64,000 nucleotides of DNA from Phycisphaerae bacterium RAS1 (lineage in GTDB: Bacteria > Planctomycetota > Phycisphaerae > UBA1845 > Fen-1342), in the NCBI GenBank assembly GCA_007859745.1, contig SMLU01000001.1:682001-746000 (forward strand), written 5' to 3'. Position numbers and translations under genes: made by a program. Positions 1 through 64,000 of the stretch are shown here, in pieces. Positions within the stretch are counted from its first letter, which is position 1. Each line of letters starts with the position of its first letter. Below the pieces are notes generated by a model, which saw nothing but the letters and a program-made list of their open reading frames with translations, made no database searches and was not told the origin of the DNA.

Positions 1-47
1 CCACGTTACAAGTTCGCTTTTGCAAAGTCCATCCACGAGAAGATCCC

Positions 48-983
48 ATGCGCGTCCTGATAACCGGAGCCAGCGGACAGATCGGCACCAACGTCGGGCT
101 GGCCCTGATGCAGCGCGGCGATGGCGTGCAGGGGATCGACATCCGGCCCAACACCTGGACGGACCGCATCCCCGCGATCGTCCGCGACCTGCGCGAGTTT
201 CGCGATGGAAAGCTGCCGGTCGAGGGCAAGTTCGATGTCGTGCTGCACCTGGCGGCGCACGCCAAGGTCTTTGAGCTGGTCGAGCACCCCGACCGGGCCA
301 TGGACAACATCACCATGGCCTTCAGCGTCCTGGAGTACTGCCGCCGCACGAGCACGCCCCTGATCTTCGGCAGCTCGCGCGAGGTGTACGGCGACATCCA
401 TCGGCACATCACCGAGGAATCCGCCGCCGATTTCGTCGTCGCCGAAAGCCCGTATAGCGCCTCCAAGATCGCCGCCGAGGCGCTGATCTACTCGTACGCT
501 GAGTGCTATTCGCTGCCCTATCTGGTGTTTCGCTTCAGCAACGTCTACGGGCGCTACGACAGTGATGAGCAGCGCATGGAGCGCGTGATTCCGCTGTTCA
601 TTAAGCGCATCGCGGAGGAGCGCCCAATCGTCGTCTTCGGGCGCGAAAAGGTTCTGGATTTCACGTTCGTCGACGACTGCGTCGCGGGCGTCCTGCTGGG
701 AATCGACGCGCTGGCCGCCGGGCGCGTCGCGCGGCAGACGGTCAACGTCGCGTATGGCCAGGGCTCGACCCTGGTGGACCTGGTGAACCTGATCGGCCTG
801 GCGCTGCGAAAAGAGCCGCGCGTCACGTACGAGCCGGCCCGGCCGGGCGAGGTGACGCGCTACGTGGCTGACATCGGAAAGGCGCGCAAGCTCCTGGGCT
901 ACGACCCGCAAACGCCCCTGACCGCGGGCGTGCCCAAGGCGATCCGCTGGCAGCGCGAGATCGGGCTGCTGAAAAACGGTTAG
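48..983 (+). CDS. NAD-dependent epimerase/dehydratase (extended SDR)
   Basis: 311 aa cytoplasmic sugar-nucleotide epimerase/dehydratase of the extended short-chain dehydrogenase family. The N-terminal Rossmann motif GASGQIG (residues 7-13) binds NAD(P), and the catalytic pair is Y136 and K140 in YSASK. A Ser-rich strand (IFGSSREVYGD) and the motif RFSNVYGRYD are typical of UDP-glucose 4-epimerase-like proteins. The length is normal for the family. A weak purine-rich site (GAGAAG) lies just upstream of the ATG. The next gene, lpxK, follows about 120 bp later, so a cell-envelope sugar role is plausible. The exact substrate cannot be read from sequence. Confidence 0.9.
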   Translation: MRVLITGASGQIGTNVGLALMQRGDGVQGIDIRPNTWTDRIPAIVRDLREFRDGKLPVEGKFDVVLHLAAHAKVFELVEHPDRAMDNITMAFSVLEYCRRTSTPLIFGSSREVYGDIHRHITEESAADFVVAESPYSASKIAAEALIYSYAECYSLPYLVFRFSNVYGRYDSDEQRMERVIPLFIKRIAEERPIVVFGREKVLDFTFVDDCVAGVLLGIDALAAGRVARQTVNVAYGQGSTLVDLVNLIGLALRKEPRVTYEPARPGEVTRYVADIGKARKLLGYDPQTPLTAGVPKAIRWQREIGLLKNG

Positions 984-1014
984 TGTAGTGAGTCACGCGT
1001 CTGCATCTTGATCG

Positions 1015-1072
1015 GGTGGGACGGGCGTCTCGCCCGTCGCGCGGGACGGGCGAGCCGCCCGTCCCACTCACG
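1015..1072. repeat. R1 palindromic repeat pair (GACGGGCG / CGCCCGTC)
   Basis: Two hairpin units, GGACGGGCGTCTCGCCCGTC and a diverged second copy (GGGACGGGCGAGCCGCCCGTCCC type), lie between the epimerase and lpxK. The same family recurs at about 42065-42090 and inside argS at 50298-50380 and 51120-51225. It precedes the lpxK start chosen here, so the open frame upstream of 1104 is repeat-derived and not protein. Confidence 0.85.
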
Positions 1073-1103
1073 ATGCGCCGTTCTTACGGCACCGCGCCAC
1101 CTC

Positions 1104-2138
1104 ATGCTGAAGACCCTCCTGCTGCCGCTCTCTTTCGCCTATCGCGGCGCCATCGCCGCGCGAAACGCCTGGTACAACTCCTTCCGCGCCGCCTCACATG
1201 ACGCCGGCGTCCCCGTCGTCAGCGTCGGCAACCTCACTACCGGCGGCACCGGAAAAACGCCCCTGACGATCGAAATCGTCCGGCGGCTTGTCGCGCTCGG
1301 CCGCCGACCGGGAATCCTGACGCGCGGCTACGCGGCGGCGCCTGGACAGATCGCCGACGAAGTCCAGGAGTATCACGAGGCATTGCCGGACGTGGCCGTT
1401 GTCGTCGACGCCAACCGCGTTCGCGGCGCCGCCACGGCTCGCCGCCGTTACAACGTGGACTGCCTCGTCCTCGACGACGGCTTTCAGCACCGGCGGCTGC
1501 GGCGCGACCTCGACGTCGTGCTGATTGACGCGCTCGATCCCTGGGGCGGCGGGGCGCTGCTGCCCGCGGGCCGGCTGCGCGAGCCGCCGCAGGCGCTGCG
1601 CCGCGCGTCGCTGATCGTTCTGACGAGAGTCAATCTCAGCGAGCCGCAGTCCGCCGGCCGGATCGCCGAGCGCGTGCGCCGACTGGCGCCCGCCGCCGCA
1701 ATCATCGAGTCAAACCTCGTCGCTGACCGGTTGATGTCGATCGATGCTGCGCCACGCCCGCCCGACGCACTCGCCGGACGGCCCGTCATGGCCGTTTGCG
1801 GCGTCGGCAATCCGCAATCGTTCATGTCGCTGCTCGGTCGGCACGTAGCGCAGCTCAACGCGATCCGGACGTTTCGCGATCATCACGCGTACACCGCCGT
1901 TGATTGTGCGCAGATCGCCGCGCAGGCCCGTCAGTGCGGCGCCGAGTGGATCGTCACGACTCGGAAAGACTGGGTGAAGCTGATGCCGCTTTGGCGATCC
2001 CTGCCTGACCCGTCGCTGCCGCTGCTACGGTTGGACGTGCGAATGGAGATACCGGTCGGCCGTCTGCTCGACGACGCCTTGCGGCGCATCGCGTCGCCCG
2101 CCGCGCCGGCCGCGCCATCGGCCATGGACCCGGCATGA
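1104..2138 (+). CDS. lpxK: Tetraacyldisaccharide 4'-kinase
   Basis: 344 aa. LpxK phosphorylates the 4' position of the lipid A disaccharide at the inner face of the cytoplasmic membrane. The N-terminus is hydrophobic (LKTLLLPLSFAYRGA), followed by the family P-loop GNLTTGGTGKTP at residues 42-53. Further family motifs are ILTRGY, DDGFQHRRLRRDLDVVLID, the LLPAGRLREP block and GVGNPQSF. The frame is open from 1008, but that stretch is the R1 repeat, so the ATG at 1104 (MLKTLL) is preferred. Its presence implies a Gram-negative envelope with lipid A. No other lpx genes are in the window. Confidence 0.93.
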   Translation: MLKTLLLPLSFAYRGAIAARNAWYNSFRAASHDAGVPVVSVGNLTTGGTGKTPLTIEIVRRLVALGRRPGILTRGYAAAPGQIADEVQEYHEALPDVAVVVDANRVRGAATARRRYNVDCLVLDDGFQHRRLRRDLDVVLIDALDPWGGGALLPAGRLREPPQALRRASLIVLTRVNLSEPQSAGRIAERVRRLAPAAAIIESNLVADRLMSIDAAPRPPDALAGRPVMAVCGVGNPQSFMSLLGRHVAQLNAIRTFRDHHAYTAVDCAQIAAQARQCGAEWIVTTRKDWVKLMPLWRSLPDPSLPLLRLDVRMEIPVGRLLDDALRRIASPAAPAAPSAMDPA

Positions 2139-2178
2139 CCCTGCCGATAGGTACTAGAGCCGTTCTGGTTCTTCTGAA

Positions 2179-2253
2179 GCGTCGGACCTCCGCGTCCGAC
2201 GGTGTTTTCCGCGGTTTCTCATACCGTCGGACACAGAGGTCCGACGCTACCGA
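2179..2253. repeat. R2 inverted repeat (GTCGGACCTCCG...GTCCGAC)
   Basis: Two R2 units face each other as an inverted repeat of about 75 bp. The left unit reads GCGTCGGACCTCCGCGTCC. The right unit on the minus strand reads GTAGCGTCGGACCTCTGTG. Each unit is itself a hairpin. The element starts about 40 bp after the lpxK stop. It recurs at 9611-9669. The right unit carries a GTAG foot. Confidence 0.85.
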
Positions 2254-2277
2254 GTTGTTGAACTGAGGAGACCCCCG

Positions 2278-3501
2278 ATGCGACGCTCCGCCTTGATCCT
2301 CCCGTTGATGCTCGCCGCGACCGCCATGGCGCAGCTCCCCGACGGTCTGACCTTCGACGACGGCTTCACCTGGTTCGAGTGCAAGAACCAGCGCAGCGTG
2401 GAAAACAACGTCGCCATCGGCCGCTGGACGCTCGTTTCCAGCCTGCGAATCTGGGGCAAAGTCCCCGACCGCTCCGGTTGGAAAGTCGTCATCAAGAAGG
2501 AGGGAAAGGCGCTGGCCGAGTACATCACCGACGGTTTCCCGCTGAAGCTCGCCGGCGGCCCGCCGCAGGGGCTGGTCATCGTCGGCTTCTGGAAGGACAA
2601 GCCCCTGCTCGATGCGGACGGCTTGCTGGACGTCGAGGTCTACTACATCGACGGCGGCAACGACAAGGAGCATCTCGCGCGCACCTGCAAGCTGGACGTG
2701 CGCCGGGCGGAGCGCGTCCGCGGCGGACCCGGCAGCCGCGAGGCCGACGCGGCCGATTTCTACGTCAACCGCCACAGCGAGGTACTTTCATCGATTCTCT
2801 ATTTTCGCGGCCCGGAGTTTCCGAGTTACACGCAGATCGACGGCCTGACGTACTACTCCGATCGCATGGTCGAGCTGCTGCTCAACTACTCCGAGAACGC
2901 GAACTTCGCGGGGCCCAAGCTCGGCCGCGTGCGGATCGAGGTCGACGGCAAGGAAGTCGAGATGAAAGTGCCCAACAACGAGAAGCCGCAGGACGAAATG
3001 GGCTTCGGCGAGCTGGGCGGCAAGTACAACGTCGAATATTCCGACCGCAACGCCGAGAAGTACTTCAAAGGCGGGCCGGCGTACCAGGAGCGCATCGGCT
3101 TCTGCCGCCGCGTGATGATGCTGCCACTGCACTGGGGCCCGAAGCCGGAGAAGCCGCTGCTGCCGTCGAAGGTCTACACCAACGACCATCCGGGTGAATG
3201 GAAAGTGACCTACCTCATTGAACGCAAGCCGGTGCGCATCTGGCGCTTCAAGATCGGTCCGGATGGTCTGCCGCTGCCGCATCCTGAGCAGGCCAAGGGC
3301 CTCAGCCTGGCGCTGAATGCCGTGCTGGCGGATACGGAGATTCCCAGCGAAGGCGGCGAATTCGACGGCCGGCTGAGCGCGGAGTTCGTCAAGCAAGGCG
3401 CCTTCTTCGGGCGGCCGTGGGCCACGGACGAAATGAAGAAAGCGGCGGAAAAGACGCCGACCAAGGGGGCGCCGTTTCCGACGCCGTCCGACAAGCAGTA
3501 A
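2278..3501 (+). CDS. Secreted protein of unknown function
   Basis: 407 aa exported protein of no recognised family. The N-terminus has a clear signal peptide (MRRSALILPLMLAATAMAQ, cleavage likely after AMA). A good ribosome binding site (GAGGAG) lies 8-13 bp before the ATG at 2278. The mature part is mixed alpha/beta and rich in charged residues with aromatic motifs such as WFECKNQRSVENN and YYSDRMVELLLNYSENA. It has no Cys-rich or repeat region. It stands alone between an R2 element and an oppositely oriented operon. Periplasmic or outer-membrane location is inferred from the signal peptide only. Confidence 0.8.
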   Translation: MRRSALILPLMLAATAMAQLPDGLTFDDGFTWFECKNQRSVENNVAIGRWTLVSSLRIWGKVPDRSGWKVVIKKEGKALAEYITDGFPLKLAGGPPQGLVIVGFWKDKPLLDADGLLDVEVYYIDGGNDKEHLARTCKLDVRRAERVRGGPGSREADAADFYVNRHSEVLSSILYFRGPEFPSYTQIDGLTYYSDRMVELLLNYSENANFAGPKLGRVRIEVDGKEVEMKVPNNEKPQDEMGFGELGGKYNVEYSDRNAEKYFKGGPAYQERIGFCRRVMMLPLHWGPKPEKPLLPSKVYTNDHPGEWKVTYLIERKPVRIWRFKIGPDGLPLPHPEQAKGLSLALNAVLADTEIPSEGGEFDGRLSAEFVKQGAFFGRPWATDEMKKAAEKTPTKGAPFPTPSDKQ

Positions 3502-3508
3502 CAACGGA

Positions 3509-5122
3509 TCAATCCGCCGGCAAATTCACGCGCCGGTCGCGATAGTAAGCGCGCGCGTCGGCGATGATGCGCCCCAGCCGCGACGGCGAGTGTCCCAACC
3601 GGCGGTTCTGCGCCCCGATCGCGTACAGGATGGACCACTGCCGCGCCAGTACGCCGTAGGCGCGAAAGAGCGACCACGACGGGTCGTAGATGTTCGTCGA
3701 TTCGGACGTCACGCCGTTCAGCTCGATGATTGAAAAGCCGCGGCCCATCCGGAATTCGTCGACGTCGCGGTAGCGCACGTCGAAGCGCCCGAAGAAAAAG
3801 CCGTCGAAGCGCCGCGCGATCGCGTCGATCGCCTGCTCCAGCGCCGGTGTGATCAGGTGCGCTCCGTCGCAAAACATCGTTCCCTGGCAGTGATTCCCGG
3901 CCACCGCCAGCGGAACCCTTTCGTCGCGGTCCGGAACGCGATCGGCCTGTCCGTTCAGGCGCGCCAGGAACGTCGGCGCCTGCATCCGTAGCCGTGGATG
4001 CCGCCAGATCAACGACTCGATCGTCGCCGTGCCGTCGCCGACCACCGCCGGAAAGTGCTTGTCGGTGATCGAGAAGATGCGTCCGTGCGGTTCACGCGGG
4101 AAGCGATAATAGAAGATGCCCGCCTCGAACGGCCCGGGATGATAGGACTGGGCCACGACCGGATGCGGATAGGATTCGAGATACGCCGCCGCGGCCGACG
4201 CGTCGCGCGCCAGCCGCAGGCCCGCGCCGCGCTGGCCCGCGTCCGGCTTCAGGATCAGCGGGAAAGTCCATCCGCGCCGGGCGATCACATCGTTCAGGTG
4301 TGCCGCGCGCGACGCCGCCGGCCCGCTCGGGATCAGCACACTCGGGACGATCCACTCCTGCGGGAGTCTTGAGAGAATCTCGAACTTCGACTCGCCCACC
4401 ACGCCGCCGTGCGGCGCGATGCCCGGGTTGGCCGCGGTGGGAGTCGTCAGCCCGCGATGCCGCACGGCCAGGTAGGCGACCCACGGCGCCAGCGGCAGGT
4501 AGAAGACCCCCATTGGCCAGAATTCCCAGCGCCACAGCCGCGCCGCACCCGCGGCCAGTTGCGCCCGCCCGACGGGCGTCACACAGCGCGGCGCCACGCG
4601 CACCGCGACCCAGAACACCAGCAGCGCCGCCAGAAACGCCTGCCACCCGCCGCCGAAGAACTGCTGAAACGGCCCCGCCACCAGGTCGCCCAGCGCCGCG
4701 ACCAGCAGCACCAGCGCCGGCGTCCACAGCAGCGCCGCCAGCAATGCCCAGAGCGCGAAGCGATCCGCCCGACGGCCGAGAATGCCCGCCGCCACAAACA
4801 CCGGCAGGCGCGTTCCCGGCAAAAACCGGGCCGCGATCACGAGCTGCAGCCCGCGGCGCTCAAACCAGTCCGAATACTGCTTGAGCCGTCGCTCCGGAAG
4901 GCGCCCCCGAACCCAGCCCCACGACAGCACGCGCCGCCCGAAGAGGCGGCCCAGAAGCCAGAGTCCCAGATCGCTGACGAAGATTCCCAAGACGCATGCG
5001 GCGACGCCCGTCGGCCACGCCAGCCGCCCGCCCCGAATCAGCAGGCCGGCGGAAATGCACGTGAGGTCCTCGGACACGAATGTGCCCAGGAACAGCGCGA
5101 CGGTTTGCTGAAGCGAGCTCAT
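3509..5122 (-). CDS. DedA-family membrane protein fused to an ATP-grasp domain
   Basis: 537 aa from the ATG at 5122; the frame is open further upstream but that overlaps the NRDE gene. Residues 1-200 are a DedA/VTT membrane domain with several transmembrane helices and the motif ARFLPGTRLPVFVAAG. After a short linker, residues 235-537 look like an ATP-grasp ligase: LILKPDAGQRGAGLRLARD for nucleotide binding, then FGRFDVRYRD and IELNGVTSES near the metal site. The start codon overlaps the upstream stop (ATGA), so translation is probably coupled to the NRDE gene. A lipid or amine carboxylate substrate at the membrane is inferred from the fusion; the true substrate is unknown. Confidence 0.8.
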   Translation of the reverse strand: MSSLQQTVALFLGTFVSEDLTCISAGLLIRGGRLAWPTGVAACVLGIFVSDLGLWLLGRLFGRRVLSWGWVRGRLPERRLKQYSDWFERRGLQLVIAARFLPGTRLPVFVAAGILGRRADRFALWALLAALLWTPALVLLVAALGDLVAGPFQQFFGGGWQAFLAALLVFWVAVRVAPRCVTPVGRAQLAAGAARLWRWEFWPMGVFYLPLAPWVAYLAVRHRGLTTPTAANPGIAPHGGVVGESKFEILSRLPQEWIVPSVLIPSGPAASRAAHLNDVIARRGWTFPLILKPDAGQRGAGLRLARDASAAAAYLESYPHPVVAQSYHPGPFEAGIFYYRFPREPHGRIFSITDKHFPAVVGDGTATIESLIWRHPRLRMQAPTFLARLNGQADRVPDRDERVPLAVAGNHCQGTMFCDGAHLITPALEQAIDAIARRFDGFFFGRFDVRYRDVDEFRMGRGFSIIELNGVTSESTNIYDPSWSLFRAYGVLARQWSILYAIGAQNRRLGHSPSRLGRIIADARAYYRDRRVNLPAD

Positions 5123-5874
5123 GCGGCAAGTGCGGCGATCGGCAGGCTCAGCGTCATCGGCGTCACGGCCTGATCGGGCGGCGCGGGCCAATACGTCAGA
5201 CGCGCCTCGCGCGTGTGCAGCTCGATGATCGCGAAGTTCACGGTGCACGCCTCGGGCCGCGACATGCACACGCTCAGCTCCGGCCGGTCCGGCCAGCGGT
5301 GGCGATGGAAGGCCGCCTGTTGAGCGAGCGGGTCGTCTGCTGAGACGATCATTTCCTCAAACAGCCGGCGGCGCGGCGTCTGCACGCGGTCATCGCCCAA
5401 TCCGGAGGACGTGAAGAGCAGGGGTTCGTCGAGGATGCGCGGCCGCAGCGCGCGGACCCCCGCGTGGTCGAGCCTCAGCTCCGCCCACCGAAGTCCATCG
5501 CTCAGCACCAGGTCGAACGCTGAGAATTCCGCAGCCAGCTCGGCGCGGCCGGTCAGGCGGTCCAGCGCCGCCTCAAGCGACGTGCAATCCAGGATGGACG
5601 GGATGATCTCGCCCCGGCTGCGCGCCCCGCGCACCGCCCCAGCGCCCGACTCGCCATACACATTCAGCAAACCCGCCGCGATGCCCGCGTCGTTGACCGC
5701 GATCCAGGTCCCGTCGCTCACCGGATCGATCGGCAGGATCGCCCGCCGCGCACCGAATGGACGGACCACCGGCGGCAGGGCCAGCGGCCGCGTGCGCGAC
5801 TCGTCGCGGTTGAAGGCAAGTCTCATCCGCAGCGTCGACTCCGCCGCGCGCGGGATAATCGTCATCGTGCACAT
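5119..5874 (-). CDS. NRDE / TANGO2-like protein
   Basis: 251 aa protein of the NRDE (TANGO2, Ntn-hydrolase-like) family. The diagnostic N-terminus is MCTMTII, with Cys2 as the possible nucleophile after Met removal, followed by LAFNRDESRTRP. The start is placed at 5874 because this Cys must be residue 2; the frame extends upstream but that is shadow of the DinB gene. The biochemical role of bacterial NRDE proteins is unsettled. The gene overlaps dinB by 13 bp and the DedA-ATP-grasp gene by 4 bp, so the three form one operon. Confidence 0.88.
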   Translation of the reverse strand: MCTMTIIPRAAESTLRMRLAFNRDESRTRPLALPPVVRPFGARRAILPIDPVSDGTWIAVNDAGIAAGLLNVYGESGAGAVRGARSRGEIIPSILDCTSLEAALDRLTGRAELAAEFSAFDLVLSDGLRWAELRLDHAGVRALRPRILDEPLLFTSSGLGDDRVQTPRRRLFEEMIVSADDPLAQQAAFHRHRWPDRPELSVCMSRPEACTVNFAIIELHTREARLTYWPAPPDQAVTPMTLSLPIAALAA

Positions 5875-6401
5875 GCCGGCGAATCCAGATAGGAGATCGT
5901 CGAAGGCGCGAAACCGAAACGCGCGGGCGTCGGAACGCCCAGCGTGCGGCAGATCGCCGCCAGCAGCGCGTAATGATGCACCGTGTGGCTGAGCACGAAG
6001 GCCAGCTCGCGACCGAGCGAGGAATCGGAGGTGATCGCCGCCCGATCGCCGGCGAGCAGGGTGGTCACGCGCAGCGGAAGGGTCAGTGCGGCGTCGTCCA
6101 GCGCCGCGAGACTCCGTTCGATCGACGCAATCGCCGCCAGCGCCGCCGTGCGGCTGGTCTCCACGGGGGTGCCGCGCTCGCGCTGGTCGTAGTCGATCAG
6201 GCCGCTTGCCGCACCGCGGCACAGCGATTCACAGTGGTCCAGGCAGTGGCGAACATGCCCTCCGAAGCTGCCGTCGATCACACCGACCGGCTGGCGGACG
6301 TACTGCTCGTCGTTCAGCGCGGCCAGTACGTCGGCCAGTTGCCCGAGCACGGCCTGTAGCGAGGCGAACGAACCGGTTATCCCTGATTTGGCAATGTGCA
6401 T
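5862..6401 (-). CDS. DinB-superfamily protein
   Basis: 179 aa four-helix-bundle protein of the DinB/YfiT-like family. The three metal-binding His positions expected for the fold can be seen in GGHVRHCLDHCESL and LSHTVHHYALLAAI. The ATG at 6401 (MHIAKSG) is preferred over an upstream Met in a region that continues into the intergenic spacer. It is the first gene of the operon with NRDE and DedA-ATP-grasp. Members often act as thiol- or metal-dependent transferases, but no substrate can be assigned here. Confidence 0.82.
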   Translation of the reverse strand: MHIAKSGITGSFASLQAVLGQLADVLAALNDEQYVRQPVGVIDGSFGGHVRHCLDHCESLCRGAASGLIDYDQRERGTPVETSRTAALAAIASIERSLAALDDAALTLPLRVTTLLAGDRAAITSDSSLGRELAFVLSHTVHHYALLAAICRTLGVPTPARFGFAPSTISYLDSPACAR

Positions 6402-6572
6402 CGCGAATCTGCTGTGATTCCGTCTCCGGTCGTGCTGCTTCCGAAGCACCGCCGCCCGCGCCAGACAGACACTGACGCGGTCCCGGCAAGATTGGCCGGC
6501 ATATTACCCGCCCCACGCAGCTTAGTGTGCCAGTCCGTCAAAGTCAGCGTGCGCGAGTCTGAGCCGCATTTC

Positions 6573-6632
6573 AGAACGCGAAGCGCAAGCGAGCGCCCAC
6601 CGTGACATGCGCCCGCTTGCGCCTCGCGTTCT
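6573..6632. repeat. R3 palindrome (GAACGCGAAGCGCAAGCG family)
   Basis: An inverted repeat of about 60 bp in the 295 bp spacer between the convergent-side ends of dinB and xseA. The left arm is GAACGCGAAGCGCAAGCGAG and the right arm is its near complement. Two more copies are at 49174-49248 and 56495-56553. Nothing else is seen in this spacer. Confidence 0.85.
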
Positions 6633-6696
6633 CTGTCGTGTTCGATGCGATCGTGAGCCGAAAGTTACCGACGTCGACGGGGGCGGGCGGCGCGTT

Positions 6697-8262
6697 TCAA
6701 CGATCAAACAGCCGCGGCTGGCGCGGGTCCTCTGCGGTCGCTGGGAATTCGCCGTCGCCGACCTCGATGTGCAGTCGCTGGCCGTCGCGGATTTCAGCGA
6801 CGGAGCGAATGAGCCTGCCCGTTTTCGCATCGCGCGCCAGGCTGTAGCCGCGCTTGAGCGTCTGGACCGGGTGCATCGCCGCGACAGCCTGCGCGCGCGA
6901 ATCAAGCAATTCGCGCTGTGCCCGAATGCGCGTGATTAGCGCGTTGGCGAGCCGCGTTCCAACCGGCGCCAGATGCTCGTGCAGACGCGCCAGCCTCCGC
7001 GGCGGGCCGGCCTCCTGTATCCGGCTCAGCTTGGCGACCAGGCGCCGCTCCTGATTCAGAAAGTAGCGCGATCCCCCGCGCTGAAGGCGCGCCAGGAGCG
7101 CGTTCAGCCGCTGCTGAGCGGGTCCGAAGGTCCGGCCCGCGCCGATGTGAACCAGCCGCGTCTGCCCTTTGTGCAGCGTCCGAAACGCGTCGGCGAAGCG
7201 CTCGCCGCACGCGATCCGCAGCGTCCGCAGGTGCTCATCAATCCGCCGCCGCTGTTCACGCACCACCGCGAGCGGATCGGCCAGCGGCGACGCCGCCAGG
7301 AGCGCGTCGAACCGCATGCGGCTCGTGTCGAAGGCGTGCCGAAGCTGACGCACGGTCCGCGCTAGCCGCGCGGCGACGTATTCCAGCAGCTCGTCGCGCC
7401 GCGGCGTGACCAGCTCGGCCGCGGCGGTGGGGGTCGCCGCCCGCACGTCGGCCACGAAATCGCTGATGCTGAAATCCACCTCGTGCCCCACGGCGCTGAC
7501 GATCGGCACGCGGCTGGCGAAGATCGCGCGGGCCACAATTTCCTCGTTGAACGCCCACAGGTCTTCGAGCGACCCGCCGCCGCGTCCCACGATGGCCGCG
7601 TCAATCCCGCCCAGCGCCTCCGCCTGGTCATTCATGAAACGGATTGCCGCGGCGATTTTCGGCCCGGCCTCCTCACCCTGCACCGGGACCGGAAAGACGA
7701 GCACGTGCAGCGCCGGGAAACGCCGCTCGATCGTCCGCAGAATGTCGGCGATCGCCGCGCCGCGCGGGCTGGTGATGACGGCGATCCGCCGCGGCACGCG
7801 CGGCAGCGGCCGCTTGCGGGCCGGGTCGAACAACCCCTCCGCCGCCAGCCGTTCCTTGAGCTGCCGGAACGCGACTTCCAGCGCTCCGACGCCGCGCGGT
7901 TCGAGCTTGCGGGCGACGAGTTGATACGTGCCGCGCGGCGTGTACACGTCGATGCCGCCGGTCGCAATCACCTGCATGCCGACTTCGGGCCTGAACTTGA
8001 GCGAGGCGGCGCTGCTGCGCCACATGACGCAGCGCAGCTCGCTGGCGGCGTCCTTCAGCGTGAAGTACAGGTGCCCCGACGCCGGCCGCGAAAGATCGCC
8101 GATCTCGCCGAGTACGTGCAGCGTCGCCGGCAAATGCTTGCTGACCGCCCCGCGGATCATCTCGTTCACGTCACGAACGCTCACCAGCCCCAGCGCCGGC
8201 GGCGCCGGCGGCTCGTCCGGCGGGCGGATGCGCGAGGGATCAAAGAGCGGTCGCTGGGCCAT
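6697..8262 (-). CDS. xseA: Exodeoxyribonuclease VII large subunit
   Basis: 521 aa. This is the catalytic large subunit of exonuclease VII, which degrades single-stranded DNA. The N-terminal OB-fold (SVRDVNEMIRGAV...LHVLGEIGDLSRPASGHLYFTLKD) is followed by the nuclease core with ITSPRGAAIADI, the GRGGGSLEDLWAFN motif and SAVGHEVDFSISDFVADVRA. A long coiled-coil region and a C-terminal GYSLARD block end the protein. It is somewhat longer than the usual 400-460 aa because of an extended coiled-coil and tail. The small subunit xseB is not in the window. Confidence 0.95.
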   Translation of the reverse strand: MAQRPLFDPSRIRPPDEPPAPPALGLVSVRDVNEMIRGAVSKHLPATLHVLGEIGDLSRPASGHLYFTLKDAASELRCVMWRSSAASLKFRPEVGMQVIATGGIDVYTPRGTYQLVARKLEPRGVGALEVAFRQLKERLAAEGLFDPARKRPLPRVPRRIAVITSPRGAAIADILRTIERRFPALHVLVFPVPVQGEEAGPKIAAAIRFMNDQAEALGGIDAAIVGRGGGSLEDLWAFNEEIVARAIFASRVPIVSAVGHEVDFSISDFVADVRAATPTAAAELVTPRRDELLEYVAARLARTVRQLRHAFDTSRMRFDALLAASPLADPLAVVREQRRRIDEHLRTLRIACGERFADAFRTLHKGQTRLVHIGAGRTFGPAQQRLNALLARLQRGGSRYFLNQERRLVAKLSRIQEAGPPRRLARLHEHLAPVGTRLANALITRIRAQRELLDSRAQAVAAMHPVQTLKRGYSLARDAKTGRLIRSVAEIRDGQRLHIEVGDGEFPATAEDPRQPRLFDR

Positions 8263-8267
8263 GGGCT

Positions 8268-8621
8268 GTGTACAGAAGTCTAACAGCCGACGCCGCTGCG
8301 TGGGCAGAGGGACAGTCAGGCATGTGGCATCGGCCTCCAGCCGGTCTGATGTGTCCCCGGCTTCCAGCCGGCCGGTGCGAGGACCGCGCTAGGCGCCCGC
8401 CCCCGCGTGACGCAGCGAAGTCCGGCGTTGCATGTCCTCGTCGTCCCGCCGCACGCAATCCGACCAGCCCCTCGTTACACGAGGCGCCTTGCGGCTGGCC
8501 GCCGCTAAGGCTATCGTTTTCCCGGTGTTTGGCGCGGCTCTCAATCCGAGGGCCCAATTCCCGAGATCGGGACGTTGGTCGATACACGCGGCCGGGCGTC
8601 CATCATGCGAAAGGACTACGC
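8268..8621. other. Intergenic region, 5' of the outer-membrane protein gene
   Basis: About 350 bp between the divergent xseA and the exported protein. It contains imperfect palindromes of the type GGCTTCCAGCCGGCC near 8362-8376 and a related GGCCTCCAGCCGG at 8332. No convincing gene or strong promoter can be read. A ribosome binding site (AAAGGA) lies just before 8622. Confidence 0.5.
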
Positions 8622-9605
8622 ATGTTCCGCCGATTCCTCGTCTGCAGCGCCGTCGGCACAGGGCTCCTCGGTACGGCCGCCAACGTCCTCGCTTCCGGCC
8701 CGAACGCCTCGCCATTCGCACTGACCTACGCCCAGGACAAGCCGGCCAAGCCGGCCGAAGCCAAGCCGGCCGACAAGGCCGCCAAGCCGGCGGACGCCAA
8801 GCCGGCCGCAAAACCCGCCGATTCCTCGAAAACCACCGCGATGAGCCGTTCAGGCTCCGGCGGGGCGTCGTGGATGAAGGACGGCCCGTACACCTATCGC
8901 GGCGTCGACACGCTCTTCAGCATTCGCGAAGCCAACCCCGACATCGGGCAGGGCGAGTGGCAGTTCAACTTCATCGGCGGCTGGCAGACCGCCTCAAATG
9001 GCGACGATGACAACCTGCTCATGTCTCAGTCGATCGCTTACGGATTCACCGATGATGTCTTCGTCCAGCTCGAGGTGATCCAGCCGCGCCTCGGCGACGG
9101 CGGCGAGAGCGGCGCCGGCGATATGAACCTGAACGTCTTCTGGCGCGCGATCCAGGAGCAGGAATCGCTGCCGGCATTCATGACCTACGGCACGCTGCGA
9201 ATCCCCAGCGGCGACGGCTCCTCCGGGGTGGACGGCACGCTGAACGGGGTGCTCACCAAGACGTTCGACAAGTTCCGCGTGCACTTCCAGGGTTTCATCC
9301 GGACCGCCAACGGCGACATCGGCGCCGAGCGGTACGATCGCGATCATTTCCAGTGGGGCGTCGGCCCGGGCTTCGACTACCAGGTCACGGAGGACTTTCT
9401 GGTCGTCCTCAATTACCTGAACGGCAACGCCGACCGGCGCGGCGAGCGCAACGTGAACCTGATTCAGACCGGCGCAATCTGGACGATCGCCAAGAGCGAG
9501 TCGATGCGACACGTCCTGAAGCTGGTCGGCGACATCGGCTGCAACGGAACGGGCGACACCCCGAACCTGGGCGCACGCTTCATGTATTCGCTGGCGCTTC
9601 GCTGA
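8622..9605 (+). CDS. Exported outer-membrane beta-barrel-like protein with KPA linker
   Basis: 327 aa. A signal peptide (MFRRFLVCSAVGTGLLGTAA...LASG) is followed by a low-complexity linker rich in Lys-Pro-Ala/Glu-Ala-Lys-Pro between about residues 38 and 65. The rest shows alternating hydrophobic strands and aromatic residues, with blocks such as GEWQFNFIGGWQT, IAYGFTDDVFVQLEV and FQWGVGPGFDYQV, resembling transporter-like barrels of the MetA-pathway group. The start at 8622 is chosen for the signal peptide and AAAGGA site, although the frame is open from 8268. A periplasm-spanning linker plus barrel is an inference. Confidence 0.75.
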   Translation: MFRRFLVCSAVGTGLLGTAANVLASGPNASPFALTYAQDKPAKPAEAKPADKAAKPADAKPAAKPADSSKTTAMSRSGSGGASWMKDGPYTYRGVDTLFSIREANPDIGQGEWQFNFIGGWQTASNGDDDNLLMSQSIAYGFTDDVFVQLEVIQPRLGDGGESGAGDMNLNVFWRAIQEQESLPAFMTYGTLRIPSGDGSSGVDGTLNGVLTKTFDKFRVHFQGFIRTANGDIGAERYDRDHFQWGVGPGFDYQVTEDFLVVLNYLNGNADRRGERNVNLIQTGAIWTIAKSESMRHVLKLVGDIGCNGTGDTPNLGARFMYSLALR

Positions 9606-9610
9606 ACCGG

Positions 9611-9669
9611 CAGCGTCGGACCTCCCCGTCCGACCGATTCCGTAGCGTCGGACCTCCGTGTCCGACGCC
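9611..9669. repeat. R2 repeat, two units directly after a stop codon
   Basis: Two direct R2 hairpin units (GCGTCGGACCTCCCCGTCCG and GTAGCGTCGGACCTCCGTG) begin 6 bp after the stop of the barrel protein. The second unit has the GTAG foot. The position suggests a role as 3' hairpin or terminator. The remaining spacer to 9860 shows no gene. Confidence 0.8.
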
Positions 9670-9860
9670 GAAAGCGACCGCGCGACTCGCCGTAATGCTC
9701 ACATCGACGCTCTGAAATTGCGCCGGCTTCGTTTCTCGCCCGCTGGTTATCCGTCAAGCCCGCTGCCGCTCTCGCCGATAGGAACGGGGGAATCTCACTC
9801 GTCTGTAAAAGCAGCGCCCGCGAACCGGGCGCGCCGGCTCGTTGATTCAGGAGTGATCGC

Positions 9861-10403
9861 ATGGCGGCGGAAACCGCGGAACTGGTCGGGACGATCGAAA
9901 TGGTGAAGAGCGCCGCGGAGCAGGCCCTGGCGCACGAATCAGCCGAAGGCATGGAGATGGTCGAACGCCAGCTCGCACATGTGGAATCCAGCGTGCGCGA
10001 GCTGCAGCAGACGTTCTGGTGCACCGAGATCAAGGCCGCCATCCGCAATCTCGAAAACGGACGCCCCCTGACGCCGCAGGACAAGCAGGTCGTGCGCCAC
10101 TTCATCGTCTCCGACGCCGAGCACTACCTGCGCGTGGAAAACAACTACGGCGACTGGGTGCAGGAATTGCGCCGCCTGCTGGGGTCGATCGCTGCGGCGG
10201 CGCCGGGCGTGACGCGCGAGACGATCGGCGAGCTGCGCGGCACGATCAAAGACGCGCAGCGCGTCATTCCGGACATCCGCAACTACCTCGACGAGCAGCG
10301 GCGGCTGGACATCTTCGAGGAGCAGATCGACAAGCTTGACGAGCAATCCCGCGGCGTGCTGGTGCGGCTGCTGCGTGAAAAGCTCACCATGCCGAATTTC
10401 TGA
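9861..10403 (+). CDS. Helical cytoplasmic protein of unknown function
   Basis: 180 aa, no signal peptide, predicted almost all helical. It contains long amphipathic stretches (GMEMVERQLAHVESSVRELQ near residues 34-53 and LDEQRRLDIFEEQIDKLDEQ near the C-terminus), so a coiled-coil is likely. A ribosome binding site CAGGAG lies 8-12 bp upstream of the ATG. I do not recognise the family. It is followed after about 190 bp by a membrane protein on the same strand. Confidence 0.75.
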   Translation: MAAETAELVGTIEMVKSAAEQALAHESAEGMEMVERQLAHVESSVRELQQTFWCTEIKAAIRNLENGRPLTPQDKQVVRHFIVSDAEHYLRVENNYGDWVQELRRLLGSIAAAAPGVTRETIGELRGTIKDAQRVIPDIRNYLDEQRRLDIFEEQIDKLDEQSRGVLVRLLREKLTMPNF

Positions 10404-10591
10404 CGCACCGCCTTTTCGCCGAAGCGCGGCGGCCGCGTCGAATCATCCGGCGGCGCCGCCCGCATGAATTACCGGACGCCGCGACATTTCGCGATTTCTT
10501 GCGAGGGGGCCTCCGGATTCTGAACGATGTAAGGGATGCGCGGTCGCCGCGGGCGGCCACGGCCGGAGTGTTGCGCCAGGGAATCACGATC

Positions 10592-11215
10592 ATGCCCCCT
10601 CGAATCGAGTGGAAGCCGACGCAGTGTTTGCCTTACGCGCAGGTTTCGTGCCTGACGCTCGGAATCGCCATGCTCATCTGGGGATTGGCCCCGGCGATCA
10701 TCGAGCGCGTCGTGACGCAGCGCGCCCCGAGCCTCGAGGGGCTCGCGATGGGCAGCATGACGTTTCTGATCGGAACGACGTTCCTGGGGATGGCGCTGCT
10801 GATCGGCGCCCGCATGCGCTGGGCTCTGCTCGCGGCCAACTACCTCGCCGTGGCCCTGGTGACGATCACGGTCATTGCCGCCATGATCACGCCCCCCAAG
10901 ATCGTGGCGCTGTTCGTTCTGGTGCTGGCCTGCAACACCGTGATCGCAACCTGGCTGGCGCTGCGCGCCGCCACGGCCGCCCCTGCCTCGTCGAGTCCCT
11001 TCGCCGTGTTCATTCCCGGCGCGGCGGTGTCCGCCGCCCACGCTGCCAGAACGGCCCAGGCGCGGCAGGCAGAGCCGGGCGAAGAGCGCGCCGAACCCGG
11101 GACAACGGACCAGAAGCCGTCCGGGTTCGTCGCCAGCGCCGAAGAGCGCGTCGCCCCGGCGGCCCACTCGCCGCGCGCAGCGGCGGAGCCGCTGATCGAA
11201 ACGCATTCCACCTGA
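10592..11215 (+). CDS. Small integral membrane protein of unknown function
   Basis: 207 aa from the ATG at 10592 (MPPRIEW); the frame is open from 10499 but with no better start. Four hydrophobic helices are visible between residues 15 and 120 (CLTLGIAMLIWGLAPAII, MTFLIGTTFLGMALLIG, LLAANYLAVALVTITVIAAM, IVALFVLVLACNTVIATWLA). They are followed by a polar Ala/Pro/Glu-rich C-terminal tail of about 70 residues, probably cytoplasmic. No family is recognised. It converges with the ygeW-like gene 28 bp downstream. Confidence 0.7.
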   Translation: MPPRIEWKPTQCLPYAQVSCLTLGIAMLIWGLAPAIIERVVTQRAPSLEGLAMGSMTFLIGTTFLGMALLIGARMRWALLAANYLAVALVTITVIAAMITPPKIVALFVLVLACNTVIATWLALRAATAAPASSSPFAVFIPGAAVSAAHAARTAQARQAEPGEERAEPGTTDQKPSGFVASAEERVAPAAHSPRAAAEPLIETHST

Positions 11216-11243
11216 TCCCCTCCCGGACCGGTGAAGGTCAGCG

Positions 11244-12431
11244 CTACTCGCCGCGGCGCACGCCGCCGGTTGATACCAGGCAGCGCAGCGTCGCGGCCGG
11301 ATCGGCGAAGCGCGTCAACACGATCATCGCCGCAATGACAAACGGCTTGTAGGACGCCTCGCGGTAGGTCGCCAGCCGGTAGCGCTCGAAAACGCTCGCC
11401 GCCACCTCGCCCGCCTTGCACGTCACGTCCGTGATATCCGCCGGCAGGCAGTGCATGTAGAGCGCCTTGCCGTCCTTTGTGACTGACATCCGTTTCTCGG
11501 TGCACTCCCAGTCGCGGTGTTTCAGGTTCGACGCCAGGCAGTCTCTTTCGAGCGCCGCCAGCTTCTCCTTCTCGCCGCCGCGCAGCAGCCGCGTGCGCTC
11601 CTGCATCACGCGGTACGGCGCCCAGCTCTTTGGATAGATGACGTCCGCCCCGCGGAACGCGTCCGCCATGTCGTGCGTCACACGGAACGACCCGCCCGAC
11701 TCATTCGCGAAGCGCCCGGCGATTTCGAGCGTCTCGGGCACCAGGTCGTAGCCCTCGGGATGGCCCAGCACCACGTTCATCCCGAATCGGGTCATGAGCG
11801 CGATGATGCCCTGGGGCACCGAGAGCGGCTTGCCGTATGACGGCGAGTGCGCCCACGTCATCGCCAGCGTCTTGCCGCGCAGGGCTTCAAGCGAGCCGAA
11901 CGTGTCCTGAAGGTGCATCAGGTCGGCCAGCGACTGCGTCGGGTGATCCAGATCGCATTGCAGGTTGACCACCGCCGGCCGTTGCGGCAATACGCCCTCG
12001 CGGAAGCCCTCGTCCACGGCGGCGGCGACCTCGGTCATGTACTTGTGGCCTTCACCCAGAAAGATGTCGTCGCGGATTCCAATGACCTCGGTCAGAAATG
12101 AGATCATGTTGGCGGTTTCGCGGACGGTCTCGCCATGGGCGATCTGGGACTTGCCCTCGTCCAGATCGGCCAGCGTCAGGCCCAGCAGGCTGGCGGCGCT
12201 GGCGAAGCTGAAGCGCGTCCGCGTGGACTGGTCGCGGAAGTTCGAGACCGCCACGCCGCCGTCAAAGAGCCGCGTTCGGCGGCGCGACGTGTAGAGCTTG
12301 TGCAGGATTTCCGCGATGAGCAGCGTGGCGCGGAGCTCGTCGTTGCTGCGCTGCCAGGTGAGCAGGTAATCCTTGTTGTGAAGCATGATTTTCAAACTGA
12401 CGAGCGCGTCGATGTATGCGTTCAGTTCCAT
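11244..12431 (-). CDS. ygeW: Knotted carbamoyltransferase YgeW family
   Basis: 395 aa member of the aspartate/ornithine carbamoyltransferase superfamily, closest to the knotted YgeW type. The carbamoyl-phosphate loop is S69-T-R-T-R73 (FRDQSTRTRFSF), and the second-substrate region has HPTQSLADLMHLQ and the HCLPAD motif. The long insert NPQRP...VNLQCDLDHPTQ and ICRDDIFLGEGHKYM-type blocks fit YgeW rather than ArgF or PyrB. The true substrate of YgeW proteins is unknown. It lies 49 bp downstream of a PLP enzyme on the same strand; in E. coli ygeW also sits next to a PLP lyase (ygeX), so a shared amino-acid degradation pathway is likely. Confidence 0.85.
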   Translation of the reverse strand: MELNAYIDALVSLKIMLHNKDYLLTWQRSNDELRATLLIAEILHKLYTSRRRTRLFDGGVAVSNFRDQSTRTRFSFASAASLLGLTLADLDEGKSQIAHGETVRETANMISFLTEVIGIRDDIFLGEGHKYMTEVAAAVDEGFREGVLPQRPAVVNLQCDLDHPTQSLADLMHLQDTFGSLEALRGKTLAMTWAHSPSYGKPLSVPQGIIALMTRFGMNVVLGHPEGYDLVPETLEIAGRFANESGGSFRVTHDMADAFRGADVIYPKSWAPYRVMQERTRLLRGGEKEKLAALERDCLASNLKHRDWECTEKRMSVTKDGKALYMHCLPADITDVTCKAGEVAASVFERYRLATYREASYKPFVIAAMIVLTRFADPAATLRCLVSTGGVRRGE

Positions 12432-12480
12432 CGAATGTCCTTAGACGGCGGCGTGGTCAGCACCTACCCTACCCCTGTGA

Positions 12481-13848
12481 TTACGTCAGGCCGATCTCGC
12501 GATTGAACGCCACGATCTGCCGATCCCACGCTTCGACCTGTGCAAACGTCTCCGTCCAGAAATCCGGATCCCACAATCGCCGCAGGTCTTCCACGCTCCG
12601 CTGCTGCTGCTCGACCCACGTGAAGTACTTCAGGTTGTGCAGCGCCAGCCGGTCGTGATAACCCAGCTCGCGCATATGGTCGATTCCGATGCCGTGCAGC
12701 CAGCGGGCCGCGTGCTGAGCGGCCAGTAGCGGCGAATAGGGGCCATTCTGCTTGCGCTGCTGGGCGAGCCGCGACTGATACAGGTCCATCGAGTCCGTCA
12801 GCGGCGCAAACAACACGTCGCGCCCGTCCATGTCGAAGAAGCGTGCAACCTTGATCGCCGCCACCAGATTGCAGATGCCCGAAATCCCCACCTGCGGTAG
12901 TTGCGACACCAGCTCGCCCGCCACGCCCTGCGAAACGAGCTGTTCCGCCCCCGCCGGCTCGTTGAAAAGCCGCATCAGCGCCAGGCACTGCTCGTCATCG
13001 ACGGCCACGACCACGTCCGTGTTCCGCACATTGTGAATCCACGGCACGTGCTTGTCGCCGATGCCCTCAATGCGATGCCCCCCAAAGCCGCAGCGCAAAA
13101 GCGTCGGACACTGCAGCGCCTCGACCGCCGCCACGCGCAACGCCGGATGCCGGGTGCGCAGATAATCCCCGGCCGCGATCGTCCCCGCGCTGCCCGTCGC
13201 CGAGATGTAGCCGCTCAGCCGCTCGCGCGGGCCGGCGATGCGGCGAAAGACCTCGTCGATCGTCCCGCCCGTCACGTGATAGTGCCAGCAGGCGTTGCCG
13301 AACTCTTCGAACTGATTGAAGATCACGCAGTCCGGCCGCGTGCGCCGGATTTCCCAGCACTTGTCGTAAATCTCCTTCACATTCGATTCGCAGCCGGGCG
13401 TCGCGATCACCTCCGCCCCGATCGAGCGCAGCCATTCGAACCGCTCCGGCGACATTTCCTCAGGCAGAATCGCGACCGGCGTGCAGGCGAGCAGGGCGCA
13501 ATCAAACGCGCCGCCGCGGCAGAAATTCCCCGTGCTGGGCCAGACCGCTTTCTGCACCGTCGGGTCGAATTCTCCGCTCACCAGCCGCGGCACGAGGCAG
13601 CCGAACGCGGCCCCCACCTTGTGCGCCCCGGTGGGGAACCACTTTCCCACAAGCCCGATGATGCGCGCCGGAACGCCCGTCAGTTCCGGCGGGAACTCGA
13701 TCCAGTTGCCGTCGTTGTATCCGCCGCCGCGATCGACCGGTTCGTTTTTCCAGGTGATGCGAAACAGGTTGGCTGGATCAATGTCCCACATGCCGACGCT
13801 CTTGAGCCGCGTGCGCACATCGGGCGGGGTGCTCGTTGGATCGAGCAT
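12481..13848 (-). CDS. PLP-dependent enzyme, tryptophan synthase beta/cysteine synthase fold
   Basis: 455 aa fold-type II PLP enzyme. The cofactor Lys is K77 in GAHKVGAAFG and the phosphate-binding Gly-rich loop is SATGSAGTIAAGDYL. Asn in STGNFCRGGAF contacts the cofactor. The family is the large 'PLP-dependent protein beta subunit' found beside ygeW, and a lyase or diaminopropionate-type activity is inferred from that context only. The reading frame stays open and protein-like for about 65 codons upstream of the ATG (RRCRERGIRIPTFAQ just before it) with no ATG, GTG or TTG. The true start is therefore uncertain and the entry may be N-terminally short. Confidence 0.8.
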   Translation of the reverse strand: MLDPTSTPPDVRTRLKSVGMWDIDPANLFRITWKNEPVDRGGGYNDGNWIEFPPELTGVPARIIGLVGKWFPTGAHKVGAAFGCLVPRLVSGEFDPTVQKAVWPSTGNFCRGGAFDCALLACTPVAILPEEMSPERFEWLRSIGAEVIATPGCESNVKEIYDKCWEIRRTRPDCVIFNQFEEFGNACWHYHVTGGTIDEVFRRIAGPRERLSGYISATGSAGTIAAGDYLRTRHPALRVAAVEALQCPTLLRCGFGGHRIEGIGDKHVPWIHNVRNTDVVVAVDDEQCLALMRLFNEPAGAEQLVSQGVAGELVSQLPQVGISGICNLVAAIKVARFFDMDGRDVLFAPLTDSMDLYQSRLAQQRKQNGPYSPLLAAQHAARWLHGIGIDHMRELGYHDRLALHNLKYFTWVEQQQRSVEDLRRLWDPDFWTETFAQVEAWDRQIVAFNREIGLT

Positions 13849-14085
13849 CTGGGCGAACGTGGGAATGCGGATGCCGCGCTCACGGCAGCGGCGGGCGACT
13901 TTGTCGAGCGTGCGCTGGCGCGACGCATGTGCAGTAGCTGACAGGGCCTGGCTCCAATCTGGGCCGGCCTCAGCGCCGTCGGCTGAGGCGTCTTCACGCA
14001 GGATGGAAGAGCAGGCGGGAGATTCAATTCGCCGCGAGCGCGCTCATTACGGTGGCGCGACGACTCTTCCTGCGCCGTGCTTCGC

Positions 14086-14289
14086 TTACGCCGGGTGCGA
14101 TTGCGTAGCCTCCTGGCTCCCTTCGTAGACGGCCAATTCCTCGTGCAGCCGCGCAATCATCTTGCGTACGCCCGCCTTGGTGAAGCCGCGCACGCCGGGT
14201 GGGTTCGCCCCCTGAAGCCGCTCAAGCCGCTGCTCCAAGTCGCGCAGCTCCTCTTTCGCTTTCTCGTATTCCGCTGCGTTGGCGATCAT
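14086..14289 (-). CDS. Small helical protein paired with DUF6932
   Basis: 67 aa, mostly helical (EYEKAKEELRDLEQRLERLQ then a basic segment FTKAGVRKMIARLHEELAVYEG). Its start overlaps the stop of the DUF6932 gene by 4 bp (ATGA), so the two are co-translated. The size, charge and pairing resemble a toxin-antitoxin or regulator partner, but no specific family is recognised. Confidence 0.75.
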   Translation of the reverse strand: MIANAAEYEKAKEELRDLEQRLERLQGANPPGVRGFTKAGVRKMIARLHEELAVYEGSQEATQSHPA

Positions 14290-14714
14290 AACGCGACCTC
14301 CACCAGCCCCTTCCGTCGCCCGTCGGGTTCGCGCGTTCGGGTGAAAAACTCCACCCAGTCGGCCCAGTCCCCCTCGTCCTCCGCGGCAAAAAGCTCCTCC
14401 GGGCGGCGTGTGAGAACCATCTCTTCCAACTCCAACGCGGCCTCGTGCCCACGGTCAAGCTGAAGCTGAAAATCCGTCGACAACAGCACGACCGCATCCA
14501 CGTCGTCGGGATGGACTTTCGCGCTCACGAAGCTGCCGTCTATCAGCAGACGCCGTACGTTCGCGAGTCGCGCCAGTGCGATCCAGCGCCGAACGCGCAG
14601 AATCAGCCGCCGGCGCTGCGGGCTGCCGGCGCCGAAACGAAACGTCACTTCCGGCTCGCTCGCTCCATGAACACCTTCGGGCAGGTATCCGTCTGGCCGG
14701 AAGGCGGGAATCAT
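14286..14714 (-). CDS. DUF6932 family, nucleotidyltransferase-like
   Basis: 142 aa. The start is placed at MIPAFRPDGYLPEGVH (14714), which is the conserved family N-terminus; the open frame begins 12 codons earlier. The segment LIDGSFVSAKVHPDDVDAVVLL has the G-S plus D-x-D pattern of minimal nucleotidyltransferases. The gene is divergent from the TrmJ-like gene with about 50 bp between starts. Together with the overlapping 67 aa gene it forms a compact two-gene module, possibly a toxin-antitoxin type pair. That role is an inference. Confidence 0.75.
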   Translation of the reverse strand: MIPAFRPDGYLPEGVHGASEPEVTFRFGAGSPQRRRLILRVRRWIALARLANVRRLLIDGSFVSAKVHPDDVDAVVLLSTDFQLQLDRGHEAALELEEMVLTRRPEELFAAEDEGDWADWVEFFTRTREPDGRRKGLVEVAL

Positions 14715-14767
14715 GCTGCTGATTGTACCCGGAGCCGACGCGTGGAGCATGCCGTTACAATTCCCGC

Positions 14768-15535
14768 GTGTTATTGGAGAATATCCGCATCGTGCTCGTT
14801 TCGCCCAGCGGCCCGGCCAACGTCGGCGCGGTTTGCCGCGCGATGGCCAACATGGGCCTGTCGAAGCTGTACGTCGTGGCGCCGCGCTGCGATGTGCGCG
14901 ACCCGCAGGCTGTGGCCTACGCCGCCGGCGCCGCGAGCGTCCTGGACAAGCTGATCCTCACCGACGACCTGCCGGCGGCGCTGGACGGCTGCGTGCGGAC
15001 TTTCTGCACGTCATCCAAGCTGGGGCTTTACCGCCGCCAGTCGGCCATCCCGCCGGCGGAGGCGGCCCGCCTGGCAATCGACGCGGCGGCCGCCGGCCTG
15101 GTGGCGATCGCGTTCGGACGCGAGGACTATGGCTTCAAGAATGAGGAGATTCTGCACTTCGACCGCGTGCTGCGCATCCCCGCCGACGACGGTTATCCGG
15201 TGCTCAACCTGGCGGCGGCCGTCATGGTCGTGTGCCACGAGCTGCGCAAGGCCTGGCTGGAAGCGACGCAGCAACCGGCGCTGGATATGACGCTGAATCG
15301 CGACATCGCCCCGCACGAACGGAAAGAAGTGCTGTTCACGAAGCTGTTCGACGCGCTGGACCGGCTGGGTTTCTTCTTCGGCCCCAACCCGGATCACCTG
15401 AAGTACGCCCTGCGGCACCTGATCGGCCGGATGGATCTCTCGCGGAACGAGCTGGACATCCTGCTCGGCCTGGCCAAGCAGATTCGCTGGTACGTGGATC
15501 ATCACCCACCGCGCGATCGCCGCGCGCCCGGATAA
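14768..15535 (+). CDS. TrmJ/TrmH-group RNA 2'-O-methyltransferase
   Basis: 255 aa SpoU-class (SPOUT) RNA methyltransferase most like TrmJ, which methylates position 32 of tRNA. The N-terminal block ENIRIVLVSPSGPANVGAVC with AMANMGL is motif 1. IAFGREDYGFKNEEI is motif 2 and YPVLNLAAAVMVVCHEL is motif 3, which forms the trefoil knot with AdoMet. A GTG start at 14768 is chosen because the conserved N-terminus begins there. An upstream ATG at 14723 would overlap the promoter of the divergent DUF6932 gene. The glycosyltransferase gene follows 12 bp after the stop. Confidence 0.88.
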   Translation: MLLENIRIVLVSPSGPANVGAVCRAMANMGLSKLYVVAPRCDVRDPQAVAYAAGAASVLDKLILTDDLPAALDGCVRTFCTSSKLGLYRRQSAIPPAEAARLAIDAAAAGLVAIAFGREDYGFKNEEILHFDRVLRIPADDGYPVLNLAAAVMVVCHELRKAWLEATQQPALDMTLNRDIAPHERKEVLFTKLFDALDRLGFFFGPNPDHLKYALRHLIGRMDLSRNELDILLGLAKQIRWYVDHHPPRDRRAPG

Positions 15536-15547
15536 GATGCACGCGGC

Positions 15548-16342
15548 ATGAGTTCCACGATCCCCGCGACTCCCTCGCCCATCCCCAAGCCGCCGCTCTC
15601 GCCGCTCTCGATCACGCTTTTCTTTCCCTGCTACAACGAGGAGGCCAACGTCGAGCGCGTCACGCGAGCGGCGCTCGAGGTCGCGCAGACGATGACTCGC
15701 GACTACGAAGTGCTCATCGTCAACGACGGCTCGAAAGACCGCACCGCCGAAATCGCCGACCGCCTGGCGCGCGAGCTGCCGGGCGTGCGGGCCGTGCACA
15801 ACAGTCCCAACCAGGGTTACGGCGGGGCGCTGCAGCGCGGCTTCCGCGAGGCGACCAAGAACTGGATCTTCTACACCGACGGCGACGGGCAGTTCGACTT
15901 CCGTGAGCTGCCGCCGCTGCTGAAGCTGCTGGAGACGCACGACGTGGTGTCGTGCTATCGGCTGGACCGCAAGGATTCGCTCCTGCGGAAAGCCAACGCG
16001 CTGGCCTGGTCGACGCTGGTGAATCTGCTCTTCGGCATCGGCCTGCGCGACATCGACTGTGCGTTCAAGATTTACCCCAAATCGTTCATCGACCGCATCC
16101 AATTGCACAGCCGCGGGGCGTTGATCGACACGGAGATGCTGGCCAAGGCGAGGAACTTCGGGCTAAACATCGCGCAGGTGGGCGTGCATCACTACCCGCG
16201 CACGGCGGGCCAGCAGACGGGGGCGAATCTCAAGGTGATCCTGCGGGCGTTTCGCGAGTTGTTCAGGCTGAGGAAGCAGATCAGGAGGGAGGGAAGGGAC
16301 CAAGGGACCAAGGGATCAGGGGATCGAGGAATCGGGGGATAG
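15548..16342 (+). CDS. Family 2 glycosyltransferase (dolichyl-phosphate mannosyltransferase-like)
   Basis: 264 aa GT-A fold glycosyltransferase. It has SITLFFPCYNEEANV at the N-terminus, LIVNDGSKDRT for nucleotide binding and the metal motif TDGDGQFDFRE. The sequence AWSTLVNLLFGIGLRDIDCAFKIY and the missing C-terminal membrane pair fit polyprenyl-phosphate sugar transferases. The last ~18 residues (REGRDQGTKGSGDRGIGG) are encoded by a minisatellite of GGGATCA-type units, so the natural C-terminus has been replaced or extended by repeat DNA. Confidence 0.88.
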   Translation: MSSTIPATPSPIPKPPLSPLSITLFFPCYNEEANVERVTRAALEVAQTMTRDYEVLIVNDGSKDRTAEIADRLARELPGVRAVHNSPNQGYGGALQRGFREATKNWIFYTDGDGQFDFRELPPLLKLLETHDVVSCYRLDRKDSLLRKANALAWSTLVNLLFGIGLRDIDCAFKIYPKSFIDRIQLHSRGALIDTEMLAKARNFGLNIAQVGVHHYPRTAGQQTGANLKVILRAFRELFRLRKQIRREGRDQGTKGSGDRGIGG

Positions 16343-16408
16343 AGGTGAGGCCGGGACTGCCCTTGATCCCTTGATCCCTGATCCCTCGATCCCTCGATCC
16401 CTTGTTCC
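16295..16408. repeat. Minisatellite inverted repeat (GGGATCA / TGATCCC)
   Basis: Imperfect GGGACCAAGGGATCAGGGG-type units at 16295-16342 are followed 25 bp later by the reverse complement (CCCTTGATCCCTTGATCCC and onward to 16408). The two halves can form a long hairpin. It encodes the C-terminus of the glycosyltransferase and ends directly before the gcvP stop, so it separates two convergent genes and may work as a bidirectional terminator. Confidence 0.8.
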
Positions 16409-16411
16409 CCG

Positions 16412-20026
<3,615 letters not shown>

Positions 20027-20097
20027 GGCGGTCCATACTCCGTTCCGCGAAGCGCCCGACCGCAGCGGTGATGCCGCCGCGACGGGCAAAGTCTGGA

Positions 20098-20103
20098 ATT
20101 ATA
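20098..20103 (-). promoter_or_regulatory. Probable -10 box for gcvP
   Basis: A perfect TATAAT on the minus strand about 72 bp upstream of the chosen gcvP start, in an otherwise GC-rich leader. No good -35 hexamer is seen at the normal distance. The 5' leader of about 65 nt shows no glycine-riboswitch pattern. Confidence 0.4.
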
Positions 20104-20202
20104 CCAGCTTCGCAGAAGGCGGCTGGGTCCGCCCGTTCGACTGCTTCCGGCGCGCGTGGCCAAAGTTTGTTGACAGATGCCGGCGACCGGGCCGTCTTTC
20201 CG

Positions 20203-20295
20203 AACCCGCCGCGCCGAGCGGCGGGTCGACGATCGTGGGCGAGCGGCGCCAAAAAGGCCGGGGACGTCGACCCGCCGCCTGGCGCCCGCTCACGC
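20203..20295. repeat. R8 palindromes in the gcvP / lipoprotein spacer
   Basis: The spacer 20027-20421 between two divergent genes holds a hairpin (AACCCGCCGCGCCGAGCGGC, then GGGTC) and, 40 bp on, a second arm GTCGACCCGCCGCCTGGCGC that can pair with the first. A related copy is at 44686-44712. No gene is seen in the spacer apart from the gcvP -10 box. Confidence 0.7.
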
Positions 20296-20421
20296 TGCAC
20301 GTTACGACGGCGGCGCGGAATTGCGCACAGTCGATTACGATGGGCCGCCCGGCGACGAGCGCCGCGCTTGCCGGGCCGCGGGGAAACGGACGCGGCGAGA
20401 CTTGGTTGGGGCAGGCTCCGT

Positions 20422-21432
20422 GTGACGCGAACGTGTGCACTTGCGCTTCTTCTGGCGATGGTTGCGGCGGCGGGCTGCGCGAAGAAAGACCGTCCAGCGC
20501 GCGTCGAGGTCGAGCCGGAAATCGTCCTGCTCGATGAGAGCGAGTTCGACGAATTCGCCGGGCGCGTCGCCGAGGCGCTGACGGCGTCGCTGGCGGCGCG
20601 CGACGGCGCGACGGCGGATGCGGCGACGACGCGGCTCGTTGCCGGACCGCGACCGGCGGCCGACGACGGCGCTTCCCAACACGACGTGCAGGCCCTCGCT
20701 GCCGCGCTGGCGGCCGGGTTGAACGATCGCATGAGCGGCAGGGCAGTTTTCAGAGAATCCGCGGCTGACGCGGCAACGCTCACGGCGGAGCTGAGCCTGT
20801 CGCCGGCGGAAAACGGGGCCAAGTCGCTAACACTGGTCGTTCGGGAGGCCGGCACCTCGGATGCGCTCGTGCGCGAGTCGATTCTGGTCCAGCCGCCGCC
20901 GGTCCTGGCGGAAGCGCCGCCGCGACGGTCCGCCGGAGCGCGCGCGGGCGAGCCGCAGCGCAGCCCGCGTCCGTCCGCGTCCCGTAGCCACACCGCCGAC
21001 CGGCAGTCAGATGAGAACGCAGATTCGCGCGAGGGCGAGAAGCCCCGCCGCCGCAAAATCAACATCGATGCCGACCCGCGCGGCCTGCTCGAGTTCATCC
21101 GCGAACAGGCGCCGTGGAACGCGCAGCGCACGCTCGGCGATCCGGGCGGCGAGACGATCTTCGTTGACGACGGCGCGTGGAAGCGGCATCGGCTGCTGGG
21201 GCAGCACACACAGCGCACCGCTGACGGCCGCCTGCGCGTGGAACTGGACTTCCGCGCCCGCCAGCGCCGCGGCGACGCGAATCTGCGAGTGGTGCTGATG
21301 GATGAAGCGGGCTCTCAGATCGAGGTGACGCCGGTGCTGCCCTACCGGTTCCTGCCGGACTACACGACGACGGTGGTGGTTACGTCGGTTAGCAAGGCGG
21401 CGGCGGGGTACGTCTGTTTGATTGACGACTGA
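20422..21432 (+). CDS. Putative lipoprotein of unknown function
   Basis: 336 aa from a GTG at 20422. The first residues form a lipoprotein signal (ALALLLAMVAAAGCAKK) with lipobox AAAGC, so membrane anchoring at the Cys is likely. The long open frame upstream (from 19990) is non-coding spacer. An N-terminal domain of about 130 residues is followed by a low-complexity Pro/Arg/Ser linker and a C-terminal domain (INIDADPRGLLEFIREQ ... LLGQHTQRTADGRLRVELD ... YTTTVVVTSVSKAAAGY). The two-part layout recalls LpoB-like and YcfL/DUF1425-like envelope lipoproteins, but I cannot confirm this. Confidence 0.7.
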   Translation: MTRTCALALLLAMVAAAGCAKKDRPARVEVEPEIVLLDESEFDEFAGRVAEALTASLAARDGATADAATTRLVAGPRPAADDGASQHDVQALAAALAAGLNDRMSGRAVFRESAADAATLTAELSLSPAENGAKSLTLVVREAGTSDALVRESILVQPPPVLAEAPPRRSAGARAGEPQRSPRPSASRSHTADRQSDENADSREGEKPRRRKINIDADPRGLLEFIREQAPWNAQRTLGDPGGETIFVDDGAWKRHRLLGQHTQRTADGRLRVELDFRARQRRGDANLRVVLMDEAGSQIEVTPVLPYRFLPDYTTTVVVTSVSKAAAGYVCLIDD

Positions 21433-21484
21433 TCTGGGATTGCGGATCTTTCGCAGACGAGCAACCTCCGCAAGGCAAACGCCC

Positions 21485-22348
21485 TCATTGAACTTCGGCG
21501 GTCGAAGGCTCGAGTTTCTTGTCTATCTCACTTGCGAGGTTCTCCGCAGCGGTCGTCGTGCGGATGACCTCGATGTCGTAAGTGTTGAACTCCTTGATCG
21601 CTGATTCCAGATCCTCGCGCATCAAGTCGAATTCCGAGGGCGTTTGATCGCTAAACGCACTGGCAAACTGGTCCGCAAGTAACACGTATCGCGTCGCCTT
21701 TCCGTCGACCTTTGCCCGCAGAAACTCAGGCAGCCGCTGGATGACCTTCGGCAGGCGCTCGATTTCATTAGCGGTGTGGCCGATCTGATTCGCTACCTCC
21801 ACTTTGTCAATCGCGAGCAGTTCGCCATCTAGGACTTGTCGGTACGCAATCCAGAGTCGATTCTCGTTGATAACTACGTGCGTGTGCTTGCGAAGTCCGC
21901 GTTGGACGAATCGTCTCGCCACCGCGAGTTGCCGAAACCGACCCGTCGGACGTGTGGCCGCCGGCTCCTCGCTCGGCCGCGGAGCGACCAATCGGCTGAA
22001 GAGCGACTCGAGCACGGTGCCAAAATCGCTCTCGCCAGTGGATATCGAAAGGGGCCGCGTGAGGAGAATCGGTCCGTTGCACAGGCCTTCGAGATATCTC
22101 AAGAACTCGCTGCTTCTGCGGTCCGGCTGAAAGAGCGGATATGCACTTCCCTTGATTTCCTCTTGAAAGAAGGCCTTCCATGAATGCCAAGTCGGCGTGT
22201 CGACGATTTTTTGTTTGGCGGCGTGCGGGTTCAACTTGAACTCAAGTCTGCCCGTTTCCTGGTCCTGCAGGATTACTCCAACGTTCAGCGGCTCCATCCG
22301 ATCAGCATCCGGTACATATCGGATCAGCAGGTAGCGATACTCGTTCAT
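21485..22348 (-). CDS. DUF3037 family protein, partner of a HipA-like kinase
   Basis: 287 aa with the family N-terminus YRYLLIRYVPDADRMEPLNVGVIL. Base composition and codon use are visibly less GC-rich than in neighbouring genes. It starts inside the last codons of the HipA-like gene (ATGA overlap, 22345-22348), so the two were one translational unit. HipA-like/DUF3037 pairs are a recurrent two-gene cassette; a regulatory or defence role is suspected, not known. The partner kinase gene is broken here by an insertion sequence, so this gene may have lost its function or promoter. Confidence 0.8.
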   Translation of the reverse strand: MNEYRYLLIRYVPDADRMEPLNVGVILQDQETGRLEFKLNPHAAKQKIVDTPTWHSWKAFFQEEIKGSAYPLFQPDRRSSEFLRYLEGLCNGPILLTRPLSISTGESDFGTVLESLFSRLVAPRPSEEPAATRPTGRFRQLAVARRFVQRGLRKHTHVVINENRLWIAYRQVLDGELLAIDKVEVANQIGHTANEIERLPKVIQRLPEFLRAKVDGKATRYVLLADQFASAFSDQTPSEFDLMREDLESAIKEFNTYDIEVIRTTTAAENLASEIDKKLEPSTAEVQ

Positions 22349-22980
22349 CGCCGTCGCCCTTTCCTGTTTGGCAAGTCAGGAAACAAGTTCCGGGATTTCT
22401 CAATCTGGTCAAAGAGCGTCGCGCGTCGGGCTTTAAGAAAGTCGACGAGCGCCCGTCGTTCGCTCTCGTTGGGCCGGTCGAGCTCTTGCGGAATTCGGTC
22501 GACCACCGAGTCGATGAAATAGTCGGGCAGTGTCTTAATCTTGTCGCACCACGTCCGCACGGCATCCCAATCCGTCAGAAACTCTCGATAGGTGTTTTGC
22601 TTGTGGTCCATATCGAATAGTGCCGCAATATCCTTGCCAACGGCGGTTAACCGCGGTGCACCGGCCTCGATTCCGGCCGTTGGGCGGGGCCGGTAAAAGC
22701 ACGCGTTACCATGATCATAGAGAAACAACCGGCCGTCGGCATCGAGGGCCAAGTTCCGCCGTTTCGGTGAAAACGCGCGGTCGTTGTTGGCCACGAACAA
22801 ATCGAAGATGATTGCACCGTGGATCTCGAGTGAGTGGGTGTCCACGTACTCCTTCAAACGTCTCGCGGTCGCCGGCGGTTCCGACATCGCCTGGTCTTTC
22901 CGAAACAGCGCAATCAGGGCGGTCCAACCCTCCTGATTACGGTACGCAAGCACAGGAGGCAGGTTCAAGCCGAGGGCGCG
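22345..22980 (-). pseudogene. HipA-like kinase, 3' part (interrupted by IS)
   Basis: About 210 codons from the IS edge to the stop, beginning LNLPPVLAYRNQEG. It keeps the kinase motifs IFDLFVANNDRAFSP (catalytic D and N region) and LFLYDHGNACF (metal DHG). The missing N-terminal part is at 24395-24717 on the other side of the insertion sequence. Joining the two across the target site restores THIGIAL-GLNLPPV in frame. Without excision the protein is not made intact. Confidence 0.85.
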
Positions 22981-24394
22981 GGGTCGGCATCAACTTAGTG
23001 GGTAAAAGACAAAGGCCCTGGCCTCGGTTTCAATGGCGTGGGGTTTGAGCGAGCCATTGGCCAAGGAGGGCCAAACGTGGATCTTACCAGCGTTGCCGAG
23101 CAGGTGTTGGCGTTTTGCGGGGAGGATGGGGTTTTGCTGTCGGATGATTTGACGCAGGTGGAAACGGCGGTTCTGGAGGCGGTTCGGCGGATCGGGGCAA
23201 GAGCGGTCGAGCTTCATTTGGGGCGGCAGAAGCTGGGGTATGAGGGAACCAGCCGGGTGTGCGGGTGCGGCGGGGCGCAGCGGTTTGTGGATCAGCGGCC
23301 CAAGCTGATTGCGACGCAGATGGGTCAGATCGGGATTCGGCGTGCGTACTACCGCTGCCGGTCTTGCGGCCGGTCGGCGTTGCCGTACGACGAGCGGGTG
23401 GGGTTGGGGGCGGGGGCCGAGAGCGTCGGTCTGGCGAAGGCGGCGGCGCTCTTGGGGATTGAGAACACGTTTGCCAGCGCCGCGTCCACGTTGTACGCGC
23501 TGACCGGTCAGCGGCTGAGCGAAGCGACGATTGAGCGGCTGACGGAGCGGGTGGGCGGGGTGGCGGCGCAGCAGGAGCAGCAACGGGCCGCGGCCATGGC
23601 GGAGTGGAAAGCGCCGCCGGCGGAGGCGTCGCCGGAGACGTTCTATGTGACCGTGGACGGCGTGCAGGTGCACCAGGCGGACGGCTGGCACGAAGCCAAG
23701 TGCGTGGCGTGCTATTGGGATCAGCCCGGCCAGCCCGCCGGCGTGGATCGCGAAGTGCGCTACGGGGTGCGGTTTGAAGGCGCGGCGGCGTTCGTGTCGT
23801 TCGTCTGGGAATTGGCCTGTCGCTGCGGCCTGGAGCGGGCCCGGCGCGTGGTGCTGCTGGGCGACGGGGCGCGGTGGATCTGGGAGCACATCGGCGGGTT
23901 GTTGAAAGAGGCGGTCTGCATCGTGGACTGGTATCACGCGATGGAGCACGTGTGGACCTGCGGGCGGGCCCTGGGGGGCGAGCAAACGCCGGAAACGGCG
24001 AGCTGGGTGAAATCGATCGAAACGCTGCTGTGGGACGGGCAGGTGCGCGCGATTCTCGACCAGTTGAAGGCCGAGCGCTGCGGCACGCGCGCCAAGAACA
24101 AGCGGGCGGCGTTACAAGCCCTGATCACCTACATCGAGAACCAGGACGATCGATTGGCCTATGACCGCTTCCGAGAGATGGGCCTGGACATCGGCTCGGG
24201 CCGGGTCGAAGCGGCCTGCAAGCACGTGGTCGCCCTGCGAATGAAACGCTGCGGAATGCGCTGGTCCAAGGCCGGATCCCAAAACGTCCTCTCGCTCCGC
24301 GTCGCCCACCTCAACAGCGACTGGGAGCGCGTCTGGAACACGCGACCGTTAGCCAGGGTCGCCTGAAAACTACCCACTAAGTTGATGCCGACCC
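22981..24394. mobile_element. ISKra4-family insertion sequence
   Basis: Complete element of about 1.41 kb. The terminal inverted repeats are perfect over 24 bp: 22981-23004 starts GGGTCGGCATCAACTTAGTG and 24371-24394 is its exact complement. The flanks share AGGGCG (left AGGGCGCG, right AGGGCGAT), consistent with a short target duplication of 6 to 8 bp. It interrupts the HipA-like gene. Perfect ends and an open transposase frame point to a recent insertion. Confidence 0.92.
23038..24366 (+). CDS. ISKra4-type transposase
   Basis: 442 aa DDE transposase. It has a Cys-rich zinc-binding region (RVCGCGGAQRF and YYRCRSCGRSALP), then the catalytic core with FYVTVDGVQVH (first Asp), VVLLGDGARWIWEHIGG (second Asp), VDWYHAMEHVW and GSGRVEAACKHVV (Glu). 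The start may be the GTG at 23038 or a GTG near NVDLTSV. It fills nearly the whole IS and appears intact. Confidence 0.9.
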   Translation: MGFERAIGQGGPNVDLTSVAEQVLAFCGEDGVLLSDDLTQVETAVLEAVRRIGARAVELHLGRQKLGYEGTSRVCGCGGAQRFVDQRPKLIATQMGQIGIRRAYYRCRSCGRSALPYDERVGLGAGAESVGLAKAAALLGIENTFASAASTLYALTGQRLSEATIERLTERVGGVAAQQEQQRAAAMAEWKAPPAEASPETFYVTVDGVQVHQADGWHEAKCVACYWDQPGQPAGVDREVRYGVRFEGAAAFVSFVWELACRCGLERARRVVLLGDGARWIWEHIGGLLKEAVCIVDWYHAMEHVWTCGRALGGEQTPETASWVKSIETLLWDGQVRAILDQLKAERCGTRAKNKRAALQALITYIENQDDRLAYDRFREMGLDIGSGRVEAACKHVVALRMKRCGMRWSKAGSQNVLSLRVAHLNSDWERVWNTRPLARVA

Positions 24395-24717
24395 AGGGCG
24401 ATTCCGATGTGGGTTGCGACGATCTCGTTCGCGACGGTATAAGGAAAATCCGGGTTGTTCTTTTTCCCGAGGAACTGGACGTTATAGGTAGTTTTCTCGC
24501 CCGACTGCCCGCCCAGCGGATCACCCGGGGTTTCGATAATCTCGCAAATGTACGACACGGTCGCTCCGGACGTGAGGCCCCGCGCGAGCCGCGGGGGCGC
24601 ACCGACCGCCCGGAGAATAACGCTCCGACTTGGCCCGTCAACGCCTCGCTCATCCGCACCCGCACCCCCCATGCCCGTTGCCGTTGCCTTCGGAATAATG
24701 CCCGTGCTTGTTCGCAC
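24395..24717 (-). pseudogene. HipA-like kinase, 5' part (interrupted by IS)
   Basis: N-terminal portion of the kinase, with RAVGAPPRLARGLTSGATV, VSYICEIIETPGDPLGG and VANEIVATHIGIAL just before the IS boundary. The start is either ATG 24717 or the ATG at 24672 (MGGAGADE). Both overlap the 3' end of the radical SAM gene by tens of bases. After the boundary the frame runs into IS sequence for four residues and stops. Confidence 0.82.
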
Positions 24718-27040
24718 CGCCGCCTGAGCCGCAGCATCCGCCGCTGCCGCCGAGAATCCGCACGCCGGGCATGGCCGCGGCGCCGCTCACGACCTTCAGC
24801 GCCCGGCGGGCGCGGTCGTTGCGGTCGCCCTGCGTCGAGCCGACCCACTCTTCGCCTTCGTCATCCTGGAAGCCGTTGCGGTTGGCCCAGGGCATCACCG
24901 CGTTCGGATGGCTGCTGGGGCGTAGCGCGATGTTCGGATTCTCGCGCTGCCAGTCGGGATTGGCCTGGCTGTACATCTTTTCGATGAACGGACGATACGT
25001 CGGCCCGCTGTTGATCGTGCAGAACGGATAGACGCCGTCGGGCGTGGCGTACTGGATGATGCAGCGGCGGACGCGCTCGATGTCGTAGTTGTAGCGGTCC
25101 ATGAAGTGCATGCCGGCGGTCATCAGCGTGCGGAAGGTCTTCTTGCCGGAGTCGCCGCGGCCGACGTGCTTGTCGGTCAGGCCTTTGAGCGCGTGCATGA
25201 ACGTGAACGGCGTGATGCGCGTGTCCATCTCGCGCCAGCGATAGCTCTTCAGGAAGTTCCAGACCAACGCGAGCTTGTCCATCGTCGTCGCCCGGCCGTG
25301 CGGACGGGTCTTGGCGATCTTCGCGTGCAGCTCGTTCATGCCGCCAAACAGCTTGGCCACGTCGAAGAGCTTCGGAATCGGAATCGCCTCGCGCTCCGGC
25401 GTCACGAAGAAATAGGTGCCGAAGGCGCAGTCGCTATGGCAGCTTGGGCGGATTTTGGGCTTGCCGTCCAGCGTTTGGAGAATGCGCGACAGCGGCGTCA
25501 GAAACGAGAGCGGCGTGAAATCGCGATGCGGATCGGCCTCTGAACACTTGGCCAGGTCGTGCGCCAGGTCGCCCAGCGTGTAGCGTTTGCGCTCCAGCTC
25601 GCGGCGGTTGATTCGGCCGGTGAAGACGACCGGCTGGTAGCTGATGGCGCTCACCACGTCGACGTTTTGCACGGCGAACTTGAAGATCGTCGCGACCTGG
25701 TCGTCGTTGAAGTTCTTGATGATGGTCGGGACGAAGCAGATTTTCAGCCCGAACTTTCGGCAGTTCTCGATGCACTCCAGCTTTTTCTCGAGCAGCGGCT
25801 CAGCCCGCACCTTCTTGTAGATGCGATCGTCCAGCCCGTCGAACTGGAGATAGAGCGTGTGCAGGCCGGCTTCGGCGGAGCGCTCGGCGAAGTCCGGATT
25901 TGCGTGCGTGATGCCGTTGGTGGCGATCTGCACGTGCGAGAAGCCCATTTCGTTGGCCTTGCGGACGATCTTGTGGAACTCGGGGTGAATCGTCGGCTCA
26001 CCGCCGGTGAACTGAATCGCCGTCGCCGGGTACGGATGCTGGTTTCGCAGCATCTGGAGCATTTCGACGACCATCTCGTAGGTCGGCTCGCTGACGTAGC
26101 CGGCGGTATTGCTGTTGGCGAAGCAGACCGGGCAGGTCAGGTTGCAGCGGTTGGTCAGGTCCATCTGCGCCAGGCACGACGCCGAGATGTGCTGGTTGCA
26201 CAGGCCGCAGTCGGAGGGGCAGCTATAGGCCTTCTCCACCTGGGGCTCGAGCACGCCGGCCTCGTCCTGAAAGGCCATGCGCGTGCTCTTGATGTAGAGG
26301 TAGGCGTCGGTGCTGATCTTGTCGCGAAAGTAGCCGTGCTCGGGGCAGGTCTTGTCGATCAGGACTTCCTTGCCGCGCAGGTAGTAGCGGCCGAGGATGT
26401 TGCAACTGCACTCGGGGCAGAGCGTCTCGACGGTCTTGGGCAGCTCCTTGACGATCGGGCGGATGATGAAGCCCTTGTGCGTCTTGCGCGGCTGCTTAGG
26501 ATCCTGGTAGCCGGGCTTGTTCTTGACGAACAGCACGTCGTTGTAGGCCTCGCGGTATTCGCCGCAGTTGCCGCAATTGAAGCTCAGGTAGATACGATCC
26601 TCGGCCGGCTCGTACTCGAACTGGCCGGGGACGGTGTCGTCGCACTTGGTGCAGTGGAACAGGCCCTTCCACGGCAGGCCCTTGACGCCCTTCTGAACCG
26701 GCGCGTATTTGCGCATCCCCACCTTGTATTTCTCGATTTCGGTGACGGCGTCGGCTTCCGTCGCGGCTTTCCGCTTGATCTCGTGAATGGGCCGGTGCAA
26801 GACGCCGCTGCGCTGCTTGGGGTCGAAGCTGACCGCCGCCGCGCCGTCGGGCGGGAGCATCGCGGCCCCGCTGTCATCCGGCTCGGCCAGGTCGCGGTTC
26901 ACGTCGGTGCGTGCGGCGTCGTCGACCACGTGCTGGTGGCAGACCTGGTGGAATTCGCCGTGAAAACGCCGGTCGAACGTCTCGGCACAGGCCTGGGCGT
27001 CGACTTCCAGTTCCACTCGCTGCGGCTTGACCTCGGGCAT
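24650..27040 (-). CDS. Radical SAM enzyme, Tes (tetraether lipid synthase)-like
   Basis: 796 aa from the ATG at 27040 (MPEVKPQ). The radical SAM [4Fe-4S] cysteines are C299, C303 and C306 in RCNLTCPVCFANS, with the GGEPTIHPEF motif after them. Upstream is a Cys-rich domain typical of the Tes-like group: LCPECSCNILGRYY, IDKTCPEHGYF and, earlier, FHCTKCDD and FNCGNCGEY; then SCPSDCGLCNQH. The C-terminus is a Gly/Cys/His-rich tail (GGCCGSGGG, GGCGCG). Archaeal Tes joins lipid tails through C-C bonds, and related bacterial enzymes are candidates for membrane-spanning lipids. Being next to a PlsA-like activase supports a lipid role, but the substrate here is an inference. Confidence 0.8.
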   Translation of the reverse strand: MPEVKPQRVELEVDAQACAETFDRRFHGEFHQVCHQHVVDDAARTDVNRDLAEPDDSGAAMLPPDGAAAVSFDPKQRSGVLHRPIHEIKRKAATEADAVTEIEKYKVGMRKYAPVQKGVKGLPWKGLFHCTKCDDTVPGQFEYEPAEDRIYLSFNCGNCGEYREAYNDVLFVKNKPGYQDPKQPRKTHKGFIIRPIVKELPKTVETLCPECSCNILGRYYLRGKEVLIDKTCPEHGYFRDKISTDAYLYIKSTRMAFQDEAGVLEPQVEKAYSCPSDCGLCNQHISASCLAQMDLTNRCNLTCPVCFANSNTAGYVSEPTYEMVVEMLQMLRNQHPYPATAIQFTGGEPTIHPEFHKIVRKANEMGFSHVQIATNGITHANPDFAERSAEAGLHTLYLQFDGLDDRIYKKVRAEPLLEKKLECIENCRKFGLKICFVPTIIKNFNDDQVATIFKFAVQNVDVVSAISYQPVVFTGRINRRELERKRYTLGDLAHDLAKCSEADPHRDFTPLSFLTPLSRILQTLDGKPKIRPSCHSDCAFGTYFFVTPEREAIPIPKLFDVAKLFGGMNELHAKIAKTRPHGRATTMDKLALVWNFLKSYRWREMDTRITPFTFMHALKGLTDKHVGRGDSGKKTFRTLMTAGMHFMDRYNYDIERVRRCIIQYATPDGVYPFCTINSGPTYRPFIEKMYSQANPDWQRENPNIALRPSSHPNAVMPWANRNGFQDDEGEEWVGSTQGDRNDRARRALKVVSGAAAMPGVRILGGSGGCCGSGGGANKHGHYSEGNGNGHGGCGCG

Positions 27041-27069
27041 TGGCTCTCCAACGATCAAGAAGAAAACGA

Positions 27070-27228
27070 CCACGGAGACACGGAGGCACGGAGAAGACAA
27101 AGACGGGGATAGTGGGCTTGAGGGGCAAACGGCGCGAGGGCGTGCGCAAGACGGCGCGGTCCTGTGGCGCTAGGGTCCTTCGTCCCTGCTTCCCGCATTT
27201 CTCCGTGTCTCCGTGACTCCGTGGTTCA
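27070..27228. repeat. Minisatellite inverted repeat (CACGGAGA units)
   Basis: Units of CCACGGAGACACGGAGGCAC at 27070-27095 and the complementary TCTCCGTGTCTCCGTGACTC at 27200-27222 flank the 190 bp spacer between the radical SAM gene and the 94 aa gene. They can form a long stem. The spacer has no gene. Confidence 0.75.
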
Positions 27229-27230
27229 AT

Positions 27231-27515
27231 TCAATTCACAAGAACGCCTTCCAACTCGCTGCGAATCCCGTCGCGCTCCAGCGTCGCGCCGGCGTTCAGC
27301 CGTTCCAGAAGCGCCGCGATGCGGGCCTTCGGGCCGTCGCCGGGCGGGACGAAGCCGTCGAAAACGTGCTGGCCGTTCATGGCCTGCTCGATGGCGTCGT
27401 CGCGCTCGTGCTCCTCCAGCTCGCTGAAATAGACCACGCGGTACGCGCCCGCGCCGGGCGCGTCGCGGTAGATCTCGAACATCACCTTGGCGGGCGCGGC
27501 GGATTTCGCATTCAC
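27231..27515 (-). CDS. Small conserved-looking protein of the dehydratase locus
   Basis: 94 aa soluble protein (VMFEIYRDAPGAGAYRVVYFSEL ... EQAMNGQHVFDGFVPPG ... IAALLERLNAGATL). It begins 8 bp after the giant activase gene on the same strand, so it belongs to that operon. No family is recognised. Its place between the activase and the radical SAM gene suggests an accessory role. Confidence 0.75.
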   Translation of the reverse strand: MNAKSAAPAKVMFEIYRDAPGAGAYRVVYFSELEEHERDDAIEQAMNGQHVFDGFVPPGDGPKARIAALLERLNAGATLERDGIRSELEGVLVN

Positions 27516-27522
27516 GTCGTCA

Positions 27523-30500
27523 TCATACCTCGATCAACTGCCCGTGCCGCTCGCGCGAGACCTCCTCGCGCAGGTTCATTTCGATCATCGAAAGCTTCTG
27601 CTCAATCTCGGCCATGCGCCGCTTGCGGCTGACGAGCCGCTCGCGGTAGCGCTTCAGGAAGTAGCCGATCGTCTCGATGCGAATCTTGATCGACCCGGAC
27701 GGCTTGTTCTCGTCGATGTCCTTGAAACAGAAATAGGGCGTGCCGCTGTTTTCGATCACTTCCTCGACCACCGTGTAGATCGGAGCGTCATGGCCGCACT
27801 TGAAGCTCGACAGCTCCAGCGCCACCAGGTTTGGATGCCGGGCGGCGTACTTGGCCGCCCAGACCTTGCGGCTGGTGTTCTCGCTGTAGCTGTTCTTCCA
27901 GGCGTCCTCGATCGAGAGCGGGCTGCGGAAATCGCGGGCGCGCACCTCGTCGCCGAAGAGCCGCTCCAGAATGTCCGCATCAAGCGGCAGGCAATCCTGC
28001 GTGAGAATGGGATAGCCGAGCTTCTGAAGCTCGTCGCAGATTTCGTGATTCAGCCCGGGGTCGTTGTGATAAGGCCGCGCCAGCACGACCACCGCCAGCC
28101 GGTCCTCGCGCTCAATCGCGTCGAGCACTTCGCGGGCTTTCTCACGCATGCGACGGTCGTAATCGGCCAAAGCGGCCAGGCCGGCCTGCACGGCGCGGCG
28201 GCTCTCCTCCTCGCTGACGCCGATTTCATCCTTGAAGGCGTTGTACATCTCGCGGGCCGCCAGTAGCGGCTTGCACAGATCGACCAGGGGGTTGACGTAC
28301 TTCACGCCAAGCTGGGCGAAGAGGTCGCTTTCCTTGGTGAACGCCGCTTTCACGGCTTCGGGTGTGATCGCGACGGTCGGACAGGCGCGGTGCGACTGAC
28401 ACCCTTCCAGAAAACTCGGCAAGGCGTCGATCATTGGGAAAAAGATGCAATCCAGCGGCGGCACGCTGCGTGTAGGGTGGGCCGTGCCCACCTCTTGCTG
28501 CGCCCCGGGCGCGGCTGGCTCATGCTGGGCATGGCCCACCCCACAGGCCTGTTCCCTGTTCCCTGTTCCCTGTTCCCTCTTCCGCGGCGTGTGCTTGTGA
28601 TAAAGGAGGTTGTGCACATGCGGAATCCCGATCTTGCTCGGGAAGCAGGGATCGATCGAGCCGCGTTTGGCGCCTTCCTTGTACATCTCCTCGCTCGTGT
28701 AATCCGAATAGACGAGGTTGTCGGCCTTGATGCCGAGGCTCTCGAACCACGCCATGAAGAACGGCGCCGTGCTGTAAATGTTCAGCAGCCGCGGAATGCC
28801 GACGCGATACGTCGCCCGCCGCCGCATGAGTTGCGCGCGTGACGCCCCATGCGCCAGCTCGCCGTCAGCAGCGCCGTTGTTTCCTTGTTCCTTTGTTTCC
28901 TTGTTCCCCTTCCACGGAATCCTCAGCCACGAAAGCCGCGACGGCCTTTCGGCGGGAATCGGATCGGCGACGCTTGCCGCTCCGGTCGGCTTGAAGACGT
29001 CCTTCGCGGCAATCTCAACCAGGTTCGGATTGGCTTTTTTGACCGCGTCCAGTCCGGCCTTGATGTCGCGCATGTCGTTGACGTCTTCGACCGTGCCCTT
29101 CTCGCAGGTCGCGATGATGAGACGCTGCTCCCCTTCGAGCAGCGGCACCTTCGACTTGCTCTTCTTCACGGATTCCGCCGTGCCGCGCTTGATGCGCGAC
29201 GGCCGGCCGTCTTCGCCCGGCACGCGGCTGGTGTGCGTAACCAAGTCAATGCCCGATTGTGAATTGCCATTGTCGGCCGCGGCCACCACCGGCAGCGCGA
29301 CCCCCGCGCCCCGCGCCCCGCGCCCTGCGCCCTCCCCCGCAGCGGGCGACGCGCCCTCACTCTCCGATTTCACATCGATGAACGTGCGCAGGCATTTGTT
29401 CTTGCAGAAGTAGCAGCGCGTATTCTCGTCGCGCGTCGTGCGATACTGAATCTTGCTCACGCGCTCCAGCCCGATGAACGTCGTCTTCAGCCCCTGCTCG
29501 TCCCACAACCGGTGCGCTTCGATCGCGCAGCCGATCGCCCCGCTTTCGCCGCAATGCTCGTGAACAATGACATTCGGCGTCAGGCCGGTGCCGGGGAAGC
29601 GCGACTCGATGAAATCCACCTGCGATTTCACCGCCGCCAGGTTGTGCTGCGTGCCGCCTTGCAGGACGAAATTCGTCCCCAGCTTGGCGATGTTCGGAAT
29701 CTGCGAGACGTAGAGCCAGATGTTCTTGGGCAGCACCGCCGCCAGCCCCGCCATGATTTCGTGCGGCTGCCAGCCCTGCCGCTGGAAATCGACGATGTCG
29801 GACTGCATGAAGACCGCGCAGCCATAGCCGAACTCCGGCATGGCTTCAGCTTCAAACGCGCGGTCGGCGAATTGCTCGACCGGAATGTTGAAGGTCTGCG
29901 CGGTGGATTGCAGGAAGTAGCCGTTGCCCGCCGAACACTGCGTGTTCAGCTTGAAGTCCTTCACCTGGCCGTGCTTCAGAATGATGAGCTTGATGTCCTG
30001 TCCGCCCACGTCGACGATCACGTCAGTCTGCGGATAGAAGTGCAGGCAGGCCTCGGTATGGGCGACGGTCTCGACCAGGGCCGTGTCGCCGCCCAGCACG
30101 TCTTTGAGAATGTCCTTCGCATAACCGGTCGTGCCGACGCCGAGGATTTCGAGCGTGCAGCCCTGTTCGGCCATCTGCTTTTCGATCTTGCCGATGATCT
30201 CGATCGTGTCCTCGATCGGATTGCCCTTTGAGAGCTGGTACGACTTCGCGATCACCTTCTTGTCGACGTCGAGCAGCACGCCCTTGGTGCTGGTCGAGCC
30301 GCCGTCGACGCCCAGAAACGCCCGCACGCGCGTGCCCGAGGCGTATTTCGCGGGCGACCAGGGCTTCTTGCGGAAGCGTTCCTTGAACTCGGCCAGGTCG
30401 TCGGCGCCTTTCGAGAGCCCCTTGGCGCCACGCGAGAGTTTTTCCTCGATCCGGCCATGCGTGACGTACCAAAGGAGATCGTCCGGCCCTTCGTACACGC

Positions 30501-31728
30501 CCGTGTCCGGATCGTCCGCGATTTCGATCTTGCCGAACTCGACCGCGCCCAGGGCCGCGAAATACTGCGCGTTGTCCGGCACGATGATCAGATCATCCGC
30601 CGCCTTGCGCATCTGCTCGGGCGTGGCGTCGTGGCCGCAGTAATAGCCCTCGGGAAGCTGCACGCCGCGCTCGCGCCAGATCGTCGGAATGTTCGCCCGC
30701 CAGCATTCGAGCATGCCGCGGATGTACGTATTCGGCCCGCCCAGGAGCAGCACCTTCGGCCGCAGTGTGTGACCGCGCGTCAGCACCGACAGGTTCTGCT
30801 GAATGATCGACTCGAACAGCGACGCCATCAGCTCGTCCGACGGCACGCCGGTCTTCTGCAACCCATTGATGTCCGTCTCGGCGAACACGCCGCACTTGCC
30901 CGCGACCGGGTGCAGCTTCAGGCCGTAGTAGCCGCACTCGGCCAGTTTTTCGGCGGGGATTTTGAGCTTGGCGTTGATCTTGTCGATAACCGCGCCGGTT
31001 CCGCCGGCGCACTTGTCGTTCATCGACGGGATTTTTTTCTTCTTGCCGCTCTGCTCTTCGGTTTTGAAGACGATGATCTTGGCGTCCTGCCCGCCGAGCT
31101 CGACCACCGACTGCACGTCGGGATAGAGCTTCTCAACCGCCAGCGAGACCGCGTTCACTTCCTGCACGAAGCGGCCGCCGATGCGGGCGGCGATGCCGCT
31201 GCTGCCCGAGCCGGTCAGAAAGATGCGGACGGCGCTCCGCGGAAGCGACGATTTCGCAGGGTGGGCCGTGCCCACCACGGGCGTAGGGTGGGCATTGCCC
31301 ACCATTTGGTCCGCTTCCGCCGCCGGCGGTGAATGGTGGGCGTGCCCCACCCTACCGTCGTCCGGGACGATCCCGAATTCGGCCTCGATCCGCCGCAGGA
31401 ATTCGAGCGTCTTCTCCGGCTGCTTGGTGTCGTGCCGCTGATAATCCTTCCACAGAATTTGGTCGGTCACGGGATCAACCACGACCGCTTTCACCGTCGT
31501 CGAGCCGATGTCGAGGCCGATCAAGAGCCCCTGCGGATGCTCCGGCGTCGCGGCAAACGGCCGCCGCGTGCGCTGCGGACGCTCTTTCGAGCTGCTCTTC
31601 GGCGTGGCGGAGATATTCAGCTTCACCAGCGAGACATTGTCCGTCGGCGTGGCGGAAGACTTAGTCCCGCAGCCGCCGCTGCTGCATCCGCCGTGAAGAA
31701 AGCGCGTGATCGGACGACGCATCAGCAC
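27523..31728 (-). CDS. Giant acyl-CoA dehydratase activase (two BadF/BcrA ATPases + DUF2229), PlsA-like
   Basis: 1401 aa. The first ASKHA ATPase domain starts at LIGLDIGSTTVKAVV (about 68) with cluster cysteines in NDKCAGGTG and AGKCGVFAE. The second starts at FLGVDGGSTSTKGVL with NTQCSAGNGYF and YGCAVFMQ. The C-terminal third is DUF2229/HgdB-like (RVGIPRLLNIYST, DPCFPSKIGIPHVHN, LARPYHNDPGLNHEI). Such proteins drive ATP-dependent electron transfer to a 2-hydroxyacyl-CoA dehydratase-type partner. The plasmalogen-forming PlsA/PlsR of clostridia have this architecture, so reduction of an ester-bound lipid is a fair inference. Four repeat-derived in-frame inserts interrupt it, all in linkers. 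The N-terminus has a Cys-rich GGCSSGGCG. Confidence 0.85.
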   Translation of the reverse strand: MLMRRPITRFLHGGCSSGGCGTKSSATPTDNVSLVKLNISATPKSSSKERPQRTRRPFAATPEHPQGLLIGLDIGSTTVKAVVVDPVTDQILWKDYQRHDTKQPEKTLEFLRRIEAEFGIVPDDGRVGHAHHSPPAAEADQMVGNAHPTPVVGTAHPAKSSLPRSAVRIFLTGSGSSGIAARIGGRFVQEVNAVSLAVEKLYPDVQSVVELGGQDAKIIVFKTEEQSGKKKKIPSMNDKCAGGTGAVIDKINAKLKIPAEKLAECGYYGLKLHPVAGKCGVFAETDINGLQKTGVPSDELMASLFESIIQQNLSVLTRGHTLRPKVLLLGGPNTYIRGMLECWRANIPTIWRERGVQLPEGYYCGHDATPEQMRKAADDLIIVPDNAQYFAALGAVEFGKIEIADDPDTGVYEGPDDLLWYVTHGRIEEKLSRGAKGLSKGADDLAEFKERFRKKPWSPAKYASGTRVRAFLGVDGGSTSTKGVLLDVDKKVIAKSYQLSKGNPIEDTIEIIGKIEKQMAEQGCTLEILGVGTTGYAKDILKDVLGGDTALVETVAHTEACLHFYPQTDVIVDVGGQDIKLIILKHGQVKDFKLNTQCSAGNGYFLQSTAQTFNIPVEQFADRAFEAEAMPEFGYGCAVFMQSDIVDFQRQGWQPHEIMAGLAAVLPKNIWLYVSQIPNIAKLGTNFVLQGGTQHNLAAVKSQVDFIESRFPGTGLTPNVIVHEHCGESGAIGCAIEAHRLWDEQGLKTTFIGLERVSKIQYRTTRDENTRCYFCKNKCLRTFIDVKSESEGASPAAGEGAGRGARGAGVALPVVAAADNGNSQSGIDLVTHTSRVPGEDGRPSRIKRGTAESVKKSKSKVPLLEGEQRLIIATCEKGTVEDVNDMRDIKAGLDAVKKANPNLVEIAAKDVFKPTGAASVADPIPAERPSRLSWLRIPWKGNKETKEQGNNGAADGELAHGASRAQLMRRRATYRVGIPRLLNIYSTAPFFMAWFESLGIKADNLVYSDYTSEEMYKEGAKRGSIDPCFPSKIGIPHVHNLLYHKHTPRKREQGTGNREQACGVGHAQHEPAAPGAQQEVGTAHPTRSVPPLDCIFFPMIDALPSFLEGCQSHRACPTVAITPEAVKAAFTKESDLFAQLGVKYVNPLVDLCKPLLAAREMYNAFKDEIGVSEEESRRAVQAGLAALADYDRRMREKAREVLDAIEREDRLAVVVLARPYHNDPGLNHEICDELQKLGYPILTQDCLPLDADILERLFGDEVRARDFRSPLSIEDAWKNSYSENTSRKVWAAKYAARHPNLVALELSSFKCGHDAPIYTVVEEVIENSGTPYFCFKDIDENKPSGSIKIRIETIGYFLKRYRERLVSRKRRMAEIEQKLSMIEMNLREEVSRERHGQLIEV
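28465..28590. repeat. In-frame R5 palindromes plus GGGAACA minisatellite in the activase
   Basis: Contains GTAGGGTGGGCCGTGCCCAC, a second GGGCATGGCCCACCCC unit and tandem CTGTTCCCTGTTCCC repeats. It encodes about residues 1046-1087 of the activase (KREQGTGNREQ ... VGHAQHEPAAPG ... VGTAHPTRS), between LLYHKHTPR and LDCIFFPMIDALP. It has no stop and is frame-neutral. Confidence 0.85.
28850..28925. repeat. In-frame GGAAACA minisatellite in the activase
   Basis: Degenerate TTCCTTGTTCCTTTGTTTCC units encode residues about 934-959 (KGNKETKEQGNNGAAD...), between RLSWLRIPW and YRVGIPRLLN. This is low-complexity sequence not expected in the family. Confidence 0.75.
29230..29345. repeat. In-frame GGGCGCA minisatellite in the activase
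   Basis: CCCGCGCCCCGCGCCCCGCG units near 29308-29340 encode GEGAGRGARGAG, followed by a loosely structured stretch to about residue 832. It sits in the linker after the Cys pair CYFCKNKCLR. Confidence 0.7.
31250..31370. repeat. In-frame cluster of three R5 palindromes in the activase
   Basis: GGGTGGGCCGTGCCCACC, GTAGGGTGGGCATTGCCCAC and a reverse-oriented GGTGGGCGTGCCCCACCCTAC-type unit follow each other. They encode residues about 119-159 (DGRVGHAHHSPPA ... VGNAHPTPVVGTAHPAK) inside the first ATPase domain, between EAEFGIVPD and VRIFLTGSG. Two of the three have the GTAG foot. Confidence 0.9.
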
Positions 31729-31784
31729 ACCTCCGGGCGTGGCGCGACATGCGACGCGCAGCCGGTCGTGGTAGAATTGGGATT

Positions 31785-32021
31785 ATGAAGCCTGCAATGA
31801 CGAAGGCACAGGCCCGCGCGTGGAAACGCGGGTGGAAGCTGGTCAACGAATTTGAGCGTGAGGAGCTTCGCAAGACGTCGATCGAAGTGAAATTCCGCCA
31901 GCTCGCCGCCATGATGCAGTCGGCCTTCGCCTTGGGCTGGGACACATCCGCGCCGGCGGAGTTGAAGGCGATTCGCGCGATGTGGGTGCGGTTGAAGAAG
32001 GCCCATCGTGACGCCCGATGA
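31785..32021 (+). CDS. Small basic helical protein
   Basis: 78 aa (KAQARAWKRGWKLVNEFEREEL ... IEVKFRQLAAMMQSAFALGW). It is the only plus-strand gene between the two dehydratase-locus genes. A TAGAAT hexamer lies about 10 bp before the ATG, so the mRNA would be nearly leaderless. No domain is assigned, but the pattern of helices looks like a small conserved family rather than chance. A 24-residue frame overlaps its end. Confidence 0.7.
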   Translation: MKPAMTKAQARAWKRGWKLVNEFEREELRKTSIEVKFRQLAAMMQSAFALGWDTSAPAELKAIRAMWVRLKKAHRDAR

Positions 32022-32082
32022 GATGCTGGCGAAGAAATCAGCCCCCCGAACGCCGCGCAAGCCGCCGCGCCGAAAACCCTGA
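32008..32082 (+). pseudogene. Short frame overlapping the 78 aa gene, possible remnant
   Basis: A GTG inside the 3' end of the 78 aa gene opens a 24-codon frame (VTPDEMLAKKSAPRTPRKPP...). The arrangement looks like the start of a second, co-translated gene that has been cut short. Evidence is weak. Confidence 0.3.
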
Positions 32083-32132
32083 GCACGCTCAACGCAGCGC
32101 GAAAACATAGGCGCCTCAGTCCGCCGCAATCA

Positions 32133-32165
32133 CGGGGCCGCACCGGCGGGACGCCGATGCTCCCC
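32133..32165. repeat. R6 half element (GCACCGGCGGGACGCCGATG)
   Basis: A single arm GCACCGGCGGGACGCCGATG followed by CTCCCC, ten bases from the dehydratase stop. The same core forms both arms of the MITE-like element at 52396-52508. Confidence 0.75.
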
Positions 32166-32174
32166 GGCGACTTC

Positions 32175-33965
32175 CTAATTCGACATTGAACCTTCGGCCT
32201 TCATGCGCTCGCCGACGTATCGCACGAACTTCGCCGCGCGGCCCGTGATATCGTCGTAGTGCGGCACAAGCTGCATCGCCTTGAGCGGCCGCCGCAGCTC
32301 GCGGTGTTCCGGCTTGGCGATGTACGCGCGAATCTGATCCAGCGAGAAGCCCGTCTTCTGCACCTCGGCCTGGAACTCCGCACGCGATTTGACCTTGGCC
32401 TCGCCCAGCGCCATCTGCACGCGGCTGTGCGCGTTCACGTCACCTTCGCCGGACGTCTCAATCGGAATATAGATCAGGTCGGGGAAGTGGCTGACGACCG
32501 CGGCCTGGGCGCCGTCGCTCTGCGTGCTCGGCATGCAGCCGAAGGGCTTCAGACTCAGCACCATGTGGGCGTACTTCTTCGCCGAGTAGTAGATCGCCTT
32601 GGCGACTTCCAGGTGCCCTTCGCCGCCGCCGAGCCGGCTGTTGTAGTAGGGATGGCCCTGGCGCTCGAGGTGTTTCTGGCAGGCCAGCTCGTGCGCCGTG
32701 CCGCCCAAAGCGTTGCGGATGCGCTCGTACTCGCGCCGCAGGATGCGCTGCCCCAGCGTCAGCTTCGCCAGCTTCGAGTAATAGCGAATCTCGCGCTGAA
32801 TCTTGCCGCGGATGTCCCACTTCCCCGGCACCGGCTGCCCCTCGACCAGCCCGCGCGCGTCGTGGGCGCGGGCGATGTTCTGATGCAGCAGGTACGACAC
32901 CCAGGTCGAAATCGGCTCGACCAGCACCTCCGCCCCTTCGCGCTCCAGGAACGGGAACATGTTGAAATTCCCGTCGCCCTCGGTGGTCTGCGCCCAGAAT
33001 TCGCCGGTCACCTTGCAGATCGGCTTGGCCCGCGTGTAATCGACCTCGATCTCCTCGTCGATCGTCGCCGCGATTTCCTCGCACACGCTGGTGTAGTAGT
33101 CGCGGAAGAGCTGGTCGATGAACTTCTCGGCCATGGCGTCGCTGTCCACCGGCGTGATCTTCGACAGCAGCCTGGCCGTCATGCCCGGCTTCAGGTTGTA
33201 TTTCTTGCTGCGCAGCTTCTCCGTCAGCCGCTGCGTCGCTTTCTCGAACACCTCGTTGGTCCGCCCGGCGACGGTCTCGTACGGCCGAACGTGATACGCG
33301 ATCTCGTTCAGCAGGTCGCCCAGGAACACGCTGTTCAGCAGCGACAGCATGAAATCGAAGTTGAACTCGAAGCCGCGCTCGATGTCGGTCTGGTTCAGCC
33401 CGCCGCTCTGATCGAACAGCATCACGCGAAAGCCGTCGAACCCGCTGTTGCGCAGCGCCAAGCGATACTCCGCCTCGTACATTCCGAAGCGGCACGGCCC
33501 GCACGCCCCGGCCGTAATGAACGCGTAGTCGCCCAGAATTTGCTCGGTCGAAAGGCCCTGCTTGTCTCTCAGGTCGCGCAGGTAGTTCACCAGCGCGCCG
33601 ACGGTGAAATAGGTCGGATTGCATTGGCCGTTGTTGCCGAACTCTTTTCCCGTCTGAAAATCCGCCTTCACCGGCGTGGGCACGCGATCGACCTTGTATC
33701 CCAGCCCCGACAGCGCCGCCTGCACCAGCCGGTCATGCCTCAGCGTGAAGCCGCCGAAAAGCACCGTGACGCGCTCACGATCCGCTTTGGTGAAGGGCCG
33801 CTCGCTCGGCCGCTTGAAGTGCTGAATGCGCTCGCTGGGCAAACCCGCCTCCGCCAGCAAGCGGGCGCGTTCCAGTTCCAGGCGCGATTTGATTTCGGAC
33901 TCGTAGATCGGCAATGCTGTTGCGCTGTCCAGCGCCGGTGCGATTTGCGTCGCCACGCGCTCCAC
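32175..33965 (-). CDS. 2-hydroxyacyl-CoA dehydratase-like protein (HgdB/BcrC family)
   Basis: 596 aa iron-sulfur protein of the 2-hydroxyglutaryl-CoA dehydratase/benzoyl-CoA reductase B-C family. Likely cluster cysteines are in GNNGQCNPTYF, TAGACGPCRFGMYE and LKPFGCMPST. It would receive the low-potential electron from the two-ATPase activase 450 bp downstream. The pair matches the PlsA-PlsR idea of plasmalogen/ether lipid formation. The upstream spacer to gdhA is 514 bp, so its promoter is there. Substrate assignment is inferred. Confidence 0.82.
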   Translation of the reverse strand: MERVATQIAPALDSATALPIYESEIKSRLELERARLLAEAGLPSERIQHFKRPSERPFTKADRERVTVLFGGFTLRHDRLVQAALSGLGYKVDRVPTPVKADFQTGKEFGNNGQCNPTYFTVGALVNYLRDLRDKQGLSTEQILGDYAFITAGACGPCRFGMYEAEYRLALRNSGFDGFRVMLFDQSGGLNQTDIERGFEFNFDFMLSLLNSVFLGDLLNEIAYHVRPYETVAGRTNEVFEKATQRLTEKLRSKKYNLKPGMTARLLSKITPVDSDAMAEKFIDQLFRDYYTSVCEEIAATIDEEIEVDYTRAKPICKVTGEFWAQTTEGDGNFNMFPFLEREGAEVLVEPISTWVSYLLHQNIARAHDARGLVEGQPVPGKWDIRGKIQREIRYYSKLAKLTLGQRILRREYERIRNALGGTAHELACQKHLERQGHPYYNSRLGGGEGHLEVAKAIYYSAKKYAHMVLSLKPFGCMPSTQSDGAQAAVVSHFPDLIYIPIETSGEGDVNAHSRVQMALGEAKVKSRAEFQAEVQKTGFSLDQIRAYIAKPEHRELRRPLKAMQLVPHYDDITGRAAKFVRYVGERMKAEGSMSN

Positions 33966-34479
33966 CTTTCCGTTTTGCGCCGCGCTTCCTGGCAGGACAC
34001 GCGACTACTCTAACTGGCGGGCCGGCTTCGCCTTGGGGAGCCGCGAAACAAGTCGAGCCGCGCCGGCCGACCCGCGCCAATACCTCACCGAACACCGAGC
34101 GCAGGAGACACACTTCCGCGGCGATCGTCAAGCGATTTTCGCGCTACGGGCGCGCATCAAGCGTGTCTCACAATTCATAATGCATTGACATGTAATGACT
34201 TACAAAATTCTGGCAGCCGGGACCGGTCGTAGTGTGAAATGCCCCAATCACTGCGCGAATTGCCACACCCCAACGCCCCGCCAGCTTCCCGCGCCCCATT
34301 CACAGCCGTCGCGGGGCAGTTTCAGAATTCAATCCCTGGCATCGCGTTTGCCGCGTGGTACGCCGGCATTCGTCGGGCAGCCCGGCGACCGTCTAGGGAG
34401 CCGCACGGTCGCTTGCCTGACCCCGGTCGAACGTGCGAGAATGGCTTTTTGCGAATTCAGTCCTCCCAGGAGTTTTCCC
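33966..34479. other. Divergent spacer between dehydratase and gdhA
   Basis: 514 bp without a convincing gene. A local AT-rich patch at 34170-34210 contains TTGACA (34185-34190) on the plus strand but no clear -10 at 17 bp. It may hold promoters for both flanking genes. Confidence 0.4.
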
Positions 34480-35799
34480 ATGGCAGCCGCTGCAGTTGAA
34501 GCCCCCCGCTCCGCCAGCCGTTCCGACGGCCACGCGGGTCAGCGGAAACGGAACGTCTATGAAAACGTCATCGCCCAGTTCAACCGCGCCGCGGACCTGA
34601 TGAAGCTTGATCCGCACATCCGCGGCATCCTGGCGACCACTACCAACGAGCTGATCGTCCACTTCCCCGTCAAAATGGACAACGGCGACGTCAAGGTCTT
34701 TACCGGCTACCGCGTGCAACACAACAACGCCCTCGGCCCCTACAAGGGCGGCCTGCGGTTTCACCCCGCGGTCGACGTCGACGAGGTCCGCGCCCTGGCC
34801 ACGTGGATGACCTGGAAAACCGCCCTCAATCACATCCCCTTTGGCGGCGCCAAGGGCGGCATCCAGATGGACCCGGCAGACTTCACCGAACATGAGCTGG
34901 AGCGCATCACCCGCCGCTTCACGTTCGCCCTCGGCGACAACATCGGCCCCGAGTACGACATCCCCGCGCCCGACGTCAACACCGGTGCGCAACACATGGC
35001 CTGGATCATGGACACCTACCTCACGTCCATCTCCGCCCACGAGCGCGGCCGCAACATCCACGTCGTCACCGGAAAGCCGATCGAGTCCGGCGGCAGCGTC
35101 GGACGCGACAAGGCCACCGGCCAGGGCGTGGTCTACATGATCGAAGAGTGGGCCCGCGACAACAAAGTCGATCTCTCGAAAGTGTCCTACATCGTGCAGG
35201 GATTCGGAAACGTCGGCTCCTGGTCCGCCCGGCTGCTCAAGCCGCACGGCGCGAAGCTGCTGGCCGTCCAGGACCACACCGGCGCCATTCGCAATCCAGG
35301 CGGCATCGATCCCGACGCGCTCGCGGCGTGGGTCGAAAAGAACCGCGGCGTGCGCGGCTATCCCGAAGCCGAAGCGACCGATCTGAAAACCGTGTTCGCA
35401 ACGAAGGCGGACATCTTCATCCCCGCCGCCCTCGAGAATCAGATCACGGCTGAGACGGCGCCGCTGCTGAACGTGCGACTGGTCGCCGAAGGCGCCAACG
35501 GCCCGACCGACCCCGAAGGAGACGCCATTCTCCAGAAGAAAGGCACGCACGTCATTCCGGACATTCTGTGCAACTCCGGCGGCGTGATCGTGAGCTACTT
35601 CGAGTGGTTGCAGAACAAGCGCAGCGAGGCGTGGGAGCTGGAGGAGGTTGATCACAAGCTGCACCGCACGATCACCGCCTCCTACGTCCGCGTCCGCGAC
35701 ACCGCCAAGCAGTACAACTGCGACTGGCGCACCGCGGCGTACATCGTCGCCATGTCGCGGCTGGAGCGCGTGTATCGGGAGCGCGGCATCTTCCCATAG
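34480..35799 (+). CDS. gdhA: Glutamate dehydrogenase (Glu/Leu/Phe/Val family)
   Basis: 439 aa. It interconverts glutamate and 2-oxoglutarate plus ammonia. The substrate-site lysines are in GPYKGGLRFHP and PFGGAKGGIQMDP, followed by PAPDVNTGAQHMAW and the nucleotide-binding QGFGNVGSWSARLL. VAEGANGPTDPEGD and CNSGGVIVSYFEW complete the family pattern. The start at 34480 (MAAAAVEAP) has a strong AGGAG site; the open frame upstream to 34195 is spacer. It stands as a single gene. Cofactor preference (NAD or NADP) is not clear from sequence. Confidence 0.95.
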   Translation: MAAAAVEAPRSASRSDGHAGQRKRNVYENVIAQFNRAADLMKLDPHIRGILATTTNELIVHFPVKMDNGDVKVFTGYRVQHNNALGPYKGGLRFHPAVDVDEVRALATWMTWKTALNHIPFGGAKGGIQMDPADFTEHELERITRRFTFALGDNIGPEYDIPAPDVNTGAQHMAWIMDTYLTSISAHERGRNIHVVTGKPIESGGSVGRDKATGQGVVYMIEEWARDNKVDLSKVSYIVQGFGNVGSWSARLLKPHGAKLLAVQDHTGAIRNPGGIDPDALAAWVEKNRGVRGYPEAEATDLKTVFATKADIFIPAALENQITAETAPLLNVRLVAEGANGPTDPEGDAILQKKGTHVIPDILCNSGGVIVSYFEWLQNKRSEAWELEEVDHKLHRTITASYVRVRDTAKQYNCDWRTAAYIVAMSRLERVYRERGIFP

Positions 35800-35844
35800 C
35801 GAAGCGCCCTCGATCAGCGCCGTGCCTCTGCCGCGCCGCGCCGT

Positions 35845-35930
35845 CCTGGTCGAGTTTGACGATGGGTGCCATGGGTGCCATGCCGACGGCCTTTGCGTCG
35901 ACATGCCCACGCAAAAGCCGTGGGCATGGC
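35845..35930. repeat. R7 palindrome with CTGGTCGAGTTTGAC end (MITE-like, one end)
   Basis: The left end CTGGTCGAGTTTGAC resembles the terminal motif of the elements at 39102 and 52396. The interior (CCGACGGCCTTTGCGTCGAC, then GCCCACGCAAAAGCCGTGGG) matches the element at 39102-39206. No right terminal motif is found, so the copy may be truncated. Confidence 0.7.
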
Positions 35931-35954
35931 GCCCGAACGTAGGAGCGGTATTGG

Positions 35955-36120
35955 TCAGACGATGAGGCTGACCAGCCGTCCTTTCACCACCACCCAGCGC
36001 TTGATCGGCTTGCCGGCCAGGTGTTCGGCGGCGGCGGCAGCGGCGGAAACGACGGCGTCGTCCGCCGCGACCGTGAGGGAGCGGAGCCTGAAGAACCGCT
36101 TGCTTACGCGCGCGGCTCGG
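35955..36120 (-). pseudogene. leuS: Remnant of leucyl-tRNA synthetase C-terminus
   Basis: A minus-strand frame ending at 35955 reads LTVAADDAVVSAAAAAAEHL followed by AGKPIKRWVVVKGRLVSLIV and stop. This is the last 40 or so residues of LeuRS (family pattern EH-GK-IVK-VVPGRLVNIV). There is no upstream body of the gene and no start; it breaks off into spacer near 36120. It is probably debris from a rearrangement. A functional leuS must be elsewhere. Confidence 0.75.
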
Positions 36121-36164
36121 ATTGAATCACCAATCGTGTGATAACCTCCAGTTTGCGCCCGGTT

Positions 36165-37058
36165 TCAATAGCCGGCGTAGTGGACAATCGTCACCTCCAC
36201 GTCCGGTGCAGCCCGCAGTTGGCCGCCGGTGAAGGTGATGCCGTTCAGCGCCAGCGCGTCCACGTCGAAGTCCAGCAGCCCGCTGAGCAGCTTGAGTTCG
36301 GCCGGGATGCCGCATGTTCCGGCGTACTGCGAGACGTTCGTCGTGCCGCCGTCGGTGTTGAGCACGAGATTCTCGCCGGTTTCGTAGAAGCACAGGTTCG
36401 CCCCGCCGAAGCGGAGCGTGCCCTTGTTGACGCGGTACTCGCCTTCGAAGCCGGAGACCTGCACGTAGTACTGCGGCGTCGAGAGCGGCCCGATGAGCAT
36501 CGTGTCGTCTTCTTCGTCCACCAGGAACAGGCTCGAATTGTCGAGGATGCAAGGCGACGTGATCGAGAACGACCCGCGCACCAGCAGCGGCGACTCGACT
36601 GTCAGCCGGTAGTCGTGGTTGCCGACGACTTCGATGATCGCCGGGCCGAGGCTGTCAAACAGGCTGGCCTGCAGCGAGCCGTTGCCGCCCAGCTTGACGG
36701 ACGAATTCACTACCAGCCGGGGCGTGACGCTGGAAGGCTTGGAGAATTCGATCCGGCCGTTGACGGTGACGCGCTGCGTGTTGCTGGCGCTGTAGGCGAT
36801 CGAGAGGTCTTTGCCCTTGATCGCCAGGACGCCGCCGGAGTTCACCGTGATGGCGAAGGCGGCTTCGTTCGCGTTCTCGACGCGGCAGGTCTGGCCGTTG
36901 AGGATCGTGACCGTGTCGGCGGAGCTCGGATGTCCGGATGGCGACCAGTTGTTGGAGGTGCTCCAGTCGCCCGAAGTCACCTGAAATGTGAAATCGGTCG
37001 CGCCGACGCGCGAAGTGCAAATGGCCACCAGGAAGATGGCGAGGAATTGGCGTTTCAT
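36165..37058 (-). CDS. Exported beta-rich surface protein
   Basis: 297 aa with a signal peptide (MKRQFLAIFLVAICTSRVGA). The mature protein is rich in Thr, Ser, Val and Gly with repeating short strands (GDWSTSNNWSPSGHPSSADT, ILNGQTCRVENANEAAF...), typical of beta-helix or autotransporter-like surface proteins of Planctomycetota. Its start overlaps the stop of the dockerin protein gene by 4 bp, so the two are one transcript. No catalytic motif is seen. Confidence 0.75.
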   Translation of the reverse strand: MKRQFLAIFLVAICTSRVGATDFTFQVTSGDWSTSNNWSPSGHPSSADTVTILNGQTCRVENANEAAFAITVNSGGVLAIKGKDLSIAYSASNTQRVTVNGRIEFSKPSSVTPRLVVNSSVKLGGNGSLQASLFDSLGPAIIEVVGNHDYRLTVESPLLVRGSFSITSPCILDNSSLFLVDEEDDTMLIGPLSTPQYYVQVSGFEGEYRVNKGTLRFGGANLCFYETGENLVLNTDGGTTNVSQYAGTCGIPAELKLLSGLLDFDVDALALNGITFTGGQLRAAPDVEVTIVHYAGY

Positions 37059-38377
37059 GGCATGTACTCCTGATCAGGAGAGAACGGCGCTCCGGAGGGC
37101 CGGAAGGGCGCCCCGACGCGCCGTGAAGAGGTTGGTGAACCGAGAAGGATGGGCGGAATCGAAGCTCGAGGCGCGCGCAATGCGCGCCCCGAAGCAACTA
37201 GCTCCACGAAAGGGTTGATGTCCAGGATGTTCAGTTGGCCGTCGGAATTCGCGTTAGCGAGCATTCCATCGCAGTAGTACGCCCCTGCGTACCCGTCCGG
37301 GTCGGCGAGTGCGAGCACGAAGGGATTCACATCGAGCAAATTCACGACACCGTCGCAGTTGAGATCGCCAGTCGGATAGCGCTCGTTGTACCCTGCCGCG
37401 ACCTGGAATGGCGTCCCAGCACTCCACGCGATTTCGCCTAGATCGTTGATAGTGCCGTTGTAGTTCCAGAACGGATCAAACGTCATTTGCCGAAGAACTC
37501 CGTTCATCGACGTCCACATCTGCCACGTGTGCGTGTCGTCGTGCCAGCGATTGCAGGCGATGTTTCCGGCGAGATTGATGGCCACGTTGGCGCCGGAGTA
37601 AACCGCGACGCTCGTGACACCGTCGTCCCAGCGGAGGATTTCAAACCGGTCGGCCGAAGGGCGCCATTGCCAGGCGCAAACGCCAGCATTGTTGATGGCG
37701 GGCACTTGCGGTTCGATCAGGTCTTGCGTGAGCTGCGTGACCTGTCCATCGGCGTATCGCATGATCTCTGACGTCCACGGCTGGTCGCATTCGTTGTAGC
37801 GCGTCCAAATGACCTGATCCAGATCATTCAGGCGAGGTCCGTCATTATTGAACCCGCTCTGGCTGACCGTGCTTTGCGTCTCGCCGTCGTAGAAGTAGAC
37901 GTCCGCATTGGCGTTAGCGCAGCCCTGCTGTGAGAGCTTGTTCCAGACCATGTGCCCCAGGTTGTTGATCTTGGGCGCATAGTCCTGAAGCGCGTCATTG
38001 GTAATCAACGTGATCTGGTCATTCTTGTACATCGCCACTTCGAGCGTTCCGCCCGGGCCGACGCCGCGGCTCCAGACGATCGTCCCGTCATCGTTGATGT
38101 CGGGAAACTCGTCGCGGTAGGTGTCGAGCGTGAGCTGGTAGATCACGCCGTTGTCATACAGCATGATCTCCGACGTGTTCGGATCGTCCCACACAAACCG
38201 GGTGGAGAAGACGATCTGGCTGTGATTGTTGATCGCGCCCACGCGGTTGAAGTACGTCCAGTCAGTCAGGTATTCGCGGTGATAGCCCGGCGGCGTCTGG
38301 GCCGCGGACAGCGCCGCCAATGCCAGGCACAGCGCCGCTCCGAACGCTCCGCGCATGGATATGGATGCGTGTTTCAT
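37055..38377 (-). CDS. Exported repeat protein with C-terminal dockerin module
   Basis: 440 aa from the second ATG (MKHASISM) with signal peptide ending ALAALSAAQ. The body has repeated 40-50 residue units built on INN/LND...IVWSR or VIWTR and YDNGVIYQLT-type strands, like a beta-propeller. Near the C-terminus there are two calcium-loop segments, GDLNCDGVVNLLDVNPFVLA and ANSDGQLNILDINPFVELV, which form a dockerin type I pair. Such dockerins are common on planctomycetal surface proteins. The last ~45 residues are Arg/Pro/Ser-rich and partly repeat-encoded. It overlaps the next surface gene. Confidence 0.85.
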   Translation of the reverse strand: MKHASISMRGAFGAALCLALAALSAAQTPPGYHREYLTDWTYFNRVGAINNHSQIVFSTRFVWDDPNTSEIMLYDNGVIYQLTLDTYRDEFPDINDDGTIVWSRGVGPGGTLEVAMYKNDQITLITNDALQDYAPKINNLGHMVWNKLSQQGCANANADVYFYDGETQSTVSQSGFNNDGPRLNDLDQVIWTRYNECDQPWTSEIMRYADGQVTQLTQDLIEPQVPAINNAGVCAWQWRPSADRFEILRWDDGVTSVAVYSGANVAINLAGNIACNRWHDDTHTWQMWTSMNGVLRQMTFDPFWNYNGTINDLGEIAWSAGTPFQVAAGYNERYPTGDLNCDGVVNLLDVNPFVLALADPDGYAGAYYCDGMLANANSDGQLNILDINPFVELVASGRALRAPRASIPPILLGSPTSSRRVGAPFRPSGAPFSPDQEYMP

Positions 38378-38414
38378 GATTGTGGTCTCCATTTGGATTC
38401 GGTCCGCGACGCGT

Positions 38415-38813
38415 TCACGGGTTGTCCGGCGGCTCCGGCGGCGTGTGCGGAAACGTCACGATCACGCCGTCATCGACCGTCACCACTGTATCGCGGCTGG
38501 CCGTGCCGGCGACATAAAACAGACGTACACTCACCGTCTGGTCGTCGCCGGTGACGTCCGTGTCGGCCTCGATCGACAGCGTATCGATCGTCACGGACTT
38601 CAGCACGATTTGCGTCGACTCCAGCACCGGCAAGATCAGGGCCACGTCCTCGCTCGCCTCCGGAACGCAGTTCTGCGGCGAACCGATCGGCTTCCAGTTG
38701 TCGCAGGAGTCCCAACCGTAGCCGCTGGTCGGGCTCCATTTGTACACCGACGCCGACGCCAGCGGCGTCAGCAGCATCACCGTGATCGCGAGAAATCGCT
38801 TGGGACGGAGCAT
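38415..38813 (-). CDS. Small exported protein of the surface cluster
   Basis: 132 aa. Signal peptide MLRPKRFLAITVMLLTPLASA, then WSPTSGYGWDSCDNWKPIG, which is similar in style to the WSTSNNWSPSG start of the 297 aa surface protein. The rest is acidic and beta-rich and ends in PPEPPDNP. It lies 37 bp upstream of the dockerin gene on the same strand. A short truncated member of the same surface family is likely. Confidence 0.72.
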   Translation of the reverse strand: MLRPKRFLAITVMLLTPLASASVYKWSPTSGYGWDSCDNWKPIGSPQNCVPEASEDVALILPVLESTQIVLKSVTIDTLSIEADTDVTGDDQTVSVRLFYVAGTASRDTVVTVDDGVIVTFPHTPPEPPDNP

Positions 38814-39101
38814 GGTGTTCCTCCGTCTTTCCGGCCGCCCCGAACACCCGCCGCGTCAGGCGGGCAGACCGTCTGCCCCTGCGTTCGTACCTGGCGCACG
38901 ACCCGCTTTGAGGCGACCAATCCGATGGGAGCCGCGTACTCAAGCCCCCGGATGGGGGAGATGCCGGCAAGTCGCGTGCCGCGCTGCAGGTAGTGCGATT
39001 TCCCCATTCCCGCCGCAGATTCCGGGTCGCGGCACTTCGTGGGTCGGCGACCGGCTGCGTGAATTGACGCAGCGGTGAGTCAAACCACGCTGAAACTTCG
39101 G
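38814..39101. other. Spacer upstream of the surface cluster
   Basis: No gene seen. It contains a palindrome GGCGGGCAGACCGTCTGCCC near 38859-38878 and a short hairpin CCCCCGGATGGGGG near 38954-38967. The promoter of the surface cluster should be here. Confidence 0.4.
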
Positions 39102-39206
39102 TGGTGGTCAAGTGTGACGGTGGGGCCGTGCCGACGGCCTTTGCGTCGGCATGCCCACGCAAAAGCCGTGGGCATGGCACCCATTGCACCCAGGCTTGAC
39201 CAGTAC
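39102..39206. repeat. MITE-like element with R7 interior
   Basis: About 105 bp. Left end GGTGGTGGTCAAGTGTGAC, right end the complement of GGTACTGGTCAAGC. The inner part is two facing palindromes, CCGACGGCCTTTGCGTCGGC and GCCCACGCAAAAGCCGTGGG. The ends match the element at 52396-52508 although the interior differs. Confidence 0.8.
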
Positions 39207-39272
39207 CGTCCTCCGCTCGCGCCTTGACCCCGCCGCGGATTGCCCCTTGAATCACCACGAGAGGCACAACCC

Positions 39273-39707
39273 ATGGGCCGATTCACCTACTATGCTCCGC
39301 TCTGGCTCGGAACGATCGTCGGCATCATCCTCATGTGGGGTTCGCACGAACTGCACGGCGGCGGCGAGCCGATGTCGCACAAGCTTAAGGCCGCCGTCAA
39401 CGGCCTTCTGATCGGCTGTCTGTGCCAGACGATCATGCTCGCGCTTCAGGGCACGTTCGCGCAGGTTCTCCCGGTCCCCGGCGGCCGCTCGATCCGCGGG
39501 CAGACCGCGGTGGTCTCGGGCACGATGTTGCTGGTCGCGGTCGGGCTCGGGCTTGTCGCCGGCTTGCTCGTGTACGAAAAAGTCGACACCGGTGCGCGAA
39601 TCGCCGGCGGCAGCGCCGGCGCGGCGCTTCTCGTCGCGATCATCGCGTATCTGTGGGGGCTGCCGCTCGCGCAGCGCGATTTTGAAGATGAACGCGCCAT
39701 CACTTGA
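39273..39707 (+). CDS. Small membrane protein of unknown function
   Basis: 144 aa with four hydrophobic helices (PLWLGTIVGIILMWG, LLIGCLCQTIMLAL, TMLLVAVGLGLVAGLLVYE, AGAALLVAIIAYLWGL). The ATG at 39273 gives a first helix directly after the start and is preferred over upstream codons. It lies 234 bp before dnaK on the same strand. Family not recognised. Confidence 0.7.
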   Translation: MGRFTYYAPLWLGTIVGIILMWGSHELHGGGEPMSHKLKAAVNGLLIGCLCQTIMLALQGTFAQVLPVPGGRSIRGQTAVVSGTMLLVAVGLGLVAGLLVYEKVDTGARIAGGSAGAALLVAIIAYLWGLPLAQRDFEDERAIT

Positions 39708-39941
39708 TGCTCACTGCGCACGCCGGCTCCCCGCGCAGGACACCGCTGCCGGGTGGGCGAAACCCTGTCAGATTGGCAGTCCGCGTATTCGACGACGCTC
39801 CTAGAAGCCGTCTCTAAGTCTTTCATTGGCACAATCTTGCGCTAATAATCCGGCGCCGCCCCCCGTGGTATCCCCCTTGCTCATTGTCGGCTCGCGGAAA
39901 TTGCGCGCCGGAAAAATGACGCGCCCGCCAAGGAGCTCGGA

Positions 39942-41951
<2,010 letters not shown>

Positions 41952-41954
<3 letters not shown>

Positions 41955-42200
41955 CGGCCGACCTCCGAGTCGGCCGTCTGTGGCACCGGTTTCCAACCGG
42001 TGGCTGTTTGCACGGGTTTTCAACCCGTGCCCGGCGGTTCGGGAGTGCGAACGTCTCGTTCGCTGTGTTGGGTGCGGCGGGCGTCTCGCCCGCCATGTGG
42101 TATGGGCTTCCAGCCTGTCGTCGTGGCGGCCGACCTCCGAATCGGCCGCCCGCGCTCCGCACGCCGCTTCGACCCGGCGGCCCAAGACACTGCTCGCAGA
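41952..42200. repeat. Cluster of at least six different palindromes after dnaK
   Basis: In 250 bp there are GTAGCGGCCGACCTCCGAGT-CGGCC, CACCGGTTTCCAACCGGTG, CACGGGTTTTCAACCCGTG, GGCGGGCGTCTCGCCCGCC (R1), GGCCGACCTCCGAATCGGCC and ACTGCTCGCAGAGCAGT. The stems differ but all are 17-25 nt hairpins. The first contains the dnaK stop. No gene is seen in this stretch. Confidence 0.85.
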
Positions 42201-42265
42201 GCAGTGGCACACGCGTAGCGTTACGAAGTTGGAACAGTGCCTCCGGCCCTTGACTGGAATGCTGA

Positions 42266-42628
42266 ATGCGAATCCGGCCGGATGCGACGATTTCGCGAGA
42301 CAAGCTGGTAAAATATCTGTTGGTTTCGCGCCCCTGGGATGACAAGAGCGTGTTCCTTTCCCGGGCGGGCTACACGCTCGCAAACCCGGACGACCTTGAG
42401 CATGCGATCCGCGAATTGGCCGCGTCGGTCGGTGCATCCGAAGACGCGCGAAACGAGTACGGCGTGTTTTGGCGCGTCGAGGGCGAACTGGTTGGCCCGC
42501 TCGCCCGGCTCGCGGTTGAGCTGATCTGGATGCGGCGGCAAATTAACGAGCGATTCCCCTTTGTGGCGCTCAAGCCGCGAAGAGTGCCGAAGAAACCGGC
42601 GAAGCCGGGAGATTCACATGTCGCTTGA
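42266..42628 (+). CDS. DUF6883-like protein
   Basis: 120 aa. ISRDKLVKYLLVSRPWDDKSVFLSRAGYT resembles the DUF6883 fold, found in many small toxin/immunity-type pairs. The C-terminus is Lys/Pro-rich. It overlaps the start of a DUF4926-like frame by 11 bp, and DUF6883/DUF4926 gene pairs are common, so this is a paired module whose second gene is broken. Confidence 0.65.
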   Translation: MRIRPDATISRDKLVKYLLVSRPWDDKSVFLSRAGYTLANPDDLEHAIRELAASVGASEDARNEYGVFWRVEGELVGPLARLAVELIWMRRQINERFPFVALKPRRVPKKPAKPGDSHVA

Positions 42629-42929
42629 CCTCTACTCCCGCGTCGCCCTCCGCCGCGACATCCCGGAGCACAGCCTCCGCCGCGGCGACGTCGCCACGCT
42701 GATCGAATTCGTCCCCCACCCGACAAATGGCGTATCTTTTCTTCTCACAGGGATATATCCACCCAGCAGCGTGGCAAGGATGGTGCGCTGGAATGCTAGA
42801 CTATTTCGAACGACCACCATTTGCTGGTCTATGGGATCAGGAGTCAAAGATCGAGTCCTACTACGGATTGTCCATTATTCACATTCGGAACGGCGCTCGA
42901 CGCCATGGTGGGCCGCCGCCAGGCACTAA
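42618..42929 (+). pseudogene. DUF4926-like gene broken by a foreign fragment
   Basis: The first 36 codons (MSLDLYSRVALRRDIPEHSL, then RRGDVATLIEFVPHPTNG) are a clear DUF4926 N-terminus. From about 42724 the family sequence ends and base composition drops sharply in GC. In another frame, 42727-42942 reads AYLFFSQGYIHPAAWQGWC ... DYFERPPFAGLW, the tail of an unrelated protein, perhaps DUF4760-like. The junction looks like an illegitimate recombination, not a simple frameshift. Confidence 0.7.
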
Positions 42930-42944
42930 GACAAGTGTGTAGCT

Positions 42945-43268
42945 CGAGGGATTGGTTCCCATGTTCGTTAATGCCTCGCGCCGCGTCGCCCACCCACTTT
43001 GTGGAACGAGGATGGGCCATGACACGGTTGAAATGTGAACAGCGGCAGTCGAGAAGCGGCCCCGGAACGCGCTATTGCATTCGAAGGCCATGCTCGCCAA
43101 CGGCCGCGAGCATGCCACGCATGCCACGCCTCCAGCAACGCCGCCCGCGGCCCGAACGCACCATCCCCGCGTCGAACCCGCCGCCGGCCGACGAATGGTG
43201 CGTTGGCGTCGCGGCAAGCCGCGTCGAACCCCGCCGCCGCACCGGCGCGACGCCAACGCACCCTACCC
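42945..43268. other. Non-coding stretch with low-complexity motifs
   Basis: About 320 bp without a supported gene. It has CATGCCACGCATGCCACGCC-type short repeats near 43110 and a diverged hairpin (GCGTTGGCGTCGCGGC ... GCGACGCCAACGC) at 43200-43260. Confidence 0.45.
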
Positions 43269-43269
43269 G

Positions 43270-43401
43270 CTAATAAACCTCCGCCATCCGCTGCCCACCG
43301 TGCTCCGGATTCCCGACCAGCCGACGCCCCGCCGTGTCGATCCACCAGTCGATCGCTTCCAGCGGAAGCTGGCCCAACAGCGGCGTGCGGCCTTCGGGGA
43401 G
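43270..43401 (-). pseudogene. C-terminal fragment of a clan AA aspartic protease
   Basis: A 43-codon minus-strand frame, LPEGRTPLLGQLPLEAIDWW then IDTAGRRLVGNPEHGGQRMA and EVY stop, matches the C-terminus of retropepsin-like single-domain proteases found in many bacteria. The body with the catalytic DTG is missing. The fragment ends close to the hairpin at 43409, suggesting that repeat insertion or recombination removed the rest. Confidence 0.7.
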
Positions 43402-43408
43402 GTGTCGT

Positions 43409-43438
43409 GCTGGTGCGAGAATCCTTTCTCGCACCAGC
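43409..43438. repeat. Perfect hairpin (GCTGGTGCGAGA stem)
   Basis: Stem GCTGGTGCGAGA / TCTCGCACCAGC with a 6-7 nt loop. It adjoins the truncated protease fragment. Confidence 0.8.
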
Positions 43439-43479
43439 GATTCGCGCCGCCTCCTTGGCGGTTGGCCCCCGGCATTTGG

Positions 43480-43548
43480 TCTTCGGCCTTTCGCCTTCGA
43501 CCTTCGGTCCTCAACTCGCTACTCGCTCCTCGCTACTCGCCACTCCCC
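43480..43548. repeat. Minisatellites before the moxR stop
   Basis: TTCGGCCTTTCGCCTTCGAC-like units followed by CGCTACTCGCTCCTCGCTAC units. They lie in the spacer next to the 3' end of the MoxR gene. Confidence 0.6.
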
Positions 43549-43551
43549 GCC

Positions 43552-44589
43552 CTACGCGGCCCTCTCCTCCATCGTCTTCACCTCTCCCAGCATGTCATTC
43601 AGCACCATGTCCGTGCTCAGGCCCTCCGCCTCCCCCTCAAAATTCAACAGGAGCCGATGCCGCAACGCCGGAATCGTCCCCTTGCGCACGTCGTCGAAGC
43701 TCACGTTGTAGCGCCCGTCGAGCATCGCGTAAATCTTCGCCGCCAGCGTCATGGCCTGCGCCCCGCGCGGGCTGCTGCCCCAGCGGACGTACTTGTTCAC
43801 CATCGCCGTCGCGAACGCCCCCTGCGGATGCGTCGCCAGGACCAGGCGGATGGCGTAATCCTGCACGTGCGGCGCGACGATGACGCGCTTCACCAGCTCC
43901 TGCGCCGCCAGTATCTGCGCGTCGCTCATCACCGGCCGCACGTCGGGCCTGTAGCCCGTCGTCGTGCGGTCGATGATCGTCTTCAACTCGTCGCGCCCGC
44001 TGTAGCCGACCACGAGCTTGAAGAAGAAGCGGTCGAGCTGCGCCTCGGGCAACGGATACGTGCCTTCCTGCTCGATCGGGTTCTGCGTCGCCATTACGAA
44101 GAAGGGCTCTTTGAGTTGATGACGCACGCCGCCGGAGGTGACGCTGTGCTCCTGCATCGCCTCCAGCAGGGCTGATTGCGTCTTGGGTGTGGCCCGGTTG
44201 ATTTCGTCCGCCAGCACGATCTGTGCGAAGAGCGGGCCGCGCTGGAACTGAAATCCGCGGCGGCCGGTGGTCGGGTCTTCGGTGATGATGTTCGTGCCGA
44301 GGATGTCGGCGGGCATCAGGTCGGGCGTGAACTGCACGCGGCTGAATTCGAGGCTCAGCGCCTGCGACAGCGTGCGGATGAGCAGCGTTTTGCCAAGCCC
44401 CGGGACGCCTTCCAGCAGTGTGTGCCCGCCGGCGAACAGGCAGACGAGCACGCCTTCCACAATCTCCTCGTGCCCGACGATCATCTTGCCGATTTCGTCG
44501 CGCAGGCCCGCGAATTCCGCCTTGAATTCCGTTACGCGCTGCTCGACCGCCGCCAGATCCACCGCGCTGCCCGCAGAACTCGCCGCCAT
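43552..44589 (-). CDS. MoxR-family AAA+ ATPase
   Basis: 345 aa. AAA+ ATPase of the MoxR type, which acts as a chaperone for von Willebrand factor-type partners. Walker A is EGVPGLGKT, Walker B is IVLADEINRATP, followed by sensor ATQNPIEQEGTYPLPEAQLDRF. The start at 44589 (MAASSAGS) is preferred; the open frame runs further into a repeat-rich spacer. No VWA or DUF58 partner gene is visible downstream, where gene debris lies instead. Confidence 0.92.
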   Translation of the reverse strand: MAASSAGSAVDLAAVEQRVTEFKAEFAGLRDEIGKMIVGHEEIVEGVLVCLFAGGHTLLEGVPGLGKTLLIRTLSQALSLEFSRVQFTPDLMPADILGTNIITEDPTTGRRGFQFQRGPLFAQIVLADEINRATPKTQSALLEAMQEHSVTSGGVRHQLKEPFFVMATQNPIEQEGTYPLPEAQLDRFFFKLVVGYSGRDELKTIIDRTTTGYRPDVRPVMSDAQILAAQELVKRVIVAPHVQDYAIRLVLATHPQGAFATAMVNKYVRWGSSPRGAQAMTLAAKIYAMLDGRYNVSFDDVRKGTIPALRHRLLLNFEGEAEGLSTDMVLNDMLGEVKTMEERAA

Positions 44590-44619
44590 GCACCGGCTCC
44601 CGCTAGAGTTGCGGGATTC

Positions 44620-44879
44620 TAGTTGATCGTGACGACGCGGGGGAGTGCCAGGCTCTTGACAGGACTGGCGGGTGGTCGGTCGCACCTCAACCCGCCGCTT
44701 GGCGCGGCGGGTTCGGAAGCTAAGACCACCCGCCCGGCAGAATGGGCGCACCCTGTTGTGACGCCCGAGTTCCGACTGGACGCCCCTCCCGAGCGGAGAT
44801 ACGCTTCCGGTCCGCTCAACCCGCGCCGCCGGCCCGCGCCGCCGGTGCATTTCTTGCCGTCCGTCTCTGAGGCACATCG
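44620..44879. repeat. Spacer with R8 palindrome
   Basis: The divergent spacer between moxR and the exosortase operon holds AACCCGCCGCTTGGCGCGGC-GGGTT at 44686-44712, a copy of the R8 family at 20203. No gene is seen. Confidence 0.7.
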
Positions 44880-45464
44880 ATGCCGCACGCGCATCCGATT
44901 GATCGGCCGCCACCCGCCGCCGGCGACGCCCGCGCCCCGCGCTCGTCCCGCGGCCGCGTGCCGCGTTTCATCCTCGTCATGGCCCTGCTGATGGGCGGCT
45001 TCTATGCCTTCTACTACGCTCCGGCCTCGCCCGAGTCGTTCAATGGCCGATTCATACGCGGCTACCTGTCGCTCTACGCCCAGGCTGCCGGCGGCGTGCT
45101 CCGAACGGCAGGATTCCAGGCCGCCGTCACCGGCCAGTCGATTTCCGGCGATTTCTCCGTGACGATCATCAAGGGTTGCGACGCGATGGAGCCCAAGGCG
45201 CTCTTCATCGCCGCGGTGCTGGCGTTCCCCGCACCGTGGCGGCGAAAGCTGGCAGGGATGATCGCCGGGCTGTTGGCGCTGATCGCGATCAACCTGTTTC
45301 GGATCGTGTCGCTCTACTGGATCGGCGCGAAAGCTCCCGCGTGGTTCGACCTGGCGCACCTCGAAGTCTGGCAGTCGATCCTCGTGCTGGTTTCGGTCGC
45401 CTTGTGGGTGCTCTGGGCGCTCTGGGCCACCCGCCGTCCGAAAGCCGTGCATGCTGCGAACTAG
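44880..45464 (+). CDS. Exosortase/archaeosortase family protein
   Basis: 194 aa integral membrane transpeptidase-like protein. Exosortases sort proteins that carry a C-terminal (PEP-CTERM-like) anchor. The catalytic triad is visible: C100 in IIKGCDAMEPKALF, R141 in INLFRIVSLYW and H160 in DLAHLEVWQ. The short length and GCDAME motif fit the compact XrtH-like group. It overlaps the next gene by 14 bp. No clear CTERM substrate is found in the window. Confidence 0.85.
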   Translation: MPHAHPIDRPPPAAGDARAPRSSRGRVPRFILVMALLMGGFYAFYYAPASPESFNGRFIRGYLSLYAQAAGGVLRTAGFQAAVTGQSISGDFSVTIIKGCDAMEPKALFIAAVLAFPAPWRRKLAGMIAGLLALIAINLFRIVSLYWIGAKAPAWFDLAHLEVWQSILVLVSVALWVLWALWATRRPKAVHAAN

Positions 45465-46122
45465 GCGAATCCTGCTTGCGTTCCTCGTTTTTCTCGCCGC
45501 CTACGGCGTGCTGGTCGCGTCGTGGCCACTGTGGCGAAACACCGGCCTGCGCTTCCTGTGGCAGCTCGGCAATCAGCACATGAGCCGCTTCGGCGACGCC
45601 GGCCGCGTCCACTTCGGCCCGTACGGCGAGACGCCGCGAATGGTCGCAATCGCCGCGACGCGGCCGGCGGACAGCGATGATTGGAGAGACACGACCGTCG
45701 TCCTCAGCAACGCACGTTTGGGCCAGGGGGCGCCCAAGCACATGAGTCTGCGCAACCTGGTCTACGCCCCGATGGCCGTCGCACTCGCGCTGGTATTCGC
45801 AACGCCCGGGGATTTGCTCCGAAGGGTCATCCTCATGCTCGTCAGCGTCGGGATCGCCGGCGGCGTCGGAATCGCCCGCGTCTGGCTGGCGCTGATCGAA
45901 GAGTTCAGCCGCCCGCATGAGCTGGCGGCCTACAGTTTCGGAGCGCCCCTGCGTACGCTGATCGTCGTGGCGCACAACGCGCTCGTCCAGCCGCCGGCGA
46001 GCATCTTTGTCCTGCCGCTTTTCATCTGGCTCCTGACGGCGTTCCGCCTTCGCGACTGGGTCCGCGCAGACGAATCGCAGAGTCGGCAACCCTTGCGTCC
46101 CCCCGCCGCCCCGCGAAGATAG
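45451..46122 (+). CDS. Exosortase-associated membrane protein
   Basis: 223 aa with an N-terminal helix (ILLAFLVFLAAYGVLVASWPLW), a periplasmic domain of about 80 residues (FGDAGRVHFGPYGE...) and three more helices. It overlaps the exosortase gene, the usual arrangement of exosortase H partner proteins. It is followed 5 bp later by the cyclase gene. Function beyond assisting sorting is unknown. Confidence 0.78.
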   Translation: MLRTRRILLAFLVFLAAYGVLVASWPLWRNTGLRFLWQLGNQHMSRFGDAGRVHFGPYGETPRMVAIAATRPADSDDWRDTTVVLSNARLGQGAPKHMSLRNLVYAPMAVALALVFATPGDLLRRVILMLVSVGIAGGVGIARVWLALIEEFSRPHELAAYSFGAPLRTLIVVAHNALVQPPASIFVLPLFIWLLTAFRLRDWVRADESQSRQPLRPPAAPRR

Positions 46123-46127
46123 CCGCC

Positions 46128-49124
46128 GTGAGCCGCAAGCAGCGCCAGGCCAACCTGCAAACGACCGCGATCGGCCTGATCGCCTGCGCCGTAGTCCTGG
46201 CGCTCTACCTGGCCGGCGCGCTCGAATGGCTCGAATCCAAGACGCTTGACCTGCGCTTCCGCTACAGCAACTCCATCCCGCAGCACCCCGACATCGCGAT
46301 GATCGACATCGACGATGCCACGCTGCTCAAGACCGCCCGCTGGCCCTGGCCGCGCGACAAGCAGGCCGCGCTCATCAACATTCCCGCCGAGCTGGGCGCC
46401 CGCCGGCTGCTGGTCGATATCACCTGGAACGAGCGCGAGACGCTGCGCGAGGATTTGCCCGACGAAGCCGACATCGCCGAAAATCCGCTCGACCTCGGCG
46501 ACGCAAGTTTCGGCAAAGTCTGGCCCGATTACGAGCTGCGCGACGCGCTGCAGCGCGCCGGCAACGCTTACCTCGCCCTGCACTACGACGCCCAGAAATG
46601 GGACCGGGCCGAAGACTTCGACCGCGTCGTCGATGCCGTCCGTTCGGGGAAACCGCCCGAGGCGGCGGTCTCGCCGCGCTTGCGCTCGGCGCCCGGTTTG
46701 CAGAAGCGCGTCTGTCTCGCCGCCCGCATCGTCTGCCTGCTCGAAAAGCAGCCCGACGCCGAAGACTGCGAGTCGATCGCCCGCTCGCTTACCGCCGATG
46801 TCGCGCTGGTCCGCGAAGTCTTCGAGCGCAGCCGGCAATACGCCCTGCGCGAGTACATCCAGCGCAGCCTCGCCGCGCGCGCCGATCTCCGCATGGCCCC
46901 GCCGTGGGAAACCATTCGGCTGCTCTACGACGGCCTGAACGTCTCGCGCGCCTTTCAGGATCCCGGCGGGCTGAAGACCGCGCTCATCACCGCCCATCGC
47001 GAAGTGCTCAGCTACGAAGCCACCGTCCGCAATCCGCTCTTCCCCGCGCGGGCCGTCGCCGCCATCGCTCCCACGCGGGCCGCGATCGTCCCGGTCTACT
47101 TCGTGCAGGCTCAGGCCGCCCGCCGCTGCGGATTCGTGGCGTTCGAGCCGGACGACGACGGCGTCATGCGCCGCAACTCCGTCTTCGCCACGCACCGCGG
47201 CAACCTGCTCACGCAGCTCGCGCTGGCCGTCGGCTGCGACGAGCTCGGCGTCAGCGCCGACCGCATCCGCGTCGAGCCGGACCGCCTGGTCCTTCGCCCC
47301 GAGGGCGCCCGCCCGCCGATTCAGATCCAGCTTGATCGACAGGGCCGCACGTACGTCCCCTGGATCAGCGAGCGCGACCCGGCCCGGCACTTCGGCCAGC
47401 ACATCCCGGCCGACATGTTCTGGTCGATCCATGCGTCGCGGCAGCAGATCGCCCAGAATCTCCAGTATCTTCGCCAGGAGCGCGAGGAGCTCTTCAGCAG
47501 CGAGTTCGCCCCGCACCCCACCGAGCACAAGGCCCGCGTGGCCCGGCTGCGCGAGGCTGAGGCGGCTGTCCGCAGGGCGCGCTACTCGACGCCGGCCGAT
47601 CCCGCTGCCGCCGACGCACAACTGGCCGCGGCGCTTGCCGAACTCACGGATTTTGAAGAGGCCCAGGTCGCCGACGTCCGCCGCCGGCTCGCCGCGCCCG
47701 GCCCAGGCGACGACGCCGAAAACCTGCAGCTCTTTCTCGACCAGCTTCCGAGCCTCGAAACGCTCGGGCGCTACGTGGCCGACACGAACCGCCGGCTGGA
47801 GGCCGACGTCGCCTCGACGCTCGCCTGGCTCCGCCCGCGCATCGCCAACAAAATATGCCTCGTCGGATATACGGCGACGTCGCTCGCGGACATGACGCCC
47901 ATCCCGACCAACAAGCGCGCCCCCGGCGTCCTGGCGCACGCGAATTTTCTCAACGGCCTGCTGACCGGCCGCATGGTCTACGTGTCGTCGACCGCGACGA
48001 ACCTCACGCTCGCGGCGGCGTTCGGGGCGCTCATGGCGATTCTCGGCGCCTGGCTGCGCCCGCGAACCTCCGTCGCGCTCATGGCTCTGGGGATCATCGC
48101 GTACTTCGCCGCCGCCGCGTGGCTGTTCTACAGCTTCACGTACTTCGTCGGCGTCGTACCGGTCGCGGGCGCGATGTTCGCCGCCTACGCCGCCGTCGCA
48201 ATCTACCGCTTCATATTCGTGGACCGCGAGCGGCGGCAGCTCACCACCGCCCTGAGCCAGTACACCTCCGCCACGCTGGCGCGGCAGATGGCCGAAAACG
48301 CCGAATTGTGTCGCCGGGCCGAGACGCGCGAAGTCACCGCCATGTTCACCGACCTGGCCGGCTTCACAACCATCTCGGAGCGCATCGGCGCCGAGCGCAC
48401 GCAGCGCGTCCTCAACGTGTCGCTCGGATGCTTCAGCGAGGCCATGCTGGTCCACGAGGCGATGATCAACAAGTTCATCGGCGACGGCATCTTCGCCTTC
48501 TGGAACCCCGTGATTCACCCGCAGGAAGACCACGCCCAGCGCGCCTGCGCGACGGCGGTTGACTTGATGAAAGCTCTGCGGGCGCTGATCGAGGAGCAGA
48601 AGCGGCTCGGCGCTGAACCCGTGTTCTCCGAGCTGGTCCTGCGCGTCGGCGTCGCCACCGGTAACGCCGTCGTCGGACCGTGCGGGTCGGAGCAGAAGTA
48701 CGACTACACCTGCATCGGCGACTCGGTGAACGTCGCCGCCCGGCTCGAATCGGCCAACAAGTTCTACGGCACGCGCATCATCGTCAGCGGTTCGACCCGC
48801 AGCCGCGTCGATGGGCAATTCGCGTTTCGTCCGCTCGGCAACGTGCAGGTGAAGGGCAAGCACACCGGAGTGCCGATCTTCGAGCTGATGGGGCTGGTTG
48901 GCGACGTCACGGACGAGCAGATCGCCTACGCCCAGGCCTTCGGCGAGGCGATTGAGCTGTTCAAGCAGCGGCGCTTCGCCGACGCCCGGCGAGCGTTTGA
49001 GGCCTGCTCTGCGCGGCGCCCGGAAGATACGGCGGCACAGCGCTACGTCGAAGTCACCGCACATTACGAAGTCGCACCGCCGGCAGAAGACTGGAATGGG
49101 GCGATCGAGCTGACGGAAAAGTGA
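46128..49124 (+). CDS. CHASE2-domain class III adenylate/guanylate cyclase
   Basis: 998 aa membrane receptor cyclase starting at GTG. An N-terminal helix is followed by a periplasmic CHASE2 sensor (MIDIDDATLLKTARWPWPRD, ...) interrupted by a long helical insert, then three transmembrane helices near 620-690. The cyclase domain has the metal aspartates in TAMFTDLAGFTTISE (about 740) and FIGDGIFAFWN, and the transition-state Asn-Arg in GDSVNVAARLE. The Lys in INKFIGDG favours ATP as substrate. It is co-transcribed with the exosortase pair, so cAMP signalling may be tied to envelope sorting. Confidence 0.9.
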   Translation: MSRKQRQANLQTTAIGLIACAVVLALYLAGALEWLESKTLDLRFRYSNSIPQHPDIAMIDIDDATLLKTARWPWPRDKQAALINIPAELGARRLLVDITWNERETLREDLPDEADIAENPLDLGDASFGKVWPDYELRDALQRAGNAYLALHYDAQKWDRAEDFDRVVDAVRSGKPPEAAVSPRLRSAPGLQKRVCLAARIVCLLEKQPDAEDCESIARSLTADVALVREVFERSRQYALREYIQRSLAARADLRMAPPWETIRLLYDGLNVSRAFQDPGGLKTALITAHREVLSYEATVRNPLFPARAVAAIAPTRAAIVPVYFVQAQAARRCGFVAFEPDDDGVMRRNSVFATHRGNLLTQLALAVGCDELGVSADRIRVEPDRLVLRPEGARPPIQIQLDRQGRTYVPWISERDPARHFGQHIPADMFWSIHASRQQIAQNLQYLRQEREELFSSEFAPHPTEHKARVARLREAEAAVRRARYSTPADPAAADAQLAAALAELTDFEEAQVADVRRRLAAPGPGDDAENLQLFLDQLPSLETLGRYVADTNRRLEADVASTLAWLRPRIANKICLVGYTATSLADMTPIPTNKRAPGVLAHANFLNGLLTGRMVYVSSTATNLTLAAAFGALMAILGAWLRPRTSVALMALGIIAYFAAAAWLFYSFTYFVGVVPVAGAMFAAYAAVAIYRFIFVDRERRQLTTALSQYTSATLARQMAENAELCRRAETREVTAMFTDLAGFTTISERIGAERTQRVLNVSLGCFSEAMLVHEAMINKFIGDGIFAFWNPVIHPQEDHAQRACATAVDLMKALRALIEEQKRLGAEPVFSELVLRVGVATGNAVVGPCGSEQKYDYTCIGDSVNVAARLESANKFYGTRIIVSGSTRSRVDGQFAFRPLGNVQVKGKHTGVPIFELMGLVGDVTDEQIAYAQAFGEAIELFKQRRFADARRAFEACSARRPEDTAAQRYVEVTAHYEVAPPAEDWNGAIELTEK

Positions 49125-49173
49125 GATTGCCGCCCGCCGCCGGCTGGCCTTATCAGTGGGCGTCGCGCGCGGT

Positions 49174-49248
49174 CCGAACGCGAAGCGCAAGCGAGCGCGG
49201 CTGTAAGAAGCGCGCGGGTCTGTCGCGCTCGCTTGCACTTGACGCTCC
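49174..49248. repeat. R3 palindrome copy 2
   Basis: Left arm GAACGCGAAGCGCAAGCGAG, right arm complement GCGCTCGCTTGCACTTGACG with a few changes. It lies in the 196 bp spacer after the cyclase gene. Confidence 0.85.
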
Positions 49249-49320
49249 ACTCGGCTCTTTCATACGATTCAACGCGGCAGGCCGGTTCCTCACACGACCG
49301 ACTCTCCGGGGCCGTGCAAT

Positions 49321-49866
49321 ATGACGTCAGGCTCGCCGGACGCTCCCTCCGAATCGCCGGCGCAGCTCCGCCGACGGCTCGACCTTGACGACGACCGCCT
49401 GCGCGGCGAGTGCGTCGTTCACACCCATCGCACCGGCGGCCCCGGCGGGCAGCATCGCAACAAGACTGAATCGGCCGTGCGGCTCTTTCATCGCGCCAGC
49501 GGCCTCACGGTGACCGGGGAGGAGCGCCGCTCGCAGCATCAGAACGCCGCCAACGCGCTGCTGCGGCTGCGCGAGGCGATCGCGGTTCAGTTCCGCTCGC
49601 CGCTGGCGGAGCGCTGCGTCTGGCCGGAAGGAGTGCACATCCGCGACCGGAAGCTGCGCGTGTCGGAATCGAATGCAGGCTTCTATCACGCGCTGGGGCT
49701 GGCGCTGGACGCGCTCGCGGCGTTTCGCGGTGTGCCACAAGATGCGGCCGCGTGGCTGGGCGTCAGCACATCGAGCCTCGCCCGTTTTCTGGCGGATCAT
49801 CCGAAAGCGTGGCGCGAAGCCAATCGCATTCGAGAGGAGCACGGGCTGCCGCCGCTGAAGGTCTGA
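49321..49866 (+). CDS. Peptide chain release factor-like protein
   Basis: 181 aa single-domain class I release-factor homologue. The peptidyl-tRNA hydrolysis motif GGQ is at residues 42-44 in [20 protein letters not shown]. No codon-recognition domain is present, so stalled-ribosome rescue (ArfB-like) is possible, though the C-terminus lacks the long basic tail of ArfB. The C-terminal half is a helical unit with a putative DNA/RNA-binding helix-turn-helix ([20 protein letters not shown]). Confidence 0.85.
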
Positions 49867-49871
49867 GCGTC

Positions 49872-49894
49872 TGGGGACCGGCCTCTGGCCGGTC
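49872..49894. repeat. Short palindrome after a stop codon (ACCGGCCTCTGGCCGGT)
   Basis: A hairpin starting about 8 bp after the release-factor gene stop. The stem differs from other families, but the position and size are alike. Confidence 0.65.
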
Positions 49895-49966
49895 TTGATT
49901 TCACGCCCCGGCCAGAAAAGGTCTCCGGCTTGCGAGCGCTTCCGGCGTGGACTACGTTGGCTGGCT

Positions 49967-52192
49967 ATGGCGGAGCATCCTAGTTTTCGAGCCGTATTGA
50001 GCCGGCGCTTCGCGGCGGCGATCGCAGGCATCACCGGCCAGCCGGTCGAGGCGGTCGATCCGCTGGTACGGCCGTCGGGCGATGCGCAGTTTGGGGACTA
50101 CCAGTGCAACGCGGCGATGGGTCTGGCCAAGGCGCTCAAGCTCAAGCCGCGCGACCTGGCGGAGAAGATCAAGGCTGCGGTGGACGTGGGCGACCTGGCC
50201 GCGTCGCTGGAAATCGCCGGGCCGGGGTTCATCAACATTCGATTGTCCGAGGCGGCGCTGGCGCGTCATCTGCAGCAGATCCCTTCGACGGAGTCGGGTG
50301 GGACAGGCGTCTCGCCGGTCACGGGTGGGACGGGCGTCTCGCCCATCACGGGTGGGACGGGCGTCTCGCCCGTCACGGACCGCTTCGGCCTGCCCCCGGC
50401 CGATCGTCTCGACACGGTCGTGATCGACTATTCGTCGCCGAACATCGCCAAGCAGATGCACGTGGGACACTTGCGGAGCACGATCATCGGCGACGCGCTG
50501 GCGCGCGTGCTGACGCTGGAGGGGCACAGCGTCATCCGGCAGAACCACGTCGGCGACTGGGGGACGCAGTTCGGCCAGGTGATCCTCGGGCTTTGGCACA
50601 TCTGCATGGCCCGCCACCGCGGCGAGCCGGACTACGTGGCGCACATGCTGGAGCAACTCGGCAGCGGCGACGAGACCCTGCGCAACCGGGCTTTCGACGA
50701 CGTGAAATCGCGGCACGATCAGGACTACGCGGCCGACCGCGACGGCAAGCAGGTCTTTCTGCCCTTCCTGATCAGCATCCGAAACGAGAAGTCAATCTCG
50801 CTCGAAGAGATCGAACTTTCGTACCGATTCGTGACGAAGTTGCAGGAAGTATCGAAGGCGCAGTCGGACGATCCCTATCTCGGACTGCCGCAGAGAGTCA
50901 CCACCTGGCTACAACTGCGGGACGAGCAGGAGCGGCTGGCGTGGGAGTACTGTCGCGACGCCACGCTTCAGTACTGCTCGTCACTCTATCAGCGGATGGG
51001 GGTGCTCCTTCGCGAAGACGACGTCTGTGGCGAGAGTTTCTATCACGACCGGCTGGCGCCGATTGTGGAGGAGCTGCGACGGAAGCTGCCGCCGCGGACT
51101 TCGAGTCTGGGTGCTGATGCAGAAGCGGCGGGCGGGACGCCCGCACTCCCCGGCACGGCGGCGACGGGCGAGACGCCCGTCCCACCCAAAACGACCCCGC
51201 CCAACTCGACGCCCATCCCACCCTGCGCCGCGGAGGTGCGCGATGACGCCGGGGCGGTCTGCGTATTCCTGTACAAGCCCGACGGCGCGCCGATGTTCAA
51301 AACCGCCGAGGGCGACCCGCTGCCGCTCATCATTCAGAAATCAGACGGCGCGTACCTGTACGCCACGACCGACCTGGCGGCCATCAAGTACCGCGTGAAT
51401 GAGTTGCACGCCACGCGGATCCTCTATGTCGTCGGCGCGCCGACCAAGCTGCACCTCGACATGGTGTTCGCCACGGCCCGCGCCGCGGGACTCGCCGGAC
51501 CGCAGGTGGCCCTGGGGCATGTCAGCTTCGGGCAGGTGCTGGGAGACGACCGCAAGCTGCTGCGAACGCGCAGCGGCGGGGCGGTGAAGCTCGGTGATCT
51601 GCTGGACGAGGCCGAGAAACGCGCCCGCCAGCAACTCGAAGATAAGCTTGCAGCCGAAGACGAGACCTATCGAAACACCTTCGACGAATCCCAGAAGCAG
51701 GACATCGCGCGAAAGATCGGGATCGGCGCGGTGAAGTATTTCGACCTGGCCCGCGACCGGAACGCCGACTACGTGTTCAATTGGGACCAGATGCTGGCGC
51801 TTCAGGGCAACACCGCGCCCTACATGATGTACGCCTACGCCCGCATCCGGTCGATCTACCGCAAGGCGGCCGAGCAGTTCGGCTCGCCCGACGTCTACGC
51901 GGCGACCGTCGCCATCCGGCTTGACCACGCCGCCGAGCGCACGCTCGGGCTGCGCCTGGCGCGACTGGGCGAGGTGATTGACGTCGTCGCGGCTGAGCTG
52001 ACGCCGCACGTGCTGTGCAACTACCTCTATGAGCTCGCGTCGGATTTCATGCGGTTTTACGAAGCGTGCCCGGTGATTGGTGCCGAGAGCGACGCGCAGC
52101 GGCTGAGCCGCATGCGGCTGTGCGACCTGGCCGCCCGGGCGCTGCGGCTGGGGCTGGGGCTGCTGGGGATCGAAGTGGCGGAGCGGATGTAG
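49967..52192 (+). CDS. argS: Arginyl-tRNA synthetase with two in-frame repeat inserts
   Basis: 741 aa, compared with about 560-600 for most ArgRS. Class I synthetase with an N-terminal additional domain (FGDYQCNAAMGLAKALKLKP), the HIGH signature as HVGH in IAKQMHVGHLRST, the NHVGDWGTQFGQ block and KSDGAYLYATTDLAAIKYR. The KMSK-like region is DDRKLLRTRSG. Residues about 111-138 (GGTGVSPVT repeated three times) and 385-420 (AGGTPALPG ... GETPVPPKT) are translated R1 repeats between conserved segments. The start at 49967 (MAEHPSF) is favoured because upstream is palindrome spacer. The gene must be functional if it is the only argS. Confidence 0.93.
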   Translation: MAEHPSFRAVLSRRFAAAIAGITGQPVEAVDPLVRPSGDAQFGDYQCNAAMGLAKALKLKPRDLAEKIKAAVDVGDLAASLEIAGPGFINIRLSEAALARHLQQIPSTESGGTGVSPVTGGTGVSPITGGTGVSPVTDRFGLPPADRLDTVVIDYSSPNIAKQMHVGHLRSTIIGDALARVLTLEGHSVIRQNHVGDWGTQFGQVILGLWHICMARHRGEPDYVAHMLEQLGSGDETLRNRAFDDVKSRHDQDYAADRDGKQVFLPFLISIRNEKSISLEEIELSYRFVTKLQEVSKAQSDDPYLGLPQRVTTWLQLRDEQERLAWEYCRDATLQYCSSLYQRMGVLLREDDVCGESFYHDRLAPIVEELRRKLPPRTSSLGADAEAAGGTPALPGTAATGETPVPPKTTPPNSTPIPPCAAEVRDDAGAVCVFLYKPDGAPMFKTAEGDPLPLIIQKSDGAYLYATTDLAAIKYRVNELHATRILYVVGAPTKLHLDMVFATARAAGLAGPQVALGHVSFGQVLGDDRKLLRTRSGGAVKLGDLLDEAEKRARQQLEDKLAAEDETYRNTFDESQKQDIARKIGIGAVKYFDLARDRNADYVFNWDQMLALQGNTAPYMMYAYARIRSIYRKAAEQFGSPDVYAATVAIRLDHAAERTLGLRLARLGEVIDVVAAELTPHVLCNYLYELASDFMRFYEACPVIGAESDAQRLSRMRLCDLAARALRLGLGLLGIEVAERM
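50298..50380. repeat. Three tandem R1 units inside argS
   Basis: Three 27 bp units, each GGTGGGACGGGCGTCTCGCC with the rest of the hairpin. 27 is a multiple of three, so copy number can change without breaking the frame. Each encodes GGTGVSPVT or GGTGVSPIT. Confidence 0.92.
51120..51225. repeat. R1-related units inside argS (second insert)
   Basis: Contains GGCGGGACGCCCGC and GACGGGCGAGACGCCCGTCC palindromes. The family sequence is interrupted between RRKLPPRTSSLG and CAAEVRDDAGAVCVFL. Confidence 0.85.
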
Positions 52193-52256
52193 GGCGGCCG
52201 GAAACGGAATCGGCCGGCGGGGAGCCGGCCGATGCGTGGTTCAGCGACACTTTGAT

Positions 52257-52329
52257 CGCCCCCACGGGGATTCGAACCCCGGTCTCCAGGATGAGAACCT
52301 GATATCCTAGGCCACTAGACGATGGGGGC
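52257..52329 (-). tRNA. tRNA-Glu (CTC)
   Basis: 73 nt cloverleaf on the minus strand. The acceptor GCCCCCA pairs with TGGGGGC and the discriminator is G. The anticodon stem CAGG/CCTG encloses TTCTCAT (anticodon CTC). The T arm is CCGGGG-TTCGAAT-CCCC. No CCA is encoded. It converges with argS. Confidence 0.93.
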
Positions 52330-52395
52330 CTGGCGTCAAAGCGAGCGGGTGAATCTAGCGGGGAAACCGCGAACTCGTCAACAGTCTGTCGCAGC

Positions 52396-52508
52396 CCGGT
52401 ACCGGTCAAGTTTGCGGGGAGCATCGGCGTCCCGCCGGTGCAATTCTGCACTTGCACCGGCGGGACGCCGATGCTCCCCGCGCCGGGAGTCAAACTTGAC
52501 CAGTACCC
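52396..52508. repeat. MITE-like element with R6 interior
   Basis: About 112 bp, near-perfect inverted repeat. The outer ends are GGTACCGGTCAAGTTTG and, on the other strand, GGTACTGGTCAAGTTTGAC. Inside, both arms carry CGGGGAGCATCGGCGTCCCG. The right arm has 10 extra bases between end and core. It lies in a 410 bp spacer that otherwise shows no gene. Confidence 0.85.
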
Positions 52509-52743
52509 GCAGCCCGTCGCAGACCGCGAACGATGCACGAATCTTCGAATCTGAACGGAGAATCCCCTCTGGCTCGTCTGCCTGGGTGTGCGAGCCGCGC
52601 CGTGACGCGACAGTTGGCGACGAACTCCGACAATTGTAGGAGTTGCCGCCCGCCCGTCCGCGTCATAGCGTCAGGTAGGCGGCCGATTCGTCTCGCAACG
52701 GACGCGGGAAGGGTCGGTCGCGCCCTGATCAGGGAGTAGTACG

Positions 52744-53769
52744 ATGCGAACGCACAGCACGCGCGCCGGGTTCACGCTGATCGAACTGTTGGTGGTGGTG
52801 GCGATCATCGCCCTGCTGATTTCCATCCTGATCCCCAGCCTCAATGGCGCCCGTGAGCAGGCCAAGCGGGCGCTGTGCCTCACGAACCTGCGCGGAATCG
52901 CCCAGGCCAGCCAGATGTACGCCAGCGAGGACTCGCGCGAGCACGCCATCCCGATTCATCACATGATGATCCGCCCCAACATCAACCCGAAGCCGCTCTG
53001 GCTGACCGTGACCTGGTTCGCCTTCGGCGGGCGCGACGGGCAGGTGAAGTTCAAGCTGAGCGCGTCGGCCGGTATCACGCTCGATGATAACGACTCGATC
53101 GGCCGCGAATGGTCGGCCCGCACGCGCCCGCTCAACCGGTACGTCTACAAGTCGATCGAGCAGGCCGACCAGAAGAAGATGAGGCTGTTCGAGTGCCCGT
53201 CCGACCGCGGCTACCCGAACCACCCGCAGATCGACGACTGCCCGCTCGAGGCCCGCAACACGCCCTGCACGCTCAACCTGGGCAACAGCTACCGCGCCAG
53301 CCTCTACTGCTACACCAACGGCGGCAACTCAGGGCCGGGCCACGTGTTCTCGATGAGCGCCTGGGGCAAACGAATCTCGTCGCTGCTCAACACTTCGGAG
53401 CTGGTGCAGTATGGCGAGCCGACCTGGTTCAACATGATCGGCCGCAACGAGGCCGGCGCGGACGTGGAGGCCATCGTGCTGACCGGCTGGCACAAGCGCG
53501 TCATGACCGACAACCTGGCCTTCATGGATGGATCGGCGCGCTCGACGCAGGCGCGCAAGCTCATCAACCCGGCGGAGGTCGCGACCGAGATGGGCCTGAC
53601 CCCGGCAAACGCGCGCGGCATCCGCCGCGGCGTCGGATACCGGATCGACTCTTACCCGACGCCGGGCGCGCGGATCCTGGGCGACAACCCGACCACGTGG
53701 CTCAGCGGCGCGCTCAATCCTACGCAATGGCCGCTGGCGGGGTATCAGGACAACATGCGCGGCGGCTGA
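52744..53769 (+). CDS. Prepilin-type protein (type II secretion/pseudopilin, H-x-DG family)
   Basis: 341 aa. The N-terminal prepilin signal GFTLIELLVVVAIIALLISILIP has the G/F cleavage site and the Glu at position 5. Downstream is the planctomycetal C-terminal domain with WHKRVMTDNLAFMDGSAR (the H-x9-DG pattern). A ribosome binding site GGGAG lies 8-13 bp before the ATG. Such proteins are abundant in Planctomycetota and form pseudopili or surface structures. No pilus assembly genes are adjacent. Confidence 0.9.
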   Translation: MRTHSTRAGFTLIELLVVVAIIALLISILIPSLNGAREQAKRALCLTNLRGIAQASQMYASEDSREHAIPIHHMMIRPNINPKPLWLTVTWFAFGGRDGQVKFKLSASAGITLDDNDSIGREWSARTRPLNRYVYKSIEQADQKKMRLFECPSDRGYPNHPQIDDCPLEARNTPCTLNLGNSYRASLYCYTNGGNSGPGHVFSMSAWGKRISSLLNTSELVQYGEPTWFNMIGRNEAGADVEAIVLTGWHKRVMTDNLAFMDGSARSTQARKLINPAEVATEMGLTPANARGIRRGVGYRIDSYPTPGARILGDNPTTWLSGALNPTQWPLAGYQDNMRGG

Positions 53770-53957
53770 TCGGGCGCCGTGGCGCCAGGACGTGCCAGGA
53801 TCGCACCCATGGCACGGCATGACACCCACACTTCACGATTACCGTACAGTGGCCGCCCGTTGTCGTGGTCGCACACGGGGATTAGCTTACCGCGCTGAAG
53901 CGATCCGTCCCTGTCCTTCCTAGCCGTCGGTTCGCAAGGCGAGCCGGGAGCGCGAAC

Positions 53958-54763
<806 letters not shown>

Positions 54764-54767
<4 letters not shown>

Positions 54768-56461
54768 CGCTGCGCACGCCCGCCCCGGCCCGGGGGGCGG
54801 CCGCGGCTGCATCCGAGACGCCGCTGGCGCTGCTGCTGACGGTGACGCTGCTGGCGATCATCCCGATGATCGCCATGTCGCAGTTCATCGCCTACTGGCG
54901 CACCGACGTCGTCGATGACCAGATGTTCGGCTACTTCGGCTGGCGCATCGCGCACGGCGGCACGATCTACCTCGACGTGTGGGACAACAAGCCGCCGGGG
55001 ATTTACTGGATCAACGCGCTCGGCTTTCTGATCGGAGGGGACAATTACCTGGGCGTGGTGGCGATGTGCGTGCTGGCGCTCGTCACCGCCCACGCCTGCT
55101 TTTTCGGCGTCTGCATCTCGAACTTCTTCCCCGGCGCCGCCGCGCTCACCACCGTTCTGCTGAGCTTCTACCTGACACACGGGTACTACACCGGCGGCAC
55201 CAACCGCACGGAGACGTTCGTTTCGGCCTTCGAATTGGCGGGCGTGCTGCTCTATACGCGCGGGTTCGTGCGCGACCGGTGGTGGAAGTGGTACGCGGCC
55301 GGACTCTCGTGCGGGACGGCGTTTCTGTTCAAGCAGGTGGGGCTGGCGGCCTGGGGGGCGATGGGACTGCACACCATCGTGCTGGTGCTCATGCGCGAGC
55401 TGAGCTGGCAGACCGGGCTGAAGCGCTGCCTGCTGCTGCTGGCGGGGGCGACGACGAGCGTCGGCGCCGCGGCGGCCTACCTGAGCTCGCAGGACGCGCT
55501 ACAGGCGGCGATCTTCGCCACGTTCACGTTCAATCGCGCCTACCTGCGGCACGGAAACGTGCAGTTCCCCTACAACTTCATCTCGTGGTACTTCCTGCGC
55601 AGCCACCTCATGCCGATCATGCGGCTGCCGATCCTGCTGGCGGTCGCGGCCGTGATTCACGCCACGCTGTGGCGCGTGCGCCCGGCTTACCGGCCGGCAG
55701 AAATCGACAAGCCGATCCGCGATTACGGCCCGGCCTGCCCGCGCTACGTGCTGCTGTTCGGCATCTGGTTCATCGTGGCGTTCTACGGAGCGCTCATGAG
55801 TCCGCACGCGTTCCGGCACTACCTCGTGCCCACGATTCCGCCGCTGCTGCTGCTCTGCGGCCACTTTCTGAACGTGCTGAAGACGGAGCTGAGCCTGGTG
55901 GATCGCATGCAGCAGCGGGCGTGGGTCACGGGGGCGTTCGTGCTGATCGGCTTCCTGGCGTTTGACGCGGTGGCGCTGCAGTGGAACGAGGTCTCGAAGG
56001 TGTGGGTCTTCCGCTTCAAGGAGGACCGCGCCACGGGCCGGTACAAGGTCGTCCCGGCGCAATGGGAAGCCGTGGGCGACGTCATCCGGAAAATCACCGG
56101 ACCGAGCGACAAGATACAGTGCTGGGGCTATCTGCCCGGCGTTTATCTGCACGCGAAGCGGCCGAACACCTGCCGCTTCACCACTTCGGAAAAGGTGGGG
56201 CAGGTGCATGGCGAGGCAGATTTCGTCATGTACGAGCTGGAGCAGAAGCTCAAAGCCGAGCCGCCGGCGGCCATGGCGATGACGGCCGGCGATTACTATT
56301 GGCTGAAAGGCGAAAACAAGGACGGCCCGCCGCCGGCGGTGATGCTGGGGCCGTGGATTGATGAGAATTACACGCGCGTGGCGGATATCTCCGAGTTTGA
56401 CATCTACGTCTACAAGCGGAAGGACCTGCTCAAGCCGGGGGACATCCAGCCGCCTCAGTGA
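54764..56461 (+). CDS. Membrane glycosyltransferase (GT39/ArnT-like)
   Basis: 565 aa polytopic membrane protein. The start is a TTG overlapping the TGA of the SOD gene (TTGA). About ten hydrophobic helices are visible. The first periplasmic loop has [20 protein letters not shown] and [10 protein letters not shown], the Asp and Lys-Pro-Pro motif of GT39-type polyprenyl-phosphate sugar transferases. The C-terminal soluble domain ([19 protein letters not shown]...) is periplasmic. It probably glycosylates lipid or protein, using the polyprenyl sugar made by an enzyme such as the DPM-like one at 15.5 kb. Confidence 0.82.
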
Positions 56462-56494
56462 CGGCCGCAACGTGCGCCAAGCCGCGCCACCTGT

Positions 56495-56553
56495 CAGAAC
56501 GCGAAGCGCAAGCGAGCGCCTTCGCCGGCGGGCGCTCACTTGGATGCGCAAAA
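56495..56553. repeat. R3 palindrome copy 3
   Basis: Left arm GAACGCGAAGCGCAAGCGAG; right arm more diverged (GGGCGCTCACTTGGATGCGC). It separates two convergent genes in a 100 bp spacer. Confidence 0.8.
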
Positions 56554-56563
56554 CGACGGCGCG

Positions 56564-59500
56564 CTACCCGAGCAACACCGCCAGATCCTCGCGCGTCAGC
56601 TTGCTCAGTCTACTGTTGTCCTCATTGATGATCGCGGCCGCCAGATCGCGCTTGGACTGCTGCAGTTCCTGTATCTTCGCCTCGATCGTTCCGCGGGCGA
56701 TCAGTCGATACGCGATCACGGTTCGCGTCTGGCCGATGCGGTGGGTGCGATCGATGGCCTGGGCCTCGACCGCCGGGTTCCACCACGGATCGAGAATGAA
56801 GACATAATCCGCCGCGGTCAGGTTCAGTCCGACGCCGCCGGCCTTGAGGCTGATGAGGAACAGCTTGCAGTCGGGGTCGTTTTGAAAACGATCGACGCGC
56901 TTCTGGCGGTCGCGCGTCTTTCCGTCGAGGTATTCGTAGTCGACGCGGTCATGGTCGAGCGGCTCGCGCACCAGGCGCAGGAGCGAGGTGAATTGCGAGA
57001 AGACGAGGACTTTGTGCCCCTCTTCGCGCAGGTCGGCCAGCATCGGCAGCAGCCGCTCGAGCTTGGCCGCCTCGACGTCTTTTCGCTGCGGGTCGATCAG
57101 GGCCGGGTGACAGGCGGCCTGACGCAAGCGCAGCAGGGCCTCAAGGATGTGCATGCGCGACTTGTCAATGCCGACGTCGTCGATCTTCTGCATCAACAGG
57201 GCGCGATAGTGGTCGCGCAGCTCGGCGTAGATCTTTGACTGCGCCTCGCCCATTTCGCATTCGATCGTCTGCTCAACCCGCTGGGGCAGCTCCGTGGCAA
57301 CCTGCGACTTGGTGCGGCGCAGAATGAACGGCCGCAACGTTTTGTGCAGCAGTTGCAGCGATGGGGGGCGGTCGCCGCCCGGCGCCGCCGCGTCGCGCTC
57401 GTCTTCCGCCCGGAACGCCCGCCGAAACGCCTCCGACTTTCCGAGCATCCCGGGGTTCAGGAACTCGAAGATCGACCACAGGTCGCCCAGGTGGTTTTCG
57501 ACGGGCGTGCCCGAGAGGGCCAGCCGTTGCCGCGCGCGCAGCAAGCGGGCCGCCTTGGCGCTGAGCGATTGCGGGTTCTTGATGGCCTGTGCCTCGTCGA
57601 GCACGACATAGTCGAACTCGACGTCGCACAGCTTTTCAATGTCGCGCTTGAACGTCCCGTAGGTGGCCAGCACCACGTCGTGCGCCAGGATGGCGTCGTG
57701 CTGGTCGCGCCGCGAGACGCCCGAGAAGTCCAGCACGCGCAGGCCGGGTGCGAAGCGGCGCGCCTCGTTCATCCAGTTGAAGATCAGCGAGCGCGGCACG
57801 ATCACCAGCGACGGCCGGTCGCAGCCTTCCTCCTTGCGGTCGAGGAGCAGGCCGAGCACCTGGATCGTCTTGCCCAGCCCCATGTCGTCCGCCAGGCAGC
57901 CGCCCCAGCCGAATTCGCGCAGGAAGTGCAGCCAGCCCAGCCCCTCGCGCTGATAGAGCCGCAGCGTGCCCGTCAGGGCCACCGACTCGGTGCGCGCGGC
58001 GATACCGTCGAAGGACGCGAGCCTCTGCCGCGCGGCGCGGAATTGCTCGTCCACGCGGACCTCGGGCATAGCCGCGAGAAGGGCGTCAAGCAGCGCAACC
58101 TGCGAGCGCTCAAAACGCAGCTCGCCCGCATCCGCTCGCCCCAGTTCCAGCATCGCGCCGTGACGCGACAGCCACTCATCCGGCAGCATTCCCAGCGAAC
58201 CGTCGCCCAACCGCACAAACCGCTCACCCTTCCGTGCCGCCGTCAGAATCTCGGGCAGCGTCGCGGTTTGCCCGTCGAACTCGACCTCGCCGCTGACGCC
58301 AAACCAGTCGATCCCGCTGGTGACCAAGACGCTGATCCGGCCGGGTCTGCGAAACGCGCCCTGTTCGCCCAGAACGGTCCAGCCTTCGGCCATCAGCGTG
58401 CTCACGAGCTTCGGGACGGCCTTTTGCGTGATGCGCAGCGTGTCGTCGTACTTGTCACGCCGCGCGCCGACCCGCAGCGCCCGCTCATACAGCCCGGCCT
58501 CCGCGTCGCGCTGCCGCCGGATCACGCGCCGCGCCCCGACGTCAACGGCGCTGCCGCCCGGTGAGCCGGCGACCACCGTCAGTGCGTCGTAGCGGAAGTG
58601 GATCGCAGCCGTGCAATACGTGTCGCGGCCCTCGAACCCGAAACGCGGCGAGCGCGGCTTGGAAAGCGTCAGCGTCGGGCGCGGTGCGATGGAATCGACG
58701 ACGGCGTAACCCCACTCGGCCGGCAGCCGCAAGGCCGGAAAACGCTGCCGCCGGGCCAGGTGCTCGATCACGCGGCCGCGTTCGTCCCCGGGCAGCGCGA
58801 CCGGCTTGCGGTCTTTCCAAATACGGAGCCACTCGAAACAGTCGTTGGGATTGAAGCGGTGCAGCGCGCCGTGACGGAGGAACAGCCCCGGCGACCCGTC
58901 GATGAACGCCGTCACCTCGCGGACCGGCGCGCGCTCGTCTGCGCGGCAGAGAACCAGGTCGAGCAGATCGACGCCGTCGTCCACGGTCGCGGTGAGCGTC
59001 AACTCCCACGCGGGGCCGCCGTCCCAGGTCAGCGGCATGGCCGCGCCTGCCCGCCACGACCCGTAGAAGACGCGGCTGGTCGCGAAAAGCACGGGAAGCA
59101 GCGTGTCCCAGCTCGCGGCAGGCGGCGACCACAAGGCGGCGCTGCGCGGGTTACGGTAGGGATAGTAGGAGTAGTCGGCTTGCGGATCGGCGCCCAGCAA
59201 CAGGGCCGCAACCAGCCGGTCGTTAGGATCGGTCAGGCGCTGGATACTGTCAGTGGTGAGCGAGAAGGGCTTGGGCCTTCCCGGCTTGCCGTCGGCCCGC
59301 GGCTCCTGAAACTGGATTCCGATGACGAGACGATTCGCCTGCAGCGCCGACACAGAATCGACCAGGTACCGCGGCGCCACCGGAGAGGTTCCCTGTCGCG
59401 ATGGAGCGGAGACGTCGGCGCGGGGTCGATCCGGCATTTCGTCCAAAACGCGCTGCCACAACGGCGGCGGGGGCGGCGCGTCTGGCTTGGAGCTGGCCCT

Positions 59501-60004
59501 CGGCGCACGCGTGGCGCGAGGCGCGCCGCCGAGGATCAAGGACCGGAGTTCCTCCGGGAATCGGGAAATGAGAGTTTCAGCCAGACCGGCCGGCGCATCC
59601 GGCATGTCCGGCAGCGGCGTTAATTCGAGCGATACGTCTTCAGGCACGGTCGCCACGAGGTTCTGGTTTTCAATTGCGAGCAGCGCGGCCCAGATGTGCT
59701 TGCACGGTGCGGCGTGTTCATCAACGTAGGGACACGTGCAATCCGCCTCCAGCGATAGCGAATCCGGGGTTCGCTCGACGATTGCGATGTCGACGTCGTA
59801 CGTATCGCCCCCGGTCACCGTCGTCCGAAAGACGCTGTTCTCCTGAACGATCGTCCCCACGGCGCCCTGGCGAACGTAAAGTTCGCCCCGGTGCCGACTA
59901 TTGCTGGAGAAGCAACTTGAGAGACGAGACGTAAGCAACGCGAGGCTCCGCTGGCGTTGAGCTTCTGCTGCGCGCCGAACGCCCGCGCCGGCCGTCCGAG
60001 GCAC
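56564..60004 (-). CDS. SNF2-family helicase with SWIM zinc finger
   Basis: 1146 aa. Residues 89-103 form a SWIM finger (CTCPYVDEHAAPCKH). The C-terminal half is a complete SNF2 motor: Walker A DDMGLGKTIQVLG (about 708), DEAQAIKN, SGTPVENHLGDLWSIFEFL, VLVFSQFTSLLRL and the final THRIGQTRTVIAYRLI. It is a DNA translocase of the HepA/RapA-like bacterial Snf2 group. The region between (110-640) is family-specific. It is the last gene of a minus-strand run that includes mqnD. Confidence 0.92.
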   Translation of the reverse strand: MPRTAGAGVRRAAEAQRQRSLALLTSRLSSCFSSNSRHRGELYVRQGAVGTIVQENSVFRTTVTGGDTYDVDIAIVERTPDSLSLEADCTCPYVDEHAAPCKHIWAALLAIENQNLVATVPEDVSLELTPLPDMPDAPAGLAETLISRFPEELRSLILGGAPRATRAPRASSKPDAPPPPPLWQRVLDEMPDRPRADVSAPSRQGTSPVAPRYLVDSVSALQANRLVIGIQFQEPRADGKPGRPKPFSLTTDSIQRLTDPNDRLVAALLLGADPQADYSYYPYRNPRSAALWSPPAASWDTLLPVLFATSRVFYGSWRAGAAMPLTWDGGPAWELTLTATVDDGVDLLDLVLCRADERAPVREVTAFIDGSPGLFLRHGALHRFNPNDCFEWLRIWKDRKPVALPGDERGRVIEHLARRQRFPALRLPAEWGYAVVDSIAPRPTLTLSKPRSPRFGFEGRDTYCTAAIHFRYDALTVVAGSPGGSAVDVGARRVIRRQRDAEAGLYERALRVGARRDKYDDTLRITQKAVPKLVSTLMAEGWTVLGEQGAFRRPGRISVLVTSGIDWFGVSGEVEFDGQTATLPEILTAARKGERFVRLGDGSLGMLPDEWLSRHGAMLELGRADAGELRFERSQVALLDALLAAMPEVRVDEQFRAARQRLASFDGIAARTESVALTGTLRLYQREGLGWLHFLREFGWGGCLADDMGLGKTIQVLGLLLDRKEEGCDRPSLVIVPRSLIFNWMNEARRFAPGLRVLDFSGVSRRDQHDAILAHDVVLATYGTFKRDIEKLCDVEFDYVVLDEAQAIKNPQSLSAKAARLLRARQRLALSGTPVENHLGDLWSIFEFLNPGMLGKSEAFRRAFRAEDERDAAAPGGDRPPSLQLLHKTLRPFILRRTKSQVATELPQRVEQTIECEMGEAQSKIYAELRDHYRALLMQKIDDVGIDKSRMHILEALLRLRQAACHPALIDPQRKDVEAAKLERLLPMLADLREEGHKVLVFSQFTSLLRLVREPLDHDRVDYEYLDGKTRDRQKRVDRFQNDPDCKLFLISLKAGGVGLNLTAADYVFILDPWWNPAVEAQAIDRTHRIGQTRTVIAYRLIARGTIEAKIQELQQSKRDLAAAIINEDNSRLSKLTREDLAVLLG

Positions 60005-60025
60005 GCGGAGATTGTAACGGTCCGC

Positions 60026-60874
60026 TCAAATCACAAAATCCGGTTCTCCAATCGCCGGAACCAGCCCGGCCTTCGCGCCCTCGCCCAGCAGCCGCCGGAC
60101 AGCCTCGCGCCCGCGCTGCCCGTAATCGAGCGTCCACTGGTTGACGTACATCCCCACGAACCGATCCGCCAACCCCAGGTCCAGCCCGCGCCCGAAACGC
60201 AGCGCGTACTTCACCGCCTCATCGCGATGATCGAGGCTGTATTGAATGCTGCGACGGATGATCCCCGCGATTTCGCGGCAGGCGGCGTCGCCCAAGTCGC
60301 GGCGGATCGCGTTTCCGCCCAATGGCAGCGGCAGGCCGGTGCGCTGCTGCCACCAGACGCCCAGATCGACCACCAGGTGCAGGCCGTGCTTCTCATAGGT
60401 AAGCTGGCCTTCGTGGATGATCAGCCCGGCGTCGACCCGCCCCGCGACGACCTCGTCGGGAATCTGGTCGAACATCGTCACGCGCGGCGAAAACGCGGCC
60501 GACGGCCCGTCGCCGCGGCCCAGCAGAAGCTGCAGCACAAGATACGCCGTCGTCATTTTGCCCGGGATGGCGATCGTCCTGCCGCGCAGCTCTTCGATGG
60601 TCATGGGGCGAGAGGCGACGATCATCGGTCCGTAGTTGTCGCCCATGCTGCTGCCGCAGGAGGTAAGAGCATAGCGGGCGGCGACGTGCGGATAGGCGTG
60701 AATGCTGATCGCGGTGACTTCATACTCGCCGCGCATCGCGCGCTCATTGAGCGACTGAATATCGTCGAGGATGTGCTCGAAGTGGTACGGCCCGGGATCG
60801 ACGGCGCCGCAGGAAAGACCGTAGAACATGAAGGCGTCGTCGGGGTCGGGGCTGTGGGCCAGGCGAATCAGCAT
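60026..60874 (-). CDS. mqnD: 1,4-dihydroxy-6-naphthoate synthase
   Basis: 282 aa. MqnD cleaves cyclic dehypoxanthinyl futalosine to give 1,4-dihydroxy-6-naphthoate in the futalosine route to menaquinone. The N-terminus AHSPDPDDAFMFYGL is diagnostic. Further motifs are TAISIHAYP, DNYGPMIVA and GLIIHEGQLTYE. The length is normal. No other mqn gene is in the window. It lies 49 bp downstream of an epimerase gene. Confidence 0.93.
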   Translation of the reverse strand: MLIRLAHSPDPDDAFMFYGLSCGAVDPGPYHFEHILDDIQSLNERAMRGEYEVTAISIHAYPHVAARYALTSCGSSMGDNYGPMIVASRPMTIEELRGRTIAIPGKMTTAYLVLQLLLGRGDGPSAAFSPRVTMFDQIPDEVVAGRVDAGLIIHEGQLTYEKHGLHLVVDLGVWWQQRTGLPLPLGGNAIRRDLGDAACREIAGIIRRSIQYSLDHRDEAVKYALRFGRGLDLGLADRFVGMYVNQWTLDYGQRGREAVRRLLGEGAKAGLVPAIGEPDFVI

Positions 60875-60922
60875 GCGGCGGCTCCGAAGAAATCGACGCC
60901 GCGATTCTACCGGGTCCGGCCC

Positions 60923-61828
60923 TCACTCGCCGCCGGCGGCCGCCTCGACCAGCTCTCCCACGGTCTGCTCGAACTGCTCCCAGCCGCCGAATTCCATGCC
61001 CAGCGCCCGCAGCTTGTGCGTGTCGATCTGGTTCGCGGGTTTGCGCTGCTCGCCGACGATGTCGGCTGCGCTGCCGCTGATCGCCTTGGCGGTGGTGGCC
61101 ACATCCAACTCGGAGACATACAGGTCGTAGCAGTTGTAGGCCTCGCCGCTCACATGCTCGGCCGACAGCAACAGCTCCACCGCGCGGGCCACGTCGGCGG
61201 CGTGCACTTCCTTGCCGCCGCGGTGCACCGTGACCTGCTCGCCGCGGACGACCGCCTGCACCAGCTTGAACCACTTGCTGCGCTCGGGAGGCGTCGCGAG
61301 TCCATAGATGCCGGTCGGGCGCAGGGCGCAAATGGTCAGGCCGGCGCCCAGGCCGTAGCTGTGCACGAATTTTTCGAGGGCGGCCTTGTGGGCGCCGTAG
61401 TGGCTGGTGGGCCAGAGCGGGTGGGCTTCATCGAGCTTGCGGTCTTCGAGGATGCGCTCGTGCACGGCGCAGGTGGAGATGAAGACGATCCGCTTCAGGC
61501 GCGCGGCGCGGGCGGCCTCGAAGAGCTGGATACTGCCGACCACGTTTTTCTGCACGAATTCGAGCAGGTCGCCCTCGCCGCCGCGATATCCTCCGCCGGG
61601 GTGGTGCAGCGCGGCGTGGACCAGGGCATCGCAGCCGCTGAGCAGCGCGGTGGAGGCGGCGGCGTCGCCGAGCTGCCCGGGAAGCCACTCGATCGCCGCT
61701 TCGAAGGTGAAGCCGGTGCGGTTGCTCTCGGGCCGACTCCAGCAGCGGCAGGCGTGCCCGCCACTCGTGAGGTGGTTGACGATATAGCGGCCGAGAAAGC
61801 CGGTCGCGCCGGTGATGGCGATTTTCAT
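60923..61828 (-). CDS. NAD-dependent epimerase/dehydratase
   Basis: 301 aa extended SDR. It has GATGFLGRYIV for NAD binding, IVFISTCAVHERI before the active site and the catalytic YGAHK. The ending DTHKLRALGMEFGGWEQFEQT resembles sugar-nucleotide reductases. The specific substrate is unknown. It follows the selenoprotein gene by 48 bp on the same strand. Confidence 0.85.
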   Translation of the reverse strand: MKIAITGATGFLGRYIVNHLTSGGHACRCWSRPESNRTGFTFEAAIEWLPGQLGDAAASTALLSGCDALVHAALHHPGGGYRGGEGDLLEFVQKNVVGSIQLFEAARAARLKRIVFISTCAVHERILEDRKLDEAHPLWPTSHYGAHKAALEKFVHSYGLGAGLTICALRPTGIYGLATPPERSKWFKLVQAVVRGEQVTVHRGGKEVHAADVARAVELLLSAEHVSGEAYNCYDLYVSELDVATTAKAISGSAADIVGEQRKPANQIDTHKLRALGMEFGGWEQFEQTVGELVEAAAGGE

Positions 61829-61876
61829 TTTGCTCCCTCGACTGGATAACGGGCGGCGGCCGTCATTCGCCGCTCG

Positions 61877-62110
61877 CTACTTTGGACGTTTCATCGCCTC
61901 GAGCTTGCCCAGCACCTCGTCGTCCTCCGGAAACCGTCCGACTTCGTGCTTGCTGAAGATCAGCTTGCCGTTGGCCTTGACGTCAAAGATGCCGCCGCCG
62001 CTGGGTATCAGCTCCGCCTGCACGCCGAGCTCCGCCTTGATTTCATCCGCCAAACTGGCGGCCTTGGGGAAATAGTTTCACTGCGTGCAGTAGGTGATGG
62101 AAATCTTCAT
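61877..62110 (-). CDS. Rdx/SelW-family selenoprotein with in-frame UGA (Sec)
   Basis: 77 aa when the TGA at 62078-62080 is read as selenocysteine (residue 11). The frame reads MKISITYCTQ-U-NYFPKAASL, then ADEIKAELGVQAELIPSGGG and IFDVKANGKLIFSKHEVGRF, ending at a TAG. This is the small thioredoxin-like Rdx fold, with the redox motif CxxU in the place where cysteine homologues have CxxC. The SG-GGIFDV block is also family-typical. A short perfect stem-loop with a GUU loop follows 16 nt after the UGA (62047-62061). Conventional gene callers would miss the gene. Sec machinery must be encoded elsewhere. Confidence 0.88.
62047..62061 (-). promoter_or_regulatory. Candidate bacterial SECIS hairpin
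   Basis: CCGCCA-GTT-TGGCGG on the coding strand, beginning 16 nt after the UGA codon. Bacterial SECIS elements need an apical loop with GU at about this distance, and the loop here offers GU. No wider structure was calculated. Confidence 0.6.
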
Positions 62111-62193
62111 AACGGACTGCTCCAACAGTCAGAAGAAAGAAGGCCGGATTTCACAAGCCGGCCCGGAGATTATAGCTTTCGCCGCGAATGGAG

Positions 62194-63351
62194 TCACCGC
62201 GGCCGTGACGCGGGCTGGCTGGCCGGCGCGGGCGAACGGACGAAAGAAGGAAGATAGAACGGACGTCCTTGCGAGATGTGGTCGATCATGTCAAAGATCG
62301 CCGGCGACAGGAGGTCGGTGATCCGCGCCGCCGGGTAGCCCGCGGCCGAAAAATCCACCTGCGACCCCTGCTCGCGGTGGCAGGCGCTGCACGTCAGCGG
62401 CGTGGATCGTTTCAACGGATGGACGCGCGCCAACATCTCCTTTCGCTGCGCCTCGCCGACATCCCGGAACAGGGCGAGGTAGGCCCGAATCGCCTCCGAC
62501 GTTCCGGGGTGAGCCAGCATCGGACGACCGTCGCTCGCGCGAATCGCGAGCTTCGCTCCGTAGAGTCCGCGAAGCGACTTCTGGACCAGCTCGCGCGCCA
62601 CGGTCACCAGCCGCAGCAACTGATCGCTGCCGGGCGTCACCGCCGCCATGTGCGCCGCCATGCGCTGCAGGTTGGCGTCGCCGTCGGCGCGCTGCGCCGC
62701 GGCGCGCAACAGCGTCACGATCTCGCGCTGCTGCTCGATGTTCAGCGACGCTATCGGCGGCGCCTGGCCCTGCGGCCGCTCCTCCGCCTTGAGCAGAAAC
62801 GCCAGCGCCTCCAGCAGCGGCGGCGGTTCGCAGGCTTTCCCGGTCTGAAGGTCATACCAGGTCAGCGGCAGCGGCTGGGCTTCCGATTCAAAGTGGCACA
62901 CGCCGCAGTGCATCGTGGTGGCGTGCATGTTCAGAAACGCCCGCACTTCCTTGCGCTTGGCGTGCGGTAGCGGGGCGTGGCAGCCGCTGCGGGCGCAGTC
63001 GTTGAACTTGTCGGCCTGAATCCAGTTGTCAAAGCGGTGGTAATGGCTGGGCGGCGTGCGCGGGTTTTCGGTCGCCTGCAGGCCGACCCAGTCGGGCCGC
63101 GATCCGTGCAGCAGGCTTTCATCCAGCCGCTTGGGAAACTGGGTGACCGCCTTGGGGGCCGGCGCCGGGCGCAGCAGCGATTCGAGCAGGTACGAAAAGG
63201 CGTTCCAACTCACCCACAAAATGAGCAGCGCGAACGCGGCGGCGTACACGCGCTCGCCCACGTTGAGAGCGGCGCGGCCAACGCGCGCGGCGACTCGGGC
63301 GGCGAACTTCCCGAAGCTCTCGGGCGGCAGCTTGACGGGTTGGCTACTCAT
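62194..63351 (-). CDS. Membrane-anchored multiheme cytochrome c
   Basis: 385 aa. One N-terminal transmembrane helix (YAAAFALLILWVSWNAFSYLL) anchors a periplasmic domain. Heme-binding motifs are CARSGCH (variant CxxxCH), CGVCH and CSACH, so at least three hemes. Extra His residues (HYHRFDNW, HATTMHCG) may be distal ligands. The start overlaps the stop of the cytochrome b gene by 8 bp, so they form an electron-transfer complex. The C-terminus is Pro/Ala/Ser-rich. Confidence 0.85.
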   Translation of the reverse strand: MSSQPVKLPPESFGKFAARVAARVGRAALNVGERVYAAAFALLILWVSWNAFSYLLESLLRPAPAPKAVTQFPKRLDESLLHGSRPDWVGLQATENPRTPPSHYHRFDNWIQADKFNDCARSGCHAPLPHAKRKEVRAFLNMHATTMHCGVCHFESEAQPLPLTWYDLQTGKACEPPPLLEALAFLLKAEERPQGQAPPIASLNIEQQREIVTLLRAAAQRADGDANLQRMAAHMAAVTPGSDQLLRLVTVARELVQKSLRGLYGAKLAIRASDGRPMLAHPGTSEAIRAYLALFRDVGEAQRKEMLARVHPLKRSTPLTCSACHREQGSQVDFSAAGYPAARITDLLSPAIFDMIDHISQGRPFYLPSFVRSPAPASQPASRPR

Positions 63352-64000
63352 GGTGCGCCCCCTCGACGCGGACGCCCAGCTCCGCCGCAGCGGCCGCCAC
63401 CTGCTCCCCGTGCGCTTCGGCCATCTCGGCCTTGGGCGTCTGACCGGTGAACATGGCGGGAGAGAGCGGGAAGACGCCGGGCGCGAAGATGACGTTGAAG
63501 ATGTGCAGGATGCCGACGTGAATGACGGCCAGGAACGCCTCGTACGTGTGGGCGATCAGAGCCAGATTGAGGATGCGGCCGCTGAACAGGTGCGTGGCGA
63601 GCTGCTCGCCCCAGAGCATCAGCCCGGTGATGCCCAGCAGCGTCGTACCCCAGAAGACGCCGATGTACTCCAGCTTCTCCTTGAAGCTGAAACGCCCGAA
63701 CGTCGGCGGGTCGCGCCGCAGCAGGAGCAGGTACTTAAACAGTTGCAGCGCCTTGCGCCCGTCCTCCGGCGAGACCCACAGCGGCAGCGTCAGGATGGCC
63801 GTGAACCAGCTCATCGGCTGACCCTCGCGGCGGGCGGTCTTCATCCGCTTGCGCATGGTCCGCAGGACGTAGAGCATGTGCACCGCGAAGCCGGCGCACA
63901 GACAGATGCCGGCCCAGTGGTGAATGATCCGCGCCGTGCCCAGCCCGCCGAACCAGTCCACCAGCGTGCGGGCCCAATCGCGATCCACGAATTTCATCGG
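63344..64000 (-). CDS. Cytochrome b-type membrane subunit (5' end outside the window)
   Basis: At least 217 residues, and the frame stays open to the window edge (codon CCG at 63998-64000), so the Met at 63997 is probably internal. It has helices with paired His residues (RIIHHWAGICLCAGFAVHM, LNLALIAHTYEAFLAVIHVG, LHIFNVIFAPGVF), as in the formate dehydrogenase gamma/cytochrome b561-like group. It would pass electrons between quinol and the multiheme cytochrome encoded next to it. The last ~35 residues are a polar tail. Confidence 0.8.
   Translation of the reverse strand, partial: PMKFVDRDWARTLVDWFGGLGTARIIHHWAGICLCAGFAVHMLYVLRTMRKRMKTARREGQPMSWFTAILTLPLWVSPEDGRKALQLFKYLLLLRRDPPTFGRFSFKEKLEYIGVFWGTTLLGITGLMLWGEQLATHLFSGRILNLALIAHTYEAFLAVIHVGILHIFNVIFAPGVFPLSPAMFTGQTPKAEMAEAHGEQVAAAAAELGVRVEGAHHE

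Follow-up and report, generated by a model that had tools for sequence, protein, structure and literature searches.

In-frame GTAG REP inserts in an activase gene and RAYT domains embedded in housekeeping enzymes of a Phycisphaerae bacterium

Results

Two REP inserts in an acyl-CoA dehydratase activase gene

The window, that is, the whole stretch of DNA analysed here, comprises 64,000 nucleotides of a contig of Phycisphaerae bacterium RAS1. Two palindromic inserts are found within one open reading frame (ORF) of its minus strand. By its domain content the host of both is a fused acyl-CoA dehydratase activase, for which its own genome gives a single match; the label 'PlsA', given in an initial annotation of the window, receives no support from the analyses. 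The features are as follows, with REP units numbered by position.

27523..31728, minus strand: activase host gene, 1401 aa, with two BcrAD_BadFG stretches and DUF2229 (TIGR00241)
31256..31355, minus strand: REP insert 1, about 38-41 residues, without counterpart in 14 of 14 aligned close orthologues
31256..31276, plus strand: REP unit 1, GCAGGGTGGGCCGTGCCCACC, one mismatch to the consensus, minus-strand reading VGTAHPA
31283..31303, plus strand: REP unit 2, GTAGGGTGGGCATTGCCCACC, exact consensus, in tandem with unit 1
31335..31355, minus strand: REP unit 3, two mismatches, inverted relative to units 1 and 2, reading RVGHAHH
28472..28544, minus strand: REP insert 2, an inverted pair (28472-28492, plus; 28524-28544, minus) at residues 1061-1085

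The 21-bp palindrome consensus of the activase REP units is GTAGGGTGGGCNNTGCCCACC. A scan of the window with the pattern GTGGGCATTGCCCAC at up to 2 mismatches gives 7 matches against 0.17 expected, and none of 100 shuffles reaches 7. Insert 1 had been described as three facing palindromes; three REPs do lie in this insert, but only the third faces the other two. The block is open within the ORF (translation GRVGHAHH...VGNAHPTPVVGTAHPA), and the full insert peptide is GRVGHAHHSPPAAEADQMVGNAHPTPVVGTAHPAK.

That some 40 residues have been inserted in the activase, as originally proposed, is borne out by an alignment of 15 sequences, in which insert 1 is missing from all 14 close orthologues (L022-L035). 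The tblastn matches of the orthologues are interrupted at about residues 122|161 (insert 1) and, in most close orthologues, a second time at about 1048|1090 (insert 2). The second insert is indeed an inverted pair in the same protein, although it had been placed near residue 1050. In an AlphaFold model from the 15-sequence alignment (mean pLDDT 79), insert 1 has pLDDT 26-34 and is predicted to form a disordered loop between a helix and a strand.

The GTAG REP family and its cognate RAYT

The activase REP has a GTAG tag 5' of the hairpin (GTAG+GGTGGGC-NNT-GCCCACC), which fits the general form of a GTRG tag plus a hairpin of 20-40 bp, and facing partners in genes lie 31-91 bp apart from start to start. 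By sequence, the unit thus has the anatomy of a GTAG-tagged REP, and its pairs have that of a REPIN or BIME. In the genome (5.50 Mb, 7 contigs), 58 forward and 52 reverse matches are found at up to 2 mismatches, against 0 for a reversed-pattern control. Some sites are counted on both strands because the unit is palindromic; non-overlapping sites at the same threshold number 100 in the stretches sampled around the genome matches. At up to 1 mismatch the activase REP is present in 35 of 61 genomes, including its own, with counts of 1 to 236 each.

A stand-alone REP-associated tyrosine transposase (RAYT; locus L257) is found in the relative G013, with a 212-aa frame that matches NF047646 at 183.6 bits and an activase-type REP on either side. 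By this arrangement the locus is a REPtron. Among the examined loci of the window's genome, L009 is its nearest homologue at 62.5% identity and L008 comes next at 52%; degenerate GTAG REP copies (4 mismatches) lie on both sides of L008. A cognate RAYT beside this REP was also sought at the 20 Y1 loci of the window's own genome, where only degenerate or distant REPs are seen: copies with 4-5 mismatches near L001, L008, L010 and L012, and one REP some hundreds of bases from L020. The cognate RAYT is the one found in G013.

Reading frame and phase of REPs within genes

The frame survey covers one genome, namely 630 kb made up of the window and stretches around about 100 of the 110 genome matches. 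At up to 4 mismatches 128 sites in 78 clusters are found, and coding segments were called with a home-made phased Markov/Viterbi script. The 65 clusters that have a copy at up to 2 mismatches divide into 11 inside coding segments, 8 at an edge (within 60 bases of the end of a coding segment, L085 and L094 included) and 46 outside, while the coding share of the sampled DNA is 83%. REP insertions in coding DNA are strongly depleted.

The reading frame is open at all 11 genic sites. These lie in 10 genes, the activase having two, and the hosts are the activase, a UvrA-like protein, DNA polymerase I, an ABC transporter, a GT87 glycosyltransferase, a protein kinase, two molybdopterin (xanthine-dehydrogenase-like) enzymes, a heparinase-like protein and isoleucyl-tRNA synthetase (IleRS). 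Absence of the REP insert from relatives was checked for two hosts, the activase and IleRS; in the latter the relatives' matches are also interrupted, at about 982-989|1016-1021. Broken genes were looked for with Pfam searches of the flanking ORFs of 10 same-strand clusters that have close coding segments on both sides. The flanking ORFs are different genes in 8 of the 10, L098 having an N_methyl motif of its own at the start of each flanking gene, and in the other two (L070 and L057) one flank is without a Pfam family. No split host gene is seen at the 8 informative pairs. Thus, in the one genome surveyed, frame disruption at the chance level, which the initial annotation had named as the outcome that would speak against it, was not found.

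The phase of the genic units is strongly biased. All 11 forward units are in phase 1 (up to 3 mismatches; p 5.6e-6 against 1/3, and p 4.9e-4 with the stop phase excluded), and 10 of the 11 reverse units are in phase 2. Copies with more than 3 mismatches were excluded from these counts; one of them is a forward copy in phase 0 (L063), and the other 4-mismatch copies are at the preferred phases. The unit had been thought stop-free, which does not hold in general: a forward copy has TAG in frame in one of its three phases (phase 2), forward phase 0 and all reverse phases being stop-free, and 8 of the 67 GTAG copies provide a neighbouring coding segment with its in-frame stop when the frame is read back to the previous stop. 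Since all forward units are in phase 1 although phase 0 is also free of stops, stop avoidance alone is insufficient to account for the bias. Convergent pairs number 29 among the 78 clusters at up to 4 mismatches (8 genic, 21 other). Among pairs with units at up to 3 mismatches, the distance between facing units is 1 modulo 3 for 7 of the 8 within genes and for 6 of the 17 elsewhere (Fisher p 0.03); phase and pair spacing are linked, and thus are not independent tests. One genic pair, L082, is an exception to both rules.

Two other families were compared. All six phases of the GTGG-tagged REP GTGGGACGGGCGTCTCGCCCGTC are free of stops. Of the genes with forward copies of it, 7 have them in phase 1 (16 copies) and one in phase 0; of those with reverse copies, 4 have them in phase 2 and 2 in phase 0. 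Forward copies of the GTAG family of the type found in the glycine cleavage P protein (GcvP), described below, are in phase 0 in 2 genes (9 of 10 copies) and phase 1 in 1. A reading phase universal to REP families is ruled out by the phase 0 of the latter family, and the preferred phase thus appears as a property of the family.

The pattern is best read as purifying host selection on insertions, together with a phase preference beyond stop avoidance. The frame-neutrality proposed at the outset is thus found at every genic site, but it is not read as selection for an element built in that way. The phase preference may reflect a codon-phase-biased target instead of peptide selection. In its full form this alternative holds that the transposase recognises a target motif lying in one codon phase of GC-rich genes, with selection acting on length alone. 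We regard it as possible, but clearly not the leading account: forward phase 1 is common to two different REP families, and entry in phase 1 plus a length rule would by themselves bring the reverse unit to phase 2, yet the GcvP-type family prefers phase 0 and no obvious motif is apparent, as judged by eye, upstream of the tag.

RAYT domains embedded in frame in this genome

Three Y1_Tnp matches in this genome lie inside ORFs of more than 1200 aa, and in-frame RAYT domains are found in IleRS, GcvP, valyl-tRNA synthetase (ValRS) and PurH. The GcvP case is in the window itself:

16412..20089, minus strand: 1225-aa glycine cleavage P protein (GcvP), containing an insert in frame
17045..17767, minus strand: GcvP insert, residues about 775-1015, where the GcvP matches of relatives are interrupted (about 774|1016); a second GTAG REP family on its flanks, with the readings VARPPSA / RPGAAGL
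17165..17623, minus strand: RAYT domain within GcvP that keeps HUH and Tyr, scoring 91.1 bits against NF047646

The IleRS host (L092) is a 1436-aa frame with the RAYT domain at about residues 277-441; the ValRS host (L102) is a 1563-aa ORF and the PurH host (L133) a 961-aa frame, each with an in-frame RAYT domain. Against the NF047646 cut-off of 80 bits, the GcvP domain scores 91.1, that of IleRS 72.5 and that of PurH 71.3. A profile of 12 embedded domains matches the solved TnpA-REP chain 4er8 at 1e-8. GTRG REPs are seen by eye in the arms of the IleRS, PurH and GcvP inserts at this genome's loci and are read in frame (e.g. as GTGVSPV / GRDARPT in IleRS); no obvious GTRG hairpin is seen by eye in the arms of the ValRS insert.

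The IleRS insert is missing in many relatives, with matches interrupted at about 233-245|441-462, and the GcvP insert is likewise missing in many of those in which GcvP is matched (interruption at about 770-781|1009-1016). G008 and G011 have an insertion at the IleRS site of this genome, and G010 has one at another IleRS site. No second IleRS, GcvP or PurH is found in the genome among the candidates scored, which are part of a first-look set, and a second copy of any of the three is unlikely. In a model of the PurH fusion, poor overall (mean pLDDT 62, pTM 0.36) and used for the RAYT core and its linkers alone, block means are 67-93 in the core and 22-39 in the linkers on either side.

Distribution of embedded RAYTs

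The profile of 12 embedded domains (A1), whose members have 37-68% identity with the first, was searched in 114 genomes of the order and 397 of the class. In the class survey there are 70 matches reaching 1e-30, in 56 genomes, and 341 of the 397 genomes have no match. The open frames around the 70 matches are at least 476 aa in 59 cases and 219-418 aa in 11; since the profile derives from embedded copies, their share here is a biased estimate. Weaker matches of the order survey, to ordinary Y1 transposases, mostly lie in frames of 160-300 aa, and six are in frames of 442-1583 aa.

Hosts were grouped by homology for 27 loci (L147-L173, four serving as their own reference; L174-L176 left out), and Pfam confirms as hosts PurH, LeuRS, RarA/MgsA and an MmeI-type DNA methyltransferase, in the grouped loci or in the same gene. 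Among named loci, the best 80 of at least 546 comprise 59 that are embedded, as judged by frame and host match, and 21 that stand alone. Their hosts include:

ValRS: 18 named loci, one site (L186 by Pfam)
DUF1156 / N6_N4 methylase group: 10 named loci, 8 scanned
RdgB/Ham1: 5 named loci, 3 scanned
type ISP: 2 named loci
AlaRS: 2 named loci
Eco57I: 1 named locus
Hsp70 (DnaK): 1 named locus

By record titles, the taxa beyond Planctomycetota include Verrucomicrobiota, Acidobacteriota, Chloroflexota and Elusimicrobiota, and also the strain Desulfoferrobacter suflitae DRH4, in which the host of the embedded RAYT is a DUF1156 protein (L212). The order, class and named-locus counts overlap (L177, for instance, is from G008) and are not to be summed.

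Catalytic residues and phylogeny of embedded RAYTs

The catalytic His, His and Tyr are retained in the alignment columns of 71 of 71 embedded domains of the tree set, a count that is partly built in because some loci were found with a pattern containing HUH, the rest coming from profile or BLAST searches. The tree was made from 94 domains, with domains shorter than 110 aa and near-identical copies left out. In this tree the IleRS copies are one group (10 rows, support 100/98), a PurH group takes in 14 of 17 rows (97/91) and a ValRS group 15 of 18 rows (94/77), and no stand-alone row falls inside any of the three. Among the remaining hosts, embedded and stand-alone copies are intermixed. This points to several origins of embedding, in a tree that has few columns and many weak forks. 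A single origin is unsupported, as several host groups need more than one change.

Further variation is seen at PurH. Seven more relatives have long PurH frames, six of which carry a different Y1 type at the same site ('WLLTWTTYG..', Tyr motif ending in Q) that resembles class 3 of Quentin et al. by motif only. The seventh, G015, has a linker only. The G018 copy lacks the first catalytic His (DRVH) and still has an open frame; the loss may be a sequencing error.

The near-universal catalytic residues suggest that most embedded copies are still used or were recently active. A rival account is domestication, in which the nuclease domain serves the host and the fusion itself is selected. Retention of His, His and Tyr despite the 37-68% identity within A1, a single PurH site shared by many genera and tree groups made up of embedded copies only would all fit domestication. 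However, the hosts are functionally unrelated (tRNA ligases, PurH, GcvP, Hsp70, methylases), the G018 PurH copy would be missing a catalytic residue unless the sequence is in error, and most genomes of the class are without any match; we consider this account unlikely.

Discussion

Relation to known systems

Intragenic GTAG REPs have been published, PVC bacteria included (Di Nocera et al. 2013, PMC3733652). As described there, GTAG REPs inside ORFs code for 20-30 aa in hosts such as uvrA and DNA polymerase I, and their TAG supplies stop codons in other species. These elements are like the activase REPs in their GTAG tag and hairpin, inverted dimers and RAYT association; its account of intragenic REPs contains no test of phase or of length modulo three, no activase case and no whole RAYT in a host gene. 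Rickettsia palindromic elements (RPEs) also form in-frame insertions in unrelated protein genes (Ogata et al. 2000, 2002, via PMC10969869). They resemble the activase inserts as palindromic repeats in frame in unrelated genes, but are about 150 bp long and belong to other sequence families, with no embedded transposase in the account of PMC10969869. The in-frame REPs of the activase are thus a new case of a known kind.

In the TnpA-REP / RAYT superfamily, HUH/Tyr enzymes are flanked by REPs as REPtrons (Quentin et al. 2018, PMC6006769). The subclass median lengths given there are 148-325 aa, and a small number of proteins longer than expected were excluded there as gene fusions or annotation errors. 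The embedded domains share the HUH and Tyr motifs of this superfamily, and their profile matches chain 4er8; the GcvP domain scores above the NF047646 cut-off and those of IleRS and PurH score below it. No description of RAYTs embedded in housekeeping enzymes is found among the matches listed in the open-licence PMC literature, and whole RAYTs in frame in IleRS, PurH, GcvP and ValRS appear to be new within the literature searched.

A rival account is that the REP peptides and embedded RAYTs are taken out by an intron or intein-like process ahead of enzyme function, frame continuity then being incidental. Inteins with homing endonucleases likewise place a nuclease-like domain in frame in conserved proteins at recurrent sites, and here too the hosts are conserved enzymes, with recurrent insertion sites in IleRS, PurH and ValRS. 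However, embedded RAYTs differ from inteins in being without a Pfam splicing (Hint) domain, and the inserts appear to stay in the protein. No Pfam intein domain is found in IleRS, PurH, GcvP, ValRS or LeuRS, and Rfam at gathering cut-offs finds one tRNA and no intron family in the window, L092, L133 and L102. Open frames would also be unneeded were excision to take place at the RNA level, and removal is judged quite improbable.

Least credible of all is that the long frames are a GC-rich artefact, the RAYT being a separate gene that shares the frame by chance: long spurious frames do arise in GC-rich genomes, and the six ordinary Y1 matches of the order survey also sit in long frames, but in most loci of sufficient length same-frame host homology is found on either side of the RAYT (the exceptions being truncated where a contig or locus ends, or by N), ordinary Y1 transposases of the same genomes mostly have frames of about 160-300 aa, and one embedded case occurs at 28% GC, though at a contig edge.

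A proposed host filter for REPs and RAYTs

The preferred account starts from what is observed: the insert, its REP structure and its absence from orthologues, the bias in frame and phase, and embedded RAYTs with intact catalytic residues. We hold it to be highly probable that GTAG REPIN-like insertions pass a host filter as loops, and that the same filter admits whole RAYT genes in frame. A RAYT, which is a His-x-His/Tyr single-strand transposase, would spread GTAG REP palindromes to many places, and it is probably such an enzyme that moved the REPs seen here. Host selection would then purge nearly all genic insertions. The survivors would be those with a length that is a multiple of three, no in-frame TAG and a peptide (RVGRAH / VGTAHPT) that is tolerable in a surface loop, and the host enzyme would thereafter bear REP-coded residues as an inert and flexible segment. 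Whole RAYT genes, together with the REPs on their flanks, would be admitted likewise, as separately folding domains on REP-coded linkers, and the fusions are probably translated whole and functional.

The frame of an embedded transposase is presumably held open by selection on the essential gene around it. As part of an indispensable frame, it would not be lost by frameshift, and the decayed but open PurH copy of G018 agrees with retention of this kind. Embedded RAYTs may in addition be mobile, and may benefit from their position. A further reading, which we favour by a narrow degree, is that some RAYT lineages gave up life as separate genes and persist as internal, catalytically intact domains of IleRS, ValRS, PurH, GcvP and others. 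There they would be shielded from frameshift and deletion because loss of frame would kill the host gene, and activase-type REPs would be the small change of the same in-frame strategy.

Should the embedded transposases be produced in active form, essential enzymes would hold a live mobile-element nuclease as an internal domain, and a transposase could in this way persist without many copies and without protein splicing. Embedded RAYTs bear on the open question of why RAYTs are retained for so long. Such proteins would so far have been set aside as aberrantly long. With the rules of phase and length, the claim can be examined in any genome rich in REPs.

Embedded RAYTs and REP inserts

The most striking single anomaly of the window is a GcvP that carries a RAYT in frame, with HUH and catalytic Tyr intact and REP-coded linkers on either side. 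The RAYT embedded in the ValRS of the RAS1 genome (locus L102) is more divergent, is flanked by many tandem PLPHGRGSE repeats, and lies at a position different from the ValRS site occupied in other Phycisphaerae.

Window 16412-20089, minus strand: GcvP with RAYT
L102 2735-7423, plus strand: ValRS with RAYT

In a DUF1156 host, a GIY-YIG domain and a RAYT are both found within a single ORF (L207 2834-6307). Several REP-bearing proteins (P0001, P0002, L052, L083) also have in-frame low-complexity GTGNREQ and similar repeats, which often directly adjoin the REP insert. A REP pair separating convergent genes (L062 5008-5073) supplies the TAG stop of both neighbours.

Y1 transposase cluster and the PurH site

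Four Y1 transposase matches on G000:C1 (2614693-2619153) possibly represent a tandem RAYT array.

2614693, 2616271, 2617849: equal-scoring matches, 1578 bp apart (loci L015-L017, L106)
2619153: further match, inverted relative to these three

The second Y1 type is found in PurH at six loci, with one catalytic His missing from the G018 copy.

L262 (genome G014)
L263 (G007)
L265 (G018)
L266 (G036)
L267 (G032)
L268 (G039)

In all six, the site is identical to that of the first type; thus, two transposase types converge on one PurH site.
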